Shown here: in pieces, positions 1 through 64,000 of the stretch
Position numbering within the stretch: position 1 is the first letter of the stretch
Layout: every line of letters starts with the position of its first letter
NCBI GenBank assembly: GCA_015075635.1
Contig: JABTUA010000001.1
Span: 434,001 to 498,000 of the forward strand
Source of the DNA: Polyangiaceae bacterium
Lineage (GTDB): Bacteria; Myxococcota_A; Polyangia; Polyangiales; Polyangiaceae
Direction of reading: 5' to 3'
Length of the DNA: 64,000 bases
The notes under the pieces: generated by a model
What the model saw: only the letters and a program-made list of their open reading frames with translations
Told to the model about the DNA's origin: nothing
Databases searched by the model: none
Position numbers and translations under genes: made by a program

Positions 1-1939
1 CCGGCAGCGCCTTGTGCAGCTCGGGACCGAGCACCTCGGCGAAGCCCGCGGCGTCCTCAGCGGTCTTCCACTCCTTGCGCGGCTTCAGGATCACCAGCAC
101 GTCGCTCTGCTCCGGGCCCATCACGTCGGTGGCGACATCCGGGCTGCCGGTGCGGCTCACCACGCGCTCCACCTCCGGGTAGCGCATCAGCACCTGCTCG
201 ACGGCGGTGGTGCCCCGGGACGCCTCGCCCAGGGTCACGCTGGGCGGCCGGGTGACCTGGATGGCGAGATCCCCTTCCTCGAGCCGGGGGATGAACTCCG
301 CGCCGCGCGTGCTGGCCACGAGCGCGCCGGCCAGGATCAGCACGGCCACGCCCACGCCCGCGAGCCGCCAGCGGTCCACCAGCGCCGTGACCACGGGCCG
401 GTAGCCGCGCTTCAGCCATTTGACGATGCGCGGTTCGTCGTGGTGCGCGCCCGTCAGGAGCAAGCCGCCGATGGCGGGCACCCAGGTGAAGGTCAGGATC
501 AGCGCCACGCCCAGCGCGAACAGCACCGTCAGCGCCATGGGCCGGAACATCTTGCCTTCCACGCCCTGGAGCAGCAGCACCGGCGCGTAGACGATGGCGA
601 TGATGAGCACCGCCATCGTCACCGCGCGCCCCATCTCGCCGGCGATGCGCCCCATGGCTTGTTTGCCCGAGAGGTGGTGGGTGGCCATGGCCGCCAGCGC
701 GCCCTCGATCACCACCACCGAGCCGTCCACCACCAACCCGAAGTCGATGGCGCCCAGGCTGAGCAGGTTCCCGCTCACGCCGAAGTAGCGCATCAGGATG
801 AAGGCTCCCAGCATGGACAGCGGGATGACGGAGGCGACCACCAGGCCCGCGCGCAGGTTGCCGAGCATCACCAGGAGCACCAGCGCCACGATCGCGCCGC
901 CCTCGAGCAGGTTCTTTTTCACCGTGCCGAGGACCTCGTCCACGAAGGCCGATCGGTCGTAGAAGGGCTCGATCACCACGCCCTCGGGCAGGCTCTTCTC
1001 GACCTCCGCCAGCCTGTCCTTCACGCGTGCGACCACCTGGTGCGCGTTCCCGCCGGCGATCATCTGCACCATGGTGTAGACGGTCTCGCCCTTGCCGTCG
1101 GCGGTCGCGGCGGCGAAGCGTGGCGCGCTGCCGTCCACGACCTCGGCCACGTCTTGCACCAGCACCGGCCTCGTGGTGCCGTTGTGGGCCCGCGTCGCCA
1201 CGACCTGCCGCGCCACGTCCTCGCGGGTGCGGTACGAGGCCTCGGCGCGGACGAAGGTGCCTTCTTCGGTGCGCTCCACGAAGCCGGCGCTGACGTTCTG
1301 CCCCGCCCCGAGCACGGCCTCCTCGACCATCTGCGCGGTGACGCCGTTCGCCAGCATCGAGCGTTCGAGCAGGCGCACCTCGATCTGCCGCGTGTCGCCG
1401 CCCCACGAGTTCACCTCGACCACGCCGGGCACCGAGCGCAGCCGGTAGGCGATGTCCCAGTCGAGCAGCGTGCGGATCTCGCGCAGCGAGTGGCCGGGCC
1501 AGCGCACCGTGAAGTGGTAGACCTCGCCGAGGCTGGTGGTGAGCGGCCCCAGCTCCGGCCGCCCGGCGCTCGGCGGGATGACCTCGCGGGCCGCCGGCAA
1601 GCGCTGCGCCGTGAGCTCGCGGGCAGTGGCGAGCGCGGTGTCGTCGTCGAACACCAGCGTCACCGCGCTCACGCCTGAGCGCGACACCGAGCGGATGCGG
1701 GTGACGTGGGGCACCCCGGTCATCGCCAGCTCGACGGGCTGGGTGACCAGCCGCTCGACCTCGGTCGGCGAGAGCCCCGGCGCGCTGGTGAGGACCTGCA
1801 CTTGTACGTTGGTCAGATCGGGCACCGCGTCGATGGGCAGGGTCTGGTAGCTCCTCACGCCGACCACGATCAGCGCGACCACACCCAGGATGGTGAGCAG
1901 CGGGAACTCGACGACCAAGCGAGCGAGACGACCGATCAT
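1..1939 (-). CDS. Heavy-metal efflux RND pump, CzcA/CusA family (partial, cut by left edge)
   Basis: This is the inner-membrane pump of a tripartite metal efflux system driven by the proton gradient. The reading frame opens at ATG 1937-1939 and stays open to base 1, giving 646 residues of a family that is usually about 1030-1060 long, so the C-terminal third is outside the window. The start reads MIGRLARLVVEFPLL, a typical RND first membrane helix. The motif DFGLVVDGSVVVIE carries acidic residues at about D399, D405 and E412, the same spacing as the D402/D408/E415 proton-relay residues of CzcA. That places it in the heavy-metal branch, not the drug-efflux branch. It starts 4 nt after the stop of the adaptor gene, consistent with one operon. 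Which metal it exports cannot be read from the sequence. Confidence 0.93.
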   Translation of the reverse strand, partial: MIGRLARLVVEFPLLTILGVVALIVVGVRSYQTLPIDAVPDLTNVQVQVLTSAPGLSPTEVERLVTQPVELAMTGVPHVTRIRSVSRSGVSAVTLVFDDDTALATARELTAQRLPAAREVIPPSAGRPELGPLTTSLGEVYHFTVRWPGHSLREIRTLLDWDIAYRLRSVPGVVEVNSWGGDTRQIEVRLLERSMLANGVTAQMVEEAVLGAGQNVSAGFVERTEEGTFVRAEASYRTREDVARQVVATRAHNGTTRPVLVQDVAEVVDGSAPRFAAATADGKGETVYTMVQMIAGGNAHQVVARVKDRLAEVEKSLPEGVVIEPFYDRSAFVDEVLGTVKKNLLEGGAIVALVLLVMLGNLRAGLVVASVIPLSMLGAFILMRYFGVSGNLLSLGAIDFGLVVDGSVVVIEGALAAMATHHLSGKQAMGRIAGEMGRAVTMAVLIIAIVYAPVLLLQGVEGKMFRPMALTVLFALGVALILTFTWVPAIGGLLLTGAHHDEPRIVKWLKRGYRPVVTALVDRWRLAGVGVAVLILAGALVASTRGAEFIPRLEEGDLAIQVTRPPSVTLGEASRGTTAVEQVLMRYPEVERVVSRTGSPDVATDVMGPEQSDVLVILKPRKEWKTAEDAAGFAEVLGPELHKALP

Positions 1940-1943
1940 GGGC

Positions 1944-3053
1944 TCACTCCAGCCGCGAGCGCATCAGCTCGCCCTTCAAGAGCAGCGCCCCGCGCTCCAC
2001 CACACTCTCGCCCTCGTTCACGCCGTCCTCCAGGAAGACCCGAGGACCGGCCCACTCCGCGACGCGCACGCTGCGTGGCTCGAACTCGCCGCGCTCGACG
2101 GCGACGAACACCATCGGCACGTCGTCCACGCTGACCACCGCGTCCCGCGGCAAGCTCACCAGTCGCTTGCCGTCCTGCGACGCCCGCTCGATGGCCACGT
2201 CCACGAACGCGCCGGAGCGGAAGTCCCCGCACTTCTCGCCGAGGCTGATGCGGAACGGGACGGTGCGCGTGGCAGCGTCCACGTGGGGCGAGGGGGACTC
2301 GACCTTGGCCTCGCACGCGAGCTCCTTGCCGCCGATGGAGAGGGTCGCTCTGGCGCCCTCCGGCACCAGGTCCGCGTCGTTCTCCGGCACGTCCGCCCGC
2401 ACCAACAACCGCTTGGTGTCCACCAGGCGAAACAGCGGCGCGGTCGCCTCCACCGGCGCGCCCACCACGCCGTCCACCGCCACGACCGTGCCGTCGATGG
2501 GCGCCTTCAGGACCAACTGAGCGCCACCCGCGGCGCCGAAGCTCGAGAGCAGCGAGGCGGCCCCGCGCTCGTCGGCGCGCGCCGTCTCGAGCGTGCTCCG
2601 GGCGTCGGACAACGCGCGCTCGCTGGTGGCCTTCTCGGCCGAGAGCTTCTCTTCCTGCGCGAGCACCCGCTCGGCGTGGACGCGCCGCGACTTGGCGCGC
2701 GCGAGCTCGGCGCGCACGCGCGCCACCTCCCCGGCGTCGAGCACCGCCAGCTTGTCGCCCTTCTTGACCGCGTCGCCGCGCCGCACCGCGATCTCCTTCA
2801 CGCGGGCGGCGATGGGAGAGGTGACGGCGGCGGCGCCGTCGGGTGGGGGCTCGACCTGTCCGGTGGCGATGACGAACCCGCTCACGGCGCGGCGCTCCGC
2901 ACGGATGACGCTGATGCGCCCCGTGTCGAGCAGCGCCTGATCGATCCCGATGCTGCGCTTCTTCGGCTCGCTCGCTACGCCCACCGCTTCTGGTTCGTGT
3001 TTGGAGCACGAGAGCAGAACGAGCAGCGACAGCAGGAGGAGGAGCTTCGTCAT
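1944..3053 (-). CDS. Periplasmic adaptor (membrane fusion) protein of the RND metal efflux system, CzcB/CusB-like
   Basis: The 369-residue product is the adaptor that links the RND pump to the outer-membrane channel. The N-terminus has a hydrophobic segment ending in LLSCSK, a lipobox with acylated cysteine at about C16, so it is probably a lipoprotein. The biotinyl/lipoyl-like halves are visible around ITSPIAARVKEIAVRRGD and LKAPIDGTVVAVDGVVG, flanking a coiled-coil hairpin rich in Ala, Arg and Glu (about 115-185). The beta-barrel and membrane-proximal domains follow. The start codon overlaps the upstream channel gene by 4 nt (ATGA), a sign of translational coupling. I see no His- or Met-rich metal-binding extension. 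Confidence 0.9.
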   Translation of the reverse strand: MTKLLLLLSLLVLLSCSKHEPEAVGVASEPKKRSIGIDQALLDTGRISVIRAERRAVSGFVIATGQVEPPPDGAAAVTSPIAARVKEIAVRRGDAVKKGDKLAVLDAGEVARVRAELARAKSRRVHAERVLAQEEKLSAEKATSERALSDARSTLETARADERGAASLLSSFGAAGGAQLVLKAPIDGTVVAVDGVVGAPVEATAPLFRLVDTKRLLVRADVPENDADLVPEGARATLSIGGKELACEAKVESPSPHVDAATRTVPFRISLGEKCGDFRSGAFVDVAIERASQDGKRLVSLPRDAVVSVDDVPMVFVAVERGEFEPRSVRVAEWAGPRVFLEDGVNEGESVVERGALLLKGELMRSRLE

Positions 3054-4279
3054 CGGGGTCCCTTCGCGCCCAGGAGGCGCATCAAACGAATGTCGGCGCG
3101 CCGCACGTCGGCGGCGGCCTCGGCCCAGCGTTCCTCCGCCGCCAGGAGCTCGCGGCGTGCGGCCAAGACGGAGGCGGTGTCCACGCTGCCGGCCTCGTAC
3201 TGCGCGAGCGATTGCCGGAGCGCTTCTCGTGCCGGGCCGATCACCCCCTCGCGCAGGGCATCTCGGACCTCGCGCGCGTGCTGGCGCTCGTGCAGCGCCA
3301 GATCGAGCTCGCGCTCCACGGCCTTCCGCACCTGGAGGGCCTCGGCTCGCTGCACCGCGGCTTCGGCGCGGGCGCGCGCGGTGTCCACCTGCGCCGGGCT
3401 CACCAAGGGCAGCGGGAACGAGGCGCGCGCCAGCACCAGCCAGTCGCCCGTCGCCTCGCGCGTCACGCTGGGCCCGATCGAGAGCGACGGCTTGCCGTGA
3501 GCGCGCGTCATCTCCACGGCGCGCTCGCCGCGCGCGGCCGCCGCGTCGGCCGCCAGGACGTCGGGTTGTCCGCCTCGCGTTCGCGCGAGCAGCGGCGGAA
3601 GCGTCAGCCTCTGGTCGGGAAGATCCAGCGGACCGACGACCTCGATACTCGAGCCGCGGGTCCCGGTGAGATGACCGAGCGCGGTCTCGGCCACGAAGCG
3701 CCGCCCCTCGGCGTCGAGCACGTCGGTGCGAGCGCGCCCCACCAGCGCCTTGGCGGTGGCCTCTTCGGAGGGCGGCACGCTGCCGGCTCGCACGCGCGCG
3801 CCGGCCAGCTTCGCGATGGACAACGCGTGCTCGAGGGACTCTCGGCGAATCCTCCCGAGCTCCTGGGCCAGACGGACGTCGATCCAGGCCAGCGCGGCCT
3901 CCGCACGCACGTCGTGTTGCGTGACGCCGAGGCGCGCGGCGGCCTCGCTTCCGGCCGCCGACGCCCAGCGCCGCCGAGACGCCCCGAGGCCGCCGAGCGG
4001 AAGGTCCTGCCAGAGCCCGAGGGTCGCATCCACACCGACCCGGCTCGGGTCGGAGCGGAAGCGCGGGCCGACCTCGATCTCGACCCGCGGGGGCACGGAC
4101 AGCTTCTGGTCCGCCGCCCGTCCGAGCTCCCGGCTGGCCTGCACCGCCGCCCGCTTCGGACCCAGGGCCGGAGCCGCCTGCTCGGCGCGGCGCATCGCCT
4201 CCGCCAGGTCCATGCGTACAGGGGACGCCGACGCGGCGCCGGTCATGGTCGTGAGCGCGAGAGCCAGGAGGAGTCGCAT
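3050..4279 (-). CDS. Outer-membrane efflux channel, TolC/CzcC family
   Basis: This is the outer-membrane component and first gene of the efflux operon. The open frame extends much further upstream, but the likely start is ATG 4277-4279, because it gives a clean signal peptide (MRLLLALALTTMTGAASA) directly before the mature TolC-like sequence MDLAEAMRRAEQAAP. The 409-residue protein contains the two-fold repeat of long alpha-helical hairpins typical of the family, for example QVDTARARAEAAVQRAEALQ and the matching N-terminal half. It is slightly short for the family (usually 410-480). Gene order channel, adaptor, pump matches czcCBA. No linked metalloregulator is visible on this side of the window. 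Confidence 0.87.
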   Translation of the reverse strand: MRLLLALALTTMTGAASASPVRMDLAEAMRRAEQAAPALGPKRAAVQASRELGRAADQKLSVPPRVEIEVGPRFRSDPSRVGVDATLGLWQDLPLGGLGASRRRWASAAGSEAAARLGVTQHDVRAEAALAWIDVRLAQELGRIRRESLEHALSIAKLAGARVRAGSVPPSEEATAKALVGRARTDVLDAEGRRFVAETALGHLTGTRGSSIEVVGPLDLPDQRLTLPPLLARTRGGQPDVLAADAAAARGERAVEMTRAHGKPSLSIGPSVTREATGDWLVLARASFPLPLVSPAQVDTARARAEAAVQRAEALQVRKAVERELDLALHERQHAREVRDALREGVIGPAREALRQSLAQYEAGSVDTASVLAARRELLAAEERWAEAAADVRRADIRLMRLLGAKGPR

Positions 4280-4472
4280 CTTCGGGTGCCGGACGGGGAG
4301 AAGAGCAAGCGCCGTGCGCGGTGCGTCACTCGTGTCCGGTTCGAGCCACTCGCTCAATCCGTCGAATGACGCATGCGGCACGGAACGCCGTGATTCCCGC
4401 CAAGTCCCGGGGGAGCCTCGGGCAGATGGCGAAGCCCGAGACGTGCTCGTGTTACGGTTTGGAGCGGTACCC

Positions 4473-6395
4473 ATGCGCAGAAACTTCGTTCGCAGCTCAT
4501 GGGTCGTCCTCCCGTGCGCGCTGATCTGGGCCTGCGGGGGCGGCGGCGGAAGCGGCGGCTCCGGCGGAAGCGGCGGGACCGGCGGGACCGGCGGTGACGC
4601 AGGGACCTGCGTCGCGAACGACGCCGACTGCGATGGCTTCTCTGCCGGCGACGACTGCGACGACGGCGATCCGAAGCGCAACCCCGATGCCTCGGAGGTC
4701 GTCGGGGACGGCGTCGATCAGAACTGCGACGGCATCGACGGCGTGGACTTCGACCAAGACGGGCACGCCACGGTCCCGAGCGGGGGCGACGACTGCAACG
4801 ACGCCGACCCCAACGTCTACGCCGGGGCGCCGGACACCGCAGGGGACGGGAAAGACCAAGACTGCGACGGCGTGGACGGCGTGGACGCCGACGAGGACGG
4901 GCATGCCTCCACGGCCTCGGGTGGCGACGACTGCGACGACGACGACGCCGCCATCGCGCCGGGCAAGCCGGACAGCGTCGGCGACGGCAAGGACCAGAGC
5001 TGCGACGGCGTGGACGGCACCGACAAGGACGGGGACAAGCACGCCTCCACGGCCAGCGGAGGCGACGATTGCAACGACAGCCTCGCGGACACGTACCCGG
5101 GCGCGGCGGACGCGTTCGGCGACGGCAAGGACCAGGACTGTAGCGGCGCGGACGGCGTGGACGCCGACAAGGACGGCTTCGCCTCCAAGACGTCGGGGGG
5201 TTCCGATTGCGACGACGGCGACGCCGCCGTGAACCCCGAGGCACAAGACAACGAGTGGCAGCTCCAGTCGGTCGTCACGGCGATGCCGACGAGCCACCGC
5301 GTGGTGGCGGTCACCGGAGCGGGTGGCGCGCTGCACGCCGCCGTCTCCTCCGGTACCCACGTGGTGTACGCGACCAACGCGAGCGGCAGCTGGGTCAGCG
5401 AGCAAATCACCGCAACCGCTTCCATCGTGCACGTCGGCTTGGCCGTGGACACCGGCGGAAGCCCGCACTTGGTCTACCCCGGCGCGAGCGCCAAGCTGAC
5501 CTACGCCAAGAAGTCCGCGGGCAGCTGGAGCACCGAGGAGATCGAGCCGGGCGACACCAACACCGACTATGCGTCGGCGCTTCGGTTGGACTCGAACGGC
5601 GTGCCGCACGTCGCGTGGGCCGAGCGCGTGACCTCGTCGGTCTCGGCGCTGCGCTACGCCACCAAGCCGGGGAGCAGCTGGGTGGTCGAGAGCCCAAACT
5701 CGAACAGCGACGTGGGGAACGACCCGGTCCGCATGGAGCTCGATTCCGCCGGGGTGCCGCACGTCGTGGCCGGCGACCCGCTGACCATCGCCCGCCGCAC
5801 CGGAGGTTCCACGTGGGCCATCGAGAAGCCGCTCACCGGCATCTCTCCCGCGTTCGCCCTCGACGCCGCGGGCAACCGCCACCTGGCCGTTCAAGGAGCC
5901 AGCTTCACGCTGCTCTACCTGACCAACGCGAGCGGCAGCTGGCAGAACCAGAAGCTCGACGAGCTGACCGGCGCCAACTACTGGCCCTCCATCCTGATTG
6001 ACGGGGCGACCACGCATGTGGCGGCGGTGCGCACCCCGAGCACGACCGCGGTCCTCCGTCACGCGCGCCAGGCGGGCTCGAGCTGGAAGACGGTGACGGT
6101 GGACAAGGGGACGTTCGCGAGCTCGGCGAGCATGCTCCGAGCTTCGGACGGGCGCGTTCACATCTTCTACATCGTCGGTCAGACGACGCTGAGGCTCGCC
6201 TCCTCCGGCGCGCCCGCGAACGGCAAGGACGACAACTGCGACGGCGTGGATGGGGTGGACGGCGACGGGGATGGTCACGCCTCGAAGGCCACCGGAGGCG
6301 GCGACTGCGACGACTCGGCTGCGTCCGTGCACCCCGGAGCGGCCGACAGCGTCGGCGACGGCGTGGACCAGGACTGCGACGGGGCCGACGGCTGA
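4473..6395 (+). CDS. Surface lipoprotein with MopE-type metal-binding repeats and an inserted six-bladed propeller-like region
   Basis: The start at ATG 4473 gives a signal peptide ending in the lipobox LIWAC (about C21) followed by a Gly/Ser/Thr linker; the open frame upstream is spurious. Residues about 45-258 hold six tandem repeats of the putative metal-binding motif known from the copper protein MopE (forms of DxDGDGH...GGDDCDDxDxxxxPGAxDxxGDGxDQDCDGxDG). Residues about 260-575 instead contain about six blades marked by recurring SGSW or GSSW motifs, which resembles a beta-propeller. A last metal-binding repeat closes the 640-residue protein. It is divergent from the metal efflux operon across a gap of about 190 bp, which may or may not be meaningful. 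Binding of calcium or copper is inferred from the repeat family only. Confidence 0.85.
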   Translation: MRRNFVRSSWVVLPCALIWACGGGGGSGGSGGSGGTGGTGGDAGTCVANDADCDGFSAGDDCDDGDPKRNPDASEVVGDGVDQNCDGIDGVDFDQDGHATVPSGGDDCNDADPNVYAGAPDTAGDGKDQDCDGVDGVDADEDGHASTASGGDDCDDDDAAIAPGKPDSVGDGKDQSCDGVDGTDKDGDKHASTASGGDDCNDSLADTYPGAADAFGDGKDQDCSGADGVDADKDGFASKTSGGSDCDDGDAAVNPEAQDNEWQLQSVVTAMPTSHRVVAVTGAGGALHAAVSSGTHVVYATNASGSWVSEQITATASIVHVGLAVDTGGSPHLVYPGASAKLTYAKKSAGSWSTEEIEPGDTNTDYASALRLDSNGVPHVAWAERVTSSVSALRYATKPGSSWVVESPNSNSDVGNDPVRMELDSAGVPHVVAGDPLTIARRTGGSTWAIEKPLTGISPAFALDAAGNRHLAVQGASFTLLYLTNASGSWQNQKLDELTGANYWPSILIDGATTHVAAVRTPSTTAVLRHARQAGSSWKTVTVDKGTFASSASMLRASDGRVHIFYIVGQTTLRLASSGAPANGKDDNCDGVDGVDGDGDGHASKATGGGDCDDSAASVHPGAADSVGDGVDQDCDGADG

Positions 6396-6509
6396 GGCTC
6401 CGCGCATTCGCTGCGGCCGGACTGGCTGCTGACGCACCCCCTGCGAGGCACGGCTCGGCGCTCGCGCGCCGCAAACCGCCCGGCACGGCGCTTGCCGCCT
6501 GACCCGGGC

Positions 6510-6929
6510 ATGGCACCGCGGGTGGTCCGAGACATCATGACAGCCAAGGTCGTCTACATGCTCGAGGAGGAGAACCTCGAGCGCATCGGCAAGGGGATGG
6601 AGCGCTTCAAGTTCCGTCACCTGCCGGTGGTCGACGCAGGCAAGCTAGTCGGGATCGTCTCGCAGCGGGACTACCTGCGCGCTTCGGTCAGCGACCTCGA
6701 CCCCGATTTCGCGCTCAAGAACGACAACCTGAAGCGCAACATCTTCGTAGCCGAGATCATGACGCGCGACGTGGTCAGCGTCCGTCCCGACACGCCCCTG
6801 CTCGAAGCCGCCAAGCTGCTGCGCGAGCACAGGTTCGGCTGCCTGCCGGTGACGGAGGCAGACGGGAGCTTGGTGGGGGTCGTGACCGACTACGATTTCG
6901 TGGGTCTGACCATCGCACTGCTCGAGTAG
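6510..6929 (+). CDS. Two-CBS-domain protein
   Basis: The roughly 139-residue protein is made almost entirely of a CBS pair. The first CBS runs from VRDIMTAKVVYMLEEENL to GIVSQRDYLRAS, and the second from VAEIMTRDVVSVRPDTPL to GVVTDYDFVGL. Such stand-alone Bateman modules bind adenine nucleotides and act as regulatory or sensor units. I chose ATG 6510; a TTG at 6492 would add six residues and is less likely. It is followed 38 nt later by the radical SAM gene in the same direction. The partner it regulates cannot be identified from the sequence. Confidence 0.88.
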   Translation: MAPRVVRDIMTAKVVYMLEEENLERIGKGMERFKFRHLPVVDAGKLVGIVSQRDYLRASVSDLDPDFALKNDNLKRNIFVAEIMTRDVVSVRPDTPLLEAAKLLREHRFGCLPVTEADGSLVGVVTDYDFVGLTIALLE

Positions 6930-6967
6930 GCATGCCTCTTGCTGCTCGCCCGCGCCGGAGGTCGGTC

Positions 6968-8857
6968 ATGCGGGTGCTGTTGGTGGGGTCGGAGCTCGAG
7001 GAGAACTTGGCGATTCGTTACCTCGCGTCCGCGCTGGAAGCGGCCGGTCACGAGGCGGAGCTGCGTCCGTTCTCGAGCGTCGGCGATGGAGCGCAGGTGG
7101 TCGAAGCAGCGCGACGCTCTCGCCCGGACGTGGTCGGGCTGTCGATGACCTTCCAGCGCCGCGCGGAAGAGTTCGGCGAGCTCGCCACGGCGCTGCGTCA
7201 GGCTGGCTTCAGCGGGCACATCACCGCCGGCGGGCACTTCCCGACCTTCGCTCAGCGGGAGGTGCTCGAACGCTATCCCGCGCTGGACAGCGTCGTGCGC
7301 CACGAGGGCGAGGTCACTTTGGTCGAGCTGTGCCAGCGCTTGGCCACTTCGGCGCCGCTCGGCGACGTGCTCGGGCTGGTGTCCCGCCGGCAGGACGGCT
7401 CGCTCCAGGTAGCGCCGCCGCGTCCGCTCGCGTCGGACCTGGATGCCATCCGCTTCCCGAAGCGCGTGGGCGAGCCACAGCTCCACATGGGCGTTCCCGC
7501 GGCGTTCTTGATCGGCACCCGCGGCTGCTACGGCCACTGTACCTTCTGCTGCATCAACGCCTACATCGACGACGCGGGTGGGGAGCGCTACCGCTCCCGT
7601 AGCGCGGACAACGTCGCCGACGAGGTCGCCTGGCTCAGGCGCGAACGCGGCGCTCGCATGCTGGTGTTCCACGACGACGACTTCTTCACCCGCGACGCCG
7701 GCCGCGACCTCCGCCGGGTCACGAGCCTCCGCGACGCCTTCCGCCGCCGCGGCGTGGACGACGTCGCTTTGGTGCTCAAGGCGCGCCCGGACGACCTCGA
7801 CCACGAGGTCTTCCGCGTGCTCCGGGAGATCGGCCTGCTCCGCGTCTACATCGGCATCGAGGCCGGCTCGAGCCAAGGGCTCAAGACCCTGGGCCGTGGC
7901 GTGGACATCCGCGCGAACCAGCGGGCGCTCGACTTCCTGCGCCGCATCGACGTCTACGCCTGCTTCAACATGCTGATCTTCGATCCGGAGACCCGCGTCG
8001 CGTCGCTGCGTGAGAGTCTGGCGTTCCTGAAGCGCAACGCCGACGTGCCGATGAACTTCTGCCGCACCGAGATCTACCCGGGCACGCCACTCCACCGGAA
8101 GCTCGCGCGCGAGGGCCGGCTGATCGGCGACGTGTTCGGCTGGGACTACGAGATCCGAGAGCCGGCGGCGGAGCGGGCCTTCCGTCTGTTCGCGCGGGCC
8201 TTCCTCGACCGCAACTTCCGCTGCGACGGGCTGATGAACTCGAACCTGTCGCTCGGCTACTACTGGCACCTCTTGCGCCAATTCTACCCGAAGGCGCTCA
8301 CACCGGCGCTGCATGCCAGCACGCTCGAGACCATCCGGCAGGTGAACTTGGACTCGGTGGCGCGCTTGAGCGAGCTGGTGGACTTCGCCGAATCGCCGCG
8401 CTCCCTGGCCCCGGCCGCGTTCGACGACTTCGCCGGCATCGTGGCGGAGGAGATCGAGCGCGCGAACGCCAAGCTGGAAGCTCGCGTCGCCGAGGCGAGC
8501 CAGGACATCCTGAACGCCGCGCGGGGCGTCGTGCGACCTCGACCGCTGGCTCGTTGGAGCGCCGCGGCCGCCGCGGCCATCGCGCTCTCGCCGCTCGCCT
8601 GCGACCCGCTGGCGCCGCCACCGCCGGACCCGCTGCCGCCGCCGCACATGCGCGAGCAGCACGAGGGCCCTCCCTACGAGCAGACCGGCGGACAGCCCGA
8701 CGCCTCCGAGTTCGCGGAGCCGCCGCCGGACCTGCGCCCCGATGCCGGTCCCGTCTACTTGCCGCCTCCCGACCCGCCGCCACCCCCCACGACCAAGCCG
8801 AAGCCACCGCCGCCGCCGCCCCCCGATCCGCTGCCGCCCCCGACCATGAAGAAGTAG
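6968..8857 (+). CDS. Radical SAM protein with N-terminal B12-binding-like domain and C-terminal proline-rich tail
   Basis: The protein begins with a cobalamin-binding-like Rossmann domain (MRVLLVGSELEENLAIRYLA, about 1-135), although the DxHxxG motif that binds cobalamin is not present. The radical SAM core follows, with the cluster motif CYGHCTFC at about C187, C191 and C194. Downstream motifs such as YIGIEAGS and EIYPGTPL are typical of the B12-binding radical SAM superfamily (methyltransferase or RiPP-maturase types). The last 100 residues are unusual: an Ala-rich hydrophobic stretch, a cysteine, then a Pro/Asp-rich tail repeating DPLPPP. ATG 6968 is preferred over 6932 because GGAGGT lies a few bases upstream. 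The substrate is unknown. Confidence 0.82.
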   Translation: MRVLLVGSELEENLAIRYLASALEAAGHEAELRPFSSVGDGAQVVEAARRSRPDVVGLSMTFQRRAEEFGELATALRQAGFSGHITAGGHFPTFAQREVLERYPALDSVVRHEGEVTLVELCQRLATSAPLGDVLGLVSRRQDGSLQVAPPRPLASDLDAIRFPKRVGEPQLHMGVPAAFLIGTRGCYGHCTFCCINAYIDDAGGERYRSRSADNVADEVAWLRRERGARMLVFHDDDFFTRDAGRDLRRVTSLRDAFRRRGVDDVALVLKARPDDLDHEVFRVLREIGLLRVYIGIEAGSSQGLKTLGRGVDIRANQRALDFLRRIDVYACFNMLIFDPETRVASLRESLAFLKRNADVPMNFCRTEIYPGTPLHRKLAREGRLIGDVFGWDYEIREPAAERAFRLFARAFLDRNFRCDGLMNSNLSLGYYWHLLRQFYPKALTPALHASTLETIRQVNLDSVARLSELVDFAESPRSLAPAAFDDFAGIVAEEIERANAKLEARVAEASQDILNAARGVVRPRPLARWSAAAAAAIALSPLACDPLAPPPPDPLPPPHMREQHEGPPYEQTGGQPDASEFAEPPPDLRPDAGPVYLPPPDPPPPPTTKPKPPPPPPPDPLPPPTMKK

Positions 8858-8942
8858 TCGGCGGGCGTGTGTGTCGGAGTGGGATGTTGGGACTCTGCTG
8901 GTTCTTTGCCTGGACGCGTGCGACTCTGGTTACGGGTTGACC

Positions 8943-9947
8943 ATGACTTACAAGCGCAAGCTCTTGGTTTGCGCAGCGGCGCTCGCGCTCGCTGCAGCGT
9001 GTACGAACGACTACGAGGAATTCGAGTTCGGGACCGGCGGCGGCGGCGGGCAAGGCAACACCGGCGGTAGCAACACCGGTGGGGGCGGCACGAGCGCAGG
9101 CGGCGCGGGCGGCGCGGGCAACACGGGTGGCACGGGCAACACCGGCGGCGCGGGCGGCGCGAGCGGCGGAACCACCAGCGGCGGCGGAACCACCAGCGGC
9201 GGCGGAACCACCAGCGGCGGCGGAACCACCAGCGGCGGCGGAACTACCAGCGGCGGCGGAACTACCAGCGGCGGCGCAGGCGGCACCACGGGCGGAACCG
9301 GCGGCGCGACCGGCGGAACGGGTGGTGCGGGCGGCACCACTGGCGGAGCCGGTGGCGCGAGCGGCGGAACCGGCGGCGCGAGCGGCGGAACCGGCGGCGC
9401 GACCGGCGGAACGGGTGGCGCGACCGGCGGAACCGGCGGCGCGACCGGCGGAACGGGTGGCGCAACGGGCGGAACCGGCGGCGCTACCGGTGGAACCGGC
9501 GGCGCAACGGGCGGAACCGGCGGCGCTACCGGTGGAACCGGCGGCGCTACCGGTGGAACCGGCGGCGCTACCGGCGGGACCGGCGGAGGCACCAGCGTCT
9601 GTCCCTCGGGTCAGCCCGCCAACAACTCGAACTGCTCGGCCCCGGGCGCGATGTGCGACTACGGCAACAACCAGTGCACGTGCTGGGGCGGAACCTGGCA
9701 CTGCAACCCGTGCCCGACGAGCCAGCCGAGCGAGGGCTCGAACTGCGGCACCTTCGGCTATGCCTGCAACTACGGCAACAACGCCTGTGGTTGCTCGTTC
9801 GGATCCACCGACTGGGCGTGCCTCACCTGCCCGACGACGAAGCCCACGGACGAGAGCGCGTGCAACGATCAGAGCGCGATCTGTGCCTACCAGGGCTCGT
9901 TCTGCCGCTGTCGCTGGGACAACGGGCTGAAGTGGGACTGCCCGTAG
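8943..9947 (+). CDS. Secreted lipoprotein with long Gly-Thr-Ser repeat linker and three Cys-rich modules
   Basis: The start at ATG 8943 gives a signal peptide with lipobox ALAAAC. The region from about residue 25 to 218 is low-complexity Gly/Thr/Ala/Ser made of six-residue units (GGTTSG, then GGTGGA). The C-terminal 115 residues contain three tandem modules of the pattern CPxxxPxxxSxC...CxYGNNxCxCxxGxxxWxC, likely small disulfide-bonded domains. The DNA of the linker is an 18-bp-period tandem repeat and so is likely to vary in length between strains. No enzymatic motif is visible. A cell-surface structural or adhesive role is plausible but unproven. Confidence 0.78.
   Translation: MTYKRKLLVCAAALALAAACTNDYEEFEFGTGGGGGQGNTGGSNTGGGGTSAGGAGGAGNTGGTGNTGGAGGASGGTTSGGGTTSGGGTTSGGGTTSGGGTTSGGGTTSGGAGGTTGGTGGATGGTGGAGGTTGGAGGASGGTGGASGGTGGATGGTGGATGGTGGATGGTGGATGGTGGATGGTGGATGGTGGATGGTGGATGGTGGATGGTGGGTSVCPSGQPANNSNCSAPGAMCDYGNNQCTCWGGTWHCNPCPTSQPSEGSNCGTFGYACNYGNNACGCSFGSTDWACLTCPTTKPTDESACNDQSAICAYQGSFCRCRWDNGLKWDCP
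9166..9593 (+). repeat. 18-bp-period coding tandem repeat (Gly-Thr-rich linker)
   Basis: The DNA repeats units related to GGCGGAACCACCAGCGGC and then GGCGGAACCGGCGGCGCGAC with a period of 18 bp, so every unit adds six residues and the frame is never lost. Small synonymous differences between units argue for expansion followed by drift. It lies inside the lipoprotein gene and encodes its flexible linker. Confidence 0.85.
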
Positions 9948-9991
9948 ATCATGATCGCAAATTTTGCCTGACGCGAGCGGCCGCGTCTTTC

Positions 9992-10011
9992 GCTGCGCCA
10001 AAGTGCGCAGC
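9992..10011. other. Stem-loop upstream of the M20 peptidase gene
   Basis: The sequence GCTGCGC, six bases, then GCGCAGC forms a 7-bp stem 12 nt before the ATG at 10023. It is followed by a second short inverted repeat (GGCTAG at 10016-10021 with CTAGCC at 10035-10040) that would enclose both candidate start codons. It could act as a terminator for the upstream lipoprotein gene or as a translational control element. There is no T-tract, so the assignment is weak. Confidence 0.3.
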
Positions 10012-10022
10012 ACGGGGCTAGT

Positions 10023-11411
10023 ATGCGCCCCATGCTAGCCGGCTTGGATCCAAAGGCACTGGACCGTTTCGTGAGCCGCGCGCGCCCGGAGTTCGAGTCC
10101 GAGCTCAGGCGCCTCGTCGAGATCCCCACGATCAGCATGGCGCCGGAGCACAAGGCGGACATCCTGCGCGGCGCCGAGGCAGCTGCGAAGGCGGTAGTGC
10201 AGCGGGGCGGCACGGCGGAGGTGCTCGAGACTCGCGGCAACCCGGTGGTGATTGGGCGCTTCACCAGCGATCCCAAGCACCCCACGGTGACCATCTACAA
10301 CCACCTGGACGTGCAACCCGCCGAACGCGAGGAGTGGAAGCGAGAGCCTTTCCGCATGTCGATCGAGGGCGACCGCTACTACGCGCGAGGCGCCACCGAC
10401 GACAAGGGTCCGGCGCTCTCGGTGTTGTTCGCTGCGGCTCACGCGCGAGACTCCGGGCTGCCCGTCAACATCCAGTTCCTCTGGGAGCTCGAGGAAGAGA
10501 TCGGCAGCCCCAACTTCGACGGCTTCCTGAAGAAGCACGCCAAGAGCCTGCGGAGCGACGTCGTCGTCGTGTCCGACACCGTGTGGCTCGCGCCCGGAAA
10601 GCCGGCGATCTCGAGCGGGCTGCGCGGGCTTCAAGGCGCGACGCTGCGCCTCGAGACCGGGACCCAAGACGTCCACTCCGGACTCACGGGCGGCGCCGCA
10701 CGGAATCCCATGGTCGAGCTGGCGAACGTGATCGCCGCGCTCCAGGACGGCGGCACCGGCAAGGTCCAGATCAAAGGGTTCTACGACGACGTGGTGAAGC
10801 CTTCGAAGGCGGAGCTCGCTTCGTTCGCCGCCTCCGGCTTCTCGGTGTCCCGCTTCAAGAAGGTCTACGGGCTGAAGTCGCTGCGCGCTTCGGATCCGCT
10901 CGAGGTGATGCAGGCCATCTGGTCGCGCCCGACCCTCGAGCTGCACGGCATCGCCGGCGGCTACCAAGGCCCCGGTATCAAGACCGTGGTGCCCCCCTTC
11001 GCCGAGGCCAAGGTCAGCTTGCGGTTGGTGCCGAACCAGACTCCAGCGAAGGCCCTCGCGCTGCTCACCCGAGAGGTCAAACGCCTGAACCCGGACGTCG
11101 TGGTCACCGGGCAGAGCGCGCTCGCTCCATTCCGGGGCGAGACGACAGGACCGCTCGCGGCCGCCGCCGCCCAGGCGCTGCGCTTCGGCTTCCGAAAGAA
11201 GCCGGTGTTCGTCCGCGAAGGCGGCAGCATCGGCGCCGTCGTGACCATGCAGCGGCACCTCTCCTGCCCCATCCAGTTCGTCGGGCTCTCGCTGCCCGAT
11301 CATGGCTACCACGCCCCGAACGAGTATTTCGACTGGGGACAGGCCTCGGGCGGAATGAAGACGTTCGCCAAGTATTTCGAGCTCGTGCCGGCAGCTCTCG
11401 GAGCGCGCTGA
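10023..11411 (+). CDS. M20 family metallopeptidase (dipeptidase-like)
   Basis: The 462-residue protein has the full set of M20 zinc-peptidase motifs. These are YNHLDVQP with the first metal His and catalytic Asp, GATDDKG with the bridging Asp, LEEEIGS with the general-base and metal Glu, VSDT with the next metal Asp, and the final metal His in LPDHGYHAPNE. The length fits the dipeptidase subgroup with a central dimerisation lid domain (about 200-330). No signal peptide is present, so it acts in the cytoplasm, probably in peptide turnover. Two in-frame ATG codons (10023 and 10032) are possible. Confidence 0.92.
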   Translation: MRPMLAGLDPKALDRFVSRARPEFESELRRLVEIPTISMAPEHKADILRGAEAAAKAVVQRGGTAEVLETRGNPVVIGRFTSDPKHPTVTIYNHLDVQPAEREEWKREPFRMSIEGDRYYARGATDDKGPALSVLFAAAHARDSGLPVNIQFLWELEEEIGSPNFDGFLKKHAKSLRSDVVVVSDTVWLAPGKPAISSGLRGLQGATLRLETGTQDVHSGLTGGAARNPMVELANVIAALQDGGTGKVQIKGFYDDVVKPSKAELASFAASGFSVSRFKKVYGLKSLRASDPLEVMQAIWSRPTLELHGIAGGYQGPGIKTVVPPFAEAKVSLRLVPNQTPAKALALLTREVKRLNPDVVVTGQSALAPFRGETTGPLAAAAAQALRFGFRKKPVFVREGGSIGAVVTMQRHLSCPIQFVGLSLPDHGYHAPNEYFDWGQASGGMKTFAKYFELVPAALGAR

Positions 11412-11436
11412 CGGAGCTCTCGCGAGAGGGGCGAGG

Positions 11437-13917
11437 TTGGGACGACCAGAGCACGGAGAGCCGGACGCGCGTGCTCGGGGGCGCGTCGGAAGCGAGATTG
11501 CTCCCGGCCTGCGCCTCGACCGGCTGCTCGGCGTGGGCGACCTGGGCGCGGTCTACGCCGCCGACGGCCATCCCCGCGGGAAGATCGCCGTCAAAGTCTT
11601 CCATCCCGATCTCTCGACCCACATCAAGAGAGAGCTCTTGCGCTCGCTGGAGCAGGCCGCCCAGGTCGGCCACCCACGCGCCGTCGCTCCCCTAGAAGTC
11701 CTGGAGCTCGCGGACGGGTACGCGATCGCCACGCGCCTGATCGGCGGCGAGAGCGCGGCGGCGCTCCATGCACGCCGGCGCGGTCGCATCCCGCCGTCCG
11801 AGGCGCTGCGCATCAGCTGCGACGCGCTGGAGCTGATCGGAACGGCGCACGCTCACGGGGTCCGTCACGGCGCGCTCTCGCTCTCTCATCTGCTGCTCGA
11901 CGACGCTGGCTCGACGCATCTGCTCGGATTCGGGGAGGCACGTCTCAGGGCCGAGCTCGGCCTGGTCCCGGAGCGGAGCTTCACCGCTCCGTGGCACGAT
12001 CCGCGGACGCCGAATGAAGGCGCGGACCTCTGGGCGATCGCGGCGCTTTTGTTCGTGCTGTCCAGCGGCGTCTTTCCGCGCGACAACGCGGGCAAGCAGC
12101 GTTCGCTCGCCAGCGTCACCAAACACGCGCCGGACGCTCTGATCCAGCTGACCGAGCGCGCGATGTCGACGCAGCCCGAGCGGAGGTTTCGCGACGCCGG
12201 GACCATGCTGGCGGCGTTTCGCCAGGTCGCGCACACGCGCGAGGTCCAGTACGCGCACCCGCTGGGCAGCGCGCTCGCGGCGGAGTCTGGCAGCCACGCT
12301 TGGTTCGATCCGGCCCGCGTCACGCAGCCCCCGCCAATGGATCCGGGGTGGAGCTCGACACCCCCGGCGAGCCCCCACCTGACGCCGCCTTCGCGTCCGG
12401 CATCGCTGCCACCGGAGACTCCGCGCTCGCGTTTGGTCCCGACGCTGCCTCCGGTCGAGGACGCGCCGGCCATCTCCGAGAAGCCTCCCGCGCTGCAAGT
12501 GGACGTCGTTGGCTCGGCACCCCGCGGCACCACGCCACCCAGCGGTGTGGCGCCGGCGCAGGCGGGTCCCGAGCGCCGCCGCCCCGTGCTCCTGGCAGAG
12601 CAAGATCCTTTGGCCTCCTACGACGGCGCCGACCGCGACGCGCTCTCCGCCGAGAGAGACCGGCTGGTAGCGCTGTCCGCCTTCGACTCGGCGCTGTCGC
12701 TGGAAGAGGCCTGGAAGGCGGCCCGGAGCTCGCCTGCGTCGACGGAGCGATTCCAAGACTTGGTCGCCGGCGTCACGCGAGCGCTCGCTGGGGACGACGG
12801 CGTCAGCGACCTGGCTCTGGAGCTCGCCGCGCTCCGCGCGCCGGATCCGGAGCGACTGGTCCACGTGACCGCCAGCTCGCTCGAAGGCCCCGCCCTCGGT
12901 CCGACGCTGGAAGCCTTCGGTCCGGCGCTGCGCGAGCACGTCCAGAGCACGCTGGAGCACGAGCCGCACACGACGCTGCGTTTGCTCCGTTTGCTGCACG
13001 ACCGCGTCCGCGCGCCGAAGAGCATGCTGGCCGCCGAGCGCGGCCGAGTGCTCGAGGCCGTCGCCGTCCCGGGGGTGGTGCGCGCCCTGTACGCACGGCT
13101 CGGTGCCCACGTCTCCGATGCCCACGCGCTGGAGTCGCTGACGTCGCTCTTGCCCGCGCTCGGGCCTACCTTTGCTGCCGAGCTCGCCGTGGCGTTGCCG
13201 CAGATCTCGGACATGTCGCTCCAGGCGCAGGTGCTCCATCACCTGGAGGCGGAGCTCTCCGGCCACGAAGCCTCGCTCGGCGAGCTGGCCAAGACCTCGG
13301 ACGCGCGGCTCGGCATCGAGATCGCGCGCATCCTGTCGCGCATCGACACGCTGGCGGCGCGAGACGCCCTGGCGATGGCGGCCGAGAGCCACCACGCCGT
13401 GGTGCGCATCGAAGCGCTGGGCCTCGGCGAAGGCGCCTCGAGCGAGCGGCTCCGGCGAGAGCTCAAGGCCCGACTGGAAGAGGCTTCGGGGACGGCGCGC
13501 ATCCAGACGCTGCGCGCGCTGGCGGACCACGAGGTGCGCGTCGCGGCGCCGTTCCTCGCGCTGCGACTGAGAGCCTCGAGCTTGGACTCGCTTCCGTTCG
13601 AAGAGCGCCGCTCGCTCTTCCACGCGCTCTCCGTGCTGGCGCCGGCCCGCGCGGAGAGCGTCGCCATCGAGCTCCTGGGACACAAGAAGCTGCTCAGCAC
13701 GGGCGCGCACGAGGAGACGCGAGCGCTGGCCGCGAGCACTCTGGGTGAGATCGCCAGCAGCCAGGAGGCGCTCGACGCGCTCGCCCACCACGCGGAGCGG
13801 CACTTCGGCACCAGCGATCGCGTGCGTCACGCCGCGCTCGCTGCCGCCGAGGCGGTGCGCGCGCGTCTGGCCTCGTCCGCACGCGAAACCCACGCGCCGG
13901 AGCGGAGGCGCAGGTGA
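11437..13917 (+). CDS. Pseudokinase with C-terminal HEAT-like helical repeats
   Basis: The N-terminal 265 residues follow the eukaryotic-type Ser/Thr kinase fold: glycine loop GVGDLGAVY, a lysine in AVKVF (about K53), and a subdomain IX-like DLWAIAALLF. The catalytic loop reads HGALSLSHLL (about H144) in place of HRDLKPxN, and the DFG position reads GFG (about 164), so the catalytic Asp, Asn and metal Asp are all missing. A Pro-rich linker (about 285-370) leads to a large alpha-helical region rich in Leu/Ala/Glu (about 390-820) that looks like HEAT or Armadillo repeats. The start is TTG 11437, 25 nt after the peptidase stop. The stop overlaps the next gene by 4 nt, so the two are probably made together. 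A scaffold role is inferred. Confidence 0.8.
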   Translation: MGRPEHGEPDARARGRVGSEIAPGLRLDRLLGVGDLGAVYAADGHPRGKIAVKVFHPDLSTHIKRELLRSLEQAAQVGHPRAVAPLEVLELADGYAIATRLIGGESAAALHARRRGRIPPSEALRISCDALELIGTAHAHGVRHGALSLSHLLLDDAGSTHLLGFGEARLRAELGLVPERSFTAPWHDPRTPNEGADLWAIAALLFVLSSGVFPRDNAGKQRSLASVTKHAPDALIQLTERAMSTQPERRFRDAGTMLAAFRQVAHTREVQYAHPLGSALAAESGSHAWFDPARVTQPPPMDPGWSSTPPASPHLTPPSRPASLPPETPRSRLVPTLPPVEDAPAISEKPPALQVDVVGSAPRGTTPPSGVAPAQAGPERRRPVLLAEQDPLASYDGADRDALSAERDRLVALSAFDSALSLEEAWKAARSSPASTERFQDLVAGVTRALAGDDGVSDLALELAALRAPDPERLVHVTASSLEGPALGPTLEAFGPALREHVQSTLEHEPHTTLRLLRLLHDRVRAPKSMLAAERGRVLEAVAVPGVVRALYARLGAHVSDAHALESLTSLLPALGPTFAAELAVALPQISDMSLQAQVLHHLEAELSGHEASLGELAKTSDARLGIEIARILSRIDTLAARDALAMAAESHHAVVRIEALGLGEGASSERLRRELKARLEEASGTARIQTLRALADHEVRVAAPFLALRLRASSLDSLPFEERRSLFHALSVLAPARAESVAIELLGHKKLLSTGAHEETRALAASTLGEIASSQEALDALAHHAERHFGTSDRVRHAALAAAEAVRARLASSARETHAPERRRR

Positions 13918-14870
13918 GCGAGGAGGGCGACAGCGTGGTTCCCGATGGCGTCGCCGACGGCGCGTTGGCCCTGGAGCTCTACGCCGCCGCAGTCGTCGCG
14001 ACCCGGCGCTGCTACGCCGCGCTCGCGCAGGCCAACCCTCCCATGGCGGAGCTCGAGCACGTCGCCGCGTGCGTCGCACGCTCCGCGTCGAACCCGGCGC
14101 TCGCGATCACCGTGGCGCTGGCGGCAGCGGCGCGCGACGACGCGGCGCTGGCGGTCCAGTCCGCGTGCCTGGCCGTGCGCGTCGCGCGTCGGGCGTCCAC
14201 GCGCGAGCAGGACCTGACCGGGATGGCGCTGGCTGCGCTCCTCGTGGACTCGGGACGCGTTCGACTGGCGACCGCCTCGGCGATCGATCTGGACGTGTTC
14301 AGCGAGCTGCCCGACTCGCTGAACCACCTGGCCCCCGCGGCCACCGCTGCCCTGGCCGTGGGCGGCGAGCGCTCGCCGCTCAGGGAAGCGGCCGCGCTCA
14401 CCGCCTTCGAGGTCGCCTGGCTCGAGCGACCACGGCTCGGCGCGCTGTACCAAGGGGAGCACGAGCCGCGGCTCTCGTCGCGCGTGCTGCTCGCGTGTCG
14501 CGCTCTCCTCATGCGCACGGCGCCCAGGACCTACGACGCGGAGCTGTCACCGTTCGACGCCCTCCGCGAGCTCGCGTCGAAGCCCGGCGCGGACACCGTC
14601 GCCGTGCGGCTCCTGGCGGACGCGATCGGCTACGTTCCGGTCGGGACGGTGGTCGAGCTCGCGAGCGGTGCCTGGGGCGTGGCGGGCCCTCAGCCGGCCG
14701 CGGAGCCCGGCCGGCCCGTGCTCTTTGGCCTAGTCGATGCCCGGGGAGCCATCCCCGGTCGCCCGTCGGAGCTCGATGAACGCGAGATCGTCCGGGTGAT
14801 CACGCCAAAAAGGGCCCATTTCAACCCGGCCTTCCCGCTGGTCGCCGCGCGGAGCCCGGCCGCGAAATAA
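13914..14870 (+). CDS. Degenerate HD-GYP-like protein lacking catalytic residues
   Basis: I recognise an HD-GYP framework without its active site. LAALLVDSGRVRL (V at about 111, D112) aligns with the family's aALLHDiGKvg, with the metal His replaced by Val. LSSRVLLACRALLMRTAPRTYDAELSPFDALREL matches the later helices. YVPVGTVVELASGAWGVA matches the C-terminal yPvGtlVrLsdG strand that follows many HD-GYP domains. No HHE or GYP signature is left, so hydrolysis of cyclic-di-GMP is unlikely. The start is GTG 13914, overlapping the pseudokinase by 4 nt (GTGA). The pairing of a pseudokinase with a pseudo-phosphodiesterase suggests a regulatory complex, which is inference. Confidence 0.62.
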   Translation: MSEEGDSVVPDGVADGALALELYAAAVVATRRCYAALAQANPPMAELEHVAACVARSASNPALAITVALAAAARDDAALAVQSACLAVRVARRASTREQDLTGMALAALLVDSGRVRLATASAIDLDVFSELPDSLNHLAPAATAALAVGGERSPLREAAALTAFEVAWLERPRLGALYQGEHEPRLSSRVLLACRALLMRTAPRTYDAELSPFDALRELASKPGADTVAVRLLADAIGYVPVGTVVELASGAWGVAGPQPAAEPGRPVLFGLVDARGAIPGRPSELDEREIVRVITPKRAHFNPAFPLVAARSPAAK

Positions 14871-14901
14871 TCCGAGCCCGAGCCGCGAAAGAAGGGCGAG
14901 G

Positions 14902-15489
14902 ATGCTCGCCGTCCGGATGGCACCGACCGAGGCCCGAAGGGGACTTCCTGCGCCAGCCGGCGACCTCGGGATCCGGGCCGAAGAGCTCCGCCCCCTGGTA
15001 CGCGCCGTGGCGGCGAGCGTCCTTCGCGAGAGCCGCATGCACCCGGACGTCGAAGACTGCACGAACGAAACGCTGAAGCGCGCGCTGGAGGGCCAGGAGC
15101 GCTTGCGCCCCGGTGAACCGTTGCGTCCCTGGCTGCTGGGCATCGCGCGCCATGTCGCGCTCGACGCGGTCAGGGTCCGAGCCCGCGCGCGCGCGCGCAT
15201 CGCCCAGCCCACGCCGGACGGCGACGACCCGCTGGACCGGGTCCCGGACTCCACTCCGGGAGTGGACGTGCGACTCGAGCGCGCGCGACGTTTGGCCTCC
15301 ATCCGGGCGGCGATGGCCGAGCTGCCGGAGGAGCACCGGCGCGCCATCGAGATGTTCCACCTTGACGGCCTCGCCTACCGCGAGATCGCCGCCAAGCTCG
15401 ACGTGCCCATCGGCACGGTCTGCACCTGGATCTCGCGCGCTCGGCGCGCCATCGCCGACGCCCTGGGGGACGAAGGGAACTTCGCATGA
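14902..15489 (+). CDS. ECF-type RNA polymerase sigma factor
   Basis: The 195-residue protein has sigma region 2 around VEDCTNETLKRALEGQ...PWLLGIARHVALDAVR and region 4 around LPEEHRRAIEMFHLDGLAYREIAAKLDVPIGTVCTWISRAR, with the usual helix-turn-helix. It directs RNA polymerase to a stress or envelope regulon. ATG 14902 has a purine-rich GGGCGAGG upstream; ATG 14917 is an alternative. The stop overlaps the anti-sigma gene by 4 nt, the normal arrangement for a sigma/anti-sigma pair. Confidence 0.92.
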   Translation: MLAVRMAPTEARRGLPAPAGDLGIRAEELRPLVRAVAASVLRESRMHPDVEDCTNETLKRALEGQERLRPGEPLRPWLLGIARHVALDAVRVRARARARIAQPTPDGDDPLDRVPDSTPGVDVRLERARRLASIRAAMAELPEEHRRAIEMFHLDGLAYREIAAKLDVPIGTVCTWISRARRAIADALGDEGNFA

Positions 15490-16004
15490 GAAGCGACGAC
15501 CGACTCTCGGACCAAGTGCTCTGGCAGTCCGACGGACACCTGAGCGAGCTCGCGCTGACCGCGTTCGCCGACGGCGAGCGCGCGCTTCTATCGGCAGCGG
15601 CGGAGGAGCACGCCGAGGGTTGCGACGCCTGCACCGCGCGGCTCGGGCAGCTCGCGCTGCTCAGCGTCTCCGTCTCGGAGGCCTTGCTCGAGAACCCGTT
15701 GCCGGTGCGCGCCCCGGAGCCCTTCCCGGCCTGGGCGGTCGTGGTCGGCCTGGTGCTGGCCGGTGTCGGCGCTGTCCCCGCGCTCTGGGACCTGCCGCTC
15801 TGGCTCACCGAGCTTCCCCGCGCGCTGGTCCAGAGCACGCCGATCGCGCTCCGCGTGCTCGGCTCGTTGATCAAAGCCGCGTCGAACGCGGGTCCGTCGC
15901 TGCTCGTGGTCTGGGTGGCCGCGACGCTGGTGCTCGGTTCGTTGGGTTTCTTGGTCGCGCGCCAGGTGCCGCGCCGCACGGAGTGGAAGGGAGCACGCGC
16001 ATGA
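15486..16004 (+). CDS. Membrane-anchored zinc-finger anti-sigma factor
   Basis: The N-terminal cytoplasmic part has the ZAS-type motif HAEGCDAC (His-x3-Cys-x2-Cys) following LTAFADGERALLSAAAEE, as in anti-ECF sigma factors. Two or three hydrophobic segments follow (about 75-95 and 135-160), so it sits in the inner membrane. It should hold the upstream sigma factor inactive until an envelope signal arrives. Start and stop codons overlap both neighbours by 4 nt. Confidence 0.87.
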   Translation: MRSDDRLSDQVLWQSDGHLSELALTAFADGERALLSAAAEEHAEGCDACTARLGQLALLSVSVSEALLENPLPVRAPEPFPAWAVVVGLVLAGVGAVPALWDLPLWLTELPRALVQSTPIALRVLGSLIKAASNAGPSLLVVWVAATLVLGSLGFLVARQVPRRTEWKGARA

Positions 16005-17272
16005 ATTCTCGTCGAGTCCTCACCGCTGTCGCCGTCCTGTGTCTGGCCGGCACCGCCGGCGCCGAGGTGTTGCGCGAGGGCAACTGGCCCGCAGACGAGC
16101 CCAAGGTCTCGCTCTCGGTCAAGGAGCTGCCCCGGGCAGAGGCCGTGAAGCGCCTGGCCCAGAAGGCGGGCTGGAGCGTGGTGATCGAGTCACCGCCGTC
16201 GGCGCCGGTGGACGTGGAGGTCAAGGACCAACCGGCGGACAAGGTGCTCGAGCTGCTCTTGTCCGACGCGCGCTACGTGGCCAAGCGCGACGGCAAGCTG
16301 ATCTCCATCGCGCGCGCCGCCGACGCGCCGGCGCCGGAGCCCACCGTGACCGCCATGGCGGAGCCCGCCCCCGCCCCGAGCGCCGCGGCCGCGCCGGCGC
16401 CGAGCCAAGCGCCGCCGGCCGCCAAGGTCGAGGTCGACGAGTCGAAGGCCGAAGATCGCGTCGTGACCGGCGGTAGCACCCGAGTCGAAGCCGGCGAGGT
16501 CGTCCACGATCTGGTGGTGATGGGCGGGTCCGCCGAGGTGCACGGAGTCGTTACCGGCGACGTGTCGGTGATGGGCGGCTCCGTGGTGGTGAAGAAGGGC
16601 GCGCGGGTGAAGGGCGACGTCAGCGTGGTCGGCGGGTCCTTCGATGCCGAAGACGGCGCCGAGGTCGAAGGCAAGGTCGACGTCGTCGGGGGCAAGGCCC
16701 GCCGCGGCGACGGCAACATCGGCATCCAGCTCGGCCGCGGCGACCGCGACAAGAGGCCGACGTTCGTCGATCGCGTCAGCGACTTCGGCGGCAGCGTCAC
16801 GCGCACCGCGCTCCTGTTCGTGTTCGGCACGGTGCTCCTGGCGCTGGCGACCGGTCGCATGGACGCCATGCAGGGCGAGGTAGCCGCTCGCCCCATGCGG
16901 ACGTTCGCGCTCGGCATCGTCGGCTCGCTGGTCGCCGCGCTCGCCTTCCTGGCCCTGTGCGTGACCGTCATCGGCATCCCGATCGCCATCGTCGCGCTCC
17001 TGCTCGGCGTGATCGGCGCCTACGCCGGCATCTGCGCCACGCTGACCACCATCGGCGCCGCGCTCGCCCACCACAAGAGCAAGAGCCCCTACGTTCACCT
17101 GGCCGTCGGCTGCGTCGTGTTCCTGATCGCGTCCTGGCTGCCGTGGATCGGCGGCTTCGTGACGGCGGGGGTGGTGCTCGTCGGCATCGGCGCGCTGATC
17201 GCCACGCGCGGGGCCGGCTTCTTCCCCAAGAAGGTGAAGAACGAGGGCCCCTACCGCACCGCCGCAGCCTGA
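16001..17272 (+). CDS. Envelope protein with STN-like domain, bactofilin-like beta-helix and C-terminal membrane segments
   Basis: The start at ATG 16001 overlaps the anti-sigma gene by 4 nt and gives a signal peptide ending TAGAE. Residues about 30-105 look like a secretin/TonB short N-terminal (STN) domain (VKELPRAEAVKRLAQKAGW...VEVKDQPADKVLELLLSDA). After an Ala/Pro linker, residues about 155-235 repeat VVxGGSxxVxxGxxVxGDVSVxGGS, the rung pattern of a bactofilin or polymer-forming beta-helix. The C-terminal 150 residues hold four hydrophobic segments. A secreted N-terminus with a beta-helix joined to membrane helices is unusual. Its position makes it the likely target or effector of the sigma/anti-sigma pair. 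Confidence 0.75.
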   Translation: MNSRRVLTAVAVLCLAGTAGAEVLREGNWPADEPKVSLSVKELPRAEAVKRLAQKAGWSVVIESPPSAPVDVEVKDQPADKVLELLLSDARYVAKRDGKLISIARAADAPAPEPTVTAMAEPAPAPSAAAAPAPSQAPPAAKVEVDESKAEDRVVTGGSTRVEAGEVVHDLVVMGGSAEVHGVVTGDVSVMGGSVVVKKGARVKGDVSVVGGSFDAEDGAEVEGKVDVVGGKARRGDGNIGIQLGRGDRDKRPTFVDRVSDFGGSVTRTALLFVFGTVLLALATGRMDAMQGEVAARPMRTFALGIVGSLVAALAFLALCVTVIGIPIAIVALLLGVIGAYAGICATLTTIGAALAHHKSKSPYVHLAVGCVVFLIASWLPWIGGFVTAGVVLVGIGALIATRGAGFFPKKVKNEGPYRTAAA

Positions 17273-17295
17273 GCCGTGCTACGACTCGGCGCCGC

Positions 17296-18060
17296 ATGGG
17301 CGCCGTGGTCGTGGTCGGAATCGGCGAGCTGGGTGCGGTCTTCGCCCGCGGCTTCTTGAAGTCTGGCCACCCCGTGTTCCCGGTGACGCGAAGCACGCGA
17401 CTGGAGGAGGTCGCGCGCACCGTCCCGGCGCCGGATCTGGCGCTGGTCGCGGTGGGCGAGACGGATCTCGACGGCGTGCTCCGCAGCATGCCTGCGGGCT
17501 GGCGGGGGTGCGTGGGGCTCCTTCAGAACGAGCTCCTGCCCGCGAGCTGGCTCGCTCACGACATCGTCGATCCGACGCTGGCCGTGGTGTGGTTCGAGAA
17601 GAAGCCGACCAGCCTGCTCAAGGAGCTCTTGCCCACCGTGCTGTTCGGGCCGCGCGCCGACCTGCTCGCAGCCGCGCTCGGCGCCGTCGGTGTCGTCACC
17701 CGCACGGTCGAGAGTGAAGCGGAGCTCCTGTTCGAGCTCACGCGCAAGAACCTCTACATCCTGACCACCAACATCGCGGGCATGGAGCAGGGCGGCACTG
17801 TGGGCGAGCTCTGGGAACGCCACCGGCCGCTCGCGCTCACGGTGGCAAGGGAAGTGCTCCGGCTGGAGCGCGCCCAGACCGGCGCCGAGCTGGCCGAAGC
17901 CCCGCTGCTGGCCGGCCTCGAGGCGGCCATCGCCGCCGACCCCGGGCACGCCTGCACCGGCAGGAGCGCACCAGCGCGCCTCGGCCGCGCACTGTCGAAG
18001 GCCGAACGGTTGGGCGTCACCGTCCCGGAGCTCCGGCGCATCGCGGAGCTCCGCCGATGA
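17296..18060 (+). CDS. NAD(P)-binding Rossmann protein, ketopantoate-reductase-like
   Basis: The 254-residue protein opens with MGAVVVVGIGELGAVFARGF, a dinucleotide-binding GxGxxG-type turn, followed by a helix and strand (HPVFPVTRST) as in ketopantoate reductase and 6-phosphogluconate dehydrogenase relatives. The all-helical C-terminal half is compatible with that superfamily. It is shorter than true PanE (about 300), and I do not see the complete PanE catalytic pattern, so the substrate is open. It starts 23 nt after the previous gene and its stop overlaps the HAD gene. Confidence 0.6.
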   Translation: MGAVVVVGIGELGAVFARGFLKSGHPVFPVTRSTRLEEVARTVPAPDLALVAVGETDLDGVLRSMPAGWRGCVGLLQNELLPASWLAHDIVDPTLAVVWFEKKPTSLLKELLPTVLFGPRADLLAAALGAVGVVTRTVESEAELLFELTRKNLYILTTNIAGMEQGGTVGELWERHRPLALTVAREVLRLERAQTGAELAEAPLLAGLEAAIAADPGHACTGRSAPARLGRALSKAERLGVTVPELRRIAELRR

Positions 18061-18653
18061 GCGCGCGAGCCTGGCTGGTGGATCTGGACGGCACGCTCTA
18101 CACGGCGCGCTGGGTCAAGCTCGCGATGGCGGCGGAGCTGGCCCTGGGCGGCTGGGGCGCGGTGAGCACGCTGCGCCGCTTTCGCCGGGAGCACGAGCTC
18201 TTGCGGGACGAGCTCGACCAAGACGTCGAGAGCCCGTTTTCGCTTCAGGTCGAGCGCACCGCCGCCGCGCTCTCGGTCGATCGCGTGCTGGTCGAGCGCC
18301 ACGTCACGGAGTGGATGATCGAGCGGCCGCAGAAGTGGATCCGACGCTTCAAACGCCAAGGCTTGCTGGACGAGATTTCGAGCTTCCGCGCGGCCGGGGG
18401 CAAGACCGCCCTGGTCAGCGACTACCCGGCGAGCGCCAAGCTCGCGGCGCTCGAAGCCTCCGGACTGTTCGACGCAGTGGTCGCCAGCGGCGAAGCGGGT
18501 GGCCCGCGCCGGCTCAAGCCCCACCCCGACGGGTACCTGGAGGCCGCGCGCCGCCTGAACGTGCCCCCGAACGAGTGTCTGGTGATCGGCGATCGCGAAG
18601 ACGCCGACGGCGCCGCCGCGCGCGCGGCGGGCATGGCCTTCCGAAAGGTGTGA
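18057..18653 (+). CDS. HAD superfamily phosphatase
   Basis: All four HAD motifs are visible in 198 residues. Motif I is DLDGTL (nucleophile D9, acid D11), motif II is the Ser in ALVSDYP, motif III is the Lys in RLKPHPDG, and motif IV is VIGDREDADG. The helical cap is inserted after motif I, as in the beta-phosphoglucomutase or phosphoglycolate phosphatase group. It is a small-molecule phosphatase of unknown substrate. The start overlaps the previous stop by 4 nt. Confidence 0.88.
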   Translation: MSARAWLVDLDGTLYTARWVKLAMAAELALGGWGAVSTLRRFRREHELLRDELDQDVESPFSLQVERTAAALSVDRVLVERHVTEWMIERPQKWIRRFKRQGLLDEISSFRAAGGKTALVSDYPASAKLAALEASGLFDAVVASGEAGGPRRLKPHPDGYLEAARRLNVPPNECLVIGDREDADGAAARAAGMAFRKV

Positions 18654-18654
18654 C

Positions 18655-19779
18655 GTGGAAGTCGTTCTGCCCATCCTCGCCTACGTCGGCGCTCTCACCG
18701 CCATCTTGTGGGCGGTGGCCAAGAAGGGCGCCAACGCGCCCATCGAGCCGAACCCTCCCCGCGAACGCGTGGCACGCGTGTACACGGTAGGGGACAGGGT
18801 CCTGGCTCAGGCCGCGAAGCAACACGGCTTGAAGCACGACGTGGACGTCGCCAGCGGGCGGGTCGGGGAGCTGCGGGTGGAGCTCGCCGCAGTGCCGGAC
18901 GGCACCAGCCCGGTGGAATTCAGGGGCGTCGCTCGCTTCCCGCGCTCCCTCGGCCTCGAGCTCTCGGTGCGAAAGCGCGGCGCGCTCGGCGGGCGCGCCG
19001 GCGAGGCTGTCGTCTCCGACGACTTCGATCACGAGTTCCGCGTGGACGCGCTTCACGCCGATCAGGCTCGCGCGCTGCTCGACGGTCCTGCGGGCGAGGC
19101 GATGCTGAAGGGCGTCGGCCGCGGCTTCCGGGTCGAGCTCGACGACCACGAGCTGACGATGGCGGTCGGTGCCGACCTCGGCACCGAGCGCGGCGTGGAG
19201 GCGGCGAGCTGGCTGGTGCAGACGGCGACCGCGATCTCGGCGGCGCGCGCGAAGCTGCCCCGGCCGGAGCTCCAGCAGCGTGTGCTGGACAGCTTCAGCG
19301 ACCTGGCGAAGAGCCTGGGCGGCAGAGTGGACGGCGACGTACTGCGCCTGGACTTGGAGGAAGGCGAGCTCACCGCCCACGTGGACCGCGTAGCCGGCAA
19401 GCAGTTCCGCACCGGGCTCTGCCTGGTGTTCGCCAGGCCGCTGTCCCTCGACCTCCGGCTGGGGCTCGAGTCCGAGCGCTCGCGCTTCGAGCGCTTCCGC
19501 CACAAGGACATCCAGCTCGGAGACCCGAGCTTCGACGAGGTGTTCGTGGTGATGGGCGAACCGGAGGAAGAGGTCCGGGCCGCGCTCGACGAGGCGCTGC
19601 GCGAGCAGCTGCTCGCGCTCCACGAGGACGTGAGCGCGCTCAGCTTGTCCCCGACCGAGCTCGAGGTCGCCGTGGACGAAGCGCTGTCGGATCGCGACGC
19701 GCTCGGCGACCTGATCGAGCAGCTGACCGGCGTCGCCGGGAGGCTAGCGCCGCAGAAGCGCTCCGGGGCGTATCGTTAG
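18655..19779 (+). CDS. Hypothetical membrane-anchored protein
   Basis: I do not recognise this 374-residue protein. It begins with a membrane segment (VVLPILAYVGALTAILWAVA) followed by a soluble alpha/beta region with no Cys clusters or enzymatic motif. The start is GTG 18655, one base after the HAD stop, so it belongs to the same transcription unit. Its 3' end overlaps the convergent diguanylate cyclase gene by 4 nt. Confidence 0.72.
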   Translation: MEVVLPILAYVGALTAILWAVAKKGANAPIEPNPPRERVARVYTVGDRVLAQAAKQHGLKHDVDVASGRVGELRVELAAVPDGTSPVEFRGVARFPRSLGLELSVRKRGALGGRAGEAVVSDDFDHEFRVDALHADQARALLDGPAGEAMLKGVGRGFRVELDDHELTMAVGADLGTERGVEAASWLVQTATAISAARAKLPRPELQQRVLDSFSDLAKSLGGRVDGDVLRLDLEEGELTAHVDRVAGKQFRTGLCLVFARPLSLDLRLGLESERSRFERFRHKDIQLGDPSFDEVFVVMGEPEEEVRAALDEALREQLLALHEDVSALSLSPTELEVAVDEALSDRDALGDLIEQLTGVAGRLAPQKRSGAYR

Positions 19780-21908
19780 GCCGCGGCGTTGAGCCGCGAC
19801 GACCACACCGTGACCCGGTTGCGCCCGCCGCGCTTGGAGACGTAGAGGGCCTCGTCGGTGGCCTTGAACAGCGCGTCCCAGTCGCGGCCCGCCGCCGGGA
19901 AGGTCGCGACCCCGACCGAGCAGGTGACCTTGAGCGGGCCTTCCGTGCTGTGGAAGGTGGCAGCCTCTATCTCGCTGCGGATGCGCTCCGCCAGGAGCGC
20001 CGCCCCCTCCGCGTCGGTCTCCTCGCACACGACCACGAACTCCTCGCCGCCGAAGCGCGCCACCATGTCCGTGTCCCGCTTCGTACGCCTGAGCACGTCG
20101 CCGAAGCCGCGGATCACGATGTCGCCGACGTCGTGCCCGTAGTTGTCGTTCACCCGCTTGAAGTGATCCAGGTCGCAGACCAAGACGCTCAGGGGCTTCT
20201 TGAAGCGCGTGGAGCTCTTGATCTTCTGCGTCGCCATCTCGACCAGCGCCCGCTTGTTGAACAGGCCCGTGAGCCCGTCGGTGGTCGCCATCTCTTCGAG
20301 GCGCTTGAACATCCGGGCGTTGGCCAGCGACACGGCCACGTGGCTGGCCAGGACCTCCAGCGTAGGCCGCACGCTCTCGCCGAAGGCCGCGCGCCGTTGC
20401 GAGCCGAGCACCAGCGTACCGAGCGCGCGCTCGTGGACCACCAGCGGCAGCACCAAGAGCGACGGCATCGGGGGCGGCGTCAGCCGGCGCGAGAACACGA
20501 CCTGTCGCTCCGGATCGTAGTCGCCGCGGTACGGCAGCGGGTGGCGATTCGCGACGACCATGGAAACCAGCCCGGAGTTGTGGCGGAAACGCTGGCCCAC
20601 CAGCTCGTCCTGCCCATCGCCGCTGACCGCGCAGATCTCGTGCTCTCCCGTGCTCTTGTCGAAGAGCGTGACCACCGCGAAGTCGAAGGCCGTGAACTCC
20701 CGCGCTGCTGCCACGCAGGCCTCGATGACCTGCTTCTCGGTGTGGGCGGTGTTGAGCGTGTCCACCGCCCGGTAGAGCTTGCCCTGCTCGATCTTCGCGC
20801 GCTCGAGCTGGACGAACACCCGCTCGTTCTCGATGGCCCGCAGCAGGAACACGGTCGCGTTGGCGAGCAGCTCCTCTTCCTGTGCGGTGAAGGGCTCGGG
20901 GCTCTCGCGATCCACCACCAGGAGACCCCGGGGATGGCCGTGCTCGACCAGCGGCGCCGCGCACACGGACCCCACCCGAGGGAGCTCGGCGTAATACGGC
21001 GTGTGCTGAGCGGCCTTGGCGCCGTGGAGCGAGACCGGCGTGCGCTCGCCCAAGGCCGCGGCGAAGATTCCGTCTTTGGCCGAGAACGGCCCGGGCACGA
21101 TGCCGTCGTCGCTGGAGGAGATCTCCTGAAGGTGGAGGTTCTGGCCGCCCGAATCCAGCCACAAGAGCACCGCGGTGCGGAGCCCGAGCGTGCGGCGGAG
21201 CAGATCGAGCGCGAAGGCCAGCGCCTGGTGGATCTCGTCCACACCCGAGCGGAGCAGCCGCTCCTCCTCGTTGCGAGGCGGAATGGAACCCCGCTCCAGC
21301 GCCGCGCTCGGCGCGCCGATCAGTCGGAACGAGCGTGCCGCGTTCTTCATGCGCTCGATCTCGCCCTCGATGTGCAGGCGTGACAGGCGCCGCACCCGGG
21401 CGATCTCCGCGCGGAACAGGCTCAGGTTCAAGAACGCGAACAGGCCGACGAAGGCCAGGCTCGGCCAGAACTCCTCCACCCTCTGCCCGAGCCCGATCAC
21501 CCGCAGCCCGGACTCGAGCAGGATGGTGAAGGCCGCCGTTCCCAGCGCCGCCGGCGGACGCGCGAACGCCGCCGCCACCATCATCAGCGCGTACACCGCC
21601 GGGTGGAACGCCCCGTCGAGCTTGCCGGGTGCCTGCGTGACCAGCGCAAAGGAGAGCACGACCAGGTGGGTGAAGAGCTCCAGATCGAGCCGCGTGGTGG
21701 CGTCCGGGTCCAGGCGCCGCAGGCGCCGCACTACCGCCAGGGCGATGGCACCGACGAGGAGCGCTCCGACGCACACGTCGTAGACGACGCCCGGCGTCTC
21801 CGCGACGCTGTAGACCAGGTAGGCGCCGAAGCCGACGCTGAGCCCGAGCCCCGATGCCTGGTTCAGTGCTCGTTGCGCGCGGAGGGAGACTCGGACGAGC
21901 GGATCCAT
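19776..21908 (-). CDS. Membrane-bound GAF-GGDEF diguanylate cyclase
   Basis: This 710-residue protein should make cyclic-di-GMP from two GTP. About six hydrophobic segments fill residues 20-190. GAF-like sensor regions follow (about 230-390 and 400-550; for example VCAAPLVEHGHPRGLLVVDRE and LLVLPLVVHERALGTLVLGS). The GGDEF domain is complete with GGEEF at about 620-624. An RxxD inhibitory site (RDTD) lies at the PleD spacing, so product inhibition is expected. It is divergent from the histidine kinase gene, and the roughly 90-bp gap probably holds both promoters. Confidence 0.93.
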   Translation of the reverse strand: MDPLVRVSLRAQRALNQASGLGLSVGFGAYLVYSVAETPGVVYDVCVGALLVGAIALAVVRRLRRLDPDATTRLDLELFTHLVVLSFALVTQAPGKLDGAFHPAVYALMMVAAAFARPPAALGTAAFTILLESGLRVIGLGQRVEEFWPSLAFVGLFAFLNLSLFRAEIARVRRLSRLHIEGEIERMKNAARSFRLIGAPSAALERGSIPPRNEEERLLRSGVDEIHQALAFALDLLRRTLGLRTAVLLWLDSGGQNLHLQEISSSDDGIVPGPFSAKDGIFAAALGERTPVSLHGAKAAQHTPYYAELPRVGSVCAAPLVEHGHPRGLLVVDRESPEPFTAQEEELLANATVFLLRAIENERVFVQLERAKIEQGKLYRAVDTLNTAHTEKQVIEACVAAAREFTAFDFAVVTLFDKSTGEHEICAVSGDGQDELVGQRFRHNSGLVSMVVANRHPLPYRGDYDPERQVVFSRRLTPPPMPSLLVLPLVVHERALGTLVLGSQRRAAFGESVRPTLEVLASHVAVSLANARMFKRLEEMATTDGLTGLFNKRALVEMATQKIKSSTRFKKPLSVLVCDLDHFKRVNDNYGHDVGDIVIRGFGDVLRRTKRDTDMVARFGGEEFVVVCEETDAEGAALLAERIRSEIEAATFHSTEGPLKVTCSVGVATFPAAGRDWDALFKATDEALYVSKRGGRNRVTVWSSRLNAAA

Positions 21909-21997
21909 TCGAGCACGCGGCTATCAGACGCGGGCCCTCCCGGCCCACTTTCCGGAGACACGTGCGTCCAAAGCGGTATGCGGCGTTTCGCCCGAGA

Positions 21998-23491
21998 ATG
22001 GGCGACAATGCTCGGGCGGTGAAGCCCGGCCTGCGACTCCAGATCCTGATGCTGCTCGGTGGCCTGATGCTCTTGGCCTTCGTGCCGCTGTTCTTCGCCG
22101 TGGCGACCTACACGCGGCTGACACTTCAGCAAGTGCGAGAGAGCAGCGCCCGCTCCCTGGGCCGCGCCGTGGCCGGACACGTCGGTGAGGCCCGGAACAA
22201 ACGCTCGCCCGACCAGCTGTCGGCGCTCCTGGAGGCGGAGATCGGCACCGAGGGCGTCGAGGCCCTGGGCGTCTACGACAAGTCGGGCCAGCCCGTCCTG
22301 CGCGTCGGGGACCCCGTCGCGGCGCTCGCGCTCGGCGCCCCGCTCGACGCCACCAGCGAACGAGTGTTCGACGTCACCACCAGCCACGGCAGGGCCATCG
22401 CCGTGACCGTCCCGGATGCCCAAGGCGCGGTGGTGGCGGTCGTGCGTACGGACGATCAGTCCGCCCGCGCGGCACCCCTGGTCCGCCTGGTCGGCCTCTA
22501 CACGCTGGTCGTGGCGCTGGCGCTGCTGGTCCTGGCCTACTTCGCCCTCACGCGGTTGATCGTGCGCCCCCTCGATCAGCTGTCACGCGCCGCCGAGCGC
22601 GTGGCGGGCGGTGCGCGGCGGCTGGAGGTCCCGACCCGTGGCGCCCGGGAGCTGGGCGAGCTGGGCGTGAACCTGCGCGCGATGACCGAGAAGCTCATCT
22701 CCAACGAGGACGCGCTGCGCAAGCAGATCGACGAGGTCGAGCGCGCCACGCGCCGGCTGAAGGAAGCGCAAGATCGCCTGGTGCGCTCGGAGCGCCTGGC
22801 CTCGGTGGGGCGCCTGGCTGCGGGGCTGGCCCACGAGATCGGCAACCCCATCGCGGCGCTGATCGGCATGCAGGAGATCCTCCTCGAAGGCGGGCTGGAG
22901 CCGGAGGAGCAGCGCGACTTCTTGCAGCGCATGCGCAAGGAGAGCGAGCGCATCCATCGCATCCTGAAGGACCTCTTGCAGTTCGCGCGCCCCGGGAACA
23001 AGCAGGACGAAGACGACGTCAACCCGGGCAGCGTGGAGGCCGCGATCTACGACACCGTGGCGCTGGTCACGCCGCAGAAGTCCCTGCACGACGTGGAGCT
23101 CGCCGTGGACGTGTTCCCGGAGCTGCCGCCCGTCGCCCTGAGCCGCGAGCACATGGTGCAGGTCGTGCTGAACCTGGTGCTGAACGCCGCCGACGCTTGC
23201 GGACCGGGCGGCAAGGTGAGCTTGCGCGCCAAGCCCGTCGCCACGGGCGTCCGGCTGGAGGTGGAGGACACCGGCCCAGGCGTGGCTGCGGCGGTGCGCG
23301 ACCGTCTGTTCGAGCCCTTCGTCACCACCAAGGACGTCGGGAAAGGTACGGGCCTGGGCCTGGCGGTGTGCCGCGGGCTGGTCGAAGCGGCCGGAGGCAG
23401 CATCGCGCTCGACGAGACCTACACGACCGGCGCCCGCTTCGTCCTCGAGCTGCCCCGGGCCGACGCCGCGACCTCGAGCCGCCGGCCGTGA
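21998..23491 (+). CDS. Sensor histidine kinase with HAMP domain
   Basis: The protein has a first membrane helix (LQILMLLGGLMLLAFVPLFF), an extracytoplasmic domain (about 40-165), a second helix (LVVALALLVLAYFAL), HAMP, and a coiled coil. The kinase core follows: H-box AGLAHEIGNP with phospho-acceptor at about H279, N-box NLVLNAADAC, G1 EDTGPGV and G2 GKGTGLGL. It belongs to the NtrB-like HisKA group. ATG 21998 was chosen; GTG 22019 would remove seven residues and is equally possible. No response regulator lies next to it, so it is an orphan kinase. Confidence 0.92.
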   Translation: MGDNARAVKPGLRLQILMLLGGLMLLAFVPLFFAVATYTRLTLQQVRESSARSLGRAVAGHVGEARNKRSPDQLSALLEAEIGTEGVEALGVYDKSGQPVLRVGDPVAALALGAPLDATSERVFDVTTSHGRAIAVTVPDAQGAVVAVVRTDDQSARAAPLVRLVGLYTLVVALALLVLAYFALTRLIVRPLDQLSRAAERVAGGARRLEVPTRGARELGELGVNLRAMTEKLISNEDALRKQIDEVERATRRLKEAQDRLVRSERLASVGRLAAGLAHEIGNPIAALIGMQEILLEGGLEPEEQRDFLQRMRKESERIHRILKDLLQFARPGNKQDEDDVNPGSVEAAIYDTVALVTPQKSLHDVELAVDVFPELPPVALSREHMVQVVLNLVLNAADACGPGGKVSLRAKPVATGVRLEVEDTGPGVAAAVRDRLFEPFVTTKDVGKGTGLGLAVCRGLVEAAGGSIALDETYTTGARFVLELPRADAATSSRRP

Positions 23492-23588
23492 TAGCATCCG
23501 AGGTCGGGCTCGGGAGATGCACTCAGGAAACGCCAGGCGCTGCGCGGATCGCGATCCGCTTTTGCCAAACCGGCGAAGGTCGAGTCCG

Positions 23589-24572
23589 ATGCGTCTCGTC
23601 ACCGCGCTGGTCGCCTCGCTCCTGTTCGTGCCGGTGACGGCTGCGGCGCAGGAGAGCGCGGACACGGCCGCTCAGCTCTACCAGGAGGGAGCCGACCTCG
23701 CGTCGCAGGGGAAGTGGGCGGAGGCGCGGGGCAAGTTCCAGTCGGCGGTGGAGCTCCGCGCGACACCCGTGGGTTTGTTCAACCTGGCACAGGCGGAGCG
23801 CAACCTGGGGCTCATCGCCAGCGCCAAGCGCCACTTCGTCAGCGCGCGCGCGCTGGCGGAGCGCGAAGGCGCAGACGACGTGCGGCGCCTGGCGGACGAC
23901 GCGCTCGCCAGCGTGGGACCCCGCGTGCCGCGCTTGCGACTGAAGCTGCCGCCGGACGCCGCGAAGGTCGAAGCGCGCGTGGACGACCGCCCGGTGGAGA
24001 TCGTCGAAGGCGAGCTCGAGCTCGATCCGGGTCCGCATCGCTTGACCATCTCCGCCGCCGGAGAGAAGCCGTTCGTGCGGCAGTTGCAGGCGGTGGAGGG
24101 CGAACGCCAGACGCTGGAGGTGCGCTTCGAGCGGCCGCAGCCTCCCGCGCCGGTGGCCCCCGCGCCCAAGCCGCGGGCGCCCGAGCGCCACGCCAAGACC
24201 TCGAACGGACCGCCGGCAGGCGCGCTGATCGTGACCGGTGTCGGCGTCGCCTCGCTGGTCGTGGGTGGTGTGTTCCACCTGCGTCGCAACGAGAAGCTCG
24301 ACGACGCGGCGGCCGGTTGCACGCGCACCGGCGGGGGCTGGAGCTGCCCACCTGCGCTGGAGAACGACCCGGCGCACCAGGAGCTCAAAGACGACGCGCA
24401 GAAGGCAGAGACCTGGCGCAACGTCGCGTTCGGCGTCGGCGCGGGCGCGCTGATCGCCGGCGGCGTGTGGTGGGTGCTCGGCTCGAGCTCGAGCAGCGAT
24501 GCCCGGCCGGTGGCCGTCGGGATCGACCCTTCGCCGCGCAGCGCGAGCGCGCGCGTGCGCTGGGCGTTCTGA
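23589..24572 (+). CDS. Secreted TPR-PEGA membrane protein
   Basis: The 327-residue product has a signal peptide (MRLVTALVASLLFVPVTAAAQ) and TPR-like helices (AAQLYQEGADLASQGKWAEARGKFQSA, about 30-110). A PEGA-like beta domain (about 120-195), a Pro/Ala linker and two Gly-rich membrane segments (about 220-240 and 280-300) follow. The loop between the membrane segments has a Cys pair (CTRTGGGWSC). It ends in a phenylalanine. The same architecture occurs in genes 36844-37926 and 45705-46745 and in two truncated copies. It lies next to a convergent Ser/Thr kinase gene. Function unknown; PEGA domains are common in surface and scaffold proteins. Confidence 0.78.
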   Translation: MRLVTALVASLLFVPVTAAAQESADTAAQLYQEGADLASQGKWAEARGKFQSAVELRATPVGLFNLAQAERNLGLIASAKRHFVSARALAEREGADDVRRLADDALASVGPRVPRLRLKLPPDAAKVEARVDDRPVEIVEGELELDPGPHRLTISAAGEKPFVRQLQAVEGERQTLEVRFERPQPPAPVAPAPKPRAPERHAKTSNGPPAGALIVTGVGVASLVVGGVFHLRRNEKLDDAAAGCTRTGGGWSCPPALENDPAHQELKDDAQKAETWRNVAFGVGAGALIAGGVWWVLGSSSSSDARPVAVGIDPSPRSASARVRWAF

Positions 24573-24573
24573 G

Positions 24574-25890
24574 TCAGCGGCGCGCGCAGGTCGGCTTGCC
24601 GGTCACGGGGTCGATCAGGAGCTTGTCCTTCGGACAAGGCGCGACGCGTCGCAGGTTCTTCTTCTCCGGCGGCGCGCTCGAAGCGCTCGGCGCCGGCGCG
24701 ACCGCACTGCTCGGCGCGGGCTCGAGCGACGGCGTGGCTGTCGGCGCGACCGCGCTCGGCGCGCTCGTCGAGACGGCCTCCACTTCAGGCGCCGCCGAGC
24801 GCCGCCAGAGCGTCCCGCCGACGATGCCCACGACGAAGAGCAGCACCACCGAGGCCGCCGCCAGCGCTTGCTTCGGTAGCGCGCGCTTTGGTCCGAGCGC
24901 GGCGGGCGTCGCCGCCAGCACTGGCGCGCGCGGTCCGACCACCGCGGTCGTCGCCGTGTCGGAGATCTCGCTGGGCGGGACCTCGCGCGCCACCTTGCGC
25001 GAGAGCGTGGCGTCCTCGTCGAAGTCCGCCACCACCGCGCTGGCGCGCTTGGGCAAGAGCGACTCGAGCTCGGCGCCGAGCTCCCGCGCCGAGGCGATGC
25101 GCCGCTCGGGATCGCGCTCCAGACAGCGGGCGACGACGGCGTCGAGCCTGGCGTCCGCGCCTTTGACCCAGTCCTTCAGGCGAGGGATGGGCGCGTGCAG
25201 CACGGCACCGACCACGGCATAGGCCGTGGTGCCCTCGAAGGGCAGGCGCCCAGCGACCATCTCGAAGAGCAGCACGCCGAGCGCCCAGAGGTCGGTGCGT
25301 TGATCGACGTCGCGGCTGCCCTCCGCCTGCTCCGGGCTCATGTAGGCCGGTGTGCCGATCGGCGAGCCGGTCACCGTGGCCGACGGGCTCTCCTGCGCGA
25401 GCAGCTTGCTGACGCCGAAGTCGAGCACCTTGACCACCCGGCCGTGGCCCGCGTCCTCGTGCAGGAACACGTTGGCCGGCTTCAGATCGCGGTGCACGAC
25501 GCCGGCCGCGTGCGCCGCGGCGAGCGCCGCCGCCACCTCCGCGCCGACTGCCGCGGCGCGCGTCGAGTCCAGCGCTCCGCGCCGGTCCAGGAGCTCTGCC
25601 AGGCTCTCGCCCTTGAGCAGCTCCATCACCAGGTAGGGATCTCCTTCCTCCGTCTCCCCGACGTCGTAGACCTCGATCACGTTCGGGTGCTCGAGCCGCC
25701 CCGCGACGCTGGCCTCACGCAGCATGCGCTCGCGGAGCTCCGGCAGGATCTCGCTCTCGCCTCGCACGAGCTTCAGAGCGAACGAGCGTTGGGTGCGCAA
25801 GTTCAGCGCTTCCCACACCGCCCCCATGCCGCCTTCTCCCAGGCAGCGCACCAGGCGGTACTTGTTCGAGATCACGCTCCCGGGTCCCAT
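24574..25890 (-). CDS. Transmembrane eukaryotic-type Ser/Thr protein kinase
   Basis: The catalytic domain is intact: LGEGGMGAVW loop, lysine in FALKLV, HRDLKPANVF, DFG in VLDFGVS, and GTPAYMSPEQ in the activation segment. A juxtamembrane region leads to one membrane helix (ALAAASVVLLFVVGIVGG). A short extracytoplasmic Ala/Pro/Ser-rich tail follows, with a Cys pair near the end (APCPKDKLL...PTCARR). ATG 25890 (MGPGSVISNKYRL) starts directly at the kinase domain; a longer reading from 25965 would overlap the divergent promoter region. It is probably involved in envelope or developmental signalling. Confidence 0.9.
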   Translation of the reverse strand: MGPGSVISNKYRLVRCLGEGGMGAVWEALNLRTQRSFALKLVRGESEILPELRERMLREASVAGRLEHPNVIEVYDVGETEEGDPYLVMELLKGESLAELLDRRGALDSTRAAAVGAEVAAALAAAHAAGVVHRDLKPANVFLHEDAGHGRVVKVLDFGVSKLLAQESPSATVTGSPIGTPAYMSPEQAEGSRDVDQRTDLWALGVLLFEMVAGRLPFEGTTAYAVVGAVLHAPIPRLKDWVKGADARLDAVVARCLERDPERRIASARELGAELESLLPKRASAVVADFDEDATLSRKVAREVPPSEISDTATTAVVGPRAPVLAATPAALGPKRALPKQALAAASVVLLFVVGIVGGTLWRRSAAPEVEAVSTSAPSAVAPTATPSLEPAPSSAVAPAPSASSAPPEKKNLRRVAPCPKDKLLIDPVTGKPTCARR

Positions 25891-25970
25891 CACGGCGCCT
25901 CTCCGGATTTGTCCGGAAGCCGACAGGGACGTACCCGATTTCGGCCAACTCGGATAATATGTCATCCATC

Positions 25971-27170
25971 ATGGATTGGCAGCTTCGGCCGCTGCTGCTG
26001 GCTTGTCTGGGTTTCGCGTGCACGCCCGACGCCTTCGACTACGGCGAAGGCGCAGCGGGTGCCTCGAGCTGCCACGAAGACGGCTGCAAGGACCCGTGCC
26101 CGCCCGGCACGAAGGAAGGCCCGAGCGGGAGCTGCGAGCCGGCCTGCGGGGCGTGGCAGGCGAGCCTCTCCATCCCGTCACCTGGTGCCTTGGTCGCGGC
26201 CGCCGCCAGAGTGTACGCAGTGGGTACGAGCGACGACGACGACGGTCGGCCTGCGCAAGGCTTGGTGCAGCCGGTGGACGCCTGCGGCGGCACGCTGGCG
26301 GACGCCATCCTACCGCTGTCCGACAAGGGCTCGTCGCTCGGCGCCGCCGCGGCAAACGGGGACGTGCTGGTGCTAGCCGGCGCGAACGAAGGCCAGATGT
26401 CGCTGGCGGAGCTCGAGCTCGGAACCGGCACCGCGAAGGCCACGCACGCGCTCGGCTCGCTGCCGCCGGACTCGGTGGTGAACGACGTGTCAGCGAGCGG
26501 CGCCGGGGCCTGGGCCGTGGGCAGCTCCAAGACCAGCGGCGCCTGGTTCGCTCGACTCTCGTCCGGCGCCGCCTGCTCGGCGCTCGCGAGCGGAGCCACG
26601 AGCGCCACCGCGGTCGCAGCGCTCTCGGACGGCGCGCTGCTCGTGCTCGAGCTCGGCGGCAAGCTGCGCGTGGCCCGGGTGGGCGCCGGCGGCTGCGGCG
26701 CTCCCAGCTTCACCTCGCCGGAGCTCGCGCTGCCCGGCGCCGACTCCGCGAGCGCGCGAGATCTCCTGGTCATCGACTCGTCGGCATACCTGGTCGGCCA
26801 CGCACGGGCCGGCGCCGGGGAGCCGTTCGGCTTCGTGGCTCGGCTCGACGTTTCGAGCGGCGCCGTCGAGAAGCTCGCACGCTGGGATCCCGGTCCGGGA
26901 GCAGAGGCGCTCCACGCCGTGGTCGCGGTCGGCTCGCGACTCTACGCCGGCGGGGTGAGCGGAGCCGCGCTCCCCGACGACGAAGCGAGCGGCAACGCCG
27001 GCGTCGTCGCCTGGGCTCTGCCTCTGGAGAACGACGCCGCTCCGATCTGGACCGAACAGCTGAAGGCGAGGCGCGTGCGCGGCCTGGCCGAGAACGGCAG
27101 CTCCCTGTTCGCGCTGGCCTCGACCAGCACCGGAGTCTCCACCCTGGTGAGCTTCGCGCTCGCGGACTGA
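25971..27170 (+). CDS. Secreted lipoprotein of unknown function
   Basis: The mature protein starts after a lipobox (LLACLGFAC) and has an N-terminal Cys-rich stretch (SCHEDGCKDPCPPGT...CEPACGAW). About 330 residues of repetitive beta-rich sequence follow, resembling a propeller, with motifs such as VYAVGTS, DVLVLAGA, AYLVGHA and RLYAGGVS. A GATAAT -10-like hexamer at 25953-25958 argues for ATG 25971 over ATG 25959, because transcription would begin between them. It is divergent from the kinase gene and convergent with the malic enzyme gene. Confidence 0.75.
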   Translation: MDWQLRPLLLACLGFACTPDAFDYGEGAAGASSCHEDGCKDPCPPGTKEGPSGSCEPACGAWQASLSIPSPGALVAAAARVYAVGTSDDDDGRPAQGLVQPVDACGGTLADAILPLSDKGSSLGAAAANGDVLVLAGANEGQMSLAELELGTGTAKATHALGSLPPDSVVNDVSASGAGAWAVGSSKTSGAWFARLSSGAACSALASGATSATAVAALSDGALLVLELGGKLRVARVGAGGCGAPSFTSPELALPGADSASARDLLVIDSSAYLVGHARAGAGEPFGFVARLDVSSGAVEKLARWDPGPGAEALHAVVAVGSRLYAGGVSGAALPDDEASGNAGVVAWALPLENDAAPIWTEQLKARRVRGLAENGSSLFALASTSTGVSTLVSFALAD

Positions 27171-27174
27171 GCCC

Positions 27175-28887
27175 TCACTCCGCGACCAGCTCCGGGTACT
27201 CCGGGAACCACATCTCGCGCCCCACGCGCTCCGCGATCTCGTCGTCCGTGAGCGGCTCGCACGCTCCCTCGTCCCGAGCCCCACGCGCGACGGCTTCGGC
27301 GATCGCCCGCGCGATCTGCCGCAGCTCGCGCTGGGGCGGGTACAGCTCACCTTCGGCCAGATCCGCGGCGCCGACGCAGGTCGCCAAGGTCTCGGCGGCG
27401 CGCAGGAACATCGCGTCCGACACCCGACGCGCGCCGCACGCCAGGATGCCCAGGCCGACCCCCGGGAACACGAACACGTTGTTCGCCTGCGCGATGCGCC
27501 GGCTCTTGCCCTCGACCGTCACCGGCGGGAACGGGCTGCCGGTAGCTACCAGCGCGCGGCCCTCCGACCAGCGCAGCACGTCCTCGGGCCTCGCCTCGCA
27601 CTTCGAGGTGGGGTTCGAGAGCGGCAAGATCATCGGACGCTCGCAGGTCCGCGCCATCTCGCGCACCACGCTCTCGGTGAACAGTCCGGGGGTGGCCGAG
27701 GCGCCGATCAGCACCGTGGGTCGCAGCGCCCGAACGACCTCGAGCAGGCTCTTGCTCCGCTCCGCGTCCAGCCCCGCAGCCTCGGCCTCCTGCTCCGACC
27801 AGGCCACGCTGCGCTTGTACTCGTCGCGTAGGTTCCGGCCTTCGACGACCAGGCCACAGCTGTCGAGCACGGCGACCGGCGCGTGCTTCGCGCCCGGCTG
27901 CGGGCCGGCGCGCTCGAACGCCGCGATCAACTGCCGTGCGGTGCCGACCCCGGCGGCGCCGGCGCCCAGGATCACGATGCGCTGCTGCGCCAGGGTCTCG
28001 CGCTTGGCGCGGCACGCAGCCAGGACACCCGCCATCACGACCGCAGCGGTGCCTTCGATGTCGTCGTTGAAGGAGGGCAGCCGATCGCGGTAGCGCTCCA
28101 TCAACAGAAAGGCGTTGCCCTTCTTGAAGTCCTCCCACTGAAGGACGGCGCTCGGCATCTCGGCGCGGATGGCCGCGACCAGCTCCTCGACGAGCTCGAG
28201 GTAAGGCTCGCCGCGCAGCCGGGGCTGCCGGAACCCCAGGTACTGTGGATCGCGGAGCAGGCTCTGGTTGTCCGTACCCACGTCCAGGCTCATGGGCAAG
28301 ACCTGGGAAGGGTGGATCCCCGCCGCTACGGTGTAGAGCGCGAGCTTGCCGATGGGGATGCCCATGCCACCGGCGCCCAGGTCGCCGAGGCCCAGGATGC
28401 GCTCGTTGTCGGTGAGCACGATCAGCCGCACGTCACCCGTGGCGGCGTTCGAGAGCACCTGCCGCACGCGGCCCTTGTGCTCCGGAGTGATCCACACGCC
28501 GCGACCCCGCCGAAACAGCCGGCTGTAGTGCTGGCACGCCTGCCCGACCGTGGGCGTGTACACGACCGGCAGGAGCTCCTCCAGGTTCTCCAGCACCACG
28601 CGGTGGAAGAGCGTCTCGTTGCGGTCCTGGAGCGAGGTCAGGAACACGTAGCGCTGAAGGGCCTCCGTCTTGTTGCGTGCGTTGTCGATGGCGCGCAGCA
28701 CCTGCTGGCCGACGCTCGAGACGGCGTGCGGGAACAGCCCCTCGAGCTGGAACGTGCGCCGCTCTTCCGCGGAGAAGGCGCTGCCTTTGTTCAAGAGCCC
28801 ATGCGCGATCAGCGCGCGGCCCCGCAGGCTGGTGTGCGCCCGCCACTTGCCGCGCGCGTCGCGCTCGAATCGGACCTCGGAGCTCAT
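27175..28887 (-). CDS. maeA: NAD-dependent malic enzyme
   Basis: The 570-residue protein is a full-length malic enzyme of the large (MaeA/eukaryote-like) type. It oxidatively decarboxylates malate to pyruvate with NAD. Visible are the N-terminal signature VVYTPTVGQACQ, the catalytic Lys region GDLGAGGMGIPIGKL, the metal-binding FNDDIEGTAAVV, the nucleotide turn VILGAGAAGVGTA, and the late motifs LSNPTSKCE and FPGVGLG. The choice of NAD over NADP is inferred from family. It starts one codon upstream of, and overlaps, the deacetylase gene. Confidence 0.94.
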   Translation of the reverse strand: MSSEVRFERDARGKWRAHTSLRGRALIAHGLLNKGSAFSAEERRTFQLEGLFPHAVSSVGQQVLRAIDNARNKTEALQRYVFLTSLQDRNETLFHRVVLENLEELLPVVYTPTVGQACQHYSRLFRRGRGVWITPEHKGRVRQVLSNAATGDVRLIVLTDNERILGLGDLGAGGMGIPIGKLALYTVAAGIHPSQVLPMSLDVGTDNQSLLRDPQYLGFRQPRLRGEPYLELVEELVAAIRAEMPSAVLQWEDFKKGNAFLLMERYRDRLPSFNDDIEGTAAVVMAGVLAACRAKRETLAQQRIVILGAGAAGVGTARQLIAAFERAGPQPGAKHAPVAVLDSCGLVVEGRNLRDEYKRSVAWSEQEAEAAGLDAERSKSLLEVVRALRPTVLIGASATPGLFTESVVREMARTCERPMILPLSNPTSKCEARPEDVLRWSEGRALVATGSPFPPVTVEGKSRRIAQANNVFVFPGVGLGILACGARRVSDAMFLRAAETLATCVGAADLAEGELYPPQRELRQIARAIAEAVARGARDEGACEPLTDDEIAERVGREMWFPEYPELVAE

Positions 28888-29690
28888 GCGTCTTGTTTGC
28901 CCTCTGCTCCGTCGAGCAGCTCCGAGACCGTCACCGTCCGGAGCCCTCGGTCTTCCAGCTCTTCCAGCAGCCGCGGCAGGATCTCCACGCTCGCTGGCTC
29001 GAAATCGTCTCGCTCCGCCGAATCGTGCAACAGCACGATGGCGCCGTCGACGAGCTTCTCCTCGATGCGCCGGTAGACCACGTCGGCGTCCGCCGGCCCC
29101 AGACCATCCATGCCCCGCGCCGACCAGGCGATGACCCGCACGCCGGCCCGCTTGGCTCCGGCCGCCGTGCGCGAGCTCAGGTAGCCGACCGGCGGCCGGA
29201 ACAGGCCGGGACGGGTGCCGACGGCCTGTTCGACCGCCTGCTGCGTGCGGGCGATGTCGTCGGCCACGTACTTCGGGGGTTTCAGTGAGTACAGTCGGTC
29301 GTGGGCGAAGCCGTGCAGGCCGAGCTCGTGCCCCGCCTCGTGGATCTCGCGGACCACGTCGGCGTGCGCGAGCGCCTTCCTGCCCACCACGAAGAACGTG
29401 GCCCGGTGTCCCCCCCGCTCCAGGATCTGGAGGACCTTACGGGTCGTCCGCGGGTTCGGCCCGTCGTCGAAGGTCAGGGCCACGGCCTTCTGGCCGGGCT
29501 CGCCCCGCCACTCGACGTCGCCGTACATCTCGAGCTGAGGCCAGAGCACCCCCACCGTGCAGAGCGCGGCGTAGGACAAAAATGCACATACCGCGACCCA
29601 GGTCGGCAGCGGCTCGACGAGCAGCGTGCGCCCGAGCAGCGCGAGCCCGCCGATGCTCGCGACCCACAACACGATTCGAGCGGGGGGCAT
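28884..29690 (-). CDS. Membrane-anchored polysaccharide deacetylase (NodB domain)
   Basis: Two N-terminal hydrophobic segments are followed by a carbohydrate esterase family 4 domain. Motif 1 is TFDDGPN with the catalytic and metal Asp, motif 2 is HGFAHD (in place of the usual H-S/T-x2-H), motif 3 is RPPVGY, and LLHDS is the late His motif. It should remove acetyl groups from an envelope or extracellular glycan. The change at motif 2 from HSxxH to HGFAHD keeps both His residues. The gene overlaps the malic enzyme start by 4 nt, an operon that mixes metabolism and envelope functions. Confidence 0.88.
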   Translation of the reverse strand: MPPARIVLWVASIGGLALLGRTLLVEPLPTWVAVCAFLSYAALCTVGVLWPQLEMYGDVEWRGEPGQKAVALTFDDGPNPRTTRKVLQILERGGHRATFFVVGRKALAHADVVREIHEAGHELGLHGFAHDRLYSLKPPKYVADDIARTQQAVEQAVGTRPGLFRPPVGYLSSRTAAGAKRAGVRVIAWSARGMDGLGPADADVVYRRIEEKLVDGAIVLLHDSAERDDFEPASVEILPRLLEELEDRGLRTVTVSELLDGAEGKQDA

Positions 29691-29694
29691 GACC

Positions 29695-30252
29695 TCAGTG
29701 CTTCGTGGCCTTCTGCGCGGCTTCCGCTTCCGCCTCTTCTTCTTCCAGCGCTTCGTCGAGCGCTGCGCGCGGGGGCGCCTCCGCCGCGCCGTCGCCGGCG
29801 ACGCGCTTCTTCTCCGCCGGAGCCGGCGGCTCCCCGGTGTTGTCGAGCTCGTAGAACAGCGCGAGCGCCGTCGAGATCAGCGGCAAGCTCGCGAGGGGCA
29901 GCTGACCCACGGTGCCCCGGCCCAGCTCTCCCAGATCGAGGCTCACGTTCAGCCATTTGCGGATCGCGAACATGGCCGCCGCCCCGATCAGCGCGCCGAC
30001 CCCGGCCTTGAGCCCCGCCTCGATGCGCGCGTCCCGCTCCCAGATGGCCCGGCCCGCGAACAGGCCCGTCAGCGCGCCCGAGAGCACCGCCGCGACGTAG
30101 GCGGCCCAGGCCGCGAACACCGGCATGCCCAGGCCGAAGACCACCAGAGCGCCCAGCGCTCCGCCGACCACGACGCCTTTGACCAGACCGAACAACGCGC
30201 GCTTCAGCACGGTGGCGATAAGGTTCCCCTCGCGAGGTCGGCCGTCAAGCAC
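29695..30252 (-). CDS. Hypothetical inner-membrane protein
   Basis: The 185-residue protein has four hydrophobic, Gly/Ala-rich segments (for example VVVGGALGALVVFGLGMPVF and AYVAAVLSGALTGLFAGRA) and a charged Glu/Ala-rich C-terminal tail (EALEEEEAEAEAAQKA). No family is recognised. The longest frame begins at a GTG at 30252; a GTG at about 30210 (reading MLKRALFGLVKG) is an equally plausible start. It lies 4 nt upstream of the deacetylase gene and is probably co-transcribed with it. Confidence 0.65.
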   Translation of the reverse strand: MLDGRPREGNLIATVLKRALFGLVKGVVVGGALGALVVFGLGMPVFAAWAAYVAAVLSGALTGLFAGRAIWERDARIEAGLKAGVGALIGAAAMFAIRKWLNVSLDLGELGRGTVGQLPLASLPLISTALALFYELDNTGEPPAPAEKKRVAGDGAAEAPPRAALDEALEEEEAEAEAAQKATKH

Positions 30253-30285
30253 GAGGCCGATTGCGGGCTATGGTAGGCCCCCTCC

Positions 30286-32046
30286 GTGCTCTTCAACACC
30301 CTCGCCTACGCGAAGTTCTTCGCCCTCGTGTTCGTGGTGGCGTGGGTGATCGCCAGCCGTCGTTGGGTGTTGCTCCTGCCGTGGTTCGCGCTGGGCGCCT
30401 ACGCGCTGTCGCGGCCGCTCACGCCCACGAGCCTGGGCATCTCGGCCAGCGCCTTCGCGCTGACCTTCGCGCTCTGCCGCCGCGAGCAGCACGACGCCGT
30501 GCCGCCGGCGCGGGTCGCCGCCGTTGCCGTGCTGGTCAACTTCGCGGCGCTCTGCTGGCTCACCTTCCGGGACTTCGGCCGCGATCCGCTGACCTTGGGC
30601 CTGGCCACCATCGGTCTGCCGGTACCGAAGCTGTCGACCCTGAGCGTGGCTGGCGCGCTCGTCGCCCCCGTCCTCTTGTTCGCGCTGGTCCGCGCCAAGA
30701 AGGTGCGGCTCCTGTTCATCCTGGGCGCGAGCTACGTCTTCTACGCGCACTGGGATTGGCGCTTCTTGCCGCTGATCTGGGGCTCGTCGACCGTGGACTG
30801 GCTGCTCGGCCACGCCATCGCGCGCGCCAGGACCGAGCGCGCCCGGAAGCTATGGCTGATCGGCACGGTGATCCTGAACCTGGGCGTGCTCGGCGTCTTC
30901 AAGTACTTCAACTTCGGCATCGATACCGCCAGCGCCGTGCTCGCCCAGGTCGGCGTCCAGGTGCCGGAGGTGGCGCTGCGCATCGCGCTCCCGGTCGGGG
31001 TCAGCTTCTTCACCTTCGAGTCGATGAGCTACGTCATCGACGTCTATAGGCGCCATATCGAGCCGCAGAAGAGCTACGTCGAGTACCTGGCGTTCGTGGC
31101 CTTTTTCCCCCACCTGGTGGCGGGGCCCATCGTGCGCCCGCGCGACCTCTTGCCACAGCTCGCCGGCCCCGCGCGCTGGAACGTCGCCGAGGGAAGCGAG
31201 GCCCTGTTCCTGATCGCGACCGGCCTGCTGAAGAAGATCGCCATCGGCGACTACCTCGCGCTGAACCTGGTCGATCGGGTGTTCGACGCTCCGATCCAGT
31301 ACTCCGCGCTCGAGTGTTACGCCGCCGTGCTGGGCTACGCGGTGCAGATCTACTGCGACTTCTCCGGCTACACCGACATCGCCATCGGCTCGGCGCTCCT
31401 GCTCGGCGTGCGCTTCCCGCTGAACTTCGACTCGCCCTACAAGGCGCCGAACATCCAGGACTTCTGGCGCCGCTGGCACATCTCGCTCTCCACCTGGCTG
31501 CGCGACTACCTGTACGTACCGCTGGGCGGCAATCGCAAGGGCGAGGTCCGCACGTACGTGAACCTGATGCTCACCATGCTGCTCGGCGGCCTCTGGCACG
31601 GCGCGAGCTGGACCTTCGTGGTTTGGGGCGGCATCCACGGCGCCGCGCTGGCGGTGACGCGGGCCTACACCGAGTGGCGCGGGCGCCTCGACGTCCCCAA
31701 GCGGAGCGCACCGTGGGTACACGCGCTGTCGGTGTTGGGCACCTTCCACCTGGTCTGCGCGGCCTGGATCTTCTTCCGCGCGGAGACCTTCGCCAAGGCG
31801 GCCACGGTGTTCACCCAGCTCGGCACGCTCACCAGCTATCACCCCAACCTGCCGGCGCCCGTGGTGGGCATGCTCGCCCTGGGCCTGGTCTCGCACTGGA
31901 CGCCGGAACGCGCGTACCAGCGCGCCCGGCGGATCTTCTGCGAAATGCCGGCGCCGGCCCAGGGAATGGCGCTGTTCTGCGTGGGCCTCGCGCTTTCTGC
32001 CATGGCCACGGCGGACGCGGTACCCTTCGTCTACTTCCAGTTCTGA
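30286..32046 (+). CDS. MBOAT family membrane O-acyltransferase (AlgI-like)
   Basis: The 586-residue polytopic protein has the AlgI/DltB-type MBOAT signatures: a membrane-embedded FFPHLVAGPIVRP, YCDFSGYTDIAIG, FWRRWHISLSTWLRDYLYVPLGG, and the active-site His in LLGGLWHGASWTF. These enzymes transfer acyl groups to secreted polysaccharide or other extracytoplasmic acceptors. No AlgJ/AlgX-like partner is adjacent, but a polysaccharide deacetylase lies just upstream on the other strand. Residues 1-130 carry extra hydrophobic segments before the usual core. Confidence 0.92.
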   Translation: MLFNTLAYAKFFALVFVVAWVIASRRWVLLLPWFALGAYALSRPLTPTSLGISASAFALTFALCRREQHDAVPPARVAAVAVLVNFAALCWLTFRDFGRDPLTLGLATIGLPVPKLSTLSVAGALVAPVLLFALVRAKKVRLLFILGASYVFYAHWDWRFLPLIWGSSTVDWLLGHAIARARTERARKLWLIGTVILNLGVLGVFKYFNFGIDTASAVLAQVGVQVPEVALRIALPVGVSFFTFESMSYVIDVYRRHIEPQKSYVEYLAFVAFFPHLVAGPIVRPRDLLPQLAGPARWNVAEGSEALFLIATGLLKKIAIGDYLALNLVDRVFDAPIQYSALECYAAVLGYAVQIYCDFSGYTDIAIGSALLLGVRFPLNFDSPYKAPNIQDFWRRWHISLSTWLRDYLYVPLGGNRKGEVRTYVNLMLTMLLGGLWHGASWTFVVWGGIHGAALAVTRAYTEWRGRLDVPKRSAPWVHALSVLGTFHLVCAAWIFFRAETFAKAATVFTQLGTLTSYHPNLPAPVVGMLALGLVSHWTPERAYQRARRIFCEMPAPAQGMALFCVGLALSAMATADAVPFVYFQF

Positions 32047-32049
32047 GCC

Positions 32050-32442
32050 ATGTCCGAAGACGCCGACGAGACCCCTAGCGAGCCGCCGCCCGAGCAGCGG
32101 AAGAAGCGCAAGAAGAAGAAGCGACCGCCCGAGCCCGTCGCCAGCGCCCCAGCGCGCCCAGAGCTCGACGCCGCCGGTCGCGAGCGCCCGCGCTTCTTGC
32201 TCTCGTTCCCCAGCGATCCCGACCTGGATCGCCTGGTCGAAGCGTTCGAGCGCGGTGACTTCGCCACGGTACGCGCCGACGCACCAGCGCTGGCCGAACG
32301 CACGGAAGATGAACGCGTGCGCGACGCCGCCCTCGAGCTGCGCCGGCGAATCGATCCGGATCCTCTGATCAAGTACCTGCTCCTGGCCTCGGCCGTCCTC
32401 CTGTTCGTCCTGGTGATGCATGCGTACACGCACAAGCCTTGA
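32050..32442 (+). CDS. Small tail-anchored hypothetical protein
   Basis: The 130-residue protein has a basic, Lys-rich low-complexity N-terminus (RKKRKKKKRPPEP), a short helical region, and one C-terminal membrane segment (YLLLASAVLLFVLVMHAY). It therefore looks like a tail-anchored inner-membrane protein. It starts 3 nt after the MBOAT stop, and its 3' end overlaps the next gene by 23 nt. No function is recognised. Confidence 0.7.
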   Translation: MSEDADETPSEPPPEQRKKRKKKKRPPEPVASAPARPELDAAGRERPRFLLSFPSDPDLDRLVEAFERGDFATVRADAPALAERTEDERVRDAALELRRRIDPDPLIKYLLLASAVLLFVLVMHAYTHKP

Positions 32443-33031
32443 GCTCGTGGCCGCCGCGAGCCTCGCCTGCGCCTGCGGCGGCGGCCCGGTCGCGCAGAAC
32501 GACAGCAAGCTCGGGCCCACGAAGCCCGCCATCACCGACGTCGAGCGCTACATGCCGCTGAAGGCCGACACGGTCTACGCCTTCGAGACGTTGATCGAGA
32601 ACAGCGGCGAGAAGGGCGTGCTCATGATGCACGTCGAGCGCCCGCGCCCGAACCAAGCGGTGCTCACCGTGGGCGGAAAGGCCCAGCGCCTGGACCTCGA
32701 GAAGCAGGGCATCCGCCTGGCCAACGGCGGCTGGCTGCTCAAGGCTCCGCTCGCCGTCGCCGCGCACTTCAAGGGCCAGTTCGGCGAGGTCGTGGTGCGC
32801 AGCATCGACGCCTCTGTCGAGGTCCCCGCGGGGCGCTTCTCGGGCTGCGTCGAGACCATCGAGGAGAGCCCGGCGGTCAAGAAGCGCGTGGTCACGGTGT
32901 TCTGCCCGGACATCGGCATCGTCTCCCTCGACGCCGAGGGCAGCGTGGGCGACGACTACGGGCACGAACGCGCCGTGCTGCGCTCCTACGGCCCGCGCGT
33001 GGACATCAACTCGCTGCCGCCCGAGAAGTAG
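32420..33031 (+). CDS. Lipoprotein of unknown function
   Basis: The N-terminus (LELVAAASLACACGGG) contains a lipobox. The remaining roughly 180 residues are beta-rich (VYAFETLIENSGEKGVLMMHVE, PAGRFSGCVETIEES, VTVFCPDIGIVSLD). This pattern is reminiscent of small envelope lipoproteins in which a PxGxFxxCxxxxE segment precedes a late GxGxV region. The start lies inside the previous gene, so the two are probably coupled. Two cysteines in the mature domain could form a disulfide. Confidence 0.72.
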   Translation: MRTRTSLELVAAASLACACGGGPVAQNDSKLGPTKPAITDVERYMPLKADTVYAFETLIENSGEKGVLMMHVERPRPNQAVLTVGGKAQRLDLEKQGIRLANGGWLLKAPLAVAAHFKGQFGEVVVRSIDASVEVPAGRFSGCVETIEESPAVKKRVVTVFCPDIGIVSLDAEGSVGDDYGHERAVLRSYGPRVDINSLPPEK

Positions 33032-33037
33032 AAGCGA

Positions 33038-34186
33038 TCAGGCCCGAGCCACCACTCCGCCGCCGTTGGTCTTGGCGGCGCGCTTGGCCTCGGCGTGGGT
33101 GACCTCGCCGTACACCAGACCGCCGTGCACGATGGTCGGGCTGAGCCCGGGAGCCAGCGGGCTCGGCGTGATCTCGCTCGAAGGGAACATCTGCACGAAG
33201 CCCGGCGCGCGGTTCACGCGATCGACCAGCGTCTTCTCGAGGATCATCGAGGTGTACTGCGTCGCGCCCAACTCCGGCGTGTTCGCGTTCAGGATCACGT
33301 CCAGGTCCTGGAGCCGCGCCGTGCGCGCCAGGCCGGCGATGCGGCTCTCGTGCGGCGTCCAGTTGTCGGCGGCGGTCCCGTTCTCGCTGCAGCCCCACAC
33401 ACCGTCCGGAGTGTTGAAGAACAGGGTTTGGTTGCCGCTGGTGTGGCCCGGCGTGCGCAAGAGCATCACGCCGTCCCCGAGCTGGAGGTCGCCGTCGGTG
33501 AGCACCACCCGGTCGGTGCGAACGCCCGTCTTGCCGTCGGCGACGAACCAGGCGCGCTGCATCGGGTGCAGGTCGTCCCAGTCGTCCCACTCCGGGCGCG
33601 GCGCCAGGAGCTTCGCGTTGGGGAAGCGCGTCGGGTGCGCGGCGTCCGTGGTGCCGAGCAGGCTGCGCAGGTCCTGGGTGTGGAAGTGGTCGAATGCGAC
33701 GTAGTCCACCGACTCGCGCGTGACGCCCAGGGCCGAGAGCTGGCGCTCCAGCGGGTCGAAGCGTTTCGAGAGCAGGTTGAAGGCGATGTAGTCGCCGACC
33801 TGCCGGATGGTGCGCTCGAAGAACGGTGTCTTGCGCGCCGCCACGTCGTCGGTGGGGTTGAAGAGCAGCGTCTTGAGCTCGCCGCGCTGCAGGAACTGCA
33901 CGAGCAGGCAGCGATGCGTCATGATCACGTAGGGCGCCGGCGAGAGCGGCGCGCTCCAGAACGCGTACTTGGTCGGGTAGCCGAGCGTGGTGATGGGCAG
34001 CGAGCGCACGCTGACCACCCGCGGGCCGCGCACCACGCGCTCGCGCAGGCCTTCGGCGGCCTTGCGCACCGCGCGCAGCTTCGGCCCGTGGCCGCTGACC
34101 TGCCAGGCCTGATCCAGATCAGCGAGCGGGACGAGCTCGTCTGCGCGGCCGAACCCCTCGCGTGTCACGATCTCCGAACCTGTCAT
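33038..34186 (-). CDS. Metallo-beta-lactamase-fold protein with altered metal motif
   Basis: The 382-residue protein has the MBL fold in its centre: VDYVAFDHFHTQDLRSL corresponds to the HxHxDH metal motif, and LLRTPGHTSGNQTLFF to the second metal His. The motif reads H-F-H-T-Q-D in place of H-x-H-x-D-H, so the usual Asp is Gln and the last His is Asp. Either the metal set is rearranged or the protein is not a classical hydrolase. There is no signal peptide. It stands alone, convergent with the lipoprotein gene. Confidence 0.7.
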   Translation of the reverse strand: MTGSEIVTREGFGRADELVPLADLDQAWQVSGHGPKLRAVRKAAEGLRERVVRGPRVVSVRSLPITTLGYPTKYAFWSAPLSPAPYVIMTHRCLLVQFLQRGELKTLLFNPTDDVAARKTPFFERTIRQVGDYIAFNLLSKRFDPLERQLSALGVTRESVDYVAFDHFHTQDLRSLLGTTDAAHPTRFPNAKLLAPRPEWDDWDDLHPMQRAWFVADGKTGVRTDRVVLTDGDLQLGDGVMLLRTPGHTSGNQTLFFNTPDGVWGCSENGTAADNWTPHESRIAGLARTARLQDLDVILNANTPELGATQYTSMILEKTLVDRVNRAPGFVQMFPSSEITPSPLAPGLSPTIVHGGLVYGEVTHAEAKRAAKTNGGGVVARA

Positions 34187-34255
34187 CGTTCCCTCCGGCC
34201 GAGTGCTTAACGCCGCCGGGGCGGCGTGTCATCCGTGCCGGACCCCGAAGCTCGC

Positions 34256-34714
34256 TCAGGTCCCGGCGTCCAGGTCACCGAGGATGATGGTCACCGTCAC
34301 GGTCTCGAGGCACTTGTCGGGATCCTCTTTTGCGCCGAGATCCTTCACGATCGTGTCGTAGCCAGTCGCGGTGAGCGTGACCTTGGCCGCGCCCTGCGTC
34401 CAAAGCTCGCAGTCGATCTGGCTCACGTCTTTGCCCGCGTCACCGCCGTCGGGGGCGTCGGTGTGGCAGAGCACGTTCTCCTGCCCCGTGTCCCCTTGGT
34501 CCAGCCGGTAGCTCTCGACCCCGGCGCCGTACTTCACCTCCAGCATGGTGTCCGGGGGCAGCGGACCGGACGCTGCACGCAAGGTCAGCCGGAACGCTGG
34601 AACGACCTTGCACTGCTTCGAATCGGGGCCGCCGTCCTCGGAGCAAGCTGCGGCGAGCAGGGCTGTCGAGCACAGCGCCGCCGCCAAGAGCCCGGTCCGC
34701 CGGAAGCAAGTCAT
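34256..34714 (-). CDS. Small lipoprotein of unknown function
   Basis: The 152-residue protein has a signal peptide with lipobox LLAAAC and a mature, beta-rich domain with paired cysteines (KQCKVV, VLCHTD, DCELW, DKCLET) and a Gly/Asp-rich loop. No family is recognised. It is a single gene with short intergenic gaps on both sides; nothing else is seen in 34715-34838. Confidence 0.68.
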   Translation of the reverse strand: MTCFRRTGLLAAALCSTALLAAACSEDGGPDSKQCKVVPAFRLTLRAASGPLPPDTMLEVKYGAGVESYRLDQGDTGQENVLCHTDAPDGGDAGKDVSQIDCELWTQGAAKVTLTATGYDTIVKDLGAKEDPDKCLETVTVTIILGDLDAGT

Positions 34715-34838
34715 CGCGAAGTGTCGCGTGATCTAGGCCGAGACGGCTGTCTTCGCAAGCAGGCAGGCATCGCCGGTCATTCTCGTGGGTATTCGCTGCT
34801 CCCGTCGATCGCGATCCGATCGTGCCGGGCAAGTCGAC

Positions 34839-35807
34839 CTAGTCCGGGATGGTCAGCTCCTGCCCCGGGCGAATCGGCGTCTTCTTGTCGATTCCGTTGG
34901 CCTCGCAGATGGCGTCCACGCCGCTGCCGTAGCGCTGGGCGATGCCGCTCAAGGTCTGACCGCTCTCGACCACGTGAACGCGCTTCTTGCCGTTCTTCTT
35001 GGTGCCGTTGTCGCTCTCGCCGTTCGCCTTGGCGGTCTTGGCCGCCGCGCTGCCGCCCTTGCAGCAGCGGAAGCCGATGGAGTAGTCGCGGTACTTCGTG
35101 CTGTGAGCCTTGGTGACGTACTCGCAGCCCTTGCCGTTGATCTCGTTGTCCAGGTAGTACCCGCCCCGGAACGTTCCGCCTCCGTCGGCGGTCCACTCGT
35201 GGAGGTTGCCGACCATGTCGAAGGCGCCCGCGCTGGTCTTGCAGCGCTTGAACTGCCCGGTACGCGCCACGCTGCCCGGGATCTGGTTCAGCCGAGGGTC
35301 GTTCATCGCCTCGATGCCGAACACCTCGAGTCCCTCCGCTTTGCCGTGAATCGCGCGCAGCGGCGACACGCCCTTGTCGTTGCAGCGCCCCGCCTCGTGC
35401 TCGTCCCCGTAAGGGTACTGGCTCGGGGTCTTGCCGCGACACGCCGCGAGCCACTCGTCGTCCGAGCACAGGCGCTTGCCCGCGGCCTCGCACGCCGCCG
35501 CGGCCTGCTCCTGGCTCAGGTGAGCCTGCGGCACCACCCCGCGTCGCGAGCGCGCCAGGAGGCGCGTGTCCGCCGGCGCCGTGTGATACGGCGAGTGGCG
35601 CCGGAGCGTGCGCCCGCGCACGTCCACCACGTCCACGCTGGCCTCGAAGGCGTCGATGCAGAAGCGCCCGCCGATGCTGACCATCCCCGCCGGGCAGGCG
35701 GGCTTCTTCGGACCGGCCTCGGCGGCCGGCAGGAGCGCGAGCAGCCCCAGCGCGGCGAGAGCGCCTGCCGCGAGGCGGCGCACGGCTGACGGTCCCGGCG
35801 TCGGCAT
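34839..35807 (-). CDS. Secreted formylglycine-generating-enzyme-like (SUMF1) protein with C-terminal LysM domain
   Basis: After a signal peptide (LAALGLLALLPAAEA), residues about 38-255 follow the FGE-sulfatase/SUMF1 pattern: PAGMVSIGGRFCIDAFEAS, a helix LSQEQAAAACEAAGKRLCSDDEWLAAC, YPYGDE, GAFDMVGNLHEWTADGGGTFRGGYY and IGFRCC. Residues about 278-322 are a LysM module (HVVESGQTLSGIAQRYGS...PIRPGQELTIPD) that should bind peptidoglycan or chitin-like glycans. FGE-like domains in bacteria often serve as binding or modifying modules without sulfatase activation. A wall-attached, secreted FGE-like protein is the safest description. Confidence 0.83.
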   Translation of the reverse strand: MPTPGPSAVRRLAAGALAALGLLALLPAAEAGPKKPACPAGMVSIGGRFCIDAFEASVDVVDVRGRTLRRHSPYHTAPADTRLLARSRRGVVPQAHLSQEQAAAACEAAGKRLCSDDEWLAACRGKTPSQYPYGDEHEAGRCNDKGVSPLRAIHGKAEGLEVFGIEAMNDPRLNQIPGSVARTGQFKRCKTSAGAFDMVGNLHEWTADGGGTFRGGYYLDNEINGKGCEYVTKAHSTKYRDYSIGFRCCKGGSAAAKTAKANGESDNGTKKNGKKRVHVVESGQTLSGIAQRYGSGVDAICEANGIDKKTPIRPGQELTIPD

Positions 35808-35897
35808 GGCCCGGGCCCTTCGCTAGCACGGAAGCCCCGCCACGCACGAAATCCGCACCAAGCCGGCGCCTCCGACCTGGTCTAACCTGGACCCCGC

Positions 35898-36833
35898 ATG
35901 CCGCACCGCCTCCTGACCTTGGCCGCCCTGCTGACCGCGTGCACCGGCTCCCAGCCCCCGCCCACCGCGGAGCCCGCCCCGCCGCCGCCCTCGGCGCCCG
36001 CGACCGCCGCCGCGGCTCCAGCGCCGACCGCCAGCGTCGAGCCGGCCGCGACCGGACCCGTGAGCTGCGGCGAGCTCGGCTGTCGCGCCTTCGACAGCGT
36101 CGAGCAGGCCTTCGCCGCCGTGCTGGAGAAGAAGCCGCTGATCTTGGGCATCGGCGAGGCGCACGCGCAGAAGGGCACGGAGAGCGTCACCTCCACCACC
36201 AAGCGCTTCACCGACGAGCTGCTCCCCGCCCTGAAGGGCAAGGCCAGCTTCCTCGCCGTCGAGCTGATGCTGCCGAACCCCAAGTGCCAGAAGGAGACGA
36301 AGCAGGTCCAGAAGCAGCAGAAGCCGGTGACCGAGCCGCAAGCCGAGAGCAACCAGAACGAGTACGTCGTGCTCGGCAAGCGCGCGAAGGAGCTCGGCAT
36401 CGTCCCGGACCTCTTGCGCCCGAGCTGCGAGGACCTGACGCGCATCACCCAGGCCGGTGCCGGCGACATCGGCGTGATGCTCGAGACCATCGCCAAGCTG
36501 ACCCGCGAGGTCTCCCTCGCCGAGGTCGAGCGCAACAAGAAGGCCGGCAAGGACCTCCTGGTCGTCGCCTACGGCGGCGCCTTGCACAACGACGCCGCGC
36601 CCCGCGCCGGGCGCGAGGCCTGGAGCTACGGCCCCGAGCTCGCCAAGGCCACCGGCGATCGCTACGTCGAGCTCGACCTGATCGTGCCCGAGTACATCAA
36701 GGACACCGAGACCTGGACCAGCCTGCCCTGGGTGAAGCACTACGACAAGGCGAAGCTCGGCAAGAAGGTCGTGCTCTTCAGCCCCAGCCCGAGCTCGTTC
36801 GTGCTGGTGTTCCCGGCGTCGCCCCAGCAGTGA
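35898..36833 (+). CDS. Lipoprotein with EreA/ChaN/TraB-like domain
   Basis: The signal peptide ends at lipobox LLTAC, followed by a Pro/Ala linker to about residue 55. The core contains ILGIGEAHAQKGTES near its start and VVAYGGALHND later. This gives the G-E-x-H...GxxH spacing seen in the erythromycin-esterase/ChaN/TraB superfamily, where Glu and His residues are catalytic or bind haem or iron. The family assignment is tentative. The gene ends 10 nt before the convergent TPR-PEGA gene. Confidence 0.62.
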   Translation: MPHRLLTLAALLTACTGSQPPPTAEPAPPPPSAPATAAAAPAPTASVEPAATGPVSCGELGCRAFDSVEQAFAAVLEKKPLILGIGEAHAQKGTESVTSTTKRFTDELLPALKGKASFLAVELMLPNPKCQKETKQVQKQQKPVTEPQAESNQNEYVVLGKRAKELGIVPDLLRPSCEDLTRITQAGAGDIGVMLETIAKLTREVSLAEVERNKKAGKDLLVVAYGGALHNDAAPRAGREAWSYGPELAKATGDRYVELDLIVPEYIKDTETWTSLPWVKHYDKAKLGKKVVLFSPSPSSFVLVFPASPQQ

Positions 36834-36843
36834 GCGAGCGCCG

Positions 36844-37926
36844 TCAGAAACGCCCGACCACGCCGAGCCCGAGCGTGCGCGGCGAGGCGACGGGAGTCAC
36901 GCGCAGCGCCGCCTGGTTCTTCGGCGCCGGCTTCCACAAGAGAAAGGTCGCGACGGTGGCCGCGGCGCCCACGCCTGCGCCGATGAAGCCGGCGAGCGCC
37001 AGGTTCGCCTGCTGGTTGCGCTGGTCGGTCAGGCTCTCGAGCCGGCCGCAGTAGTCCTGCTCCTGTTCGGACAGGCTCGCTTTGGCGCAGACGTTCCCGG
37101 ATCCGGAGGCCTTCGTCAGCTCCGCGTCCGCCGCGTCGATCTCGTCCTGGCTCTTCCCCTTCTGGATCGTGAAGAAGATGCCTGCGCCGAGCGCCACCGC
37201 GGTGAACGCCGCCTCGCCGATCAAGACGATGGTGCGCGTCGAGCTGGGCTTCGCGCTGTCCAGGCTCGCGCTGGTCGAGCCGCCGGCGGCGCTCTCGCCC
37301 GGCGCTGGTTCCGCCGCCGCCGCCGGTCCTGCCGCCGCGGTCTTCTCGGGCAAGTCGATGGTCAGCTCCCTGGACTCCCCCTCGTCGAGCTCGATCTCGC
37401 GGCGGTAGGGCTGGCGGCCCGGCGCCCTCGCGGTGATCACGAGCTTGCCCGGGTTCTGCGGCACCACCTTGCCGATCAGCGCTGCCTTGACCGGCACCCC
37501 GTCGAGCTCGATCACGACGCCGTCCACCTTCGCCGGCAGCTCGAGCTTGATGCCGGCGACGCGCTTCTTCACGCCTTCGCGCGCGGGGCCCAGGAGCTCG
37601 GATACGTCCGGCGCCTTGGCTCCGAGGCGCAGCATCTCCTCGGCGCGGTCGTATTCGACCAGGGCTTCGACCAGCTTGTGCTGATTCTCGAGGCAGAAAC
37701 CCAGGTGATAGCGCAGGCCGGGCGTCTCCTTGATGGCGATGGCCTCGCGCAGCTTGGCCTCGGCCTCCGCCCACCTCTTGTCCTTCTCGAGCTCGGTGGC
37801 GTCGGCGAAGGCCTTGCGCGCCACGGCCACCTCCGCGGCGGTGGGCTCCGCGAGCGCGGTCCCCGCCAGGCAAGCGGCGAGGGCGACGGCCGTGAGCGCG
37901 AACTGACAGCGGCGAGCTCTGTTCAC
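36844..37926 (-). CDS. Secreted TPR-PEGA membrane protein
   Basis: The true start is GTG 37924-37926, which gives a signal peptide (FALTAVALAACLAGTALAE); the very long open frame upstream is antisense to the Cys-rich lipoprotein genes. The 360-residue product has TPR-like helices (AFADATELEKDKRWAEAEAKLREA) and a PEGA domain (GVVIELDGVPVKAALIGK...PYRREIELDEGE, about 130-210). An Ala/Gly/Ser linker and two hydrophobic segments follow, with a Cys-containing loop between them (VCAKASLSEQEQDYCGRL). The C-terminus is GLGVVGRF. It is divergent from a Cys-rich lipoprotein gene. Confidence 0.78.
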   Translation of the reverse strand: MNRARRCQFALTAVALAACLAGTALAEPTAAEVAVARKAFADATELEKDKRWAEAEAKLREAIAIKETPGLRYHLGFCLENQHKLVEALVEYDRAEEMLRLGAKAPDVSELLGPAREGVKKRVAGIKLELPAKVDGVVIELDGVPVKAALIGKVVPQNPGKLVITARAPGRQPYRREIELDEGESRELTIDLPEKTAAAGPAAAAEPAPGESAAGGSTSASLDSAKPSSTRTIVLIGEAAFTAVALGAGIFFTIQKGKSQDEIDAADAELTKASGSGNVCAKASLSEQEQDYCGRLESLTDQRNQQANLALAGFIGAGVGAAATVATFLLWKPAPKNQAALRVTPVASPRTLGLGVVGRF

Positions 37927-38052
37927 CAATCGTTCCCCGGGGTGACGGGAGTCTCCCAAAAACACCGCTGCCGTGTCGAAGAAAAATCGCGCAACCCACG
38001 ACGGCCCGTGCCCGAAGGGCGCGCGCTCATCGCAAAAGCCGGAGGACTTCGC

Positions 38053-39360
38053 ATGGCTCGTATCATCGGCGCCCTGGCGCTCGCCCTGACCCTCGTAGCT
38101 GGCTGCGCATTCGAGGATTTCGACTCCAAGGACACGGGCTCCACCGGGGGCGCCGCTGGCTCCAGCGGCGCGAGCGGCGGTTGGAAGGCCGCGGGCGGTG
38201 GCGCGGGGACCGGAAGCATCGGCTCGACGGGCGGCGGCAGCGGAAAGACGCCCGCGGGCCTGGCCTGCGCCAATCCCGGAGACTGCGCGAGCGGCCTTTG
38301 CTTCGACGGCGTGTGCTGCCAGTCCGAGTGCTCGGGTACCTGCGAGAGCTGCAATCTCCCCGGGAGCGCCGGGACTTGTCAGCCGCACCCGGCCGGTAGC
38401 GACCCCGACTCCGAGTGCCTGGACTCGCAGCAGACATCGACCGGATCTTGCGCCGGGCGCTGCGACGGCAATCGCGCCTGCAAGATGCCCAGCGCCGAGA
38501 CGCACTGCGGCCCCAACGCCTGTTCGGGCGACAAGCAGGTGGCGGAGGTGTGCAATGGCCAGGGCGCGTGCGTGACCACCGAGAAGGGCTGCGCTCCGTT
38601 CACCTGCGACAACGGTGCTTGCGTCACGACCTGCACCAGTGACGCACACTGCGCCGACCCGAAGACCTGGTGCAAGCAAGGCTCCTGCGCCAACAAGTTC
38701 GGCCCCGGCGTGCCGTGCACCGCCGACAGTCAGTGCGATACGGACCATTGCGTGGACGGCGTCTGCTGCGATAGCTCGAGCTGCCCCGCCCCGTTCTCTT
38801 GCTCCACCGGGACTTGCGCCTGCGGGAATACCCCGTGCGCGCCCGGCATGGCCTGCGTCCCCTGGTACGAGGACACCGACGGCGACGGCTTCGGGGACAA
38901 GACCAAGAGCATCCTCTCGTGCGCGTACGGCAGCGGGAGCGTGATCATCGGCGGCAAGAAGTACGCGATCAACGGCGACGACTGCTTCGACGGAAACAAG
39001 AACGTCTTCCCCGGGCAGACCGCCTTCTTCGGCACGCACCGAGGCGACGGCAGCTTCGACTACGACTGCAACGGCAGCGACGAGAAGAAGTACGCGACCG
39101 TCTCCTCGCCGGTGTGTCGCGACTGCCACGGCTACGGCTCGTCGTCGGCAGCTTGCTCGTTGACCTGCGGCACGCTGGGGCTCGCGAGCATGGGCGTCAC
39201 CTGCAACCTCCCGGGCAACTGCGGCGGACCGAAGGACACGACCGTGTTCGCCGTGGACGTGGCCTGCGGCGGAGCGGCCGACCTGAAGAGCTGCAACGAC
39301 TGCCACCCGAGCTACATCATTCCCGAAAGCGTGGGACTGACGCAGCAGACCTGCCGCTGA
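38053..39360 (+). CDS. Cys-rich MopE-like lipoprotein (paralogue 1)
   Basis: ATG 38053 gives a lipobox (LVAGC) and a short Gly/Ser linker (about 30-70). The 435-residue protein then contains many small Cys modules of the form CxxxxDCxSGxCxDGVCC, CxxTCxSCN and CxGxCDGxxACKMP. A metal-binding segment DTDGDGFGDKTK...GDDCFDGNKNVFPGQT...RGDGSFDYDCNG, related to MopE repeats, follows. It ends with a Cys-rich GPTQQxCR-type tail. Genes 39418-40716, 41981-43366 and 58647-60086 share this architecture. No enzymatic motif is visible. Confidence 0.8.
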   Translation: MARIIGALALALTLVAGCAFEDFDSKDTGSTGGAAGSSGASGGWKAAGGGAGTGSIGSTGGGSGKTPAGLACANPGDCASGLCFDGVCCQSECSGTCESCNLPGSAGTCQPHPAGSDPDSECLDSQQTSTGSCAGRCDGNRACKMPSAETHCGPNACSGDKQVAEVCNGQGACVTTEKGCAPFTCDNGACVTTCTSDAHCADPKTWCKQGSCANKFGPGVPCTADSQCDTDHCVDGVCCDSSSCPAPFSCSTGTCACGNTPCAPGMACVPWYEDTDGDGFGDKTKSILSCAYGSGSVIIGGKKYAINGDDCFDGNKNVFPGQTAFFGTHRGDGSFDYDCNGSDEKKYATVSSPVCRDCHGYGSSSAACSLTCGTLGLASMGVTCNLPGNCGGPKDTTVFAVDVACGGAADLKSCNDCHPSYIIPESVGLTQQTCR

Positions 39361-39417
39361 TCCACGAGCGAATCTTCCCCGCGATTGCACGTCCAACCCG
39401 AGAGGCTCATCCTGTCC

Positions 39418-40716
39418 ATGTCGTCGATGCCCCGCGTAATCCGCTTCGCCCCGCTCGCTCTGGTCCTGGTCGCGCTGGCCTGCGCCGGCTCCGAAGAGGA
39501 CGCGGACACCACGACCAGCGGCGGAAGCGCAGGCCTCCCGAGCGGCGGCAGCGGTGGCTCCGGCGCGAGCTCCGGCAGCGGCGGCGCGAGCTCCGGCGGC
39601 AAGAGCGGCGCCTCCGGCTCCGGCGGCGGCTCGACGCTGGCGGAGAACGGCGCGGCGTGCAGCGCGAGCGCCGACTGCAAGAGCACCTGGTGCGTGGACG
39701 GCGTGTGCTGCGACGGCAACTGCACCGGGGCCTGCCGCTCCTGCAAGAGCTCCGGCAAGGTGGGCACCTGCACGCTCGCCGTCGCGGGCACGGATCCCGA
39801 GGCGGAGTGCGGCGACGGCACGAGCGCCTGCTCCGGCACCTGCGACGGCGCCGGCGCGTGCGCGTACCCGGGCGCGGAGAAGCTCTGCGGCGCGACGAGC
39901 TGTCAGAACGGCAAGCAGTCCGCCGACAGCTGCGACGGCGCCGGCGCGTGCGTCACCGCGGAGAAGGACTGCGGCCTGTTCATCTGCGCCGGCAGCGCCT
40001 GCCTCGGTAGCTGCCAGAACGACTCCGACTGCGTCCCGACGGCTTTCTGCAACACGTCGTCCGGCAAGTGCGAGGCCAAGAAGGACGACGGCAAGGTCTG
40101 CGCGCAGCCGAACGAATGTACCAGCGGCGTGTGCGTCAGCGGCGTCTGCTGCAACACCGCCTGCGACGCGCCGTCCGCGTGCTGGACGGGCCAGTGCCTG
40201 TGCGACAAGACGGCCTGCGCGACCGGCGAGAAGTGCACGACCTGGTACGCCGACGTGGACGGCGACGGCTTCGGCGACAAGACCAAGACCAAGCTGGGCT
40301 GCGAGACCACCGGCCCGAACGACGGCGCCACCTACGCCAAGAACGGCGACGACTGCTTCGACACCAACCCGAACGCGAAGCCCGGCCAGACCGCCTACTT
40401 CACCGCCGACCGCGGTGACGGCAGCTACGACTACAACTGCAACCTGGCCAAGGAGCTCCAGTACCCGGACGTCACGGGCCTGACCTGCGGCGACTGCGGG
40501 CTGAAGATCGACTCGATCTGCTACTCGTGCGGCGTGTTCCCGGGCATCAACACCTACGGTTTCGGCTGCAACGCCACGAACAAATGCAGCTTCACCGGCG
40601 CCAAGTCCGGCTACAAGCAGAGCGTGGACTGCGGGCAGCTCGGCCTGCTCTACTCCTGCGAACAGTGTTCGGCCACGACCAACACCGGCGTTTCGACCAA
40701 GCAAGGCTGCCGCTAG
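39418..40716 (+). CDS. Cys-rich MopE-like lipoprotein (paralogue 2)
   Basis: This 432-residue paralogue has a lipobox (LVALAC) and a Gly/Ser-rich linker with GGSGGSGASSGSGG runs. It has the same sequence of Cys modules, the metal-binding DVDGDGFGDKTK...GDDCFDTNPNAKPGQT...GDGSYDYNCN segment and a terminal GCR. ATG 39418 and 39427 are both possible starts. It lies 57 nt after paralogue 1, so the two may form an operon that arose by tandem duplication and then diverged. Confidence 0.8.
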   Translation: MSSMPRVIRFAPLALVLVALACAGSEEDADTTTSGGSAGLPSGGSGGSGASSGSGGASSGGKSGASGSGGGSTLAENGAACSASADCKSTWCVDGVCCDGNCTGACRSCKSSGKVGTCTLAVAGTDPEAECGDGTSACSGTCDGAGACAYPGAEKLCGATSCQNGKQSADSCDGAGACVTAEKDCGLFICAGSACLGSCQNDSDCVPTAFCNTSSGKCEAKKDDGKVCAQPNECTSGVCVSGVCCNTACDAPSACWTGQCLCDKTACATGEKCTTWYADVDGDGFGDKTKTKLGCETTGPNDGATYAKNGDDCFDTNPNAKPGQTAYFTADRGDGSYDYNCNLAKELQYPDVTGLTCGDCGLKIDSICYSCGVFPGINTYGFGCNATNKCSFTGAKSGYKQSVDCGQLGLLYSCEQCSATTNTGVSTKQGCR

Positions 40717-40785
40717 CTGCCGCTGGCAGCCGTTGGCTACCGCTAGCTACCGCTGGCTGCCGCTGGCTGCCGCTGGCCCCCGCCA
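40714..40785 (+). repeat. Imperfect 10-bp tandem repeat after a Cys-rich lipoprotein gene
   Basis: Immediately after the stop codon the DNA consists of about seven degenerate units related to GCTGCCGCTG / GCTACCGCTA. The array contains many GCTG/TAGC motifs and no open frame of note. It could be a slippage product or part of a terminator. The remaining intergenic bases to 40910 show nothing else. Confidence 0.6.
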
Positions 40786-40910
40786 GCCCGCGAAATTCCT
40801 AGCAACCGTCCGGAGCGCGCACCCGATAGCGGGTTCTACGGAGGCGTCGCGTGGGACTCGGTGGAACTTGCCAACAAGGCCCGGCTGAGCGATTGAATGA
40901 CCCGACCCCG

Positions 40911-41717
40911 ATGAGCGAGGAGCGCCGCCCGCCCGTCCCGGCCCCGCTGGCCCCATCAGCCGACCCTGCCTTCGGAGGCGACACGCCCCGCGAGGGCACG
41001 CCCGCCTTCGGCGACACGCCAGTGGACGGCTCGCCGGCGTTCGGCGACACACCCATCGGGGGCTCGCCGGCTTTCGGTCACGACACCGACGAGATCCTCG
41101 TGTCGGTGGCAGGAGAGCCCCCCTTCGCCGGCCCCACCCCGGATCACGCCAGTGAATACGTCCCGCCGCGCGAGCTCCCCAAGCCCGTCGAGCACAAGAC
41201 GATCGAGAACATCCCCGTCCGCATCGCGCCCGAGGCGGACCCCCGCCGCGCGCAGACCCAGAAGGCGATGCGCGTGCTCGAGCGCGAGGAGGCCCAGCGC
41301 CACCTGATGCTGATGGGCGTGGACGCCGCGGCCGCTACCTCGAGCGTGCGCCCATCTTCCGCGTCCTTCTCGGACGCCGAGTCGTCCAAGAGCCGCGCCG
41401 GCCTGCTCATCGGCGGCGCCATCGTGTTCTTGGTCCTGGTCGCCGTCGGCTTCATCGTGGTCAACATCGTCCGAGGCGACCCCGAGGCGGCCGCGCCGAG
41501 CGCCGCGCCCGCGACCGCCGCCGCGCCGGCGCCCGCGCCCACCCCCAAGCCCGCGCCTGCGCCGCTGCGCGTGCCCGAGCCTTCCCCCGAGCCCACGTCG
41601 AGCGCCCGGCCCGCAAAGCTCAGGCCGCCAGACAGCGAAGGCATGGACCCGCCGGAGGCTCCGATCAAGCGCAAGCCGAAGCCCGTCGTCGAGCAGCCGA
41701 AGCCGATCAACGAGTGA
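40911..41717 (+). CDS. Single-pass membrane protein with repetitive N-terminus
   Basis: The preferred start is ATG 40911 (MSEERRPPVP). The cytoplasmic part contains three 12-residue repeats of the type AFGDTPxDGSP. A polar stretch, one membrane helix (LLIGGAIVFLVLVAVGFIVV, about 165-190) and a Pro/Ala-rich extracytoplasmic tail ending in KPINE follow. No family is recognised. The last codons and the stop are repeated twice more downstream (see the repeat at 41699-41846). Confidence 0.65.
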   Translation: MSEERRPPVPAPLAPSADPAFGGDTPREGTPAFGDTPVDGSPAFGDTPIGGSPAFGHDTDEILVSVAGEPPFAGPTPDHASEYVPPRELPKPVEHKTIENIPVRIAPEADPRRAQTQKAMRVLEREEAQRHLMLMGVDAAAATSSVRPSSASFSDAESSKSRAGLLIGGAIVFLVLVAVGFIVVNIVRGDPEAAAPSAAPATAAAPAPAPTPKPAPAPLRVPEPSPEPTSSARPAKLRPPDSEGMDPPEAPIKRKPKPVVEQPKPINE

Positions 41718-41846
41718 CGCCCCCTCCGCGGCGCTCGCGTCGCGGGACTCCCGGCTCGCCGCGCGCTCGAAGCCGATCGACGAGTGACGCTCGCGTCGTC
41801 GGGTCCTGCGTCGCCGCGCGCGCTCGAAGCCGATCAACGAGTGACG
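41699..41846 (+). repeat. Triplicated gene 3' end (21-bp repeat, three copies)
   Basis: The last codons and stop of the upstream gene, GAAGCCGATCAACGAGTGAC, recur at 41769-41789 (one base changed) and 41826-41846, spaced 70 and 57 bp apart. The bases between share GCGCGCTCG and GGGTCCTGC-like stretches, so longer units of about 57-70 bp were probably duplicated. Each copy still carries the in-frame TGA. The rest of the gap to 41980 shows no gene. Confidence 0.75.
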
Positions 41847-41980
41847 CCCGCTCCCCGCTCGCGCTTTGCCGGGTCCTGCTTCGCCGCGCGCGCTCGAGGC
41901 GCCGCGCACCCGAAATAGTGCGCAACTGGGATCCGCCCACGACCGAAGGAGCGCCGTTCACCACAACGGAGGCCTCTTCC

Positions 41981-43366
41981 ATGATTCGCATCAAGTCCCC
42001 TCTCTCGTTCGCCCTGGCGTTAGCCCTGTCCATCAACGCGGGTTGCGCCGCTGACGAGTTCGAAACGAAAGACGAGGCCGGCGACGGCGGCGCGGCCGGA
42101 GCCGCTGGCAACTCGTCAGGCGGCTCCCAGGCCACGGGCGGCGCGAGCGGCGCGAGCTCCGGCGGAGGCGCCGACAGCGGCGCTGGTGCCGGCGGATCGG
42201 GCGGCGCGAGCGGCAGCTCGAGCGGGGGCGCAAGCGGCAGCTCCACCGGCGGGACCGGCAGCGGCAAGACGCCCGCGGGCTCCGCTTGCAGCGCCGACGC
42301 CGACTGCGCCACCGGTTTCTGCACCGACGGCGTGTGCTGCCAGTCCGACTGCTCCGGCCCCTGCGAGAGCTGCAACCAGCCGGGCAACGCGGGCTCCTGC
42401 CAGCCCCACGCGGACGGCACCGACCCCGACCAGGACTGCCTGGACTCGGCGAAGGGCACCGGGGCGTGCGCCGGCGCGTGCGACGGCAGCGGCGCCTGCA
42501 AGATGCCCGGGACCGAGACGACCTGCGGCCAGACGACCTGCGTGAGCGGCAAGCAGACCGGCAGCGCGTGCAACGGCAAGGGCGAGTGCCTCGTCGCGCA
42601 GACGTCCTGCGCGCCCTTCACCTGCAGCGGCAGCGTGTGCGCGACCAAGTGTGACACCGACGCGCAGTGCGCCAACGCCGGCTCCTACTGCAAGGCCGGC
42701 GCCTGCGTGCCGAAGCAAGCGCTGGGCGCGGCGTGCACCGCCAGCAACCAGTGCACGAGCAACGCCTGCGTGGACGGGTCCTGCTGCGCGAGCGCGAGCT
42801 GCGGCCCGAGCTTCTCGTGCTCGAGCGGCACCTGCCAGTGCAACGGCGTGACCTGCGCCGCCGGCGACCAGTGCGTGCTCTGGTACGAGGACGGCGACGG
42901 AGACGGCTTCGGCGACAAGACCAAGCCCATGCTCGGCTGTTCCAGCAAGGCCCCGGTGGTCAGCGGCAAGACCTTCGTGAAGAACGCCGACGACTGCTTC
43001 GACGCCAACAAGAACGCCTTCCCCGGCCAGACCCAGTTCTTCCCGCTCCACCGCGGCGACAACAGCTACGACTACGACTGCAACGGCACGGAGCAGAAGA
43101 AGCACCCGACCATCACCAACCCGTCGTGCCGCGACTGCCACGGCTACGGCTCCAGCACGGCCGCGTGTTCCCTCACTTGCGGCACGCTGGGGCTGCAGAG
43201 CATGGGCCTCAGCTGCAACCTGCCGAACAACTGCGGCGGACCGAAGGACACCTTCGCCTACGGCGTCGAAGTCGGCTGCGGCGGGACGGGGAACCTGTTC
43301 ACCTGCTCGACGCTCTGCTCCTCCGGCACCATCGGACTGGGCCCAACGCAGCAGAACTGCCGCTGA
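41981..43366 (+). CDS. Cys-rich MopE-like lipoprotein (paralogue 3)
   Basis: The 461-residue protein starts at ATG 41981 with lipobox SINAGC, then a long Gly/Ser/Ala linker (about 25-95). The Cys modules and the DGDGDGFGDKTK...DDCFDANKNAFPGQTQFF...RGDNSYDYDCNG segment follow. It is closest to paralogue 1: both end with CRDCHGYGSS and LTCGTLGL segments. Divergence in the linker with conservation of the Cys framework suggests that the folded modules, not the linker, are under selection. Confidence 0.8.
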   Translation: MIRIKSPLSFALALALSINAGCAADEFETKDEAGDGGAAGAAGNSSGGSQATGGASGASSGGGADSGAGAGGSGGASGSSSGGASGSSTGGTGSGKTPAGSACSADADCATGFCTDGVCCQSDCSGPCESCNQPGNAGSCQPHADGTDPDQDCLDSAKGTGACAGACDGSGACKMPGTETTCGQTTCVSGKQTGSACNGKGECLVAQTSCAPFTCSGSVCATKCDTDAQCANAGSYCKAGACVPKQALGAACTASNQCTSNACVDGSCCASASCGPSFSCSSGTCQCNGVTCAAGDQCVLWYEDGDGDGFGDKTKPMLGCSSKAPVVSGKTFVKNADDCFDANKNAFPGQTQFFPLHRGDNSYDYDCNGTEQKKHPTITNPSCRDCHGYGSSTAACSLTCGTLGLQSMGLSCNLPNNCGGPKDTFAYGVEVGCGGTGNLFTCSTLCSSGTIGLGPTQQNCR

Positions 43367-43478
43367 GCTCGCCGCCGAGCGGCGGGACGCGGGCGGCGCC
43401 GACGCCTGCCCGCGTCCGCCCCGGCGATCCGCCGATCACCGCCCGGCGCTCGGCTTGACCGCACCGCCCAATGTGACC

Positions 43479-43724
43479 ATGCTCGTGACCATGAGGCCGA
43501 GCGTGGTCAAGGCGGGCGAGTTCAAGGCCAAGTGCCTCGAGCTCATGGACCGAGTGGCGGCTACCGGGCGCCCAATCGTGATCACCAAGCGTGGCACGCC
43601 GGTCGCGCGGCTCGTCGCCGCCACCACCCGGCCGCCTACTCTCTTCGGCTTCATGAGCGGGCGCATCCAGGTCGTGGGCGACATCGTCGCCCCCATCGAC
43701 GCTCGCTGGGACGCGGAGCGCTGA
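43479..43724 (+). CDS. Antitoxin, Phd/YefM family
   Basis: The small protein has the Phd/YefM N-terminal DNA-binding fold: VVKAGEFKAKCLELMDRVAATGRPIVITKRGTPVARLV, with the typical helix then K-R-G-x-P turn. The C-terminal half (PPTLFGFMSGRIQVVGDIV...DARWDAER) should bind and block the toxin. ATG 43479 or 43491 is likely; a TTG at 43455 is possible. The stop is 12 nt before the PIN toxin gene, the normal antitoxin-first operon, which is usually autorepressed. Confidence 0.87.
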   Translation: MLVTMRPSVVKAGEFKAKCLELMDRVAATGRPIVITKRGTPVARLVAATTRPPTLFGFMSGRIQVVGDIVAPIDARWDAER

Positions 43725-43736
43725 CGCAAGACGGCG

Positions 43737-44141
43737 ATGCTCCTCGACACCCATGTGCTCGTCTGGCTCGCCGCCGGAGACGACCACCTCGGCCCTCGTG
43801 CAAAGCGCGCCATCGACCGCGCGTTTGCCCCCGCGGGATCGAGCGTCGCGGTGTCTGCCTTCAGCTACTGGGAGATCGAGACGCTGATCTCCAGGAAGCG
43901 CCTGCGTGGACTCCGCTCCGCGGATGCGCTCCGGGACGAAGCAGCCAAGCTTGGCCTGGTCGAAATCGAGGTGGACAGCGACATCGCCATCGGCGCGGCC
44001 CGCCTGCGCGGCTTCCACGGTGACCCCGCCGATCGCATCATCGTCGCGACAGCCCAAGCCCACCGCGCGACGCTCGTCACGGCCGACGAGACGCTGCTCG
44101 ACTGGGGCTCCTCGCTGCGCACGCTCGACGCCAAGACCTGA
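43737..44141 (+). CDS. PIN-domain toxin, VapC-type ribonuclease
   Basis: The 134-residue protein has the four acidic PIN residues: D4 in LLDTHVLVW, E46 in SYWEIE, D99 in DPADRIIVA and D117 in VTADETLL. It should be a metal-dependent RNase inhibited by the upstream Phd-type antitoxin. Length and gene order match a complete type II toxin-antitoxin module. A broken PIN fragment lies just downstream on the other strand. Confidence 0.9.
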   Translation: MLLDTHVLVWLAAGDDHLGPRAKRAIDRAFAPAGSSVAVSAFSYWEIETLISRKRLRGLRSADALRDEAAKLGLVEIEVDSDIAIGAARLRGFHGDPADRIIVATAQAHRATLVTADETLLDWGSSLRTLDAKT

Positions 44142-44166
44142 CGCCGGCTTGCTCCCGAGCGCGCCG

Positions 44167-44330
44167 TCAATCCCAGATCACCGCGACCAGATCGCCGTCC
44201 TGAACGCGCTCGTCGGCGCTGATCAGCGGGCGCCCCGTCGCGCGCGCTGCGGCGACGATCATGCGGTCGAACGGGTCATCCAGGCCGGAGAGGAGCGAAG
44301 ACTCGGTTGGCGCGGCAAGCGCCCAGGCGT
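44167..44330 (-). pseudogene. Remnant of a second PIN-domain toxin gene (C-terminal part)
   Basis: On the minus strand, the sequence LSGLDDPFDRMIVAAARATG followed by PLISADERVQDGD is the C-terminal half of a VapC-type PIN domain, including the DPFDR and SADE acidic motifs. The upstream part of the frame (to 44520) has no PIN N-terminus or LLDTH motif and is antisense to the next gene. It is probably the leftover of a deleted toxin gene converging on the intact pair. Confidence 0.6.
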
Positions 44331-44423
44331 ATGCGCCTGGTCCCCCGGAGGTCCCGCCCCGGCGATCGCCGAGTGACGCGCGCGCAGCTTCGGGCCACAC
44401 TGTGCGCTCCGAGGGAGGACCAC

Positions 44424-45581
44424 ATGACCGTGCCCGCGTTCCTGACCGAGCGAGCCGAGCTCGCCCGACTCGACGCTCACTTCGTCCGAGTCCTGCGCGA
44501 TCTGCACGCACACCCGCCACCCCGCCTGGGCCGCGCCGCGCGCCGCGCCCGCGCCGCCCACCTGGAGCGCCTCGACGCCTACCGCCGGCGCGCCGAGTTC
44601 CCCAAGAATCGCCGCTTCCCTGGCCGCATGCTGCCGCACTTCATCGACGAAGGCGGGATCCGCTGCGCCATGGCGCACCTGATGGACGCCACGGGCGCCG
44701 CGACCCGTGACTTCGTGCAGCACGTCGCTCGCTCCGCCAATTACGCGCGCATCCGAGACCTCGCCGGCGTGCCCGAGCTCGTCGCTTGGCTCGACGCGAA
44801 CGGCCTCACCGTGGAAGAGGCCGCTCGCATCCAGCCCACGTATTGCGGCACTCCGGCCAACGCCTGCGTGTGTGCGACCGCCATCTACAACGGGATGCTC
44901 AAGGGCACGCCCAGCACGCTGGCCGACGGCGGCACAGGCCTGTCGGTCTCCGCGATCTTCGGCCCGGTGAAGAACGTCAGCGTCAACGACGTCGTCCCTC
45001 TCCTCGGCGCCGGCGGCCTCGGACCCACCGACACGGTCTACGCGCTCTGGATCCCCAGCACCGGGCCGGCGACGGTCCGGTTCGTCGCCTCGGCCGGCTC
45101 AACGACCGTCCCGATCCCGCTCAGCGCCTGCTCCGCCTCCGAGATCTCATCGGTCCCCGGGCCCCTGCCGGTGCCAACGCTGGACCAGGCAATGTCGGCT
45201 GCGACGCTCGCCGCGTGTGAGCAAGTGCTCGCTCAGTACGACGCGAAGTGGGGTCAGATCCAGGGCGGCCCAGAGTGCTTCGGCAGCGGCGGCACCGGCG
45301 GCAGCGCCGGAGGCACCGGCGCCGGCGGCAACGGCACCGGCGGCACGGGCGGCGCGACCGCCGGCGCGGGCGGCTCGTCGGCCGGCACCGGCGGATCGAG
45401 CTCCAGCAGTGGCGGCAGCGGCGGCGCCCGCGAGGACTCCAGCGACGGCTGCAGCTGCAGCGTCCTCGGGCACACCGAGGCCGGCGCCGAGGCAGCTATC
45501 GCGATCACGGCCGCAGCGATCCTGCTGCACGGCGCACGCCGGCGCGCGCGCTGGAGCGCCAGAGCCGCCAGAGCCGCCTGA
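44424..45581 (+). CDS. MYXO-CTERM-type sorted protein with conserved N-terminal domain
   Basis: ATG 44424 has GAGGGAGG 6-13 nt upstream. The 385-residue protein has no obvious signal peptide at this start. Residues about 45-130 contain FPKNRRFPGRMLPHFIDE, GGIRCAMAHLMDATG and the following helices, a pattern I have seen in other uncharacterised proteins but cannot name. A Gly-rich linker (about 292-338) leads to DGCSCS, a hydrophobic segment and a terminal Arg cluster. That is the layout of the MYXO-CTERM sorting tail, in which a GCSC-type motif precedes a membrane helix and basic tail. The final ARAA codons lie in a local GCC-GCC-AGA repeat. Confidence 0.75.
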   Translation: MTVPAFLTERAELARLDAHFVRVLRDLHAHPPPRLGRAARRARAAHLERLDAYRRRAEFPKNRRFPGRMLPHFIDEGGIRCAMAHLMDATGAATRDFVQHVARSANYARIRDLAGVPELVAWLDANGLTVEEAARIQPTYCGTPANACVCATAIYNGMLKGTPSTLADGGTGLSVSAIFGPVKNVSVNDVVPLLGAGGLGPTDTVYALWIPSTGPATVRFVASAGSTTVPIPLSACSASEISSVPGPLPVPTLDQAMSAATLAACEQVLAQYDAKWGQIQGGPECFGSGGTGGSAGGTGAGGNGTGGTGGATAGAGGSSAGTGGSSSSSGGSGGAREDSSDGCSCSVLGHTEAGAEAAIAITAAAILLHGARRRARWSARAARAA

Positions 45582-45704
45582 GCCGCCTGAGCCGCCTGAG
45601 CCCGGCGCCCGCGCCTGCCACTTCAATATGCGACCCGCGCGCCCGCAACCTCACCGGAACTTGCCAGCACGGTCGCCCTGAGGGATTTTGCCACCGCCCG
45701 GCCC

Positions 45705-46745
45705 ATGCAGCTCCGCGTCCGTACCCCCCTGCTTCTCGCCGCCGCCCTCGTCGCGTCGAGCCCGGCCTTCGCTCAATCCCCCGTCGAGACCCCGACCGCC
45801 GACTCCCCCGACGAAGCTTCCAAGCTCTTCAAGAAAGGCAACGAAGCCTACAAGCTGAAGAAGTGGGACGAGGCCGCCGCCGCGTTCAAGGAAGCGTGGG
45901 CGCTGAAGCAGAGCTACGACATCGCCGGAAACCTAGGTGACGTCGAGGTCTACCTGGGGAAGTACCGGGATGCGGCCGAGCATTTGGAGTTCAGCTTGCG
46001 CAACTGGCCCGCGGGGCAAGAGGCGAGCAAGAAGCGCACGCAAGAGCGGTTCGCGGAAGCGAAGAAGAGCGTGGGAACGCTCTCGCTCAAGGTGAGCGAA
46101 GGCGCCGAGATCACCGTCAACGGCAAGACCGTCGGCAAGTCCCCGCTGCCGGGACCGGTGTTCATCGAGCCGGGAGCGGCGACGATCGAGGCGAAGATCG
46201 GCGAGAAGTCGGCGAAGAAGACGATCGCGATGGATGTGGGCGAGGCGCGCGAGATCGAGCTCACGATCGAAGGCGAGGCGGCGGCGGTGGGGCCGGAGGT
46301 TCCTCCGGGTGAAAGCGGAAGCGCCAGCGCGGGTGGAAGCGCGACCGCGGACGTCAAACCGCCGAGCGGTTCCAACGTGCGGACCATCGGCATGATCGCG
46401 TCGGGAGCGGTCGCGGTGATCGGCCTCGGTGTCGGCGTCGGCTTCTACATGGCGAAGCAGTCGGCGAAGGATGACGCCGAGGGATACAAGGCGGATGCGG
46501 TGAAGCAGTTAGGATCCGGCGGCTGTCCGAAGACCGGCAAGACCGGAGTCTGCGCGGACCTTGCCGACGCGAACGACAGCGTGAAGAGCAACGGTACAAT
46601 CTCGACGATTGGTTTCATCGGAGCAGGCGTGGGCGCTGCAGCCTTCGTGGCCTTCATGCTGATGCCGGGCAGCAAGCAGGGCACGGCCATTCATCCGATC
46701 TTGGATCAGCACACCGCTGGCCTCGGTGCATACGGGCGCTTCTGA
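45705..46745 (+). CDS. Secreted TPR-PEGA membrane protein, complete copy of the amplified family
   Basis: The 346-residue product has a signal peptide (LLLAAALVASSPAFAQ), two TPR-like units (KKGNEAYKLKKWDEAAAAFKEAW and the next helix pair, about 40-115) and a PEGA-like domain (LSLKVSEGAEITVNGKTVGK, about 125-200). A Gly/Ser linker and two Gly-rich membrane segments follow. The loop between them has a Cys pair (CPKTGKTGVC), and the C-terminus is GLGAYGRF. The Gly-rich lipoprotein gene starts 17 nt downstream. From base 46191 on, the sequence is duplicated at 49167 and, for about 110 bp, at 54102. Confidence 0.83.
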   Translation: MQLRVRTPLLLAAALVASSPAFAQSPVETPTADSPDEASKLFKKGNEAYKLKKWDEAAAAFKEAWALKQSYDIAGNLGDVEVYLGKYRDAAEHLEFSLRNWPAGQEASKKRTQERFAEAKKSVGTLSLKVSEGAEITVNGKTVGKSPLPGPVFIEPGAATIEAKIGEKSAKKTIAMDVGEAREIELTIEGEAAAVGPEVPPGESGSASAGGSATADVKPPSGSNVRTIGMIASGAVAVIGLGVGVGFYMAKQSAKDDAEGYKADAVKQLGSGGCPKTGKTGVCADLADANDSVKSNGTISTIGFIGAGVGAAAFVAFMLMPGSKQGTAIHPILDQHTAGLGAYGRF

Positions 46746-46762
46746 GAATCGAAGGGGACGAC

Positions 46763-48424
46763 ATGAAGAAGATGGGCTTTGCTTTTGTGCTCGTGGCTGT
46801 CGGCATGACGGCGGCGGTGGTCGGCGGTTGCGGCGGTGACGACTTCGACTCTTGCGAGGCGAACAACGACTGCGGCGGCACAGGCGGTGCCGACGGCGGG
46901 ACCGGCGCGAGCGGTGGCACAGGCGGGACCGGAAACACCGGAGGGACGGGCGGGACCGGAAACACGGGCGGCACGGGTGGAACCGGTGGAACCGGCGGAA
47001 CCGGCGGCGATGGCGGTGGCTGCGACACCAGCAAGACCCCCAGCGATGAGGCGTGCCTCGTCGCTGACGAGTTCGGCGTGTTCGTGTCGCCGACCGGCGA
47101 CGACAGCGCCAACGACGGAACGAAGTCGAAACCGTTCAAGACGATCGGGAAGGCCCTGACCACGGCGGGAACGGCAGGCAAGAACGTCTACGCCTGCGAC
47201 GACGGCACGGGGATCACTGAGAGCGCGACCATGGCCGTCAGCGCGGCGCACGACAAGCACGGGATCTACGGCGGGTTCGACTGCACGAGCTGGGCCTGGT
47301 CGGCGACCGCGAAGGCCAAGGTGAGCGGCGCTCCGGTTGCCCTCACGATCTCGAACATCGCCACGAGCTTCAAGGTCGAGAACCTCGACATCACCGCGGC
47401 GAACGCGACTAACTCGGGCGAGAGCAGCTTCGGAGCAATCGTCACGGGCCTCGAAGGGCGTGGCGTTTACGATGGGGTGAATCTCACCGCGGGTGATGGG
47501 AAGGCGGGAGCCGCGGGCGGAGATGGAACGCAGGGCGCGGACGGTGCGGATGCGACGGCGGCGCAGAACGGCAAGCAGGCAACGTGCACAAGCGCACCCG
47601 GGACGCAACTCGGGGGTGCGTGGACGGCGCCTAGCTTGTGCAGCTCGAAAGGCGGAACGGGCGGCACCGCGAACATCGGCTCCGCCGGAGAGAAGGGGTC
47701 CGCTGGAATACCTCAGACCAACGTCAGTCCAGCCAGCGTCAACAACGGCGGCGACGCCGGGACTGGAACAGCCAACGGTGTCGCCGGCTCCGCGGGCTCG
47801 AACGGCAACTCCGGTCAGCTCGGAACGGCCGCCGCTGCCGGCGGAACGTTCACTTCTGCCGGGTTCACGGTCGCCAACGGCAACGACGGTGGCGACGGGT
47901 TCCCTGGACAAGGCGGCGGAGGTGGCGGTGGAAGCTCAAGTGCGTCGGGGAGCTGCATCGGCGCCTCCGGCGGCGCCGGCGGCATGGGCGGCTGCGGCGG
48001 CGGCAAGGGCACGGGCGGCAAGGGCGGCGGCGCGAGCGTCGCGCTGCTGTCCTGGCAGAGCGAAGTCTCCCTCACCGGCTCCACGCTCACGTCGAAGAAG
48101 GGCGGCGACGGCGGCAAGGGCGGCCTTGCCGGACCAGGCGGGTCCGGCAAGGCCGGTGGTCAAGGAGGACTTGCCGGGGGCGGTCTCGCCAAGGGTGGTG
48201 GCGGCGGCGAGGGCGGTAATGGCGGCAACGGCGGCTCCGGCTCCGGCGGTACCGGCGGCCCTAGCTACGCGCTGGTCTGGAGCGGCACCAAGCCCAGCGG
48301 TGGCGCGCTTCAAGAGGGCACCGGCGGTGCGAAGGGACCGGGTGGTGCGGTACAGGGGTCGGGCCTGAACCCGGCGCCGGACGGTTCCGCGGGACTGGCA
48401 GCAAAAGAGTTCGAGCAGAAGTGA
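46763..48424 (+). CDS. Gly-rich beta-helix lipoprotein, copy 1
   Basis: The 553-residue protein has a lipobox (VVGGC), a GGTGGTGG linker (about 38-85) and a DUF1565-like segment (FVSPTGDDSANDGTKSKPF...IYGGFDC). Short parallel beta-helix rungs (about 185-240) and a Gly-rich C-terminal half (GGAGGMGGCGGGKGTGGKGG) follow. It sits 17 nt after the PEGA gene and is probably co-translated with it. Relative to copy 2 it carries an extra C at about 47450 and an extra AT at 47472-47473. Together these restore the frame but change the residues between them (LEGRGVYDG in place of SKGVAFTG). Confidence 0.8.
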   Translation: MKKMGFAFVLVAVGMTAAVVGGCGGDDFDSCEANNDCGGTGGADGGTGASGGTGGTGNTGGTGGTGNTGGTGGTGGTGGTGGDGGGCDTSKTPSDEACLVADEFGVFVSPTGDDSANDGTKSKPFKTIGKALTTAGTAGKNVYACDDGTGITESATMAVSAAHDKHGIYGGFDCTSWAWSATAKAKVSGAPVALTISNIATSFKVENLDITAANATNSGESSFGAIVTGLEGRGVYDGVNLTAGDGKAGAAGGDGTQGADGADATAAQNGKQATCTSAPGTQLGGAWTAPSLCSSKGGTGGTANIGSAGEKGSAGIPQTNVSPASVNNGGDAGTGTANGVAGSAGSNGNSGQLGTAAAAGGTFTSAGFTVANGNDGGDGFPGQGGGGGGGSSSASGSCIGASGGAGGMGGCGGGKGTGGKGGGASVALLSWQSEVSLTGSTLTSKKGGDGGKGGLAGPGGSGKAGGQGGLAGGGLAKGGGGGEGGNGGNGGSGSGGTGGPSYALVWSGTKPSGGALQEGTGGAKGPGGAVQGSGLNPAPDGSAGLAAKEFEQK

Positions 48425-48449
48425 AGGTCGGCTGAGACCGAAGTCGCAG

Positions 48450-48806
48450 TCACCTCGAAGCGATCGCCTCCCTCACCCGCGCCACCGCCTCCGCCACGTC
48501 AGCCCGCACCACCTCCGCCTCCACCCGCACGACGCGGTACCCCAGCCTGGCGAGGTACCGGTCCCTGCGCGCATCCGCCGCCCGGCGCGCCGCGTGATAC
48601 CCGCCATCCACCTCCACGACCAGCTTCACCGAGGGGGCGAGGAAGTCCACCACGTAGCGCCCCACCGGCACCTGACGCCGAAACGCGACCCCGAGCCGCC
48701 CGCCCCGCAGTTCCCGCCACAACATTTCCTCGGTGTCCGTCAGCGCGAGGCGCATCTCGCGAGCTCGTGCGATGATGAGCGGAGAGCTTCGGGGATGATG
48801 GGCCAT
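48450..48806 (-). CDS. DUF559 nuclease-like protein, copy 1
   Basis: The start at ATG 48806 is supported by a strong ribosome-binding site (GGGAGGAGGAAG) just upstream; the longer frame is spurious. The 118-residue protein matches the DUF559 (Vsr/PD-(D/E)XK-like) pattern: EEMLWRELRGGRLGVAFRRQ, VGRYVVDFLAPSVKLVVEVD, GGYHAARRAADARRDRYLAR and GYRVVRVEAEVV. The D-x12-E-x-D spacing fits a nuclease active site. It points against the flanking lipoprotein gene. Copy 2 encodes an identical protein, with only synonymous changes seen (for example at 48658 and 48711). Biological role unknown. Confidence 0.82.
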   Translation of the reverse strand: MAHHPRSSPLIIARAREMRLALTDTEEMLWRELRGGRLGVAFRRQVPVGRYVVDFLAPSVKLVVEVDGGYHAARRAADARRDRYLARLGYRVVRVEAEVVRADVAEAVARVREAIASR

Positions 48807-48819
48807 GGGACTTCCTCCT

Positions 48820-48989
48820 CCCGGCGTGACGGCCGGGCTTTGCGACCCCTCGGCGCACGATCTGTGACACGCCGCCCAGCATCCGCTTCGCTGCACGCTG
48901 CCGCCGTCCAAGCACAGAGCTCTTCCCCGTCACGCGCGGCGTGGCGCAGAGCGTGCGCCAGCGGAGCGGAGCCCGGCCGTCACGCCGGG
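48820..48989. repeat. Inverted-repeat (foldback) spacer, copy 1
   Basis: The 20-base arm CCCGGCGTGACGGCCGGGCT at 48820-48839 recurs as its exact reverse complement at 48970-48989. The intervening 130 bp contains further GC-rich partial palindromes. The left arm overlaps the DUF559 ribosome-binding region. An identical foldback occurs in copy 2. The rest of the spacer up to 49166 has no gene; it carries AGCGGCGAAGCCGCG-type hairpins. Confidence 0.7.
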
Positions 48990-49166
48990 CGGAAGGACGC
49001 TGCGGCACATCGTCCCGAAGCTCGCAGCGAAGCAGCGCGCGGGCGAGATCGCCAAGACGCGAGCGGGGCAGAGTCCCTCCCTGCCGCGCGCAGCGGCGAA
49101 GCCGCGAGCACGGCTTTGGGAGGGACCGGCGCCGCGAAGCGGCGACGAGGGTGGGCAGGAAGAGAG

Positions 49167-49715
49167 GCGAAGATCGGCGAGAAGTCGGCGAAGAAGACGA
49201 TCGCGATGGACGTGGGCGAAGCGCGCGAGATCGAGCTCACGATCGAAGGCGAGGCGGCGGCGGTGGGGCCGGAGGTTCCTCCGGGTGAAAGCGGAAGCGC
49301 CAGCGCGGGTGGAAGCGCGACCGCGGACGTCAAGCCCCCGAGCGGTTCCAACGTGCGGACCATCGGCATGATCGCGTCGGGAGCGGTCGCGGTGATCGGG
49401 CTTGGCGTGGGCGTCGGCTTCTACATGGCGAAGCAGTCGGCGAAGGATGACGCCGAAGCGCTTCGGGCGGACAACACACTTGGAACGACCGGGTGCGCAA
49501 CCGGAGCGAGCTCGTCGATTTGCGCCGACCTTGCCGACGCCAACGATCGCGCGCAGAGCAGCCGCACGATTTCGACGATCGGGTTCATCGGCGCAGGCGT
49601 GGGTGCGGCGGCGTTCGTCGCGTTCCTCCTGATGCCGAGCTCGAGGAGCTCGACTGCGATACATCCGCTACTAGACCAGCACACAGCGGGCTTGGGCGCC
49701 TTCGGCCGCTTCTGA
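49167..49715 (+). pseudogene. 5'-truncated TPR-PEGA gene, copy 2
   Basis: From GCGAAGATCGGC (AKIGEKSAKKTIAMDVGEAR) to the terminal GLGAFGRF, the sequence matches gene 45705-46745, including both membrane segments and the Cys pair (CATGASSSIC). The signal peptide, TPR helices and first part of the PEGA domain are absent, replaced at an abrupt junction by spacer DNA. The frame is open upstream but has no credible start; internal ATG 49206 could yield only a fragment. The gene is therefore probably non-functional, though its open frame could still couple translation to the lipoprotein gene 19 nt downstream. Confidence 0.72.
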
Positions 49716-49734
49716 ACACCAAGGGGACCAGCAA

Positions 49735-51396
49735 ATGAAGAGGATGGGCTTTGCTTTTGTGCTCGGCGCGATCGCGGTTGGGGCGGCAGGCACGGTGGCG
49801 TGCGGCGGAGAGGACTTCGACTCCTGCGAGGCAAACGCGACTTGTCCGCCCGGGACCGGAGGAACCGACGGCGGAACCGGCGGGAGCGGGGGGAGCGGGG
49901 GGACCAGTGGCACGGGCGGAACGGGGAACACCGGCGGCACCGGCGGAGCCGGCGGCACCGGCGGCACCGGCGGAACCGGCGGCGATGGCGGTGGCTGCGA
50001 CACCAGCAAGACCCCCAGCGAAGAGGCGTGCCTCGTCACTGACGAGTTCGGCGTGTTCGTGTCGCCGACCGGCGACGACAGCGCCAACGACGGAACGAAG
50101 TCGAAACCGTTCAAGACGATCGGGAAGGCCCTGACCACGGCGGGAACGGCAGGCAAGAACGTCTACGCCTGCGACGACGGCACGGGGATCACTGAGAGCG
50201 CGACCATGGCCGTCAGCGCGGCGCACGACAAGCACGGGATCTACGGCGGGTTCGACTGCACGAGCTGGGCCTGGTCGGCGACCGCGAAGGCCAAGGTGAG
50301 CGGCGCTCCGGTTGCCCTCACGATCTCGAACATCGCCACGAGCTTCAAGGTCGAGAACCTCGACATCACCGCGGCGAACGCGACTAACTCGGGCGAGAGC
50401 AGCTTCGGAGCAATCGTCACGGGCTCGAAGGGCGTGGCGTTTACGGGGGTGAATCTCACCGCGGGTGATGGGAAGGCGGGAGCCGCGGGCGGAGATGGAA
50501 CGCAGGGCGCGGACGGTGCGGATGCGACGGCGGCGCAGAACGGCAAGCAGGCAACGTGCACAAGCGCACCCGGGACGCAACTCGGGGGTGCGTGGACGGC
50601 GCCTAGCTTGTGCAGCTCGAAAGGCGGAACGGGCGGCACCGCGAACATCGGCTCCGCCGGAGAGAAGGGGTCCGCTGGAATACCTCAGACCAACGTCAGT
50701 CCAGCCAGCGTCAACAACGGCGGCGACGCCGGGACTGGAACAGCCAACGGTGTCGCCGGCTCCGCGGGCTCGAACGGCAACTCCGGTCAGCTCGGAACGG
50801 CCGCCGCTGCCGGCGGAACGTTCACTTCTGCCGGGTTCACGGTCGCCAGCGGCAACGACGGAGGCGACGGCTTCCCCGGCCAAGGCGGCGGCGGCGGCGG
50901 CGCGAGCTCGAGCTCGTCCGCCAGCTGCATCGGCGCCTCCGGCGGCGCCGGCGGCATGGGCGGCTGCGGCGGTGGGAAGGGCACCGGTGGCAAGGGCGGC
51001 GGCGCGAGCGTCGCGCTGCTGTCCTGGCAGAGCGAAGTCTCCCTCACCGGCTCCACGCTCACGTCGAAGAAGGGCGGCGACGGCGGCAAGGGCGGAAGCG
51101 CGGCGGCCGGCGGTACCGGCAAGTCCGGTGGGCAGGGCGGCCCCGCCGGCGGCGGCCTTGGAAGCGGAGGACCGGGTGGCCCGGGCGGCACCGGCGGGCC
51201 CGGTGGCTCCGGCTCCGGCGGTACCGGCGGCCCTAGCTACGCGCTGGTCTGGAGCGGCACCAAGCCCAGCGGTGGCGCGCTTCAAGAGGGCACCGGCGGT
51301 GCGAAGGGACCGGGTGGTGCGGTACAGGGGTCGGGCCTGAACCCGGCGCCGGACGGTTCCGCGGGACTGGCAGCAAAAGAGTTCGAGCAGAAGTGA
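49735..51396 (+). CDS. Gly-rich beta-helix lipoprotein, copy 2
   Basis: The 553-residue protein starts at ATG 49735 with a lipobox (GAAGTVAC). Its linker differs from copy 1 (PPGTGGTDGGTGGSGGSGG). The DUF1565-like and beta-helix centre is then identical over long stretches, and the Gly-rich C-terminal half is partly different. The centre is conserved while both ends vary, a pattern that suggests gene conversion or modular exchange. It is preceded by the truncated PEGA copy. Confidence 0.8.
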   Translation: MKRMGFAFVLGAIAVGAAGTVACGGEDFDSCEANATCPPGTGGTDGGTGGSGGSGGTSGTGGTGNTGGTGGAGGTGGTGGTGGDGGGCDTSKTPSEEACLVTDEFGVFVSPTGDDSANDGTKSKPFKTIGKALTTAGTAGKNVYACDDGTGITESATMAVSAAHDKHGIYGGFDCTSWAWSATAKAKVSGAPVALTISNIATSFKVENLDITAANATNSGESSFGAIVTGSKGVAFTGVNLTAGDGKAGAAGGDGTQGADGADATAAQNGKQATCTSAPGTQLGGAWTAPSLCSSKGGTGGTANIGSAGEKGSAGIPQTNVSPASVNNGGDAGTGTANGVAGSAGSNGNSGQLGTAAAAGGTFTSAGFTVASGNDGGDGFPGQGGGGGGASSSSSASCIGASGGAGGMGGCGGGKGTGGKGGGASVALLSWQSEVSLTGSTLTSKKGGDGGKGGSAAAGGTGKSGGQGGPAGGGLGSGGPGGPGGTGGPGGSGSGGTGGPSYALVWSGTKPSGGALQEGTGGAKGPGGAVQGSGLNPAPDGSAGLAAKEFEQK

Positions 51397-51421
51397 AGGT
51401 CGGCTGAGACCGAAGTCGCAG

Positions 51422-51778
51422 TCACCTCGAAGCGATCGCCTCCCTCACCCGCGCCACCGCCTCCGCCACGTCAGCCCGCACCACCTCCGCCTCCACCCGC
51501 ACGACGCGGTACCCCAGCCTGGCGAGGTACCGGTCCCTGCGCGCATCCGCCGCCCGGCGCGCCGCGTGATACCCGCCATCCACCTCCACGACCAGCTTCA
51601 CCGAGGGGGCGAGGAAGTCCACCACGTAACGCCCCACCGGCACCTGACGCCGAAACGCGACCCCGAGCCGCCCGCCCCGCAGCTCCCGCCACAACATTTC
51701 CTCGGTGTCCGTCAGCGCGAGGCGCATCTCGCGAGCTCGTGCGATGATGAGCGGAGAGCTTCGGGGATGATGGGCCAT
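51422..51778 (-). CDS. DUF559 nuclease-like protein, copy 2
   Basis: The 118-residue product is identical to that of copy 1 as read from the translations. The nucleotide differences I could see are synonymous (for example at 51630 and 51683). The ribosome-binding site and upstream foldback arm are also conserved. Retention of an intact, identical nuclease in both units is consistent with recent duplication or with selection. There is no copy after unit 3. Confidence 0.82.
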   Translation of the reverse strand: MAHHPRSSPLIIARAREMRLALTDTEEMLWRELRGGRLGVAFRRQVPVGRYVVDFLAPSVKLVVEVDGGYHAARRAADARRDRYLARLGYRVVRVEAEVVRADVAEAVARVREAIASR

Positions 51779-51791
51779 GGGACTTCCTCCT

Positions 51792-51961
51792 CCCGGCGTG
51801 ACGGCCGGGCTTTGCGACCCCTCGGCGCACGATCTGTGACACGCCGCCCAGCATCCGCTTCGCTGCACGCTGCCGCCGTCCAAGCACCGAGCTCTTCCCC
51901 GTCACGCGCGGCGTGGCGCAGAGCGTGCGCCAGCGGAGCGGAGCCCGGCCGTCACGCCGGG
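51792..51961. repeat. Inverted-repeat (foldback) spacer, copy 2
   Basis: The arms at 51792-51811 and 51942-51961 are the same 20-base inverted repeat as in copy 1. The spacer continues to 52078, where the intron begins, and resumes at 54042. Confidence 0.7.
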
Positions 51962-52118
51962 CGGAAGGACGATGCGGCACATCGTCCCGAAGCTCGCAGC
52001 GAAGCAGCGCGCGGGCGAGATCGCCAAGACGCGAGCGGGGCAGAGTCCCTCCCTGCCGCGCGCAGCGGCGAAGCCGCGGTCGGGTGGGCCCCGGCAGTTA
52101 CCTGCCGGGGCCTCCCAC

Positions 52119-52152
52119 AGATCCGGACGTGCGGATTTCCCGCATCCGGCTC
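52119..52152 (-). ncRNA. Group II intron domain V
   Basis: The 34-nt catalytic hairpin has the expected features: GAGCCGGATGCGGG on one side, a GAAA-like terminal loop, and CCGCACGTCCGG with the two-base bulge on the other side. It is the most conserved ribozyme element and fixes the orientation of the intron as minus. Confidence 0.88.
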
Positions 52153-52157
52153 CTCGG

Positions 52158-53501
52158 TCACGGATTCGCTACGAGACGTGCGCGCACGACCGACGGCTTC
52201 GGGAGCGGGTAGCGCTCCAGAAGCCTGTTCATCGCCGCCCAGTCCAAATACGCCTTGTCGGAGCGGCGCGACAGCCACCGCCGCCACAGGCAGGTCACGT
52301 GCCAGTAGAAGCACCAGAGACGGCCAAAGTTCCCTGTACGGCCGTAGTAGCCGTAGTGTCCAGCGAGCTTCGCCGCCAGCACACGTTGCTGCTCGCGGAT
52401 GGGCTCGTGCCGGTGTAGCCGACACCACTGGGTGATTGCACCCAGCGCCCTGCGATGGCGGTCCTTCGCTGTTCGCATCCTCACCACCCACTTGCCAGCG
52501 AGGCTCTTGCCCCAGTGGAAGGTGAAGCCGAGGAAGCTGAAGGTCCCGGGCCCGCTGGGTCCCCGGCCGTCGCCGCGCGAACCAGGTCGGATGCGATCGG
52601 GCCGCTTGAACGGCACCAGGCGCGTCTTGTCCGGGTGGAGCGCGAGCCCGTACTTCCCAAACCTTTTGAAGCACGTCGAGCACGCGCCGCGCGTCGTCCT
52701 CGTATTCGAACAGCATCGCGGCATCGTCCGCGTATCGAACGAGTGTGCCCGCCCTCGAAGTCGGGGTCGGACCTCTCGCTCAAACCACACGTCGAGCACT
52801 TCGTGCAGGTAGATGTTCGCCAAAATCGGCGAAATCACCCCGCCTTGTGGCGTGCCGGCATCGGGGTAGCTCAGCTCTCCGTCCTCCAGCACGCCCGCGT
52901 TCAGCCACTTTCCGATGAGACGCAGAATGACTCCGTCTCGCACCCTGCGGCGCAGCACTTCCCGCAGACGTTCGTGGTCGAGAGTGTCGAAATACTTTCG
53001 TATGTCGAGCTCCACGACCCAACCGCCAGCCATCTTCACCGCCGGTGTCCAAAGCTCTTCGAGCGCCTGGCGCGCGGAGCGCCCAGGACGGAACCCGAAT
53101 GAGCAGTTCAGGAAGTCCTGCTCGTAGATCGCTTCGAGCACCATCGCGACGGCGCGTTGCAAAACCTTGTCCTCGAAAGTCGGGATCCCCAGCGGACGCG
53201 TTTCCTTCCCGTCCCCTTCGGGATGTGCGCGTCGCACTGGCGGCGCGCGGTACGCTCCGGACTTCGCGCGGTCGAGCAGCGATCGGAGGTTTCCCTCCAG
53301 GTTTTCCGCATACTCTTTCGCGCTCTGCCCATCGACGCCCACGGCCCCATCCTTGCGAGTCCGTCGGTATGCCTCGCGCAGCCACTCCAGGTCGATGTGA
53401 TGCGCCAGCGTCGTGAATGCCATGTCGGGCGCTTGCTGCGCCTGCTTTGCTATCCGCTCGAGTTTCGTTGAGATGGTGGTCAAGCTCGGTGTCTCGGTCA
53501 T
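52158..53501 (-). CDS. ltrA: Group II intron reverse transcriptase/maturase with displaced YADD motif
   Basis: The open frame (start at 53501, [13 protein letters not shown], with GAGGGCAAG upstream; a longer start at 53540 exists) contains reverse-transcriptase blocks [46 protein letters not shown] and [17 protein letters not shown]. It ends in the maturase region ([20 protein letters not shown]). No HNH endonuclease domain follows. The catalytic block [20 protein letters not shown] is encoded at about 52670-52740 but in another frame. In this frame the stretch reads [20 protein letters not shown] 1-base loss near 52743 and a 1-base gain near the A-run at 52663-52668 explain it. The protein is probably inactive unless these are sequence errors. 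Confidence 0.85.
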
Positions 53502-53540
53502 CTTGCCCTCGCTCGGTTCCGTGAAACGCTTTCCCGACAC

Positions 53541-54041
53541 CGCCCTTCGCTCCGCCGGGTCGCTTGGGCGGCTTCCCGGCTTCGTCGCTACTATGGCGGT
53601 GCTCCGACTTCCCGCTGCCCCACCTTGCTCACTTGCGCTCGCTTGGCGGTTCCGGTCGCCCGGAGCAAACAGGACCTCTCAAGTTCCCTGGTGACCCTCG
53701 CTGTACATGCCGTGCTCTCCGACCGCGGCAGGCCGATGAGGACGCGCCGTCGGGGCGTTGCCCCTGACTCTTGCCTCACCGATGTTGCCTTCCGGGGTGT
53801 GCTGTCCCGTCGGCTCCCACCACTTCCCAAATTTCGCAGCCCAATCACACGGCCTGCACCCTCGCTGCCTACGCTTCGCAGCAAGCCTCCCTGTTCGGTT
53901 GGAGTTGCCACGCAAGGCTCGCTTCCAGATGGCGGCGCACCCTTGGCTGGGCGGGATTCGAACCCGCTGGGTCACTCACCTGGTTTCAGCTTTGTATTGG
54001 CTTCTACATGGCATCCTCCAGGACAGAGCTTCTTGACGCAC
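53541..54041 (-). ncRNA. Group II intron 5' region (ribozyme domains I-IV)
   Basis: This roughly 500-bp stretch upstream of the maturase gene has no gene. It should form domains I-III and the start of domain IV of the intron RNA. It opens with GTGCGTCAAG and contains several GC-rich inverted repeats, including a T-arm-like GCGGGTTCGAATCCCGC at 53949-53970. I did not fold the individual domains. Confidence 0.7.
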
Positions 54042-54101
54042 AGCACGGCTTTGGGAGGGACCGGCGCCGCGAAGCGGCGACGAGGGTGGGCAGGAAGAGA
54101 G

Positions 54102-54680
54102 GCGAAGATCGGCGAGAAGTCGGCGAAGAAGACGATCGCGATGGATGTGGGCGAGGCGCGCGAGATCGAGCTCACGATCGAAGGCGAGGCGGCGGCGGTG
54201 GGGCCGGAGCCTGCCCCGGCAGCTGGTGGACCTTCGGAGCCTGACCCAGGAGCTGGCGGTGGAATCAAAGCCGACTCGTCCGGAATGAAGCCGAGAACCT
54301 TGGCGCTCATCGCCGGCGCAGGTCTCACCGTGGTCGCTGCCGGCGTCGGCGTGTTCTACACACTGAAGAAGTCCAGCGCGCAGGACGACGCCGATGGCCT
54401 GCGTTCGGAGCTCTCCTCCAAGTTTGGCGGGCAGGCCTGCAGCGGGTCATCAGCGCCAGCGCAGTGCGCTGACTTGACGGACGCGCTCGAGCGCCGCGAC
54501 GATGCCGGGCGAATCTCGACCGGTGCGTTCATCGCGAGCGGAGGGTTGCTCGCCGCAACGGCCGTTACATACTTCGTCTGGCCGTCCGGACATGAAAGCA
54601 GTCCCAAGGCGGGGCGCTTGAACATCTTTGCCACTCCCCAGTCACGAGGCGCGATGATGGGGGTGGTGGGTAGCTTCTGA
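54102..54680 (+). pseudogene. 5'-truncated TPR-PEGA gene, copy 3 (mosaic)
   Basis: The first 108 bp match copy 1 at 46191-46298 (AKIGEKSAKKTIAMDVGEAR...EGEAAAVGPE). The sequence then switches to a diverged paralogue with its own linker, two membrane segments, Cys pair (CSGSSAPAQC) and C-terminus MMGVVGSF. The N-terminal half is missing at exactly the same junction as in copy 2. It shares the spacer bases 54042-54101 with the end of unit 1. No credible start codon with a signal peptide is present. Confidence 0.7.
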
Positions 54681-54694
54681 GGGGCGAAAATCAC

Positions 54695-56353
54695 ATGCGT
54701 ATTCGACGTCATTTCCTGGGTGTGTTCTTCGCTTCGTCCGCCGCCGCGAGCGCGTTGGCGCTGGCGGGATGCGGCGGCGATGACTTTTCGTGCGAGGACT
54801 CACTGAGCTGCGGCACCGGCGGTACCGACGGCGGGACCGGCGCGAGCGGTGGCACAGGCGGGACCGGAAACACCGGAGGGACGGGCGGGGCCGGGAACAC
54901 GGGAGGCACCGGCGGAACCGGCGGAACCGGTGGCACCGGCGGCGACGGTGGCGGCTGCGACGTCAGCAAGTCGCCCGGAGCCGAAGCGTGTCTCATCGAC
55001 GAGCAGTTTGGTGTGTTCGTCGATGCCGGAAGCAACGCGGCCAGCCCCGACGGGTCGCGCGCCTCGCCTTACAAGACGATTGGCGCTGCGCTCGCAGGCG
55101 CCGGCTCGAAGAAGATCTTCGTCTGCAACACGAACGGTGCCTACAAGGAGACCGTCTCGATCACTTCGAGCGCCACCACCTCCGGACTCTACGGCGGCTT
55201 CGATTGCGCCGATTGGAAGTACTCGACCTCCTCCCGCGCCCAGGTCGAGTCGAGTGACGCCACCGCCTGGAAGATCGACGGCGTGGACGGCTTGGCTGTC
55301 GAGAGCTTCGAGGTGAAGGCCTCCGACGGAAAGTCAGCGGGTGACGCGAGCATCGCGATGCTGGTCGCTAACGCCAAGAACATCAACGTCAGCGCGAGCA
55401 AGCTCGTCGCGGGCAACGGCATGGCGGGAAGCGCGGGCACGGAGACCACGACGCCCGCCGAGAAGGGCGCCGATGGCAAGAAGGGATCCGACGCGTGCGC
55501 GGCCACACCGGCAGGCGGCACTGCGTCGACGACGTCCTGCGGGGGCAGCGCGACCGGCAGCGTCGGCGGCAAGGGCGGGGACGGCGCGGTTGGGATCACG
55601 GCTCCGGGCGGTGGCGGGAGTGATGGCCTACCCCTCGGCTCCGGTGGAAAAGGCGGCGCCGGGGAGACTTCGGTCGCCTTCACTTGCGTAACTGGAAATG
55701 GTACGCCCGGCAATCCCGGCAATCCCGGCAAAGGCTCCAATTCCATTGGGACTCTGAGCGCCAGCGGCTTCGCTCCAGCGACTGCTGAGTCGGGCACGGA
55801 GGGCGGCGTCGGGCAGGGCGCCGGCGGGGGCGGCGGTGCGAAGGCGCCGCTCCTCACGACGGCCTGCGGAGGCACGGGAGCGACGAAGACCGGTGCCAGC
55901 GGTGGCAGCGGGGGCGGCGGCGGTTGCGGCGGCAAGCAGGGCGGCGGTGGCAAGGGCGGCGGCGCGAGCATCGCGATCGCGAGCGTCGCCTCCACGTTGA
56001 CCCTTACGAACTGCGAGCTCATCGCCGGCACCGGCGGAAAGGGCGGCGACGGAGGCTCGGGGCAGCCGGGCGGGAGCGGTGGAGGCGCGGGACCGAAGGG
56101 GATTGGCGCCAGCGGGTCCGCGGATGCCTGCGCGGGCGGCGAAGGCGGAAAAGGCGGGAACGGCGGCCCGGGCGGTGGCGCGGCCGGGGGCGCGAGCGTC
56201 GGGGTGGCCTACGTGGGGACGAAGCCGGTGCGCACCGGCGGGAGCGTGACGAAGGCTTCGACTGCGGCGAGCGGTGGCGCGGACGGCCTGGGCCAGACGA
56301 CGGGCGCCGGGGTCGGCGCGGCGGGCAAGGTCGAGGACGAGCTCGCGTTCTGA
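54695..56353 (+). CDS. Gly-rich beta-helix lipoprotein, diverged copy 3
   Basis: The 552-residue protein has a lipobox (ALALAGC), a GGTGG linker and a DUF1565-like segment (FVDAGSNAASPDGSRASPYKTIGAAL...LYGGFDC). Beta-helix rungs and a Gly-rich C-terminal half ending VEDELAF follow. Its sequence is clearly diverged from copies 1 and 2, but the architecture and the 14-nt gap after a PEGA gene are the same. This shows that the two-gene module predates the recent amplification. Confidence 0.8.
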   Translation: MRIRRHFLGVFFASSAAASALALAGCGGDDFSCEDSLSCGTGGTDGGTGASGGTGGTGNTGGTGGAGNTGGTGGTGGTGGTGGDGGGCDVSKSPGAEACLIDEQFGVFVDAGSNAASPDGSRASPYKTIGAALAGAGSKKIFVCNTNGAYKETVSITSSATTSGLYGGFDCADWKYSTSSRAQVESSDATAWKIDGVDGLAVESFEVKASDGKSAGDASIAMLVANAKNINVSASKLVAGNGMAGSAGTETTTPAEKGADGKKGSDACAATPAGGTASTTSCGGSATGSVGGKGGDGAVGITAPGGGGSDGLPLGSGGKGGAGETSVAFTCVTGNGTPGNPGNPGKGSNSIGTLSASGFAPATAESGTEGGVGQGAGGGGGAKAPLLTTACGGTGATKTGASGGSGGGGGCGGKQGGGGKGGGASIAIASVASTLTLTNCELIAGTGGKGGDGGSGQPGGSGGGAGPKGIGASGSADACAGGEGGKGGNGGPGGGAAGGASVGVAYVGTKPVRTGGSVTKASTAASGGADGLGQTTGAGVGAAGKVEDELAF

Positions 56354-56421
56354 GGTGCTCCTCTCGAACCATCCTTCCAATCGACGACCTACTCATCTCG
56401 TCCCGGTCCGTCGCGGTCCCG

Positions 56422-56634
56422 GTGCGCTGCGGGTGCGGCGCCGACCTGACGGCCAAGAACGCGCTCCGGCCCCGGGAGCTCAAGGAACAGGTCCGCTCCA
56501 TACACACATGCCACGACGGAGTGGTGGAGTGGGGCGAGCCGGAGCCCGGATTCCAGTCTCTTCCTCGTAGTTGGTCCTGCGCCGCTTGCGGCTCCGTCCT
56601 GTGCGAAGCGCGCGTGCACCGGCACGAGTGCTAA
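56422..56634 (+). CDS. Possible small zinc-ribbon protein
   Basis: A GTG at 56422 opens a 70-residue frame reading VPVRCGCGADLTAKNALRPR...HTCHDG...SWSCAACGSVLCEARVHRHEC. The CxC...CxxCxxxxC spacing and the final HRHEC suggest a zinc ribbon. The stop overlaps the convergent lipoprotein stop by 3-4 nt. There is no strong ribosome-binding site, so this gene is a candidate only. Confidence 0.35.
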   Translation: MRCGCGADLTAKNALRPRELKEQVRSIHTCHDGVVEWGEPEPGFQSLPRSWSCAACGSVLCEARVHRHEC

Positions 56635-57353
56635 GGGAACACCGTCTCGAACCAGGCGGTCGTGCACCTGGAGACGTCGCTGCACAACGGTTCCTTCAGG
56701 CAGCGCATGGCCTCGGCTCTCACGTCGTCCTTCAGCCAGGCGGCGGCGAGATCGAGCTCGGCCATTTGCTCGACGGTGCACCCCATGTCGAAGAAGCCGC
56801 ACGTCGCGTTGAGGGCCAGGCAGAAGTTGGTGCCCCAGTCGGTCGCTGGGGGTTCGCAGCTGCTGCCTTCGCTCCCGCAAGGCAGGCTGGCGTAGCAGTC
56901 GTACGCGGCGGCGGCCTCGGGGCGCTCGAGCCGGGAGAACCGATCGCAGATGATCCTGGACGTGTCTGCTCCGCACTGAGCGGCCTTGGCCTCGTAACGC
57001 CCGCAGGCGTCGGACACCTTCGGGTCCGGAGGAGCGACGATCTCGAACTTGTAGCCGTGCTCGTCGCACTCGTTCACGGTGCACGGCGTGCACTGGTAGT
57101 TGTTGCAGACCGACACGCACTGGTAGGCGAACTCGGGGCCCATGCCGTAGCACTGCCCGAAGCACTCATCGAGGTAGCTCATGCAATCGTCGTGGATCTT
57201 CTCGCAGACTGTCTTCGCGCAGAACGACTGGCGAGAGAGGCTGGAGTTGGCGCCAGCCGGCCCGGAGTCGGACTCCGTGGCACAACCGGCAGCGCCGAGC
57301 GACGACGAAGCCAGAGCCGAGACGAACAGGGCGAGGTGCGCTAAGGTCTTCAT
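56631..57353 (-). CDS. Cys-rich lipoprotein of unknown function
   Basis: ATG 57353 gives a signal peptide with lipobox LGAAGC. The 240-residue mature region is alpha-helical in character and rich in cysteines, arranged in CxxxC-like pairs (FCAKTVCEKIHDDCMSYLDE, CFGQCYGM, CVSVCNNYQC, CGFFDMGC). That suggests a disulfide-stabilised helical domain. No family is recognised. Bases 57354-57452 hold the divergent promoter region. Confidence 0.75.
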   Translation of the reverse strand: MKTLAHLALFVSALASSSLGAAGCATESDSGPAGANSSLSRQSFCAKTVCEKIHDDCMSYLDECFGQCYGMGPEFAYQCVSVCNNYQCTPCTVNECDEHGYKFEIVAPPDPKVSDACGRYEAKAAQCGADTSRIICDRFSRLERPEAAAAYDCYASLPCGSEGSSCEPPATDWGTNFCLALNATCGFFDMGCTVEQMAELDLAAAWLKDDVRAEAMRCLKEPLCSDVSRCTTAWFETVFP

Positions 57354-57452
57354 GGCTCCCTCTTTCGGCCGGCCCATGGCGCCAGTTGCGGAAAAGAGTG
57401 CGACCCCAAGAAAGGTCGCAACTGCGCCGGCCGCCCTGCCGATAGGGCCGGC

Positions 57453-57731
57453 ATGTGGACGAAACTCGGGAAGTTTGGGGTCTTCATCGCAATCTCGGTC
57501 TTCGGGGCGGGCTGCGTCAGCCAGCCGAACGCACAGGTGACCACCCGCAACGTCAGCGCCGTCGCCGCCGGCGGGCCTGCCGAGGTCTGGGTCGTGATGG
57601 GTGAGCGGGGCGCCGACGTCAGCAAGAACGGCGTCGTCATCAACAAGGACTCCTACGCGCTCTACCACTGCATTCCGCAGGGCTGTAAGCGCGTCAGCGA
57701 GCTGGCGGGCAACCGGGTCACCACGCGCTGA
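57453..57731 (+). CDS. Small lipoprotein
   Basis: The 92-residue protein has a signal peptide with lipobox (VFGAGC) and a short beta-rich mature part with one Cys pair (YHCIPQGCKRV). It lies 12 nt before the beta-barrel-like gene and probably forms an operon with it. Function unknown. Confidence 0.72.
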   Translation: MWTKLGKFGVFIAISVFGAGCVSQPNAQVTTRNVSAVAAGGPAEVWVVMGERGADVSKNGVVINKDSYALYHCIPQGCKRVSELAGNRVTTR

Positions 57732-57743
57732 AAGGAGCAGGAC

Positions 57744-58523
57744 ATGACGAACCTCCGAACCCTGATGTCCACCGCGTGCCTGATGATGTTCGCGTCGCCC
57801 GTGCTGGCTCAGCCGCAGGCGGGGCTCGCTCCGTTTCCGACTGACGAGTACTCGTACCACCCCAGCACGGGCGACGAGCCGCCACCGGTCAATCTACCGT
57901 CGGACCTCGGCCGCCGCCGCGGCGCGGTCCTGGTGTTTCGCGCCGGGACCCACTCTGGGGTCGGCGCGGCGACGCCGGATTGCGATGGCGAGTGCGGGAC
58001 GCAGCCGGAGGCGGAGGGCTTCGACGAGCACCCGAGCCTGGTGTTGAGCTCGGAGTGGCTCACGAGTCTGTCGCGCAACACCCGCTTCGGAGCGGGTCTC
58101 CAGATGATTCCGACGCTCAGCACCCAGATGGATGGGGAACGCTACGAGCTCGGTACCGTCGTCGGCGGCGACCTCGTCTTCGAAGGGTTGATCGACCTGT
58201 CGCCGAAGATTGCCTTCACGCTGCGCGGGTCCGCCGGCCTCAGCCTGTTGTTCCCGAGCGGCGACCTCGACGATGACGCGCAGGATCTCGCTGACCTGTG
58301 CTCCAACGCGCTCGACTGCCAGGCCGATCCCGGCCCTTACCTCGGGGCGCAGGCGGCGGTCGGCGCGGGCCTGTTGTACAACCTGGGCAGTGTCGGAGCG
58401 CGCGTGGACTTCCAGCTCCAGGCCTACAGCTATCGCGTGTTGGGCGTGGAGTTCGGAGGCAACGAAGCGTCAATCCGCGTCGCAGGCCTGAGGCCGATGG
58501 TGCTCGCAGGCCTCGAGCTGTGA
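57744..58523 (+). CDS. Outer-membrane beta-barrel-like protein
   Basis: The 259-residue protein has a signal peptide (STACLMMFASPVLAQ). Alternating amphipathic strands follow (RRGAVLVFRAGTHSGV, NTRFGAGLQMIPTL, FTLRGSAGLSLLFP, GAQAAVGAGLLYNLG, VDFQLQAYSYRVLGVEF), ending AGLEL. This is the pattern of a small outer-membrane barrel. Four cysteines form two loop pairs. It follows the small lipoprotein by 12 nt. Confidence 0.7.
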   Translation: MTNLRTLMSTACLMMFASPVLAQPQAGLAPFPTDEYSYHPSTGDEPPPVNLPSDLGRRRGAVLVFRAGTHSGVGAATPDCDGECGTQPEAEGFDEHPSLVLSSEWLTSLSRNTRFGAGLQMIPTLSTQMDGERYELGTVVGGDLVFEGLIDLSPKIAFTLRGSAGLSLLFPSGDLDDDAQDLADLCSNALDCQADPGPYLGAQAAVGAGLLYNLGSVGARVDFQLQAYSYRVLGVEFGGNEASIRVAGLRPMVLAGLEL

Positions 58524-58539
58524 ATGTCTGCGCACATGT

Positions 58540-58561
58540 CACCTGGCCGATCGGCCAGGTG
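58540..58561. promoter_or_regulatory. Perfect 22-bp palindrome in a promoter region
   Basis: The half-site CACCTGGCCGA is followed at once by its exact reverse complement. It lies 17 bp after the beta-barrel gene and 85 bp before the Cys-rich lipoprotein gene. A second short inverted repeat (CGCGCG-N5-CGCGCG) follows. It could be an operator for a dimeric regulator or a bidirectional terminator stem; there is no T-tract. Confidence 0.4.
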
Positions 58562-58646
58562 CTCGCGCGTTCTTCGCGCGATTCGCCCGCGAACGGCGTG
58601 GCCAGAGCGCAGGGCTGGCGCTAACCTCGAACCTCTTGGAGGGCTC

Positions 58647-60086
58647 ATGGGCCGGAGTATGTCTTTCGCTTCGCACAGCTTCGTTCGCTTCACGCTGACC
58701 TTTGCGCTCGCGGGTGCTGCGGCCGTTGCTGCGATGCCCGCCTGCTCCAGCGGTGAGGACTTCACCGGCACCGGGGGCGGCAGTAACACCGGCGGCAGCT
58801 CGGGCGACGCCAGCACGACCGGCGGACAAGGCGGCAGCGGCGGCAGCTCGGGCAGCGCGGGCACCGCGGGCAGCGCGGGCGGCGGCGGCGTGGCCGGCAC
58901 CGGGACGGGCGGCGTTGCGGGCACCGGCACCGGCGGCGACGCGGGCTCGAGCGGGGGCGGCACCGGCGGCAACCCGAGCGGCAAGGACAACGGACAGCCC
59001 TGCGCCAACAAGACCGAGTGCAAGAGCAACTACTGCGTGGACGACGTCTGCTGCGAGAGCGAGTGCGTCGGGGATTGCCGGAGCTGCAAGGTGTCGGGAA
59101 AAGAAGGCGAGTGCACGCCCTACACGCAGGGCACCGACCCCGAAGGGGACTGCGTGGGCGCGGGCGCGCCGACGGACCCCTGCGCGGGGACTTGCGACGG
59201 CAAGAGCGCCTGCGCCTACCCCGACAGCTCGAAGTCGTGCGGCGCGCAGGTGTGCACGAACGCGACGCAGACCGCCTACGCTTGCGACAAGGCCGGAGCG
59301 TGCAAGTCGGATCCGAAGCCGTGCGATCCCTACCAGTGCTCCGGAACCAGTTGCCTCACCACGTGCAGCGCAGACACGCAGTGCCTCAACGCCTTCTGGT
59401 GCGACACCCCGAAGTGCGTGACCAAACTCTCGCTCGGCGCCGTCTGCCCGAAGGACAGCGCCTGTCAGAGCGGGAAGTGCGTCGTTGGCAACTGCTGTGC
59501 TGGCGCCTGCGGACCAAACTTCTCGTGCGAGACCGGCAACTGTCAGTGCAACGGACAAACCTGCGGCACCGGCGAGGCGTGCGTGTTCTGGTACCAGGAC
59601 GCAGATGCCGATGGATTCGGCAACGCGGGCGTGAAGAAGCTGGGCTGCGCCACTAAAACGCCCACCGGCTACGTGGCCAACTCGACGGATTGCGACGACG
59701 GAGACAAGGACGCTTTCCCGGGGCAGACCAAGTACTTCACCGTGCCCCGCAAGGGCAAGGGCGGATACGACTACAACTGCGACAACACGGAGAGCCAGCA
59801 ATACCCGATCGTCAACGCGGCAACTTGCAAGATCTGCGCAAGCTCCACTTTCTGCCCGGTTGACACGACGCCACCCTGCACCTCGGCGGCATTCAGCTGC
59901 GAGGCGTTCACCGCTTGTCCGGGGATAGGTATCGGCTTCCTGACGCCCGGCGTCGCTTGTGGGGCAAAAGGCACCGCCAAGCTCTGCACGCAACAGACAT
60001 TCCAAGTGTCGCCCGGAGTGATTGCCTGCAGCACCACGAACACCAAGGTCGACGACTTGCTCGATACTCAGCAGGCCTGCCGCTGA
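58647..60086 (+). CDS. Cys-rich MopE-like lipoprotein (paralogue 4)
   Basis: ATG 58647, with TTGGAGGG upstream, gives a 479-residue lipoprotein (lipobox AAMPAC) with a long Gly/Ser/Thr linker (about 35-115). The Cys modules (CANKTECKSNYCVDDVCC, CVGDCRSCK) and the metal-binding segment DADADGFGNAGVKK...STDCDDGDKDAFPGQTKYF...GGYDYNCDN follow. It ends in QQACR like its paralogues at 38053, 39418 and 41981. It is 15 kb away from them, so the family is dispersed as well as tandem. Confidence 0.8.
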   Translation: MGRSMSFASHSFVRFTLTFALAGAAAVAAMPACSSGEDFTGTGGGSNTGGSSGDASTTGGQGGSGGSSGSAGTAGSAGGGGVAGTGTGGVAGTGTGGDAGSSGGGTGGNPSGKDNGQPCANKTECKSNYCVDDVCCESECVGDCRSCKVSGKEGECTPYTQGTDPEGDCVGAGAPTDPCAGTCDGKSACAYPDSSKSCGAQVCTNATQTAYACDKAGACKSDPKPCDPYQCSGTSCLTTCSADTQCLNAFWCDTPKCVTKLSLGAVCPKDSACQSGKCVVGNCCAGACGPNFSCETGNCQCNGQTCGTGEACVFWYQDADADGFGNAGVKKLGCATKTPTGYVANSTDCDDGDKDAFPGQTKYFTVPRKGKGGYDYNCDNTESQQYPIVNAATCKICASSTFCPVDTTPPCTSAAFSCEAFTACPGIGIGFLTPGVACGAKGTAKLCTQQTFQVSPGVIACSTTNTKVDDLLDTQQACR

Positions 60087-60089
60087 AGC

Positions 60090-61718
60090 TCACATCCAGA
60101 ATCGCCCCACGAACACCTTGTCCTCGGAGAGCGCCTTGCTCACACCCACGACGAGGGCGCGGCCGTCGGGGAGCAGGATGACCGCGTGGGGGTCGGCCGG
60201 GTAGGTGAGCCAGGAATACCCGAGGCTGCCAAAGGAGGTGTCGGCGCTCCCGTCTTGGAGGAGCCGACCCAAGCGCAACGCCGTTCCGGCCTTCGAGGCC
60301 GTCACGATGCGGCCGGCGCCGTCGAGGGCCAGAATGCGCCCAGCTCCTTGCATCGCCTTGCCGCTCGCGCCGAAGCTCGTGTCCACGGCGCCCTGAGCGT
60401 CGAGCTGCACCACGAAGTCCTCGCCGGCGGCGTTCCCGCCCCCGACGACGACGCGCTTGTCCGGGCGCACGACCAGTCCGGTCGTCTCGGCTCCGCTCAG
60501 CGGGCTGAGGTAGGCGACGCCGGCGGTGCCGAAGCTGTCCATCGCGCCGCCGGGGGTGAGCCGCGCGACGAACACCGGCGTGCCCGGCTTGGTCGTCGTT
60601 CCGGCCAGCACGATCTTGTTGTCGGCATCCACCGCCACGGCGACGGCCTCGCTCGCTGAGGTGCCGGTGTCGATGATGACGAGCGCCTGCGTGCCGAAGG
60701 CCGTGTCCGGAGCCCCGCTGCCGTCCATGCGCGCGACCAGGGCGTGGGCCGGCGTCTGGTCGTTCTTGCCGGCGGCGAGGAGCTTGGTGCCGCTCTGGGC
60801 GAGGGCGGAGACGCTGCCGCCCGGTCCAACGAACTCACCCGTCGTGGCGAAGCTGGGGTCGAGGGCCCCGGCGGTGTCGAAGCGCGCGAAGAAGACGTTG
60901 TTGCCGGTGAAGTACCCGCCCACGACGACGCGCTGCTGCGCGTCCACGAAGACGCCGCGCGCGACGTGCTCGCCCGTGTTGACCGTGGTGTGCCGCGTGA
61001 CCACGCCGCTCGTGCCGAAGCTGGGATCGAGGACGCCCGCGTCGGAGTAGCGCGCGACGAAGTACGCCTTGACGTCCCCCGCGGTCGAGCCGGCGTCGCC
61101 GACCACGTAGATCTTCCCATCCGGGGCGAGGGCCGCAGCGCGCCCGCGGCTCCAGGCGCCATACGGGTTTTCGGTGATCACTCCCTGAGCACCGAAGCTG
61201 TTGTCGGCGCTTCCGGCAGGTCCACGGGCGAGCAGGTCGAGGTCCAAGGTCTTCTCCTGGCCTCCGCCCTGGGCGCGGAGGGTCACCTTCGCCGGGCCGT
61301 GGACCATGTCCGAGTCCGCCTGGATGATCACCTTCGTCGACTTGAAGCCGGCGGGCGCGACGACTGGGTCCGCCGTCGCTCCCGTCGGCAGTCCGAGGAA
61401 GTCCAGCGTGATCGGGTCCGTCATCGCGTTGCGCGTGATCGTGACCGTGACCTCCAGGGACTCCCCGTCGATCAGGGTGAGCGTCGTGCTCTCGACGCTG
61501 ATCGCGAAGCTCCCGACCGGAGGGATGCCGCCCGTGCCGCCGGCGTCGGACGCGCCTGCGCCGCCCGTACCGCCCGCGCCACCCGCGCCACCCGTGCTCG
61601 CGCCGGTGCACGTACGGGTTTCTTCGCAGGTGGTCTCGGCGCAGGCGTGGTTGATCAGCGCGAGGGCACCTGCGCCCGCCCACGCGAAAGCCCAACGAAG
61701 CCGCTCCCTGCCCTTCAC
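60090..61718 (-). CDS. Lipoprotein with delta-60 repeat propeller
   Basis: The start is GTG 61718. A signal peptide with Cys (LINHAC) is followed by a Gly/Thr linker and an Ig-like domain (about 65-165; VTVTITRNAMTDPITLDF). About eight repeats of the delta-60 type (LDPSFGTSGVV..., FVARYSDAG, IVLAGTTTKPG, VVVGGYFTGN) then form a probable beta-propeller. Such proteins are common in myxobacteria and are surface-exposed; the ligand is unknown. The 3' end meets the convergent paralogue 4 with a 3-bp gap. Confidence 0.85.
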   Translation of the reverse strand: MKGRERLRWAFAWAGAGALALINHACAETTCEETRTCTGASTGGAGGAGGTGGAGASDAGGTGGIPPVGSFAISVESTTLTLIDGESLEVTVTITRNAMTDPITLDFLGLPTGATADPVVAPAGFKSTKVIIQADSDMVHGPAKVTLRAQGGGQEKTLDLDLLARGPAGSADNSFGAQGVITENPYGAWSRGRAAALAPDGKIYVVGDAGSTAGDVKAYFVARYSDAGVLDPSFGTSGVVTRHTTVNTGEHVARGVFVDAQQRVVVGGYFTGNNVFFARFDTAGALDPSFATTGEFVGPGGSVSALAQSGTKLLAAGKNDQTPAHALVARMDGSGAPDTAFGTQALVIIDTGTSASEAVAVAVDADNKIVLAGTTTKPGTPVFVARLTPGGAMDSFGTAGVAYLSPLSGAETTGLVVRPDKRVVVGGGNAAGEDFVVQLDAQGAVDTSFGASGKAMQGAGRILALDGAGRIVTASKAGTALRLGRLLQDGSADTSFGSLGYSWLTYPADPHAVILLPDGRALVVGVSKALSEDKVFVGRFWM

Positions 61719-61766
61719 AGCGCGCGGATTCTAGCAGAAGTCGGGCTATCCTGCCGGCGGTAAGGG

Positions 61767-62159
61767 ATGCTCCCGCTCGCCGCAGGCCGCTGCTTCCGCA
61801 TCGAGATCGACGACGGTGTCGTGGTCTCGACGCTCTGGGGCGAAGGGGACACGCCGGACGTGGAGGAGTACGTCGCCGCGCTCGTGCCCATTCTTCAGCT
61901 GCGCGCGCCGGCTTGCATCCTGACCGACGCCACGGACATCGAGGATCTGACCATGCGCGCCCGCTGGGTGTACGCGCAGAGGATGACCGAGCACCGCCGC
62001 TTCCTGGCGCGGAGCGCCGTCGTCGGGCTGTCGCCGCGCATGGATGTCGTGCTCCGCGTGCTGGTGCGCGCGAGCGGGCGCAGCGACCTCAGGGTATTCT
62101 ACTCGCGGCAGGAGGCGATGGCCTGGCTCCGCGACGGGCTCGCGCTGCGGCGCGCTTGA
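61767..62159 (+). CDS. Small cytoplasmic protein, SpoIIAA/STAS-like
   Basis: The 130-residue protein has no signal peptide. Its strand-helix pattern (RCFRIEIDDGVVVSTLWGE, ACILTDATDIEDLT, LARSAVVGLSP, VLVRASGRSDLRVFYSRQEA, MAWL near the end) resembles the SpoIIAA-like/STAS fold found in many uncharacterised bacterial proteins. It is divergent from the delta-60 gene across 48 bp. The fold assignment is tentative. Confidence 0.6.
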   Translation: MLPLAAGRCFRIEIDDGVVVSTLWGEGDTPDVEEYVAALVPILQLRAPACILTDATDIEDLTMRARWVYAQRMTEHRRFLARSAVVGLSPRMDVVLRVLVRASGRSDLRVFYSRQEAMAWLRDGLALRRA

Positions 62160-62168
62160 GCGGGCTCG

Positions 62169-64000
62169 TCAGCTGGCGTCCACCTCCTCGAGCTCCAGCG
62201 CCTCGCTCTTCACGCTCGCAGGGGTGACGTCGAGCGAGCAGGTCTCGTTCGGGAAGCTCGACGTCGCAGCCTGCGCCGCGGTCTGCCCGGCGGGAAGCTC
62301 GAAGGTGCGGGCCGGGAGCTTGGCGACCCAGAGGCCGTGATCGTTCAGCGCCTGGTCGCCGCTGACGTGGGCGACCAGGAGCGCGCCGCCGTCGGTGGTG
62401 AGGCTCAGCCCGGACGGCGCGACGTGCGCGAGCTCACCGCCCGCCTGAAGCTCGATCGAGAGGGAGTCGCCGCTCGTGCGGTGAGCCTGGCTGTCGTGAG
62501 TCCCGAGCTCGATGCGGTTGCCGACCATGGGGGTGAACCGCGACAACGTCACGAAGCCGGAGGTCGGCAGCTCCCGCACGGCGACACCGGTAACGTCCTG
62601 CAAGATCGACCCGGTCCAGAACGCTGCGGCGCCCCGCGCCTCGCCGTCCGTCGAGACCGTGGCGACGAAGGTCCGCTCCGGGCTCATCTCGTGGGTGCCG
62701 ATGAAGGCGAGGTCGCCGGACGCGCGCAGGGTGCCGTCCGCGATGCGCACTCGGGTCGAGCCGCACGCGCCGAGGCGCCGCGCCCAGACCAGCTCGCCGT
62801 CTGCGTCGAAGCGGGCGAAGTAGGCGATCTCCTCGCTCGGGTCGAAGGACTGGCCACCGACGACGACATCTTGACCGACGGGCACGAGGGCGCCGCCGAG
62901 CGAGAGCTTTCCGGTCGGAAACGCGATGCGACGCGCGAAGCGCACCGCGCCTTGGGCGCTGGCGCGGACGAGCACCAGCTCCGAGCCGACGTGCGCGGGA
63001 GTCGTGCGCGAGTAGAGCACCGCGACGTCGCCGCCGGGCAGCGGCGTCAGCGCCACCGCCGAGAGCTCGCGCAGCTCGGGTCCCGGCAACCCGCTCGGCA
63101 GGCGCAGGCGGCGCCGCCAGGCGAGCTTCCCGTCGTAGTCGAGGGCCACCAGCGTGAAGCGGTCCGACGCGACCAGGATCTGCATTGGACTCGTCGCCAC
63201 GGCCAGCGCGCCGCGCGCGCTCGGCTCGAGAGCGAGCGCGGCCTCGTCGGGGAACAGCCCGAGCTCGATGGGGCGGTTCCACGCCACGCCGCCGCTGTCC
63301 GAGAGGTGCGTCACGCTGCCGACGTGCGCGCCCGAGACCACCCAGCTCGAGCCGTGCGCCTTCTCCACCAGAGCGCGGGCTTGCCCAGGCTTCTCGACGA
63401 ACGGGTGCGTGGCCTGGACGCCGCCCAGGCGCTTGGCCCAGGGCGTGAAGGTGGGGTTCTGGTAGGTCGCGCTGGTCGGGCCTTCGCCGAGCGGCAGCGC
63501 GCTCGGTGGAGGCAGCGCGCAGGCGCGCTTCTCGTTCGGCAGGTCGGCGAACGGGTGCGCGTCGTAGAGCGTCACGCTGCCCAGGGCGCCGTAGGCGTAG
63601 TCCTTGTTCCAGCCCATGTGTTTGGCCAGCTTCGAGAGCCCGAACTTCTTCCAGGGGATGGTCAGGCGAATGGCGGGCGTGAGCTCGAACCCGAGTCGGT
63701 AGTCCCAGCAGGGCGACTTGCCTTGGTCCGCCGTGAGCTCGCCGAAGGCGTGCAGCTCCGTCGAGAGACCAAAGGTGTCGTAGGCCAGGAGCGAGAGCCG
63801 CGGGCCGAAGCTCGCCTTGGAGCGACCAGTGCTCGACACCTCGACGGTGGGCGTCGAGAACTTCTTGGTGAGCTTGGGCGCCGGCGCGGAGACGCCGCTC
63901 TTCGTCCCCACGGACACCGCGACCCCGACGTCGAAGCCGTGCTCCGTGCGCGAGTGGAAGTACGTCGCGGAGTCGCCCTCGAGGCGGGCGGTGAAGTCGA
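62169..64000 (-). CDS. Large propeller-like secreted protein (partial, cut by right edge)
   Basis: The frame is open from its stop at 62169 to the end of the window (at least 610 residues), so the GTG at 63917 is not the true start. The part nearest the edge reads as beta-strands of a barrel or adhesive domain (ASFGPRLSLLAYDTFGLSTELHAFGEL). It is followed by propeller-like repeats (FTLVALDYDGKLAWRRRL, IAYFARFDADGELVWARRLG, RTFVATVSTDGEARGAAAFW). The N-terminus and any signal peptide lie outside. Function unknown. Confidence 0.7.
   Translation of the reverse strand, partial: DFTARLEGDSATYFHSRTEHGFDVGVAVSVGTKSGVSAPAPKLTKKFSTPTVEVSSTGRSKASFGPRLSLLAYDTFGLSTELHAFGELTADQGKSPCWDYRLGFELTPAIRLTIPWKKFGLSKLAKHMGWNKDYAYGALGSVTLYDAHPFADLPNEKRACALPPPSALPLGEGPTSATYQNPTFTPWAKRLGGVQATHPFVEKPGQARALVEKAHGSSWVVSGAHVGSVTHLSDSGGVAWNRPIELGLFPDEAALALEPSARGALAVATSPMQILVASDRFTLVALDYDGKLAWRRRLRLPSGLPGPELRELSAVALTPLPGGDVAVLYSRTTPAHVGSELVLVRASAQGAVRFARRIAFPTGKLSLGGALVPVGQDVVVGGQSFDPSEEIAYFARFDADGELVWARRLGACGSTRVRIADGTLRASGDLAFIGTHEMSPERTFVATVSTDGEARGAAAFWTGSILQDVTGVAVRELPTSGFVTLSRFTPMVGNRIELGTHDSQAHRTSGDSLSIELQAGGELAHVAPSGLSLTTDGGALLVAHVSGDQALNDHGLWVAKLPARTFELPAGQTAAQAATSSFPNETCSLDVTPASVKSEALELEEVDAS

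What the first reader, a model, noticed from the sequence alone, without database searches (positions are those of the whole stretch)
45705..56353. Tandem amplification of a PEGA protein / beta-helix lipoprotein / DUF559 cassette with a breakpoint inside the PEGA gene
Seen: gene starts repeat at exactly 2972 bp (46763 to 49735; 48450 to 51422), and the junction AGGAAGAGAG-GCGAAGATCGG occurs twice, at 49166/49167 and 54101/54102. Copies 2 and 3 of the PEGA gene lack the same 5' half. Known: DUF559 proteins share the Vsr-like nuclease fold. Inference: each unit carries its own nuclease, so the array might be a self-amplifying surface-antigen cassette, or simply unequal crossing over with the nuclease as passenger.
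Basis: partly seen in the sequence, partly recalled or inferred. Interest (0 to 1): 0.8.

Follow-up and report, generated by a model that had tools for sequence, protein, structure and literature searches.

The report
Mobile nuclease element behind gene array
In a Polyangiaceae-related bacterial genome, a repeated gene cluster is broken exactly at the hairpin end of a small nuclease gene (DUF559 family), and because such genes are bracketed by matching palindromes in dozens of unrelated bacteria, they are likely an overlooked kind of mobile element whose insertions would duplicate neighbouring host genes.

Summary
The array is real. Unit 1 (46188-49163) and unit 2 (49164-52078 plus 54042-54098) are 92% identical, a mosaic of identical and diverged stretches. 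Unit 3 is mostly an old paralogue behind the same junction.

The breakpoint is the 5' hairpin end of a DUF559 element; this genome holds 28 DUF559 matches. The same end (a few bases shorter in one) is joined to the PEGA-like gene at three different points in three congeneric species. All six copies found of two related group II introns sit in DUF559 5' regions. In other taxa, inverted repeats, mostly C-rich palindromes, bracket DUF559 in 45 of 75 testable loci, against 1 of 190 control genes. The predicted fold is closest to 3hrl and to the homing endonuclease I-Bth0305I.

Best reading: a palindrome-tagged single-gene nuclease element. Here only one end is tagged; its insertion likely duplicated adjacent host DNA, and unequal crossing-over likely multiplied the copies. 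Host duplications beside DUF559 are significant only with sister genomes included. Cleavage, mobility and the order of events are untested. The surface-antigen idea has no support.

The parts
45705..46745 (+). PEGA-like/TPR gene 1, full length
   Evidence: Pfam TPR 1e-6, PEGA E 0.037 below cut-off
46763..48424 (+). glycine-rich lipoprotein-like gene 1
48450..48911 (-). DUF559 nuclease gene 1
   Evidence: PF04480 E 1.5e-29; 28 matches in the genome
48912..49163 (-). 5' region of the DUF559 element with its terminus; hairpin arms GTCCCTCCC 49073-49081 and GGGAGGGAC 49118-49126
   Evidence: same terminus in a sister species
49164..49715 (+). PEGA-like gene 2, 5' half missing, joined to the element terminus
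49735..51396 (+). glycine-rich lipoprotein-like gene 2 (92% identical to gene 1)
51422..51883 (-). DUF559 nuclease gene 2
51884..52078 (-). 5' region of DUF559 element 2, inner part, cut by the intron
52079..54041 (-). group II intron inserted in the hairpin region of DUF559 element 2
   Evidence: Rfam RF02005 and RF00029 at its two ends; 3 full copies found in the genome
52158..53540 (-). intron reverse transcriptase/maturase frame
   Evidence: PF00078; TIGR04416, 286 bits against a cut-off of 300
54042..54098 (-). terminus of DUF559 element 2, outer part, beyond the intron
54099..54680 (+). PEGA-like gene 3, 5' half missing, same junction; diverged after 111 bp
54695..56353 (+). glycine-rich lipoprotein-like gene 3, old paralogue
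   Evidence: 45% identity to gene 1

Best explanation
The repeat junction in this array is the hairpin end of a DUF559 nuclease element, and the array likely arose because a one-ended insertion of that element would have copied the neighbouring PEGA-lipoprotein segment next to itself and unequal crossing-over then likely multiplied it. The element has one gene, a nuclease with a Vsr/I-Bth0305I-like predicted fold, and a C-rich palindrome at its 5' end. In most testable loci of other taxa a second, inverted copy lies on the 3' side, so the gene looks like a tiny transposon or REPtron. The form in this family lacks the 3' palindrome. Its 5' end would then be joined precisely to a target, while the other end has no boundary and would be settled by homology with the resident gene. 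The result is X-DUF559-(remnant of X), as seen at the purC-like and uppS-like genes and here. Direct repeats of X now flank the nuclease and allow unequal exchange. Shown: the terminus, the copies, the flanking duplications where present, the palindromes, the intron insertions. Inferred: that DUF559 cuts or binds the palindrome, that it moves, and the order of events.
For: 28 DUF559 matches in the genome, two of them adjacent pieces. Six copies on contig C1, 96-99.6% identical over 370-806 bp, lie in different surroundings; three share the 5' terminus TTCCTGCCC, one starts slightly further in and two are shortened. The terminus is joined to the PEGA-like gene at residue 162 (this genome), about 189 (G002) and about 335 (G001, terminus a few bases shorter). 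Flanking direct duplications: 11 of 37 DUF559 tests in regions not picked for it, against 20 of 300 control positions, p 1e-4; 17 of 48 with the picked regions. The purC-like and uppS-like genes have a DUF559 behind them and a remnant of their own 3' end beyond its hairpin; uppS in G001 and G002 shows no DUF559 within 1.5 kb at tblastn E<=1e-4. Patchy spread: 25 of 59 genomes, own included. Other taxa: inverted repeats bracket DUF559 in 45 of 75 testable of 80 loci (39 of 62, 6 of 13), against 1 of 190 control genes and 1 of 310 shuffled flanks. The palindrome is dispersed in many of these genomes, up to 198 copies. Fold: 3hrl and 3r3p. All 6 copies found of two introns lie in DUF559 5' regions.
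Against: No cleavage, excision or transposition was tested. In this family an inverted 3' repeat was seen in only 1 of 44 copies, and a simple test for both C-rich arms passed in 20 of 42, intron-split and shortened copies counted as misses. 31 of 48 tests show no flanking duplication; in this genome alone, one count per locus, the excess is 4 of 24 against 20 of 300, p 0.09. Flanking direct repeats in other taxa (7 of 64 against 3 of 248) were palindromes, not host DNA, in 6 of the 7. Within the family palindrome number does not follow DUF559: this genome 1, G001 0, G002 1 and G029 0 copies, but 35 in G015 and 5 (control 2) in G005, which have no DUF559 hit. The C-rich core was picked from the same loci in which it was counted, so its p value is not independent. 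Of 80 viral contigs chosen for the palindrome, 1 has DUF559 beside it. Of 6 plasmid or E. coli DUF559 loci, 1 shows inverted ends outside the frame. No clean empty site was aligned base by base. Different PEGA junctions could be later deletions anchored at the element end.
Confidence: 0.48

Rival explanations
1. Free-standing homing endonuclease: DUF559 cuts DUF559-less copies of the neighbouring gene X, and the donor segment X-DUF559 is copied in with co-conversion of X's 3' end; one side is joined without homology, which leaves the remnant. The palindromes are not its substrate.
For: Fold and profile similarity to I-Bth0305I. DUF559 sits tail to tail 10-145 bp behind a convincing gene in 10 of 25 cases by my reading, including uppS-, purC- and hemW-like ones. 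The purC remnant keeps residues of the sister species while the full gene differs. Precedent for a free-standing homing nuclease driving tandem amplification in phage T6 (PMC13096335, passages seen).
Against: Near-identical copies lie behind different genes in one genome, which homing into one allele does not give. It does not explain inverted palindromes around DUF559 in other taxa.
Confidence: 0.24
2. The nuclease is a passenger: the tandem array came from ordinary unequal crossing-over between PEGA-like paralogues, and the junction at the DUF559 hairpin is coincidence.
For: Identical junctions in copies 2 and 3 and long identical stretches are what unequal exchange and gene conversion give. 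PEGA-lipoprotein pairs also exist elsewhere in the genome. In this genome alone the excess of duplications beside DUF559 is weak.
Against: The breakpoint is exactly the element terminus, and the terminus is joined at other PEGA positions in two sister species. With sister regions not picked for it, duplications flank DUF559 more often than controls (11 of 37 against 20 of 300).
Confidence: 0.14
3. DUF559 is a repair or defence nuclease (VsrA-like), and both it and the palindromes simply accumulate in the same permissive intergenic sites.
For: A DUF559-domain protein, VsrA of Caulobacter, is linked to a DNA damage response (PMC12907096, passages seen). An Mrr-type nuclease gene lies beside DUF559 in G001.
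Against: Intergenic control windows hold the C-rich core in 11 of 103 against 40 of 62 beside DUF559, and the paired inverted arrangement is almost absent from other genes (1 of 190).
Confidence: 0.11
4. Assembly artefact: fewer units exist and the contig mis-joins repeats.
For: No read data; sister draft contigs break inside the PEGA-like repeat.
Against: Units differ over many bases, only one holds the intron, and the contig is 3.6 Mb long.
Confidence: 0.03

Closest known systems
REPtron (REP palindromes with RAYT, a tyrosine transposase)
   Same: Single gene bracketed by inverted palindromes that are also dispersed alone through genomes
   Different: The protein is a nuclease of Vsr-like predicted fold, not a tyrosine transposase; the palindromes are mostly C-rich. 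RAYT facts from PMC3733652 (passages seen)
I-Bth0305I, EDxHD homing endonuclease
   Same: Predicted fold (TM by target length 0.66-0.73) and profile match E 0.004
   Different: DUF559 is free-standing, flanked by palindromes in other taxa, and the window protein finds no relative in 50,697 phage records at tblastn E<=1e-5. The family name EDxHD comes from paper listings and recall
SegB of phage T6
   Same: A free-standing homing nuclease gene amplified together with its neighbour in tandem (PMC13096335, passages seen)
   Different: SegB is a GIY-YIG enzyme in a phage and was tested; here a bacterial chromosome and inference only
IS91/ISCR one-ended transposition (recalled, from no call)
   Same: One precise end, the other end variable and carrying adjacent DNA
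   Different: No rolling-circle transposase seen here
E. coli YcjD
   Same: DUF559 gene followed by three copies of the C-rich palindrome in strain KE47; K-12 has the gene at the same place; other lineages have the eef operon there (PMC12817139, passages seen). Known as a PD-(D/E)XK family member related to Vsr (PMC1189080, passages seen)
   Different: The upstream palindrome is of another kind; one copy; its role is unknown

Membership tests
DUF559 (PF04480) | Match above the Pfam gathering score | tested here: met
   102.5 bits against 20.6
DUF559 (PF04480) | Conserved acidic/His residues of the nuclease core (E100, D102, H106, D113) | tested here: met
   Invariant in the 14-sequence alignment; their catalytic role is inferred
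REPtron (RAYT/REP) | Tyrosine transposase | tested here: not met
   The window protein matches only DUF559 and MTES_1575 models
REPtron (RAYT/REP) | Gene flanked by inverted palindromes | tested here: inconclusive
   Met in 45 of 75 testable loci of other taxa; in this family 1 of 44 copies, so not met for the window element
REPtron (RAYT/REP) | Palindromes dispersed as solo copies | tested here: inconclusive
   Up to 198 copies in other genomes; few hairpin copies without DUF559 in this genome (capped scoring)
REPtron (RAYT/REP) | GTAG tag at the palindrome | tested here: inconclusive
   Read by eye in the repeats printed: most have C-rich outer parts, but one (L205) ends in GTAG
Homing endonuclease (EDxHD) | Fold of I-Bth0305I | tested here: met
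   Foldseek E 5.6e-5 on a predicted model
Homing endonuclease (EDxHD) | Cleaves the allele that lacks it and is copied in | not testable with these tools
   Needs biochemistry; remnants at the purC- and uppS-like genes are only suggestive
Insertion sequence | Defined ends and copies at several sites | tested here: inconclusive
   Shared 5' end in 3 of 6 close copies and several sites; no fixed 3' end across subfamilies
Insertion sequence | Short target-site duplication of fixed length | tested here: not met
   Duplicated stretches range from 65 bp (search floor 60) to more than 1,000 bp, and 31 of 48 tests have none; very short duplications were not searched
Group II intron (52079-54041) | Ribozyme 5' part, domain V-VI end and reverse transcriptase | tested here: met
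   RF02005, RF00029 and PF00078

The most novel reading that the evidence does not exclude
DUF559 is the dedicated nuclease of a cosmopolitan class of C-rich palindromic repeats: a nuclease-based counterpart of RAYT/REP that forms perhaps the smallest self-moving elements known, about 500 bp, across Proteobacteria, Bacteroidota, Cyanobacteria, Deinococcota and others. A one-ended branch in Polyangiaceae captures and multiplies adjacent host operons and is itself the preferred home of group II introns.
Probability: 0.37. Interest if true: 0.92.

Novelty: new variant of a known kind. Interest (0 to 1): 0.8.

Why it matters
C-rich palindromes are dispersed in dozens to about 200 copies in many of the DUF559-bearing genomes searched, and no mobiliser for them turned up in my paper searches. 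For DUF559 the only functional report among the listings I saw is VsrA of Caulobacter. Pairing the two turns an orphan repeat and a little-known nuclease into one testable system, with E. coli ycjD as a ready laboratory case. For this window it replaces 'random unequal crossing-over' with an element whose insertions would create locally amplifiable host segments. It would also add a nuclease-based kind to the REP elements, of which one superfamily (the CGTC-tagged, a different repeat) was reported to lack a dedicated transposase (PMC3733652, passages seen).

Tried and rejected
Surface-antigen cassette: dropped, since DUF559 follows many unrelated genes and the lipoprotein has no family match. 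Retrotransposition with a simple-repeat 3' tail, suggested by (CTT)n/GTGGCG tails and two 5'-shortened copies in one subfamily: set aside, because other subfamilies lack the tail; the tail pattern occurs at 10 places with up to 2 mismatches. Flanking direct duplications as a feature of all bacteria: rejected, because outside this family 6 of 7 were palindromes. Hairpin stem strength as a test: weak difference (0.25 against 0.17 at 10-bp stems upstream, none downstream). A first control for duplications used a narrower criterion than the cases, and 3 of its 7 hits were the DUF559 sites themselves; a like-for-like one replaced it. In that test 11 of 48 cases came from regions that I had fetched because they held paired DUF559 genes or a neighbouring lipoprotein; one search gives the figures without them. 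First counts in other taxa left out 18 of 80 loci, some without good reason; 13 of them were testable, 2 of these from sister genome G001, and 6 had inverted repeats. E. coli as a clean presence/absence case: two strains without ycjD at this place have an efflux operon there instead. Azospirillum plasmids: the 7 records that cover most of the region keep it. A name for the E. coli palindrome (Box C) is recalled; the paper found gives only its size and number (PMC2267715, passages seen).

Literature: 10 searches. 'DUF559' 14 papers, all listed, titles and abstract starts seen; REP/RAYT/nuclease 6; palindromic/Vsr 0; CCCTCTCCC 430, 20 seen; REPIN/RAYT 4; boxC 2; ycjD 8; homing searches 25 and 22 papers, 20 and 12 seen; one empty myxobacteria search. 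None of the listings showed DUF559 paired with palindromic repeats; this covers open papers only, mostly by title and abstract start. No paper was read whole; passages of seven were seen (searches are six of them, one paper each; no seventh was opened, so six in all).
Full report
What was checked. The window lies at G000:C1:434001-498000 of a 9.47-Mb genome in 5 contigs. The repeat is real: 46188-49106 matches 49164-52078 at 92.3%, and 49107-49274 matches 54042-54209 at 98.8%. Between units 1 and 2, identity is 100% or nearly so over long stretches (about 47088-47867, with one 3-base gap, and 48288-49163, with a few single changes) and falls to roughly 40-90% in 60-bp bins around the PEGA C-terminus, the lipoprotein N-terminus and two patches of the lipoprotein. 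That mosaic suggests gene conversion between older copies, an inference.

The gap between unit 2 and its junction is a group II intron on the minus strand, 52079-54041. Rfam matches its 5' part (RF02005, 53713-53960) and its 3' end (RF00029, 52079-52154), and a reverse transcriptase lies between. The intron cuts the hairpin region upstream of DUF559 gene 2.

The nuclease gene is in many copies. The window DUF559 protein has 28 matches in this genome, two of them adjacent pieces of one place; the Pfam model finds 27 here, 14 and 13 in the two congeneric genomes, and at least one in 25 of 59 genomes, the own included. Six copies on contig C1 are 96-99.6% identical over 370-806 bp, in different surroundings. 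Three of the six share a 5' end, TTCCTGCCC, then a C-rich hairpin, then the gene; one starts slightly further in and two are shortened. The copy behind the purC-like gene has the same end and the one behind the uppS-like gene has it less one base. The window hairpin (arms GTCCCTCCC and GGGAGGGAC) has the same plan, and its outer end, TTCCTGCCC on the DUF559 strand, is the array junction.

Junctions in sister species. In G001 and G002 the orthologous locus also carries DUF559, with an Mrr-type nuclease gene near it (Pfam-confirmed in G001; in G002 by reading the translation). The terminus is joined to the PEGA-like gene at residue 162 in this genome, about 189 in G002 and about 335 in G001, where the terminus is a few bases shorter. 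Independent insertions or end-anchored deletions would both give this; either involves the terminus.

Flanking duplications. With one criterion for cases and controls (direct repeat of at least 60 bp, one copy ending within 750 bp upstream of the gene, the other within 2.5 kb downstream), 17 of 48 DUF559 tests are positive: 6 of 26 in this genome and 11 of 22 in others, against 20 of 300 control positions, p 3e-7. Eleven of the 22 came from regions I had fetched because they held paired DUF559 genes or lay beside the lipoprotein; of the other 11, 5 are positive. This genome plus those gives 11 of 37, p 1e-4; this genome alone 6 of 26, p 0.01; counted once per locus 4 of 24, p 0.09. So in this genome by itself the excess is weak. 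At the uppS-like gene, 142 bp of its 3' end lie again beyond the hairpin at 88% identity; at the purC-like gene, 80 bp at 84%. The purC remnant encodes residues seen in G001 and G002 (G and N where the full gene has A and S). The uppS full end and remnant are closer to each other than to either sister. uppS in G001 and G002 shows no DUF559 within 1.5 kb downstream at tblastn E<=1e-4. In 10 of 25 cases, by my reading, DUF559 lies tail to tail 10-145 bp behind a convincing gene, among them hemW-like, acyl-CoA dehydrogenase-like, ABC permease-like and HAD-phosphatase-like ones; these names come from reading the translations, not from a family search.

Introns. The window intron has two further full copies at 99-100% identity, and a related intron (about 70%) has three (which scored 40 of 182 candidates, so more distant introns may have been passed over). 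All six lie on the DUF559 strand upstream of a DUF559 gene, from under 50 to about 470 bp away; one of them lies beyond the other intron at the same gene. All six have both Rfam ends.

Other taxa. A scan of one genome per species with the DUF559 alignment kept 80 loci. Inverted repeats between the 300 bp on either side of the gene occur in 39 of 62 loci first counted and 6 of 13 testable ones that I had left out, so 45 of 75, with 5 untestable; 2 of the 75 are from sister genome G001, both negative. In control genes of the 62 loci the figure is 1 of 190; in shuffled flanks 1 of 310. This test uses no motif. The best repeat is inverted in 35 and direct in 7 of 62. A C-rich core lies within 300 bp of DUF559 in 40 of 62 loci against 11 of 103 intergenic windows, 46 of 75 with the added loci; the core was chosen from hairpins seen in these loci, so its p value is not an independent test. 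A Deinococcus plasmid has DUF559 inside the paa operon, between paaD and paaZ, with 56-bp inverted ends at 98%; the other 5 of 6 plasmid or E. coli loci looked at show none outside the open frame. The palindrome CCCTCTCCC-N3-14-GGGAGAGGG is dispersed in many DUF559-bearing genomes (198, 148, 115, 62, 59 copies in the top five of 34 genomes searched; 0-3 in the reversed control), but it occurs once in this genome, not at all in 4 of the 22 named genomes, and 35 and 5 times in two relatives without a DUF559 hit. In E. coli, ycjD is followed by three such palindromes; 3,362 of 5,426 genomes hold at least 80% of the region, and published work reports ycjD in place of the eef operon in phylogroups A, B1 and C and in ST69 and ST182 (PMC12817139, passages seen). 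Starting from the repeat instead, 1 of 80 viral contigs has DUF559 beside it: there the repeat is mostly alone.

Protein. The alignment matches 3hrl (E 1e-22) and 3r3p, I-Bth0305I (E 0.004). The predicted model (core blocks mostly 85-96 pLDDT) gives the same two as best folds, with Vsr at E about 0.01. At tblastn E<=1e-5 with the window protein, relatives are in 24 of 72,556 plasmid records and in none of 50,697 phage records.

How it likely works. A nuclease gene tagged by a palindrome at one or both ends is the constant; the neighbours change. I infer that the palindrome is what the nuclease handles. Where both ends are tagged, the unit can be bounded. Where only the 5' end is tagged, as here, joining that end to a new site leaves the other end to be resolved by homology, which duplicates host DNA and leaves a remnant. 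The resulting direct repeats explain the tandem array by unequal exchange. Homing of the classic kind explains the gene-tail position and the replaced purC end, but not the palindromes or the spread behind unrelated genes. The nuclease's activity, mobility and direction are untested.

Novelty. It shares features with REPtrons and with free-standing homing nucleases, but fails a defining feature of the first (tyrosine transposase), and the defining act of the second (cleavage of the empty allele) is untested, so I file it as a new variant rather than a member of either. None of the ten paper searches showed this pairing in the listings (see Tried and rejected); subscription literature was not searched.

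Noticed in passing
window 52158-53540: The intron reverse transcriptase frame appears shifted over a short stretch where the YADD active-site motif (recalled) would be expected; another frame (51952-52716) covers that part. The window copy may be inactive.
   Followed up: no
L088 4427-6171, L089 4763-6505, L108 3150-5131: A third insertion of about 1.75 kb (94-98% identical among three loci) also sits upstream of DUF559 genes; its longest frame in L088 (403 aa) has no Pfam match, and Rfam shows no intron in L088.
   Followed up: partly
G000:C2 1-152 kb (L096-L100) and L104: A 2.2-kb unit ending in a DUF559 gene is repeated at 98-100% identity at several places, with a shorter piece at L104: a further amplification involving DUF559.
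   Followed up: partly
L112 3665-5084 (C2:1471000-1481000): A hairpin without DUF559 is flanked by a 74-bp direct duplication (96%), perhaps an element with other cargo (control hit; hairpin).
   Followed up: no
L132 9588-10490 and L134 925-3009: An Mrr-type restriction nuclease gene (and in G002 a DAC/DACNV-like gene) lies between the lipoprotein and DUF559 in the sister species.
   Followed up: partly
L088 6080-7002: Tandem 312-bp copies of the DUF559 upstream region without the gene.
   Followed up: no
L099 1491-1600: SAM riboswitch (RF00162) near a DUF559 locus.
   Followed up: no
window about 38.7-42.3 kb, 4.8-5.3 kb and 13.8 kb: Other direct repeats in the window turned up as control hits.
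   Followed up: no
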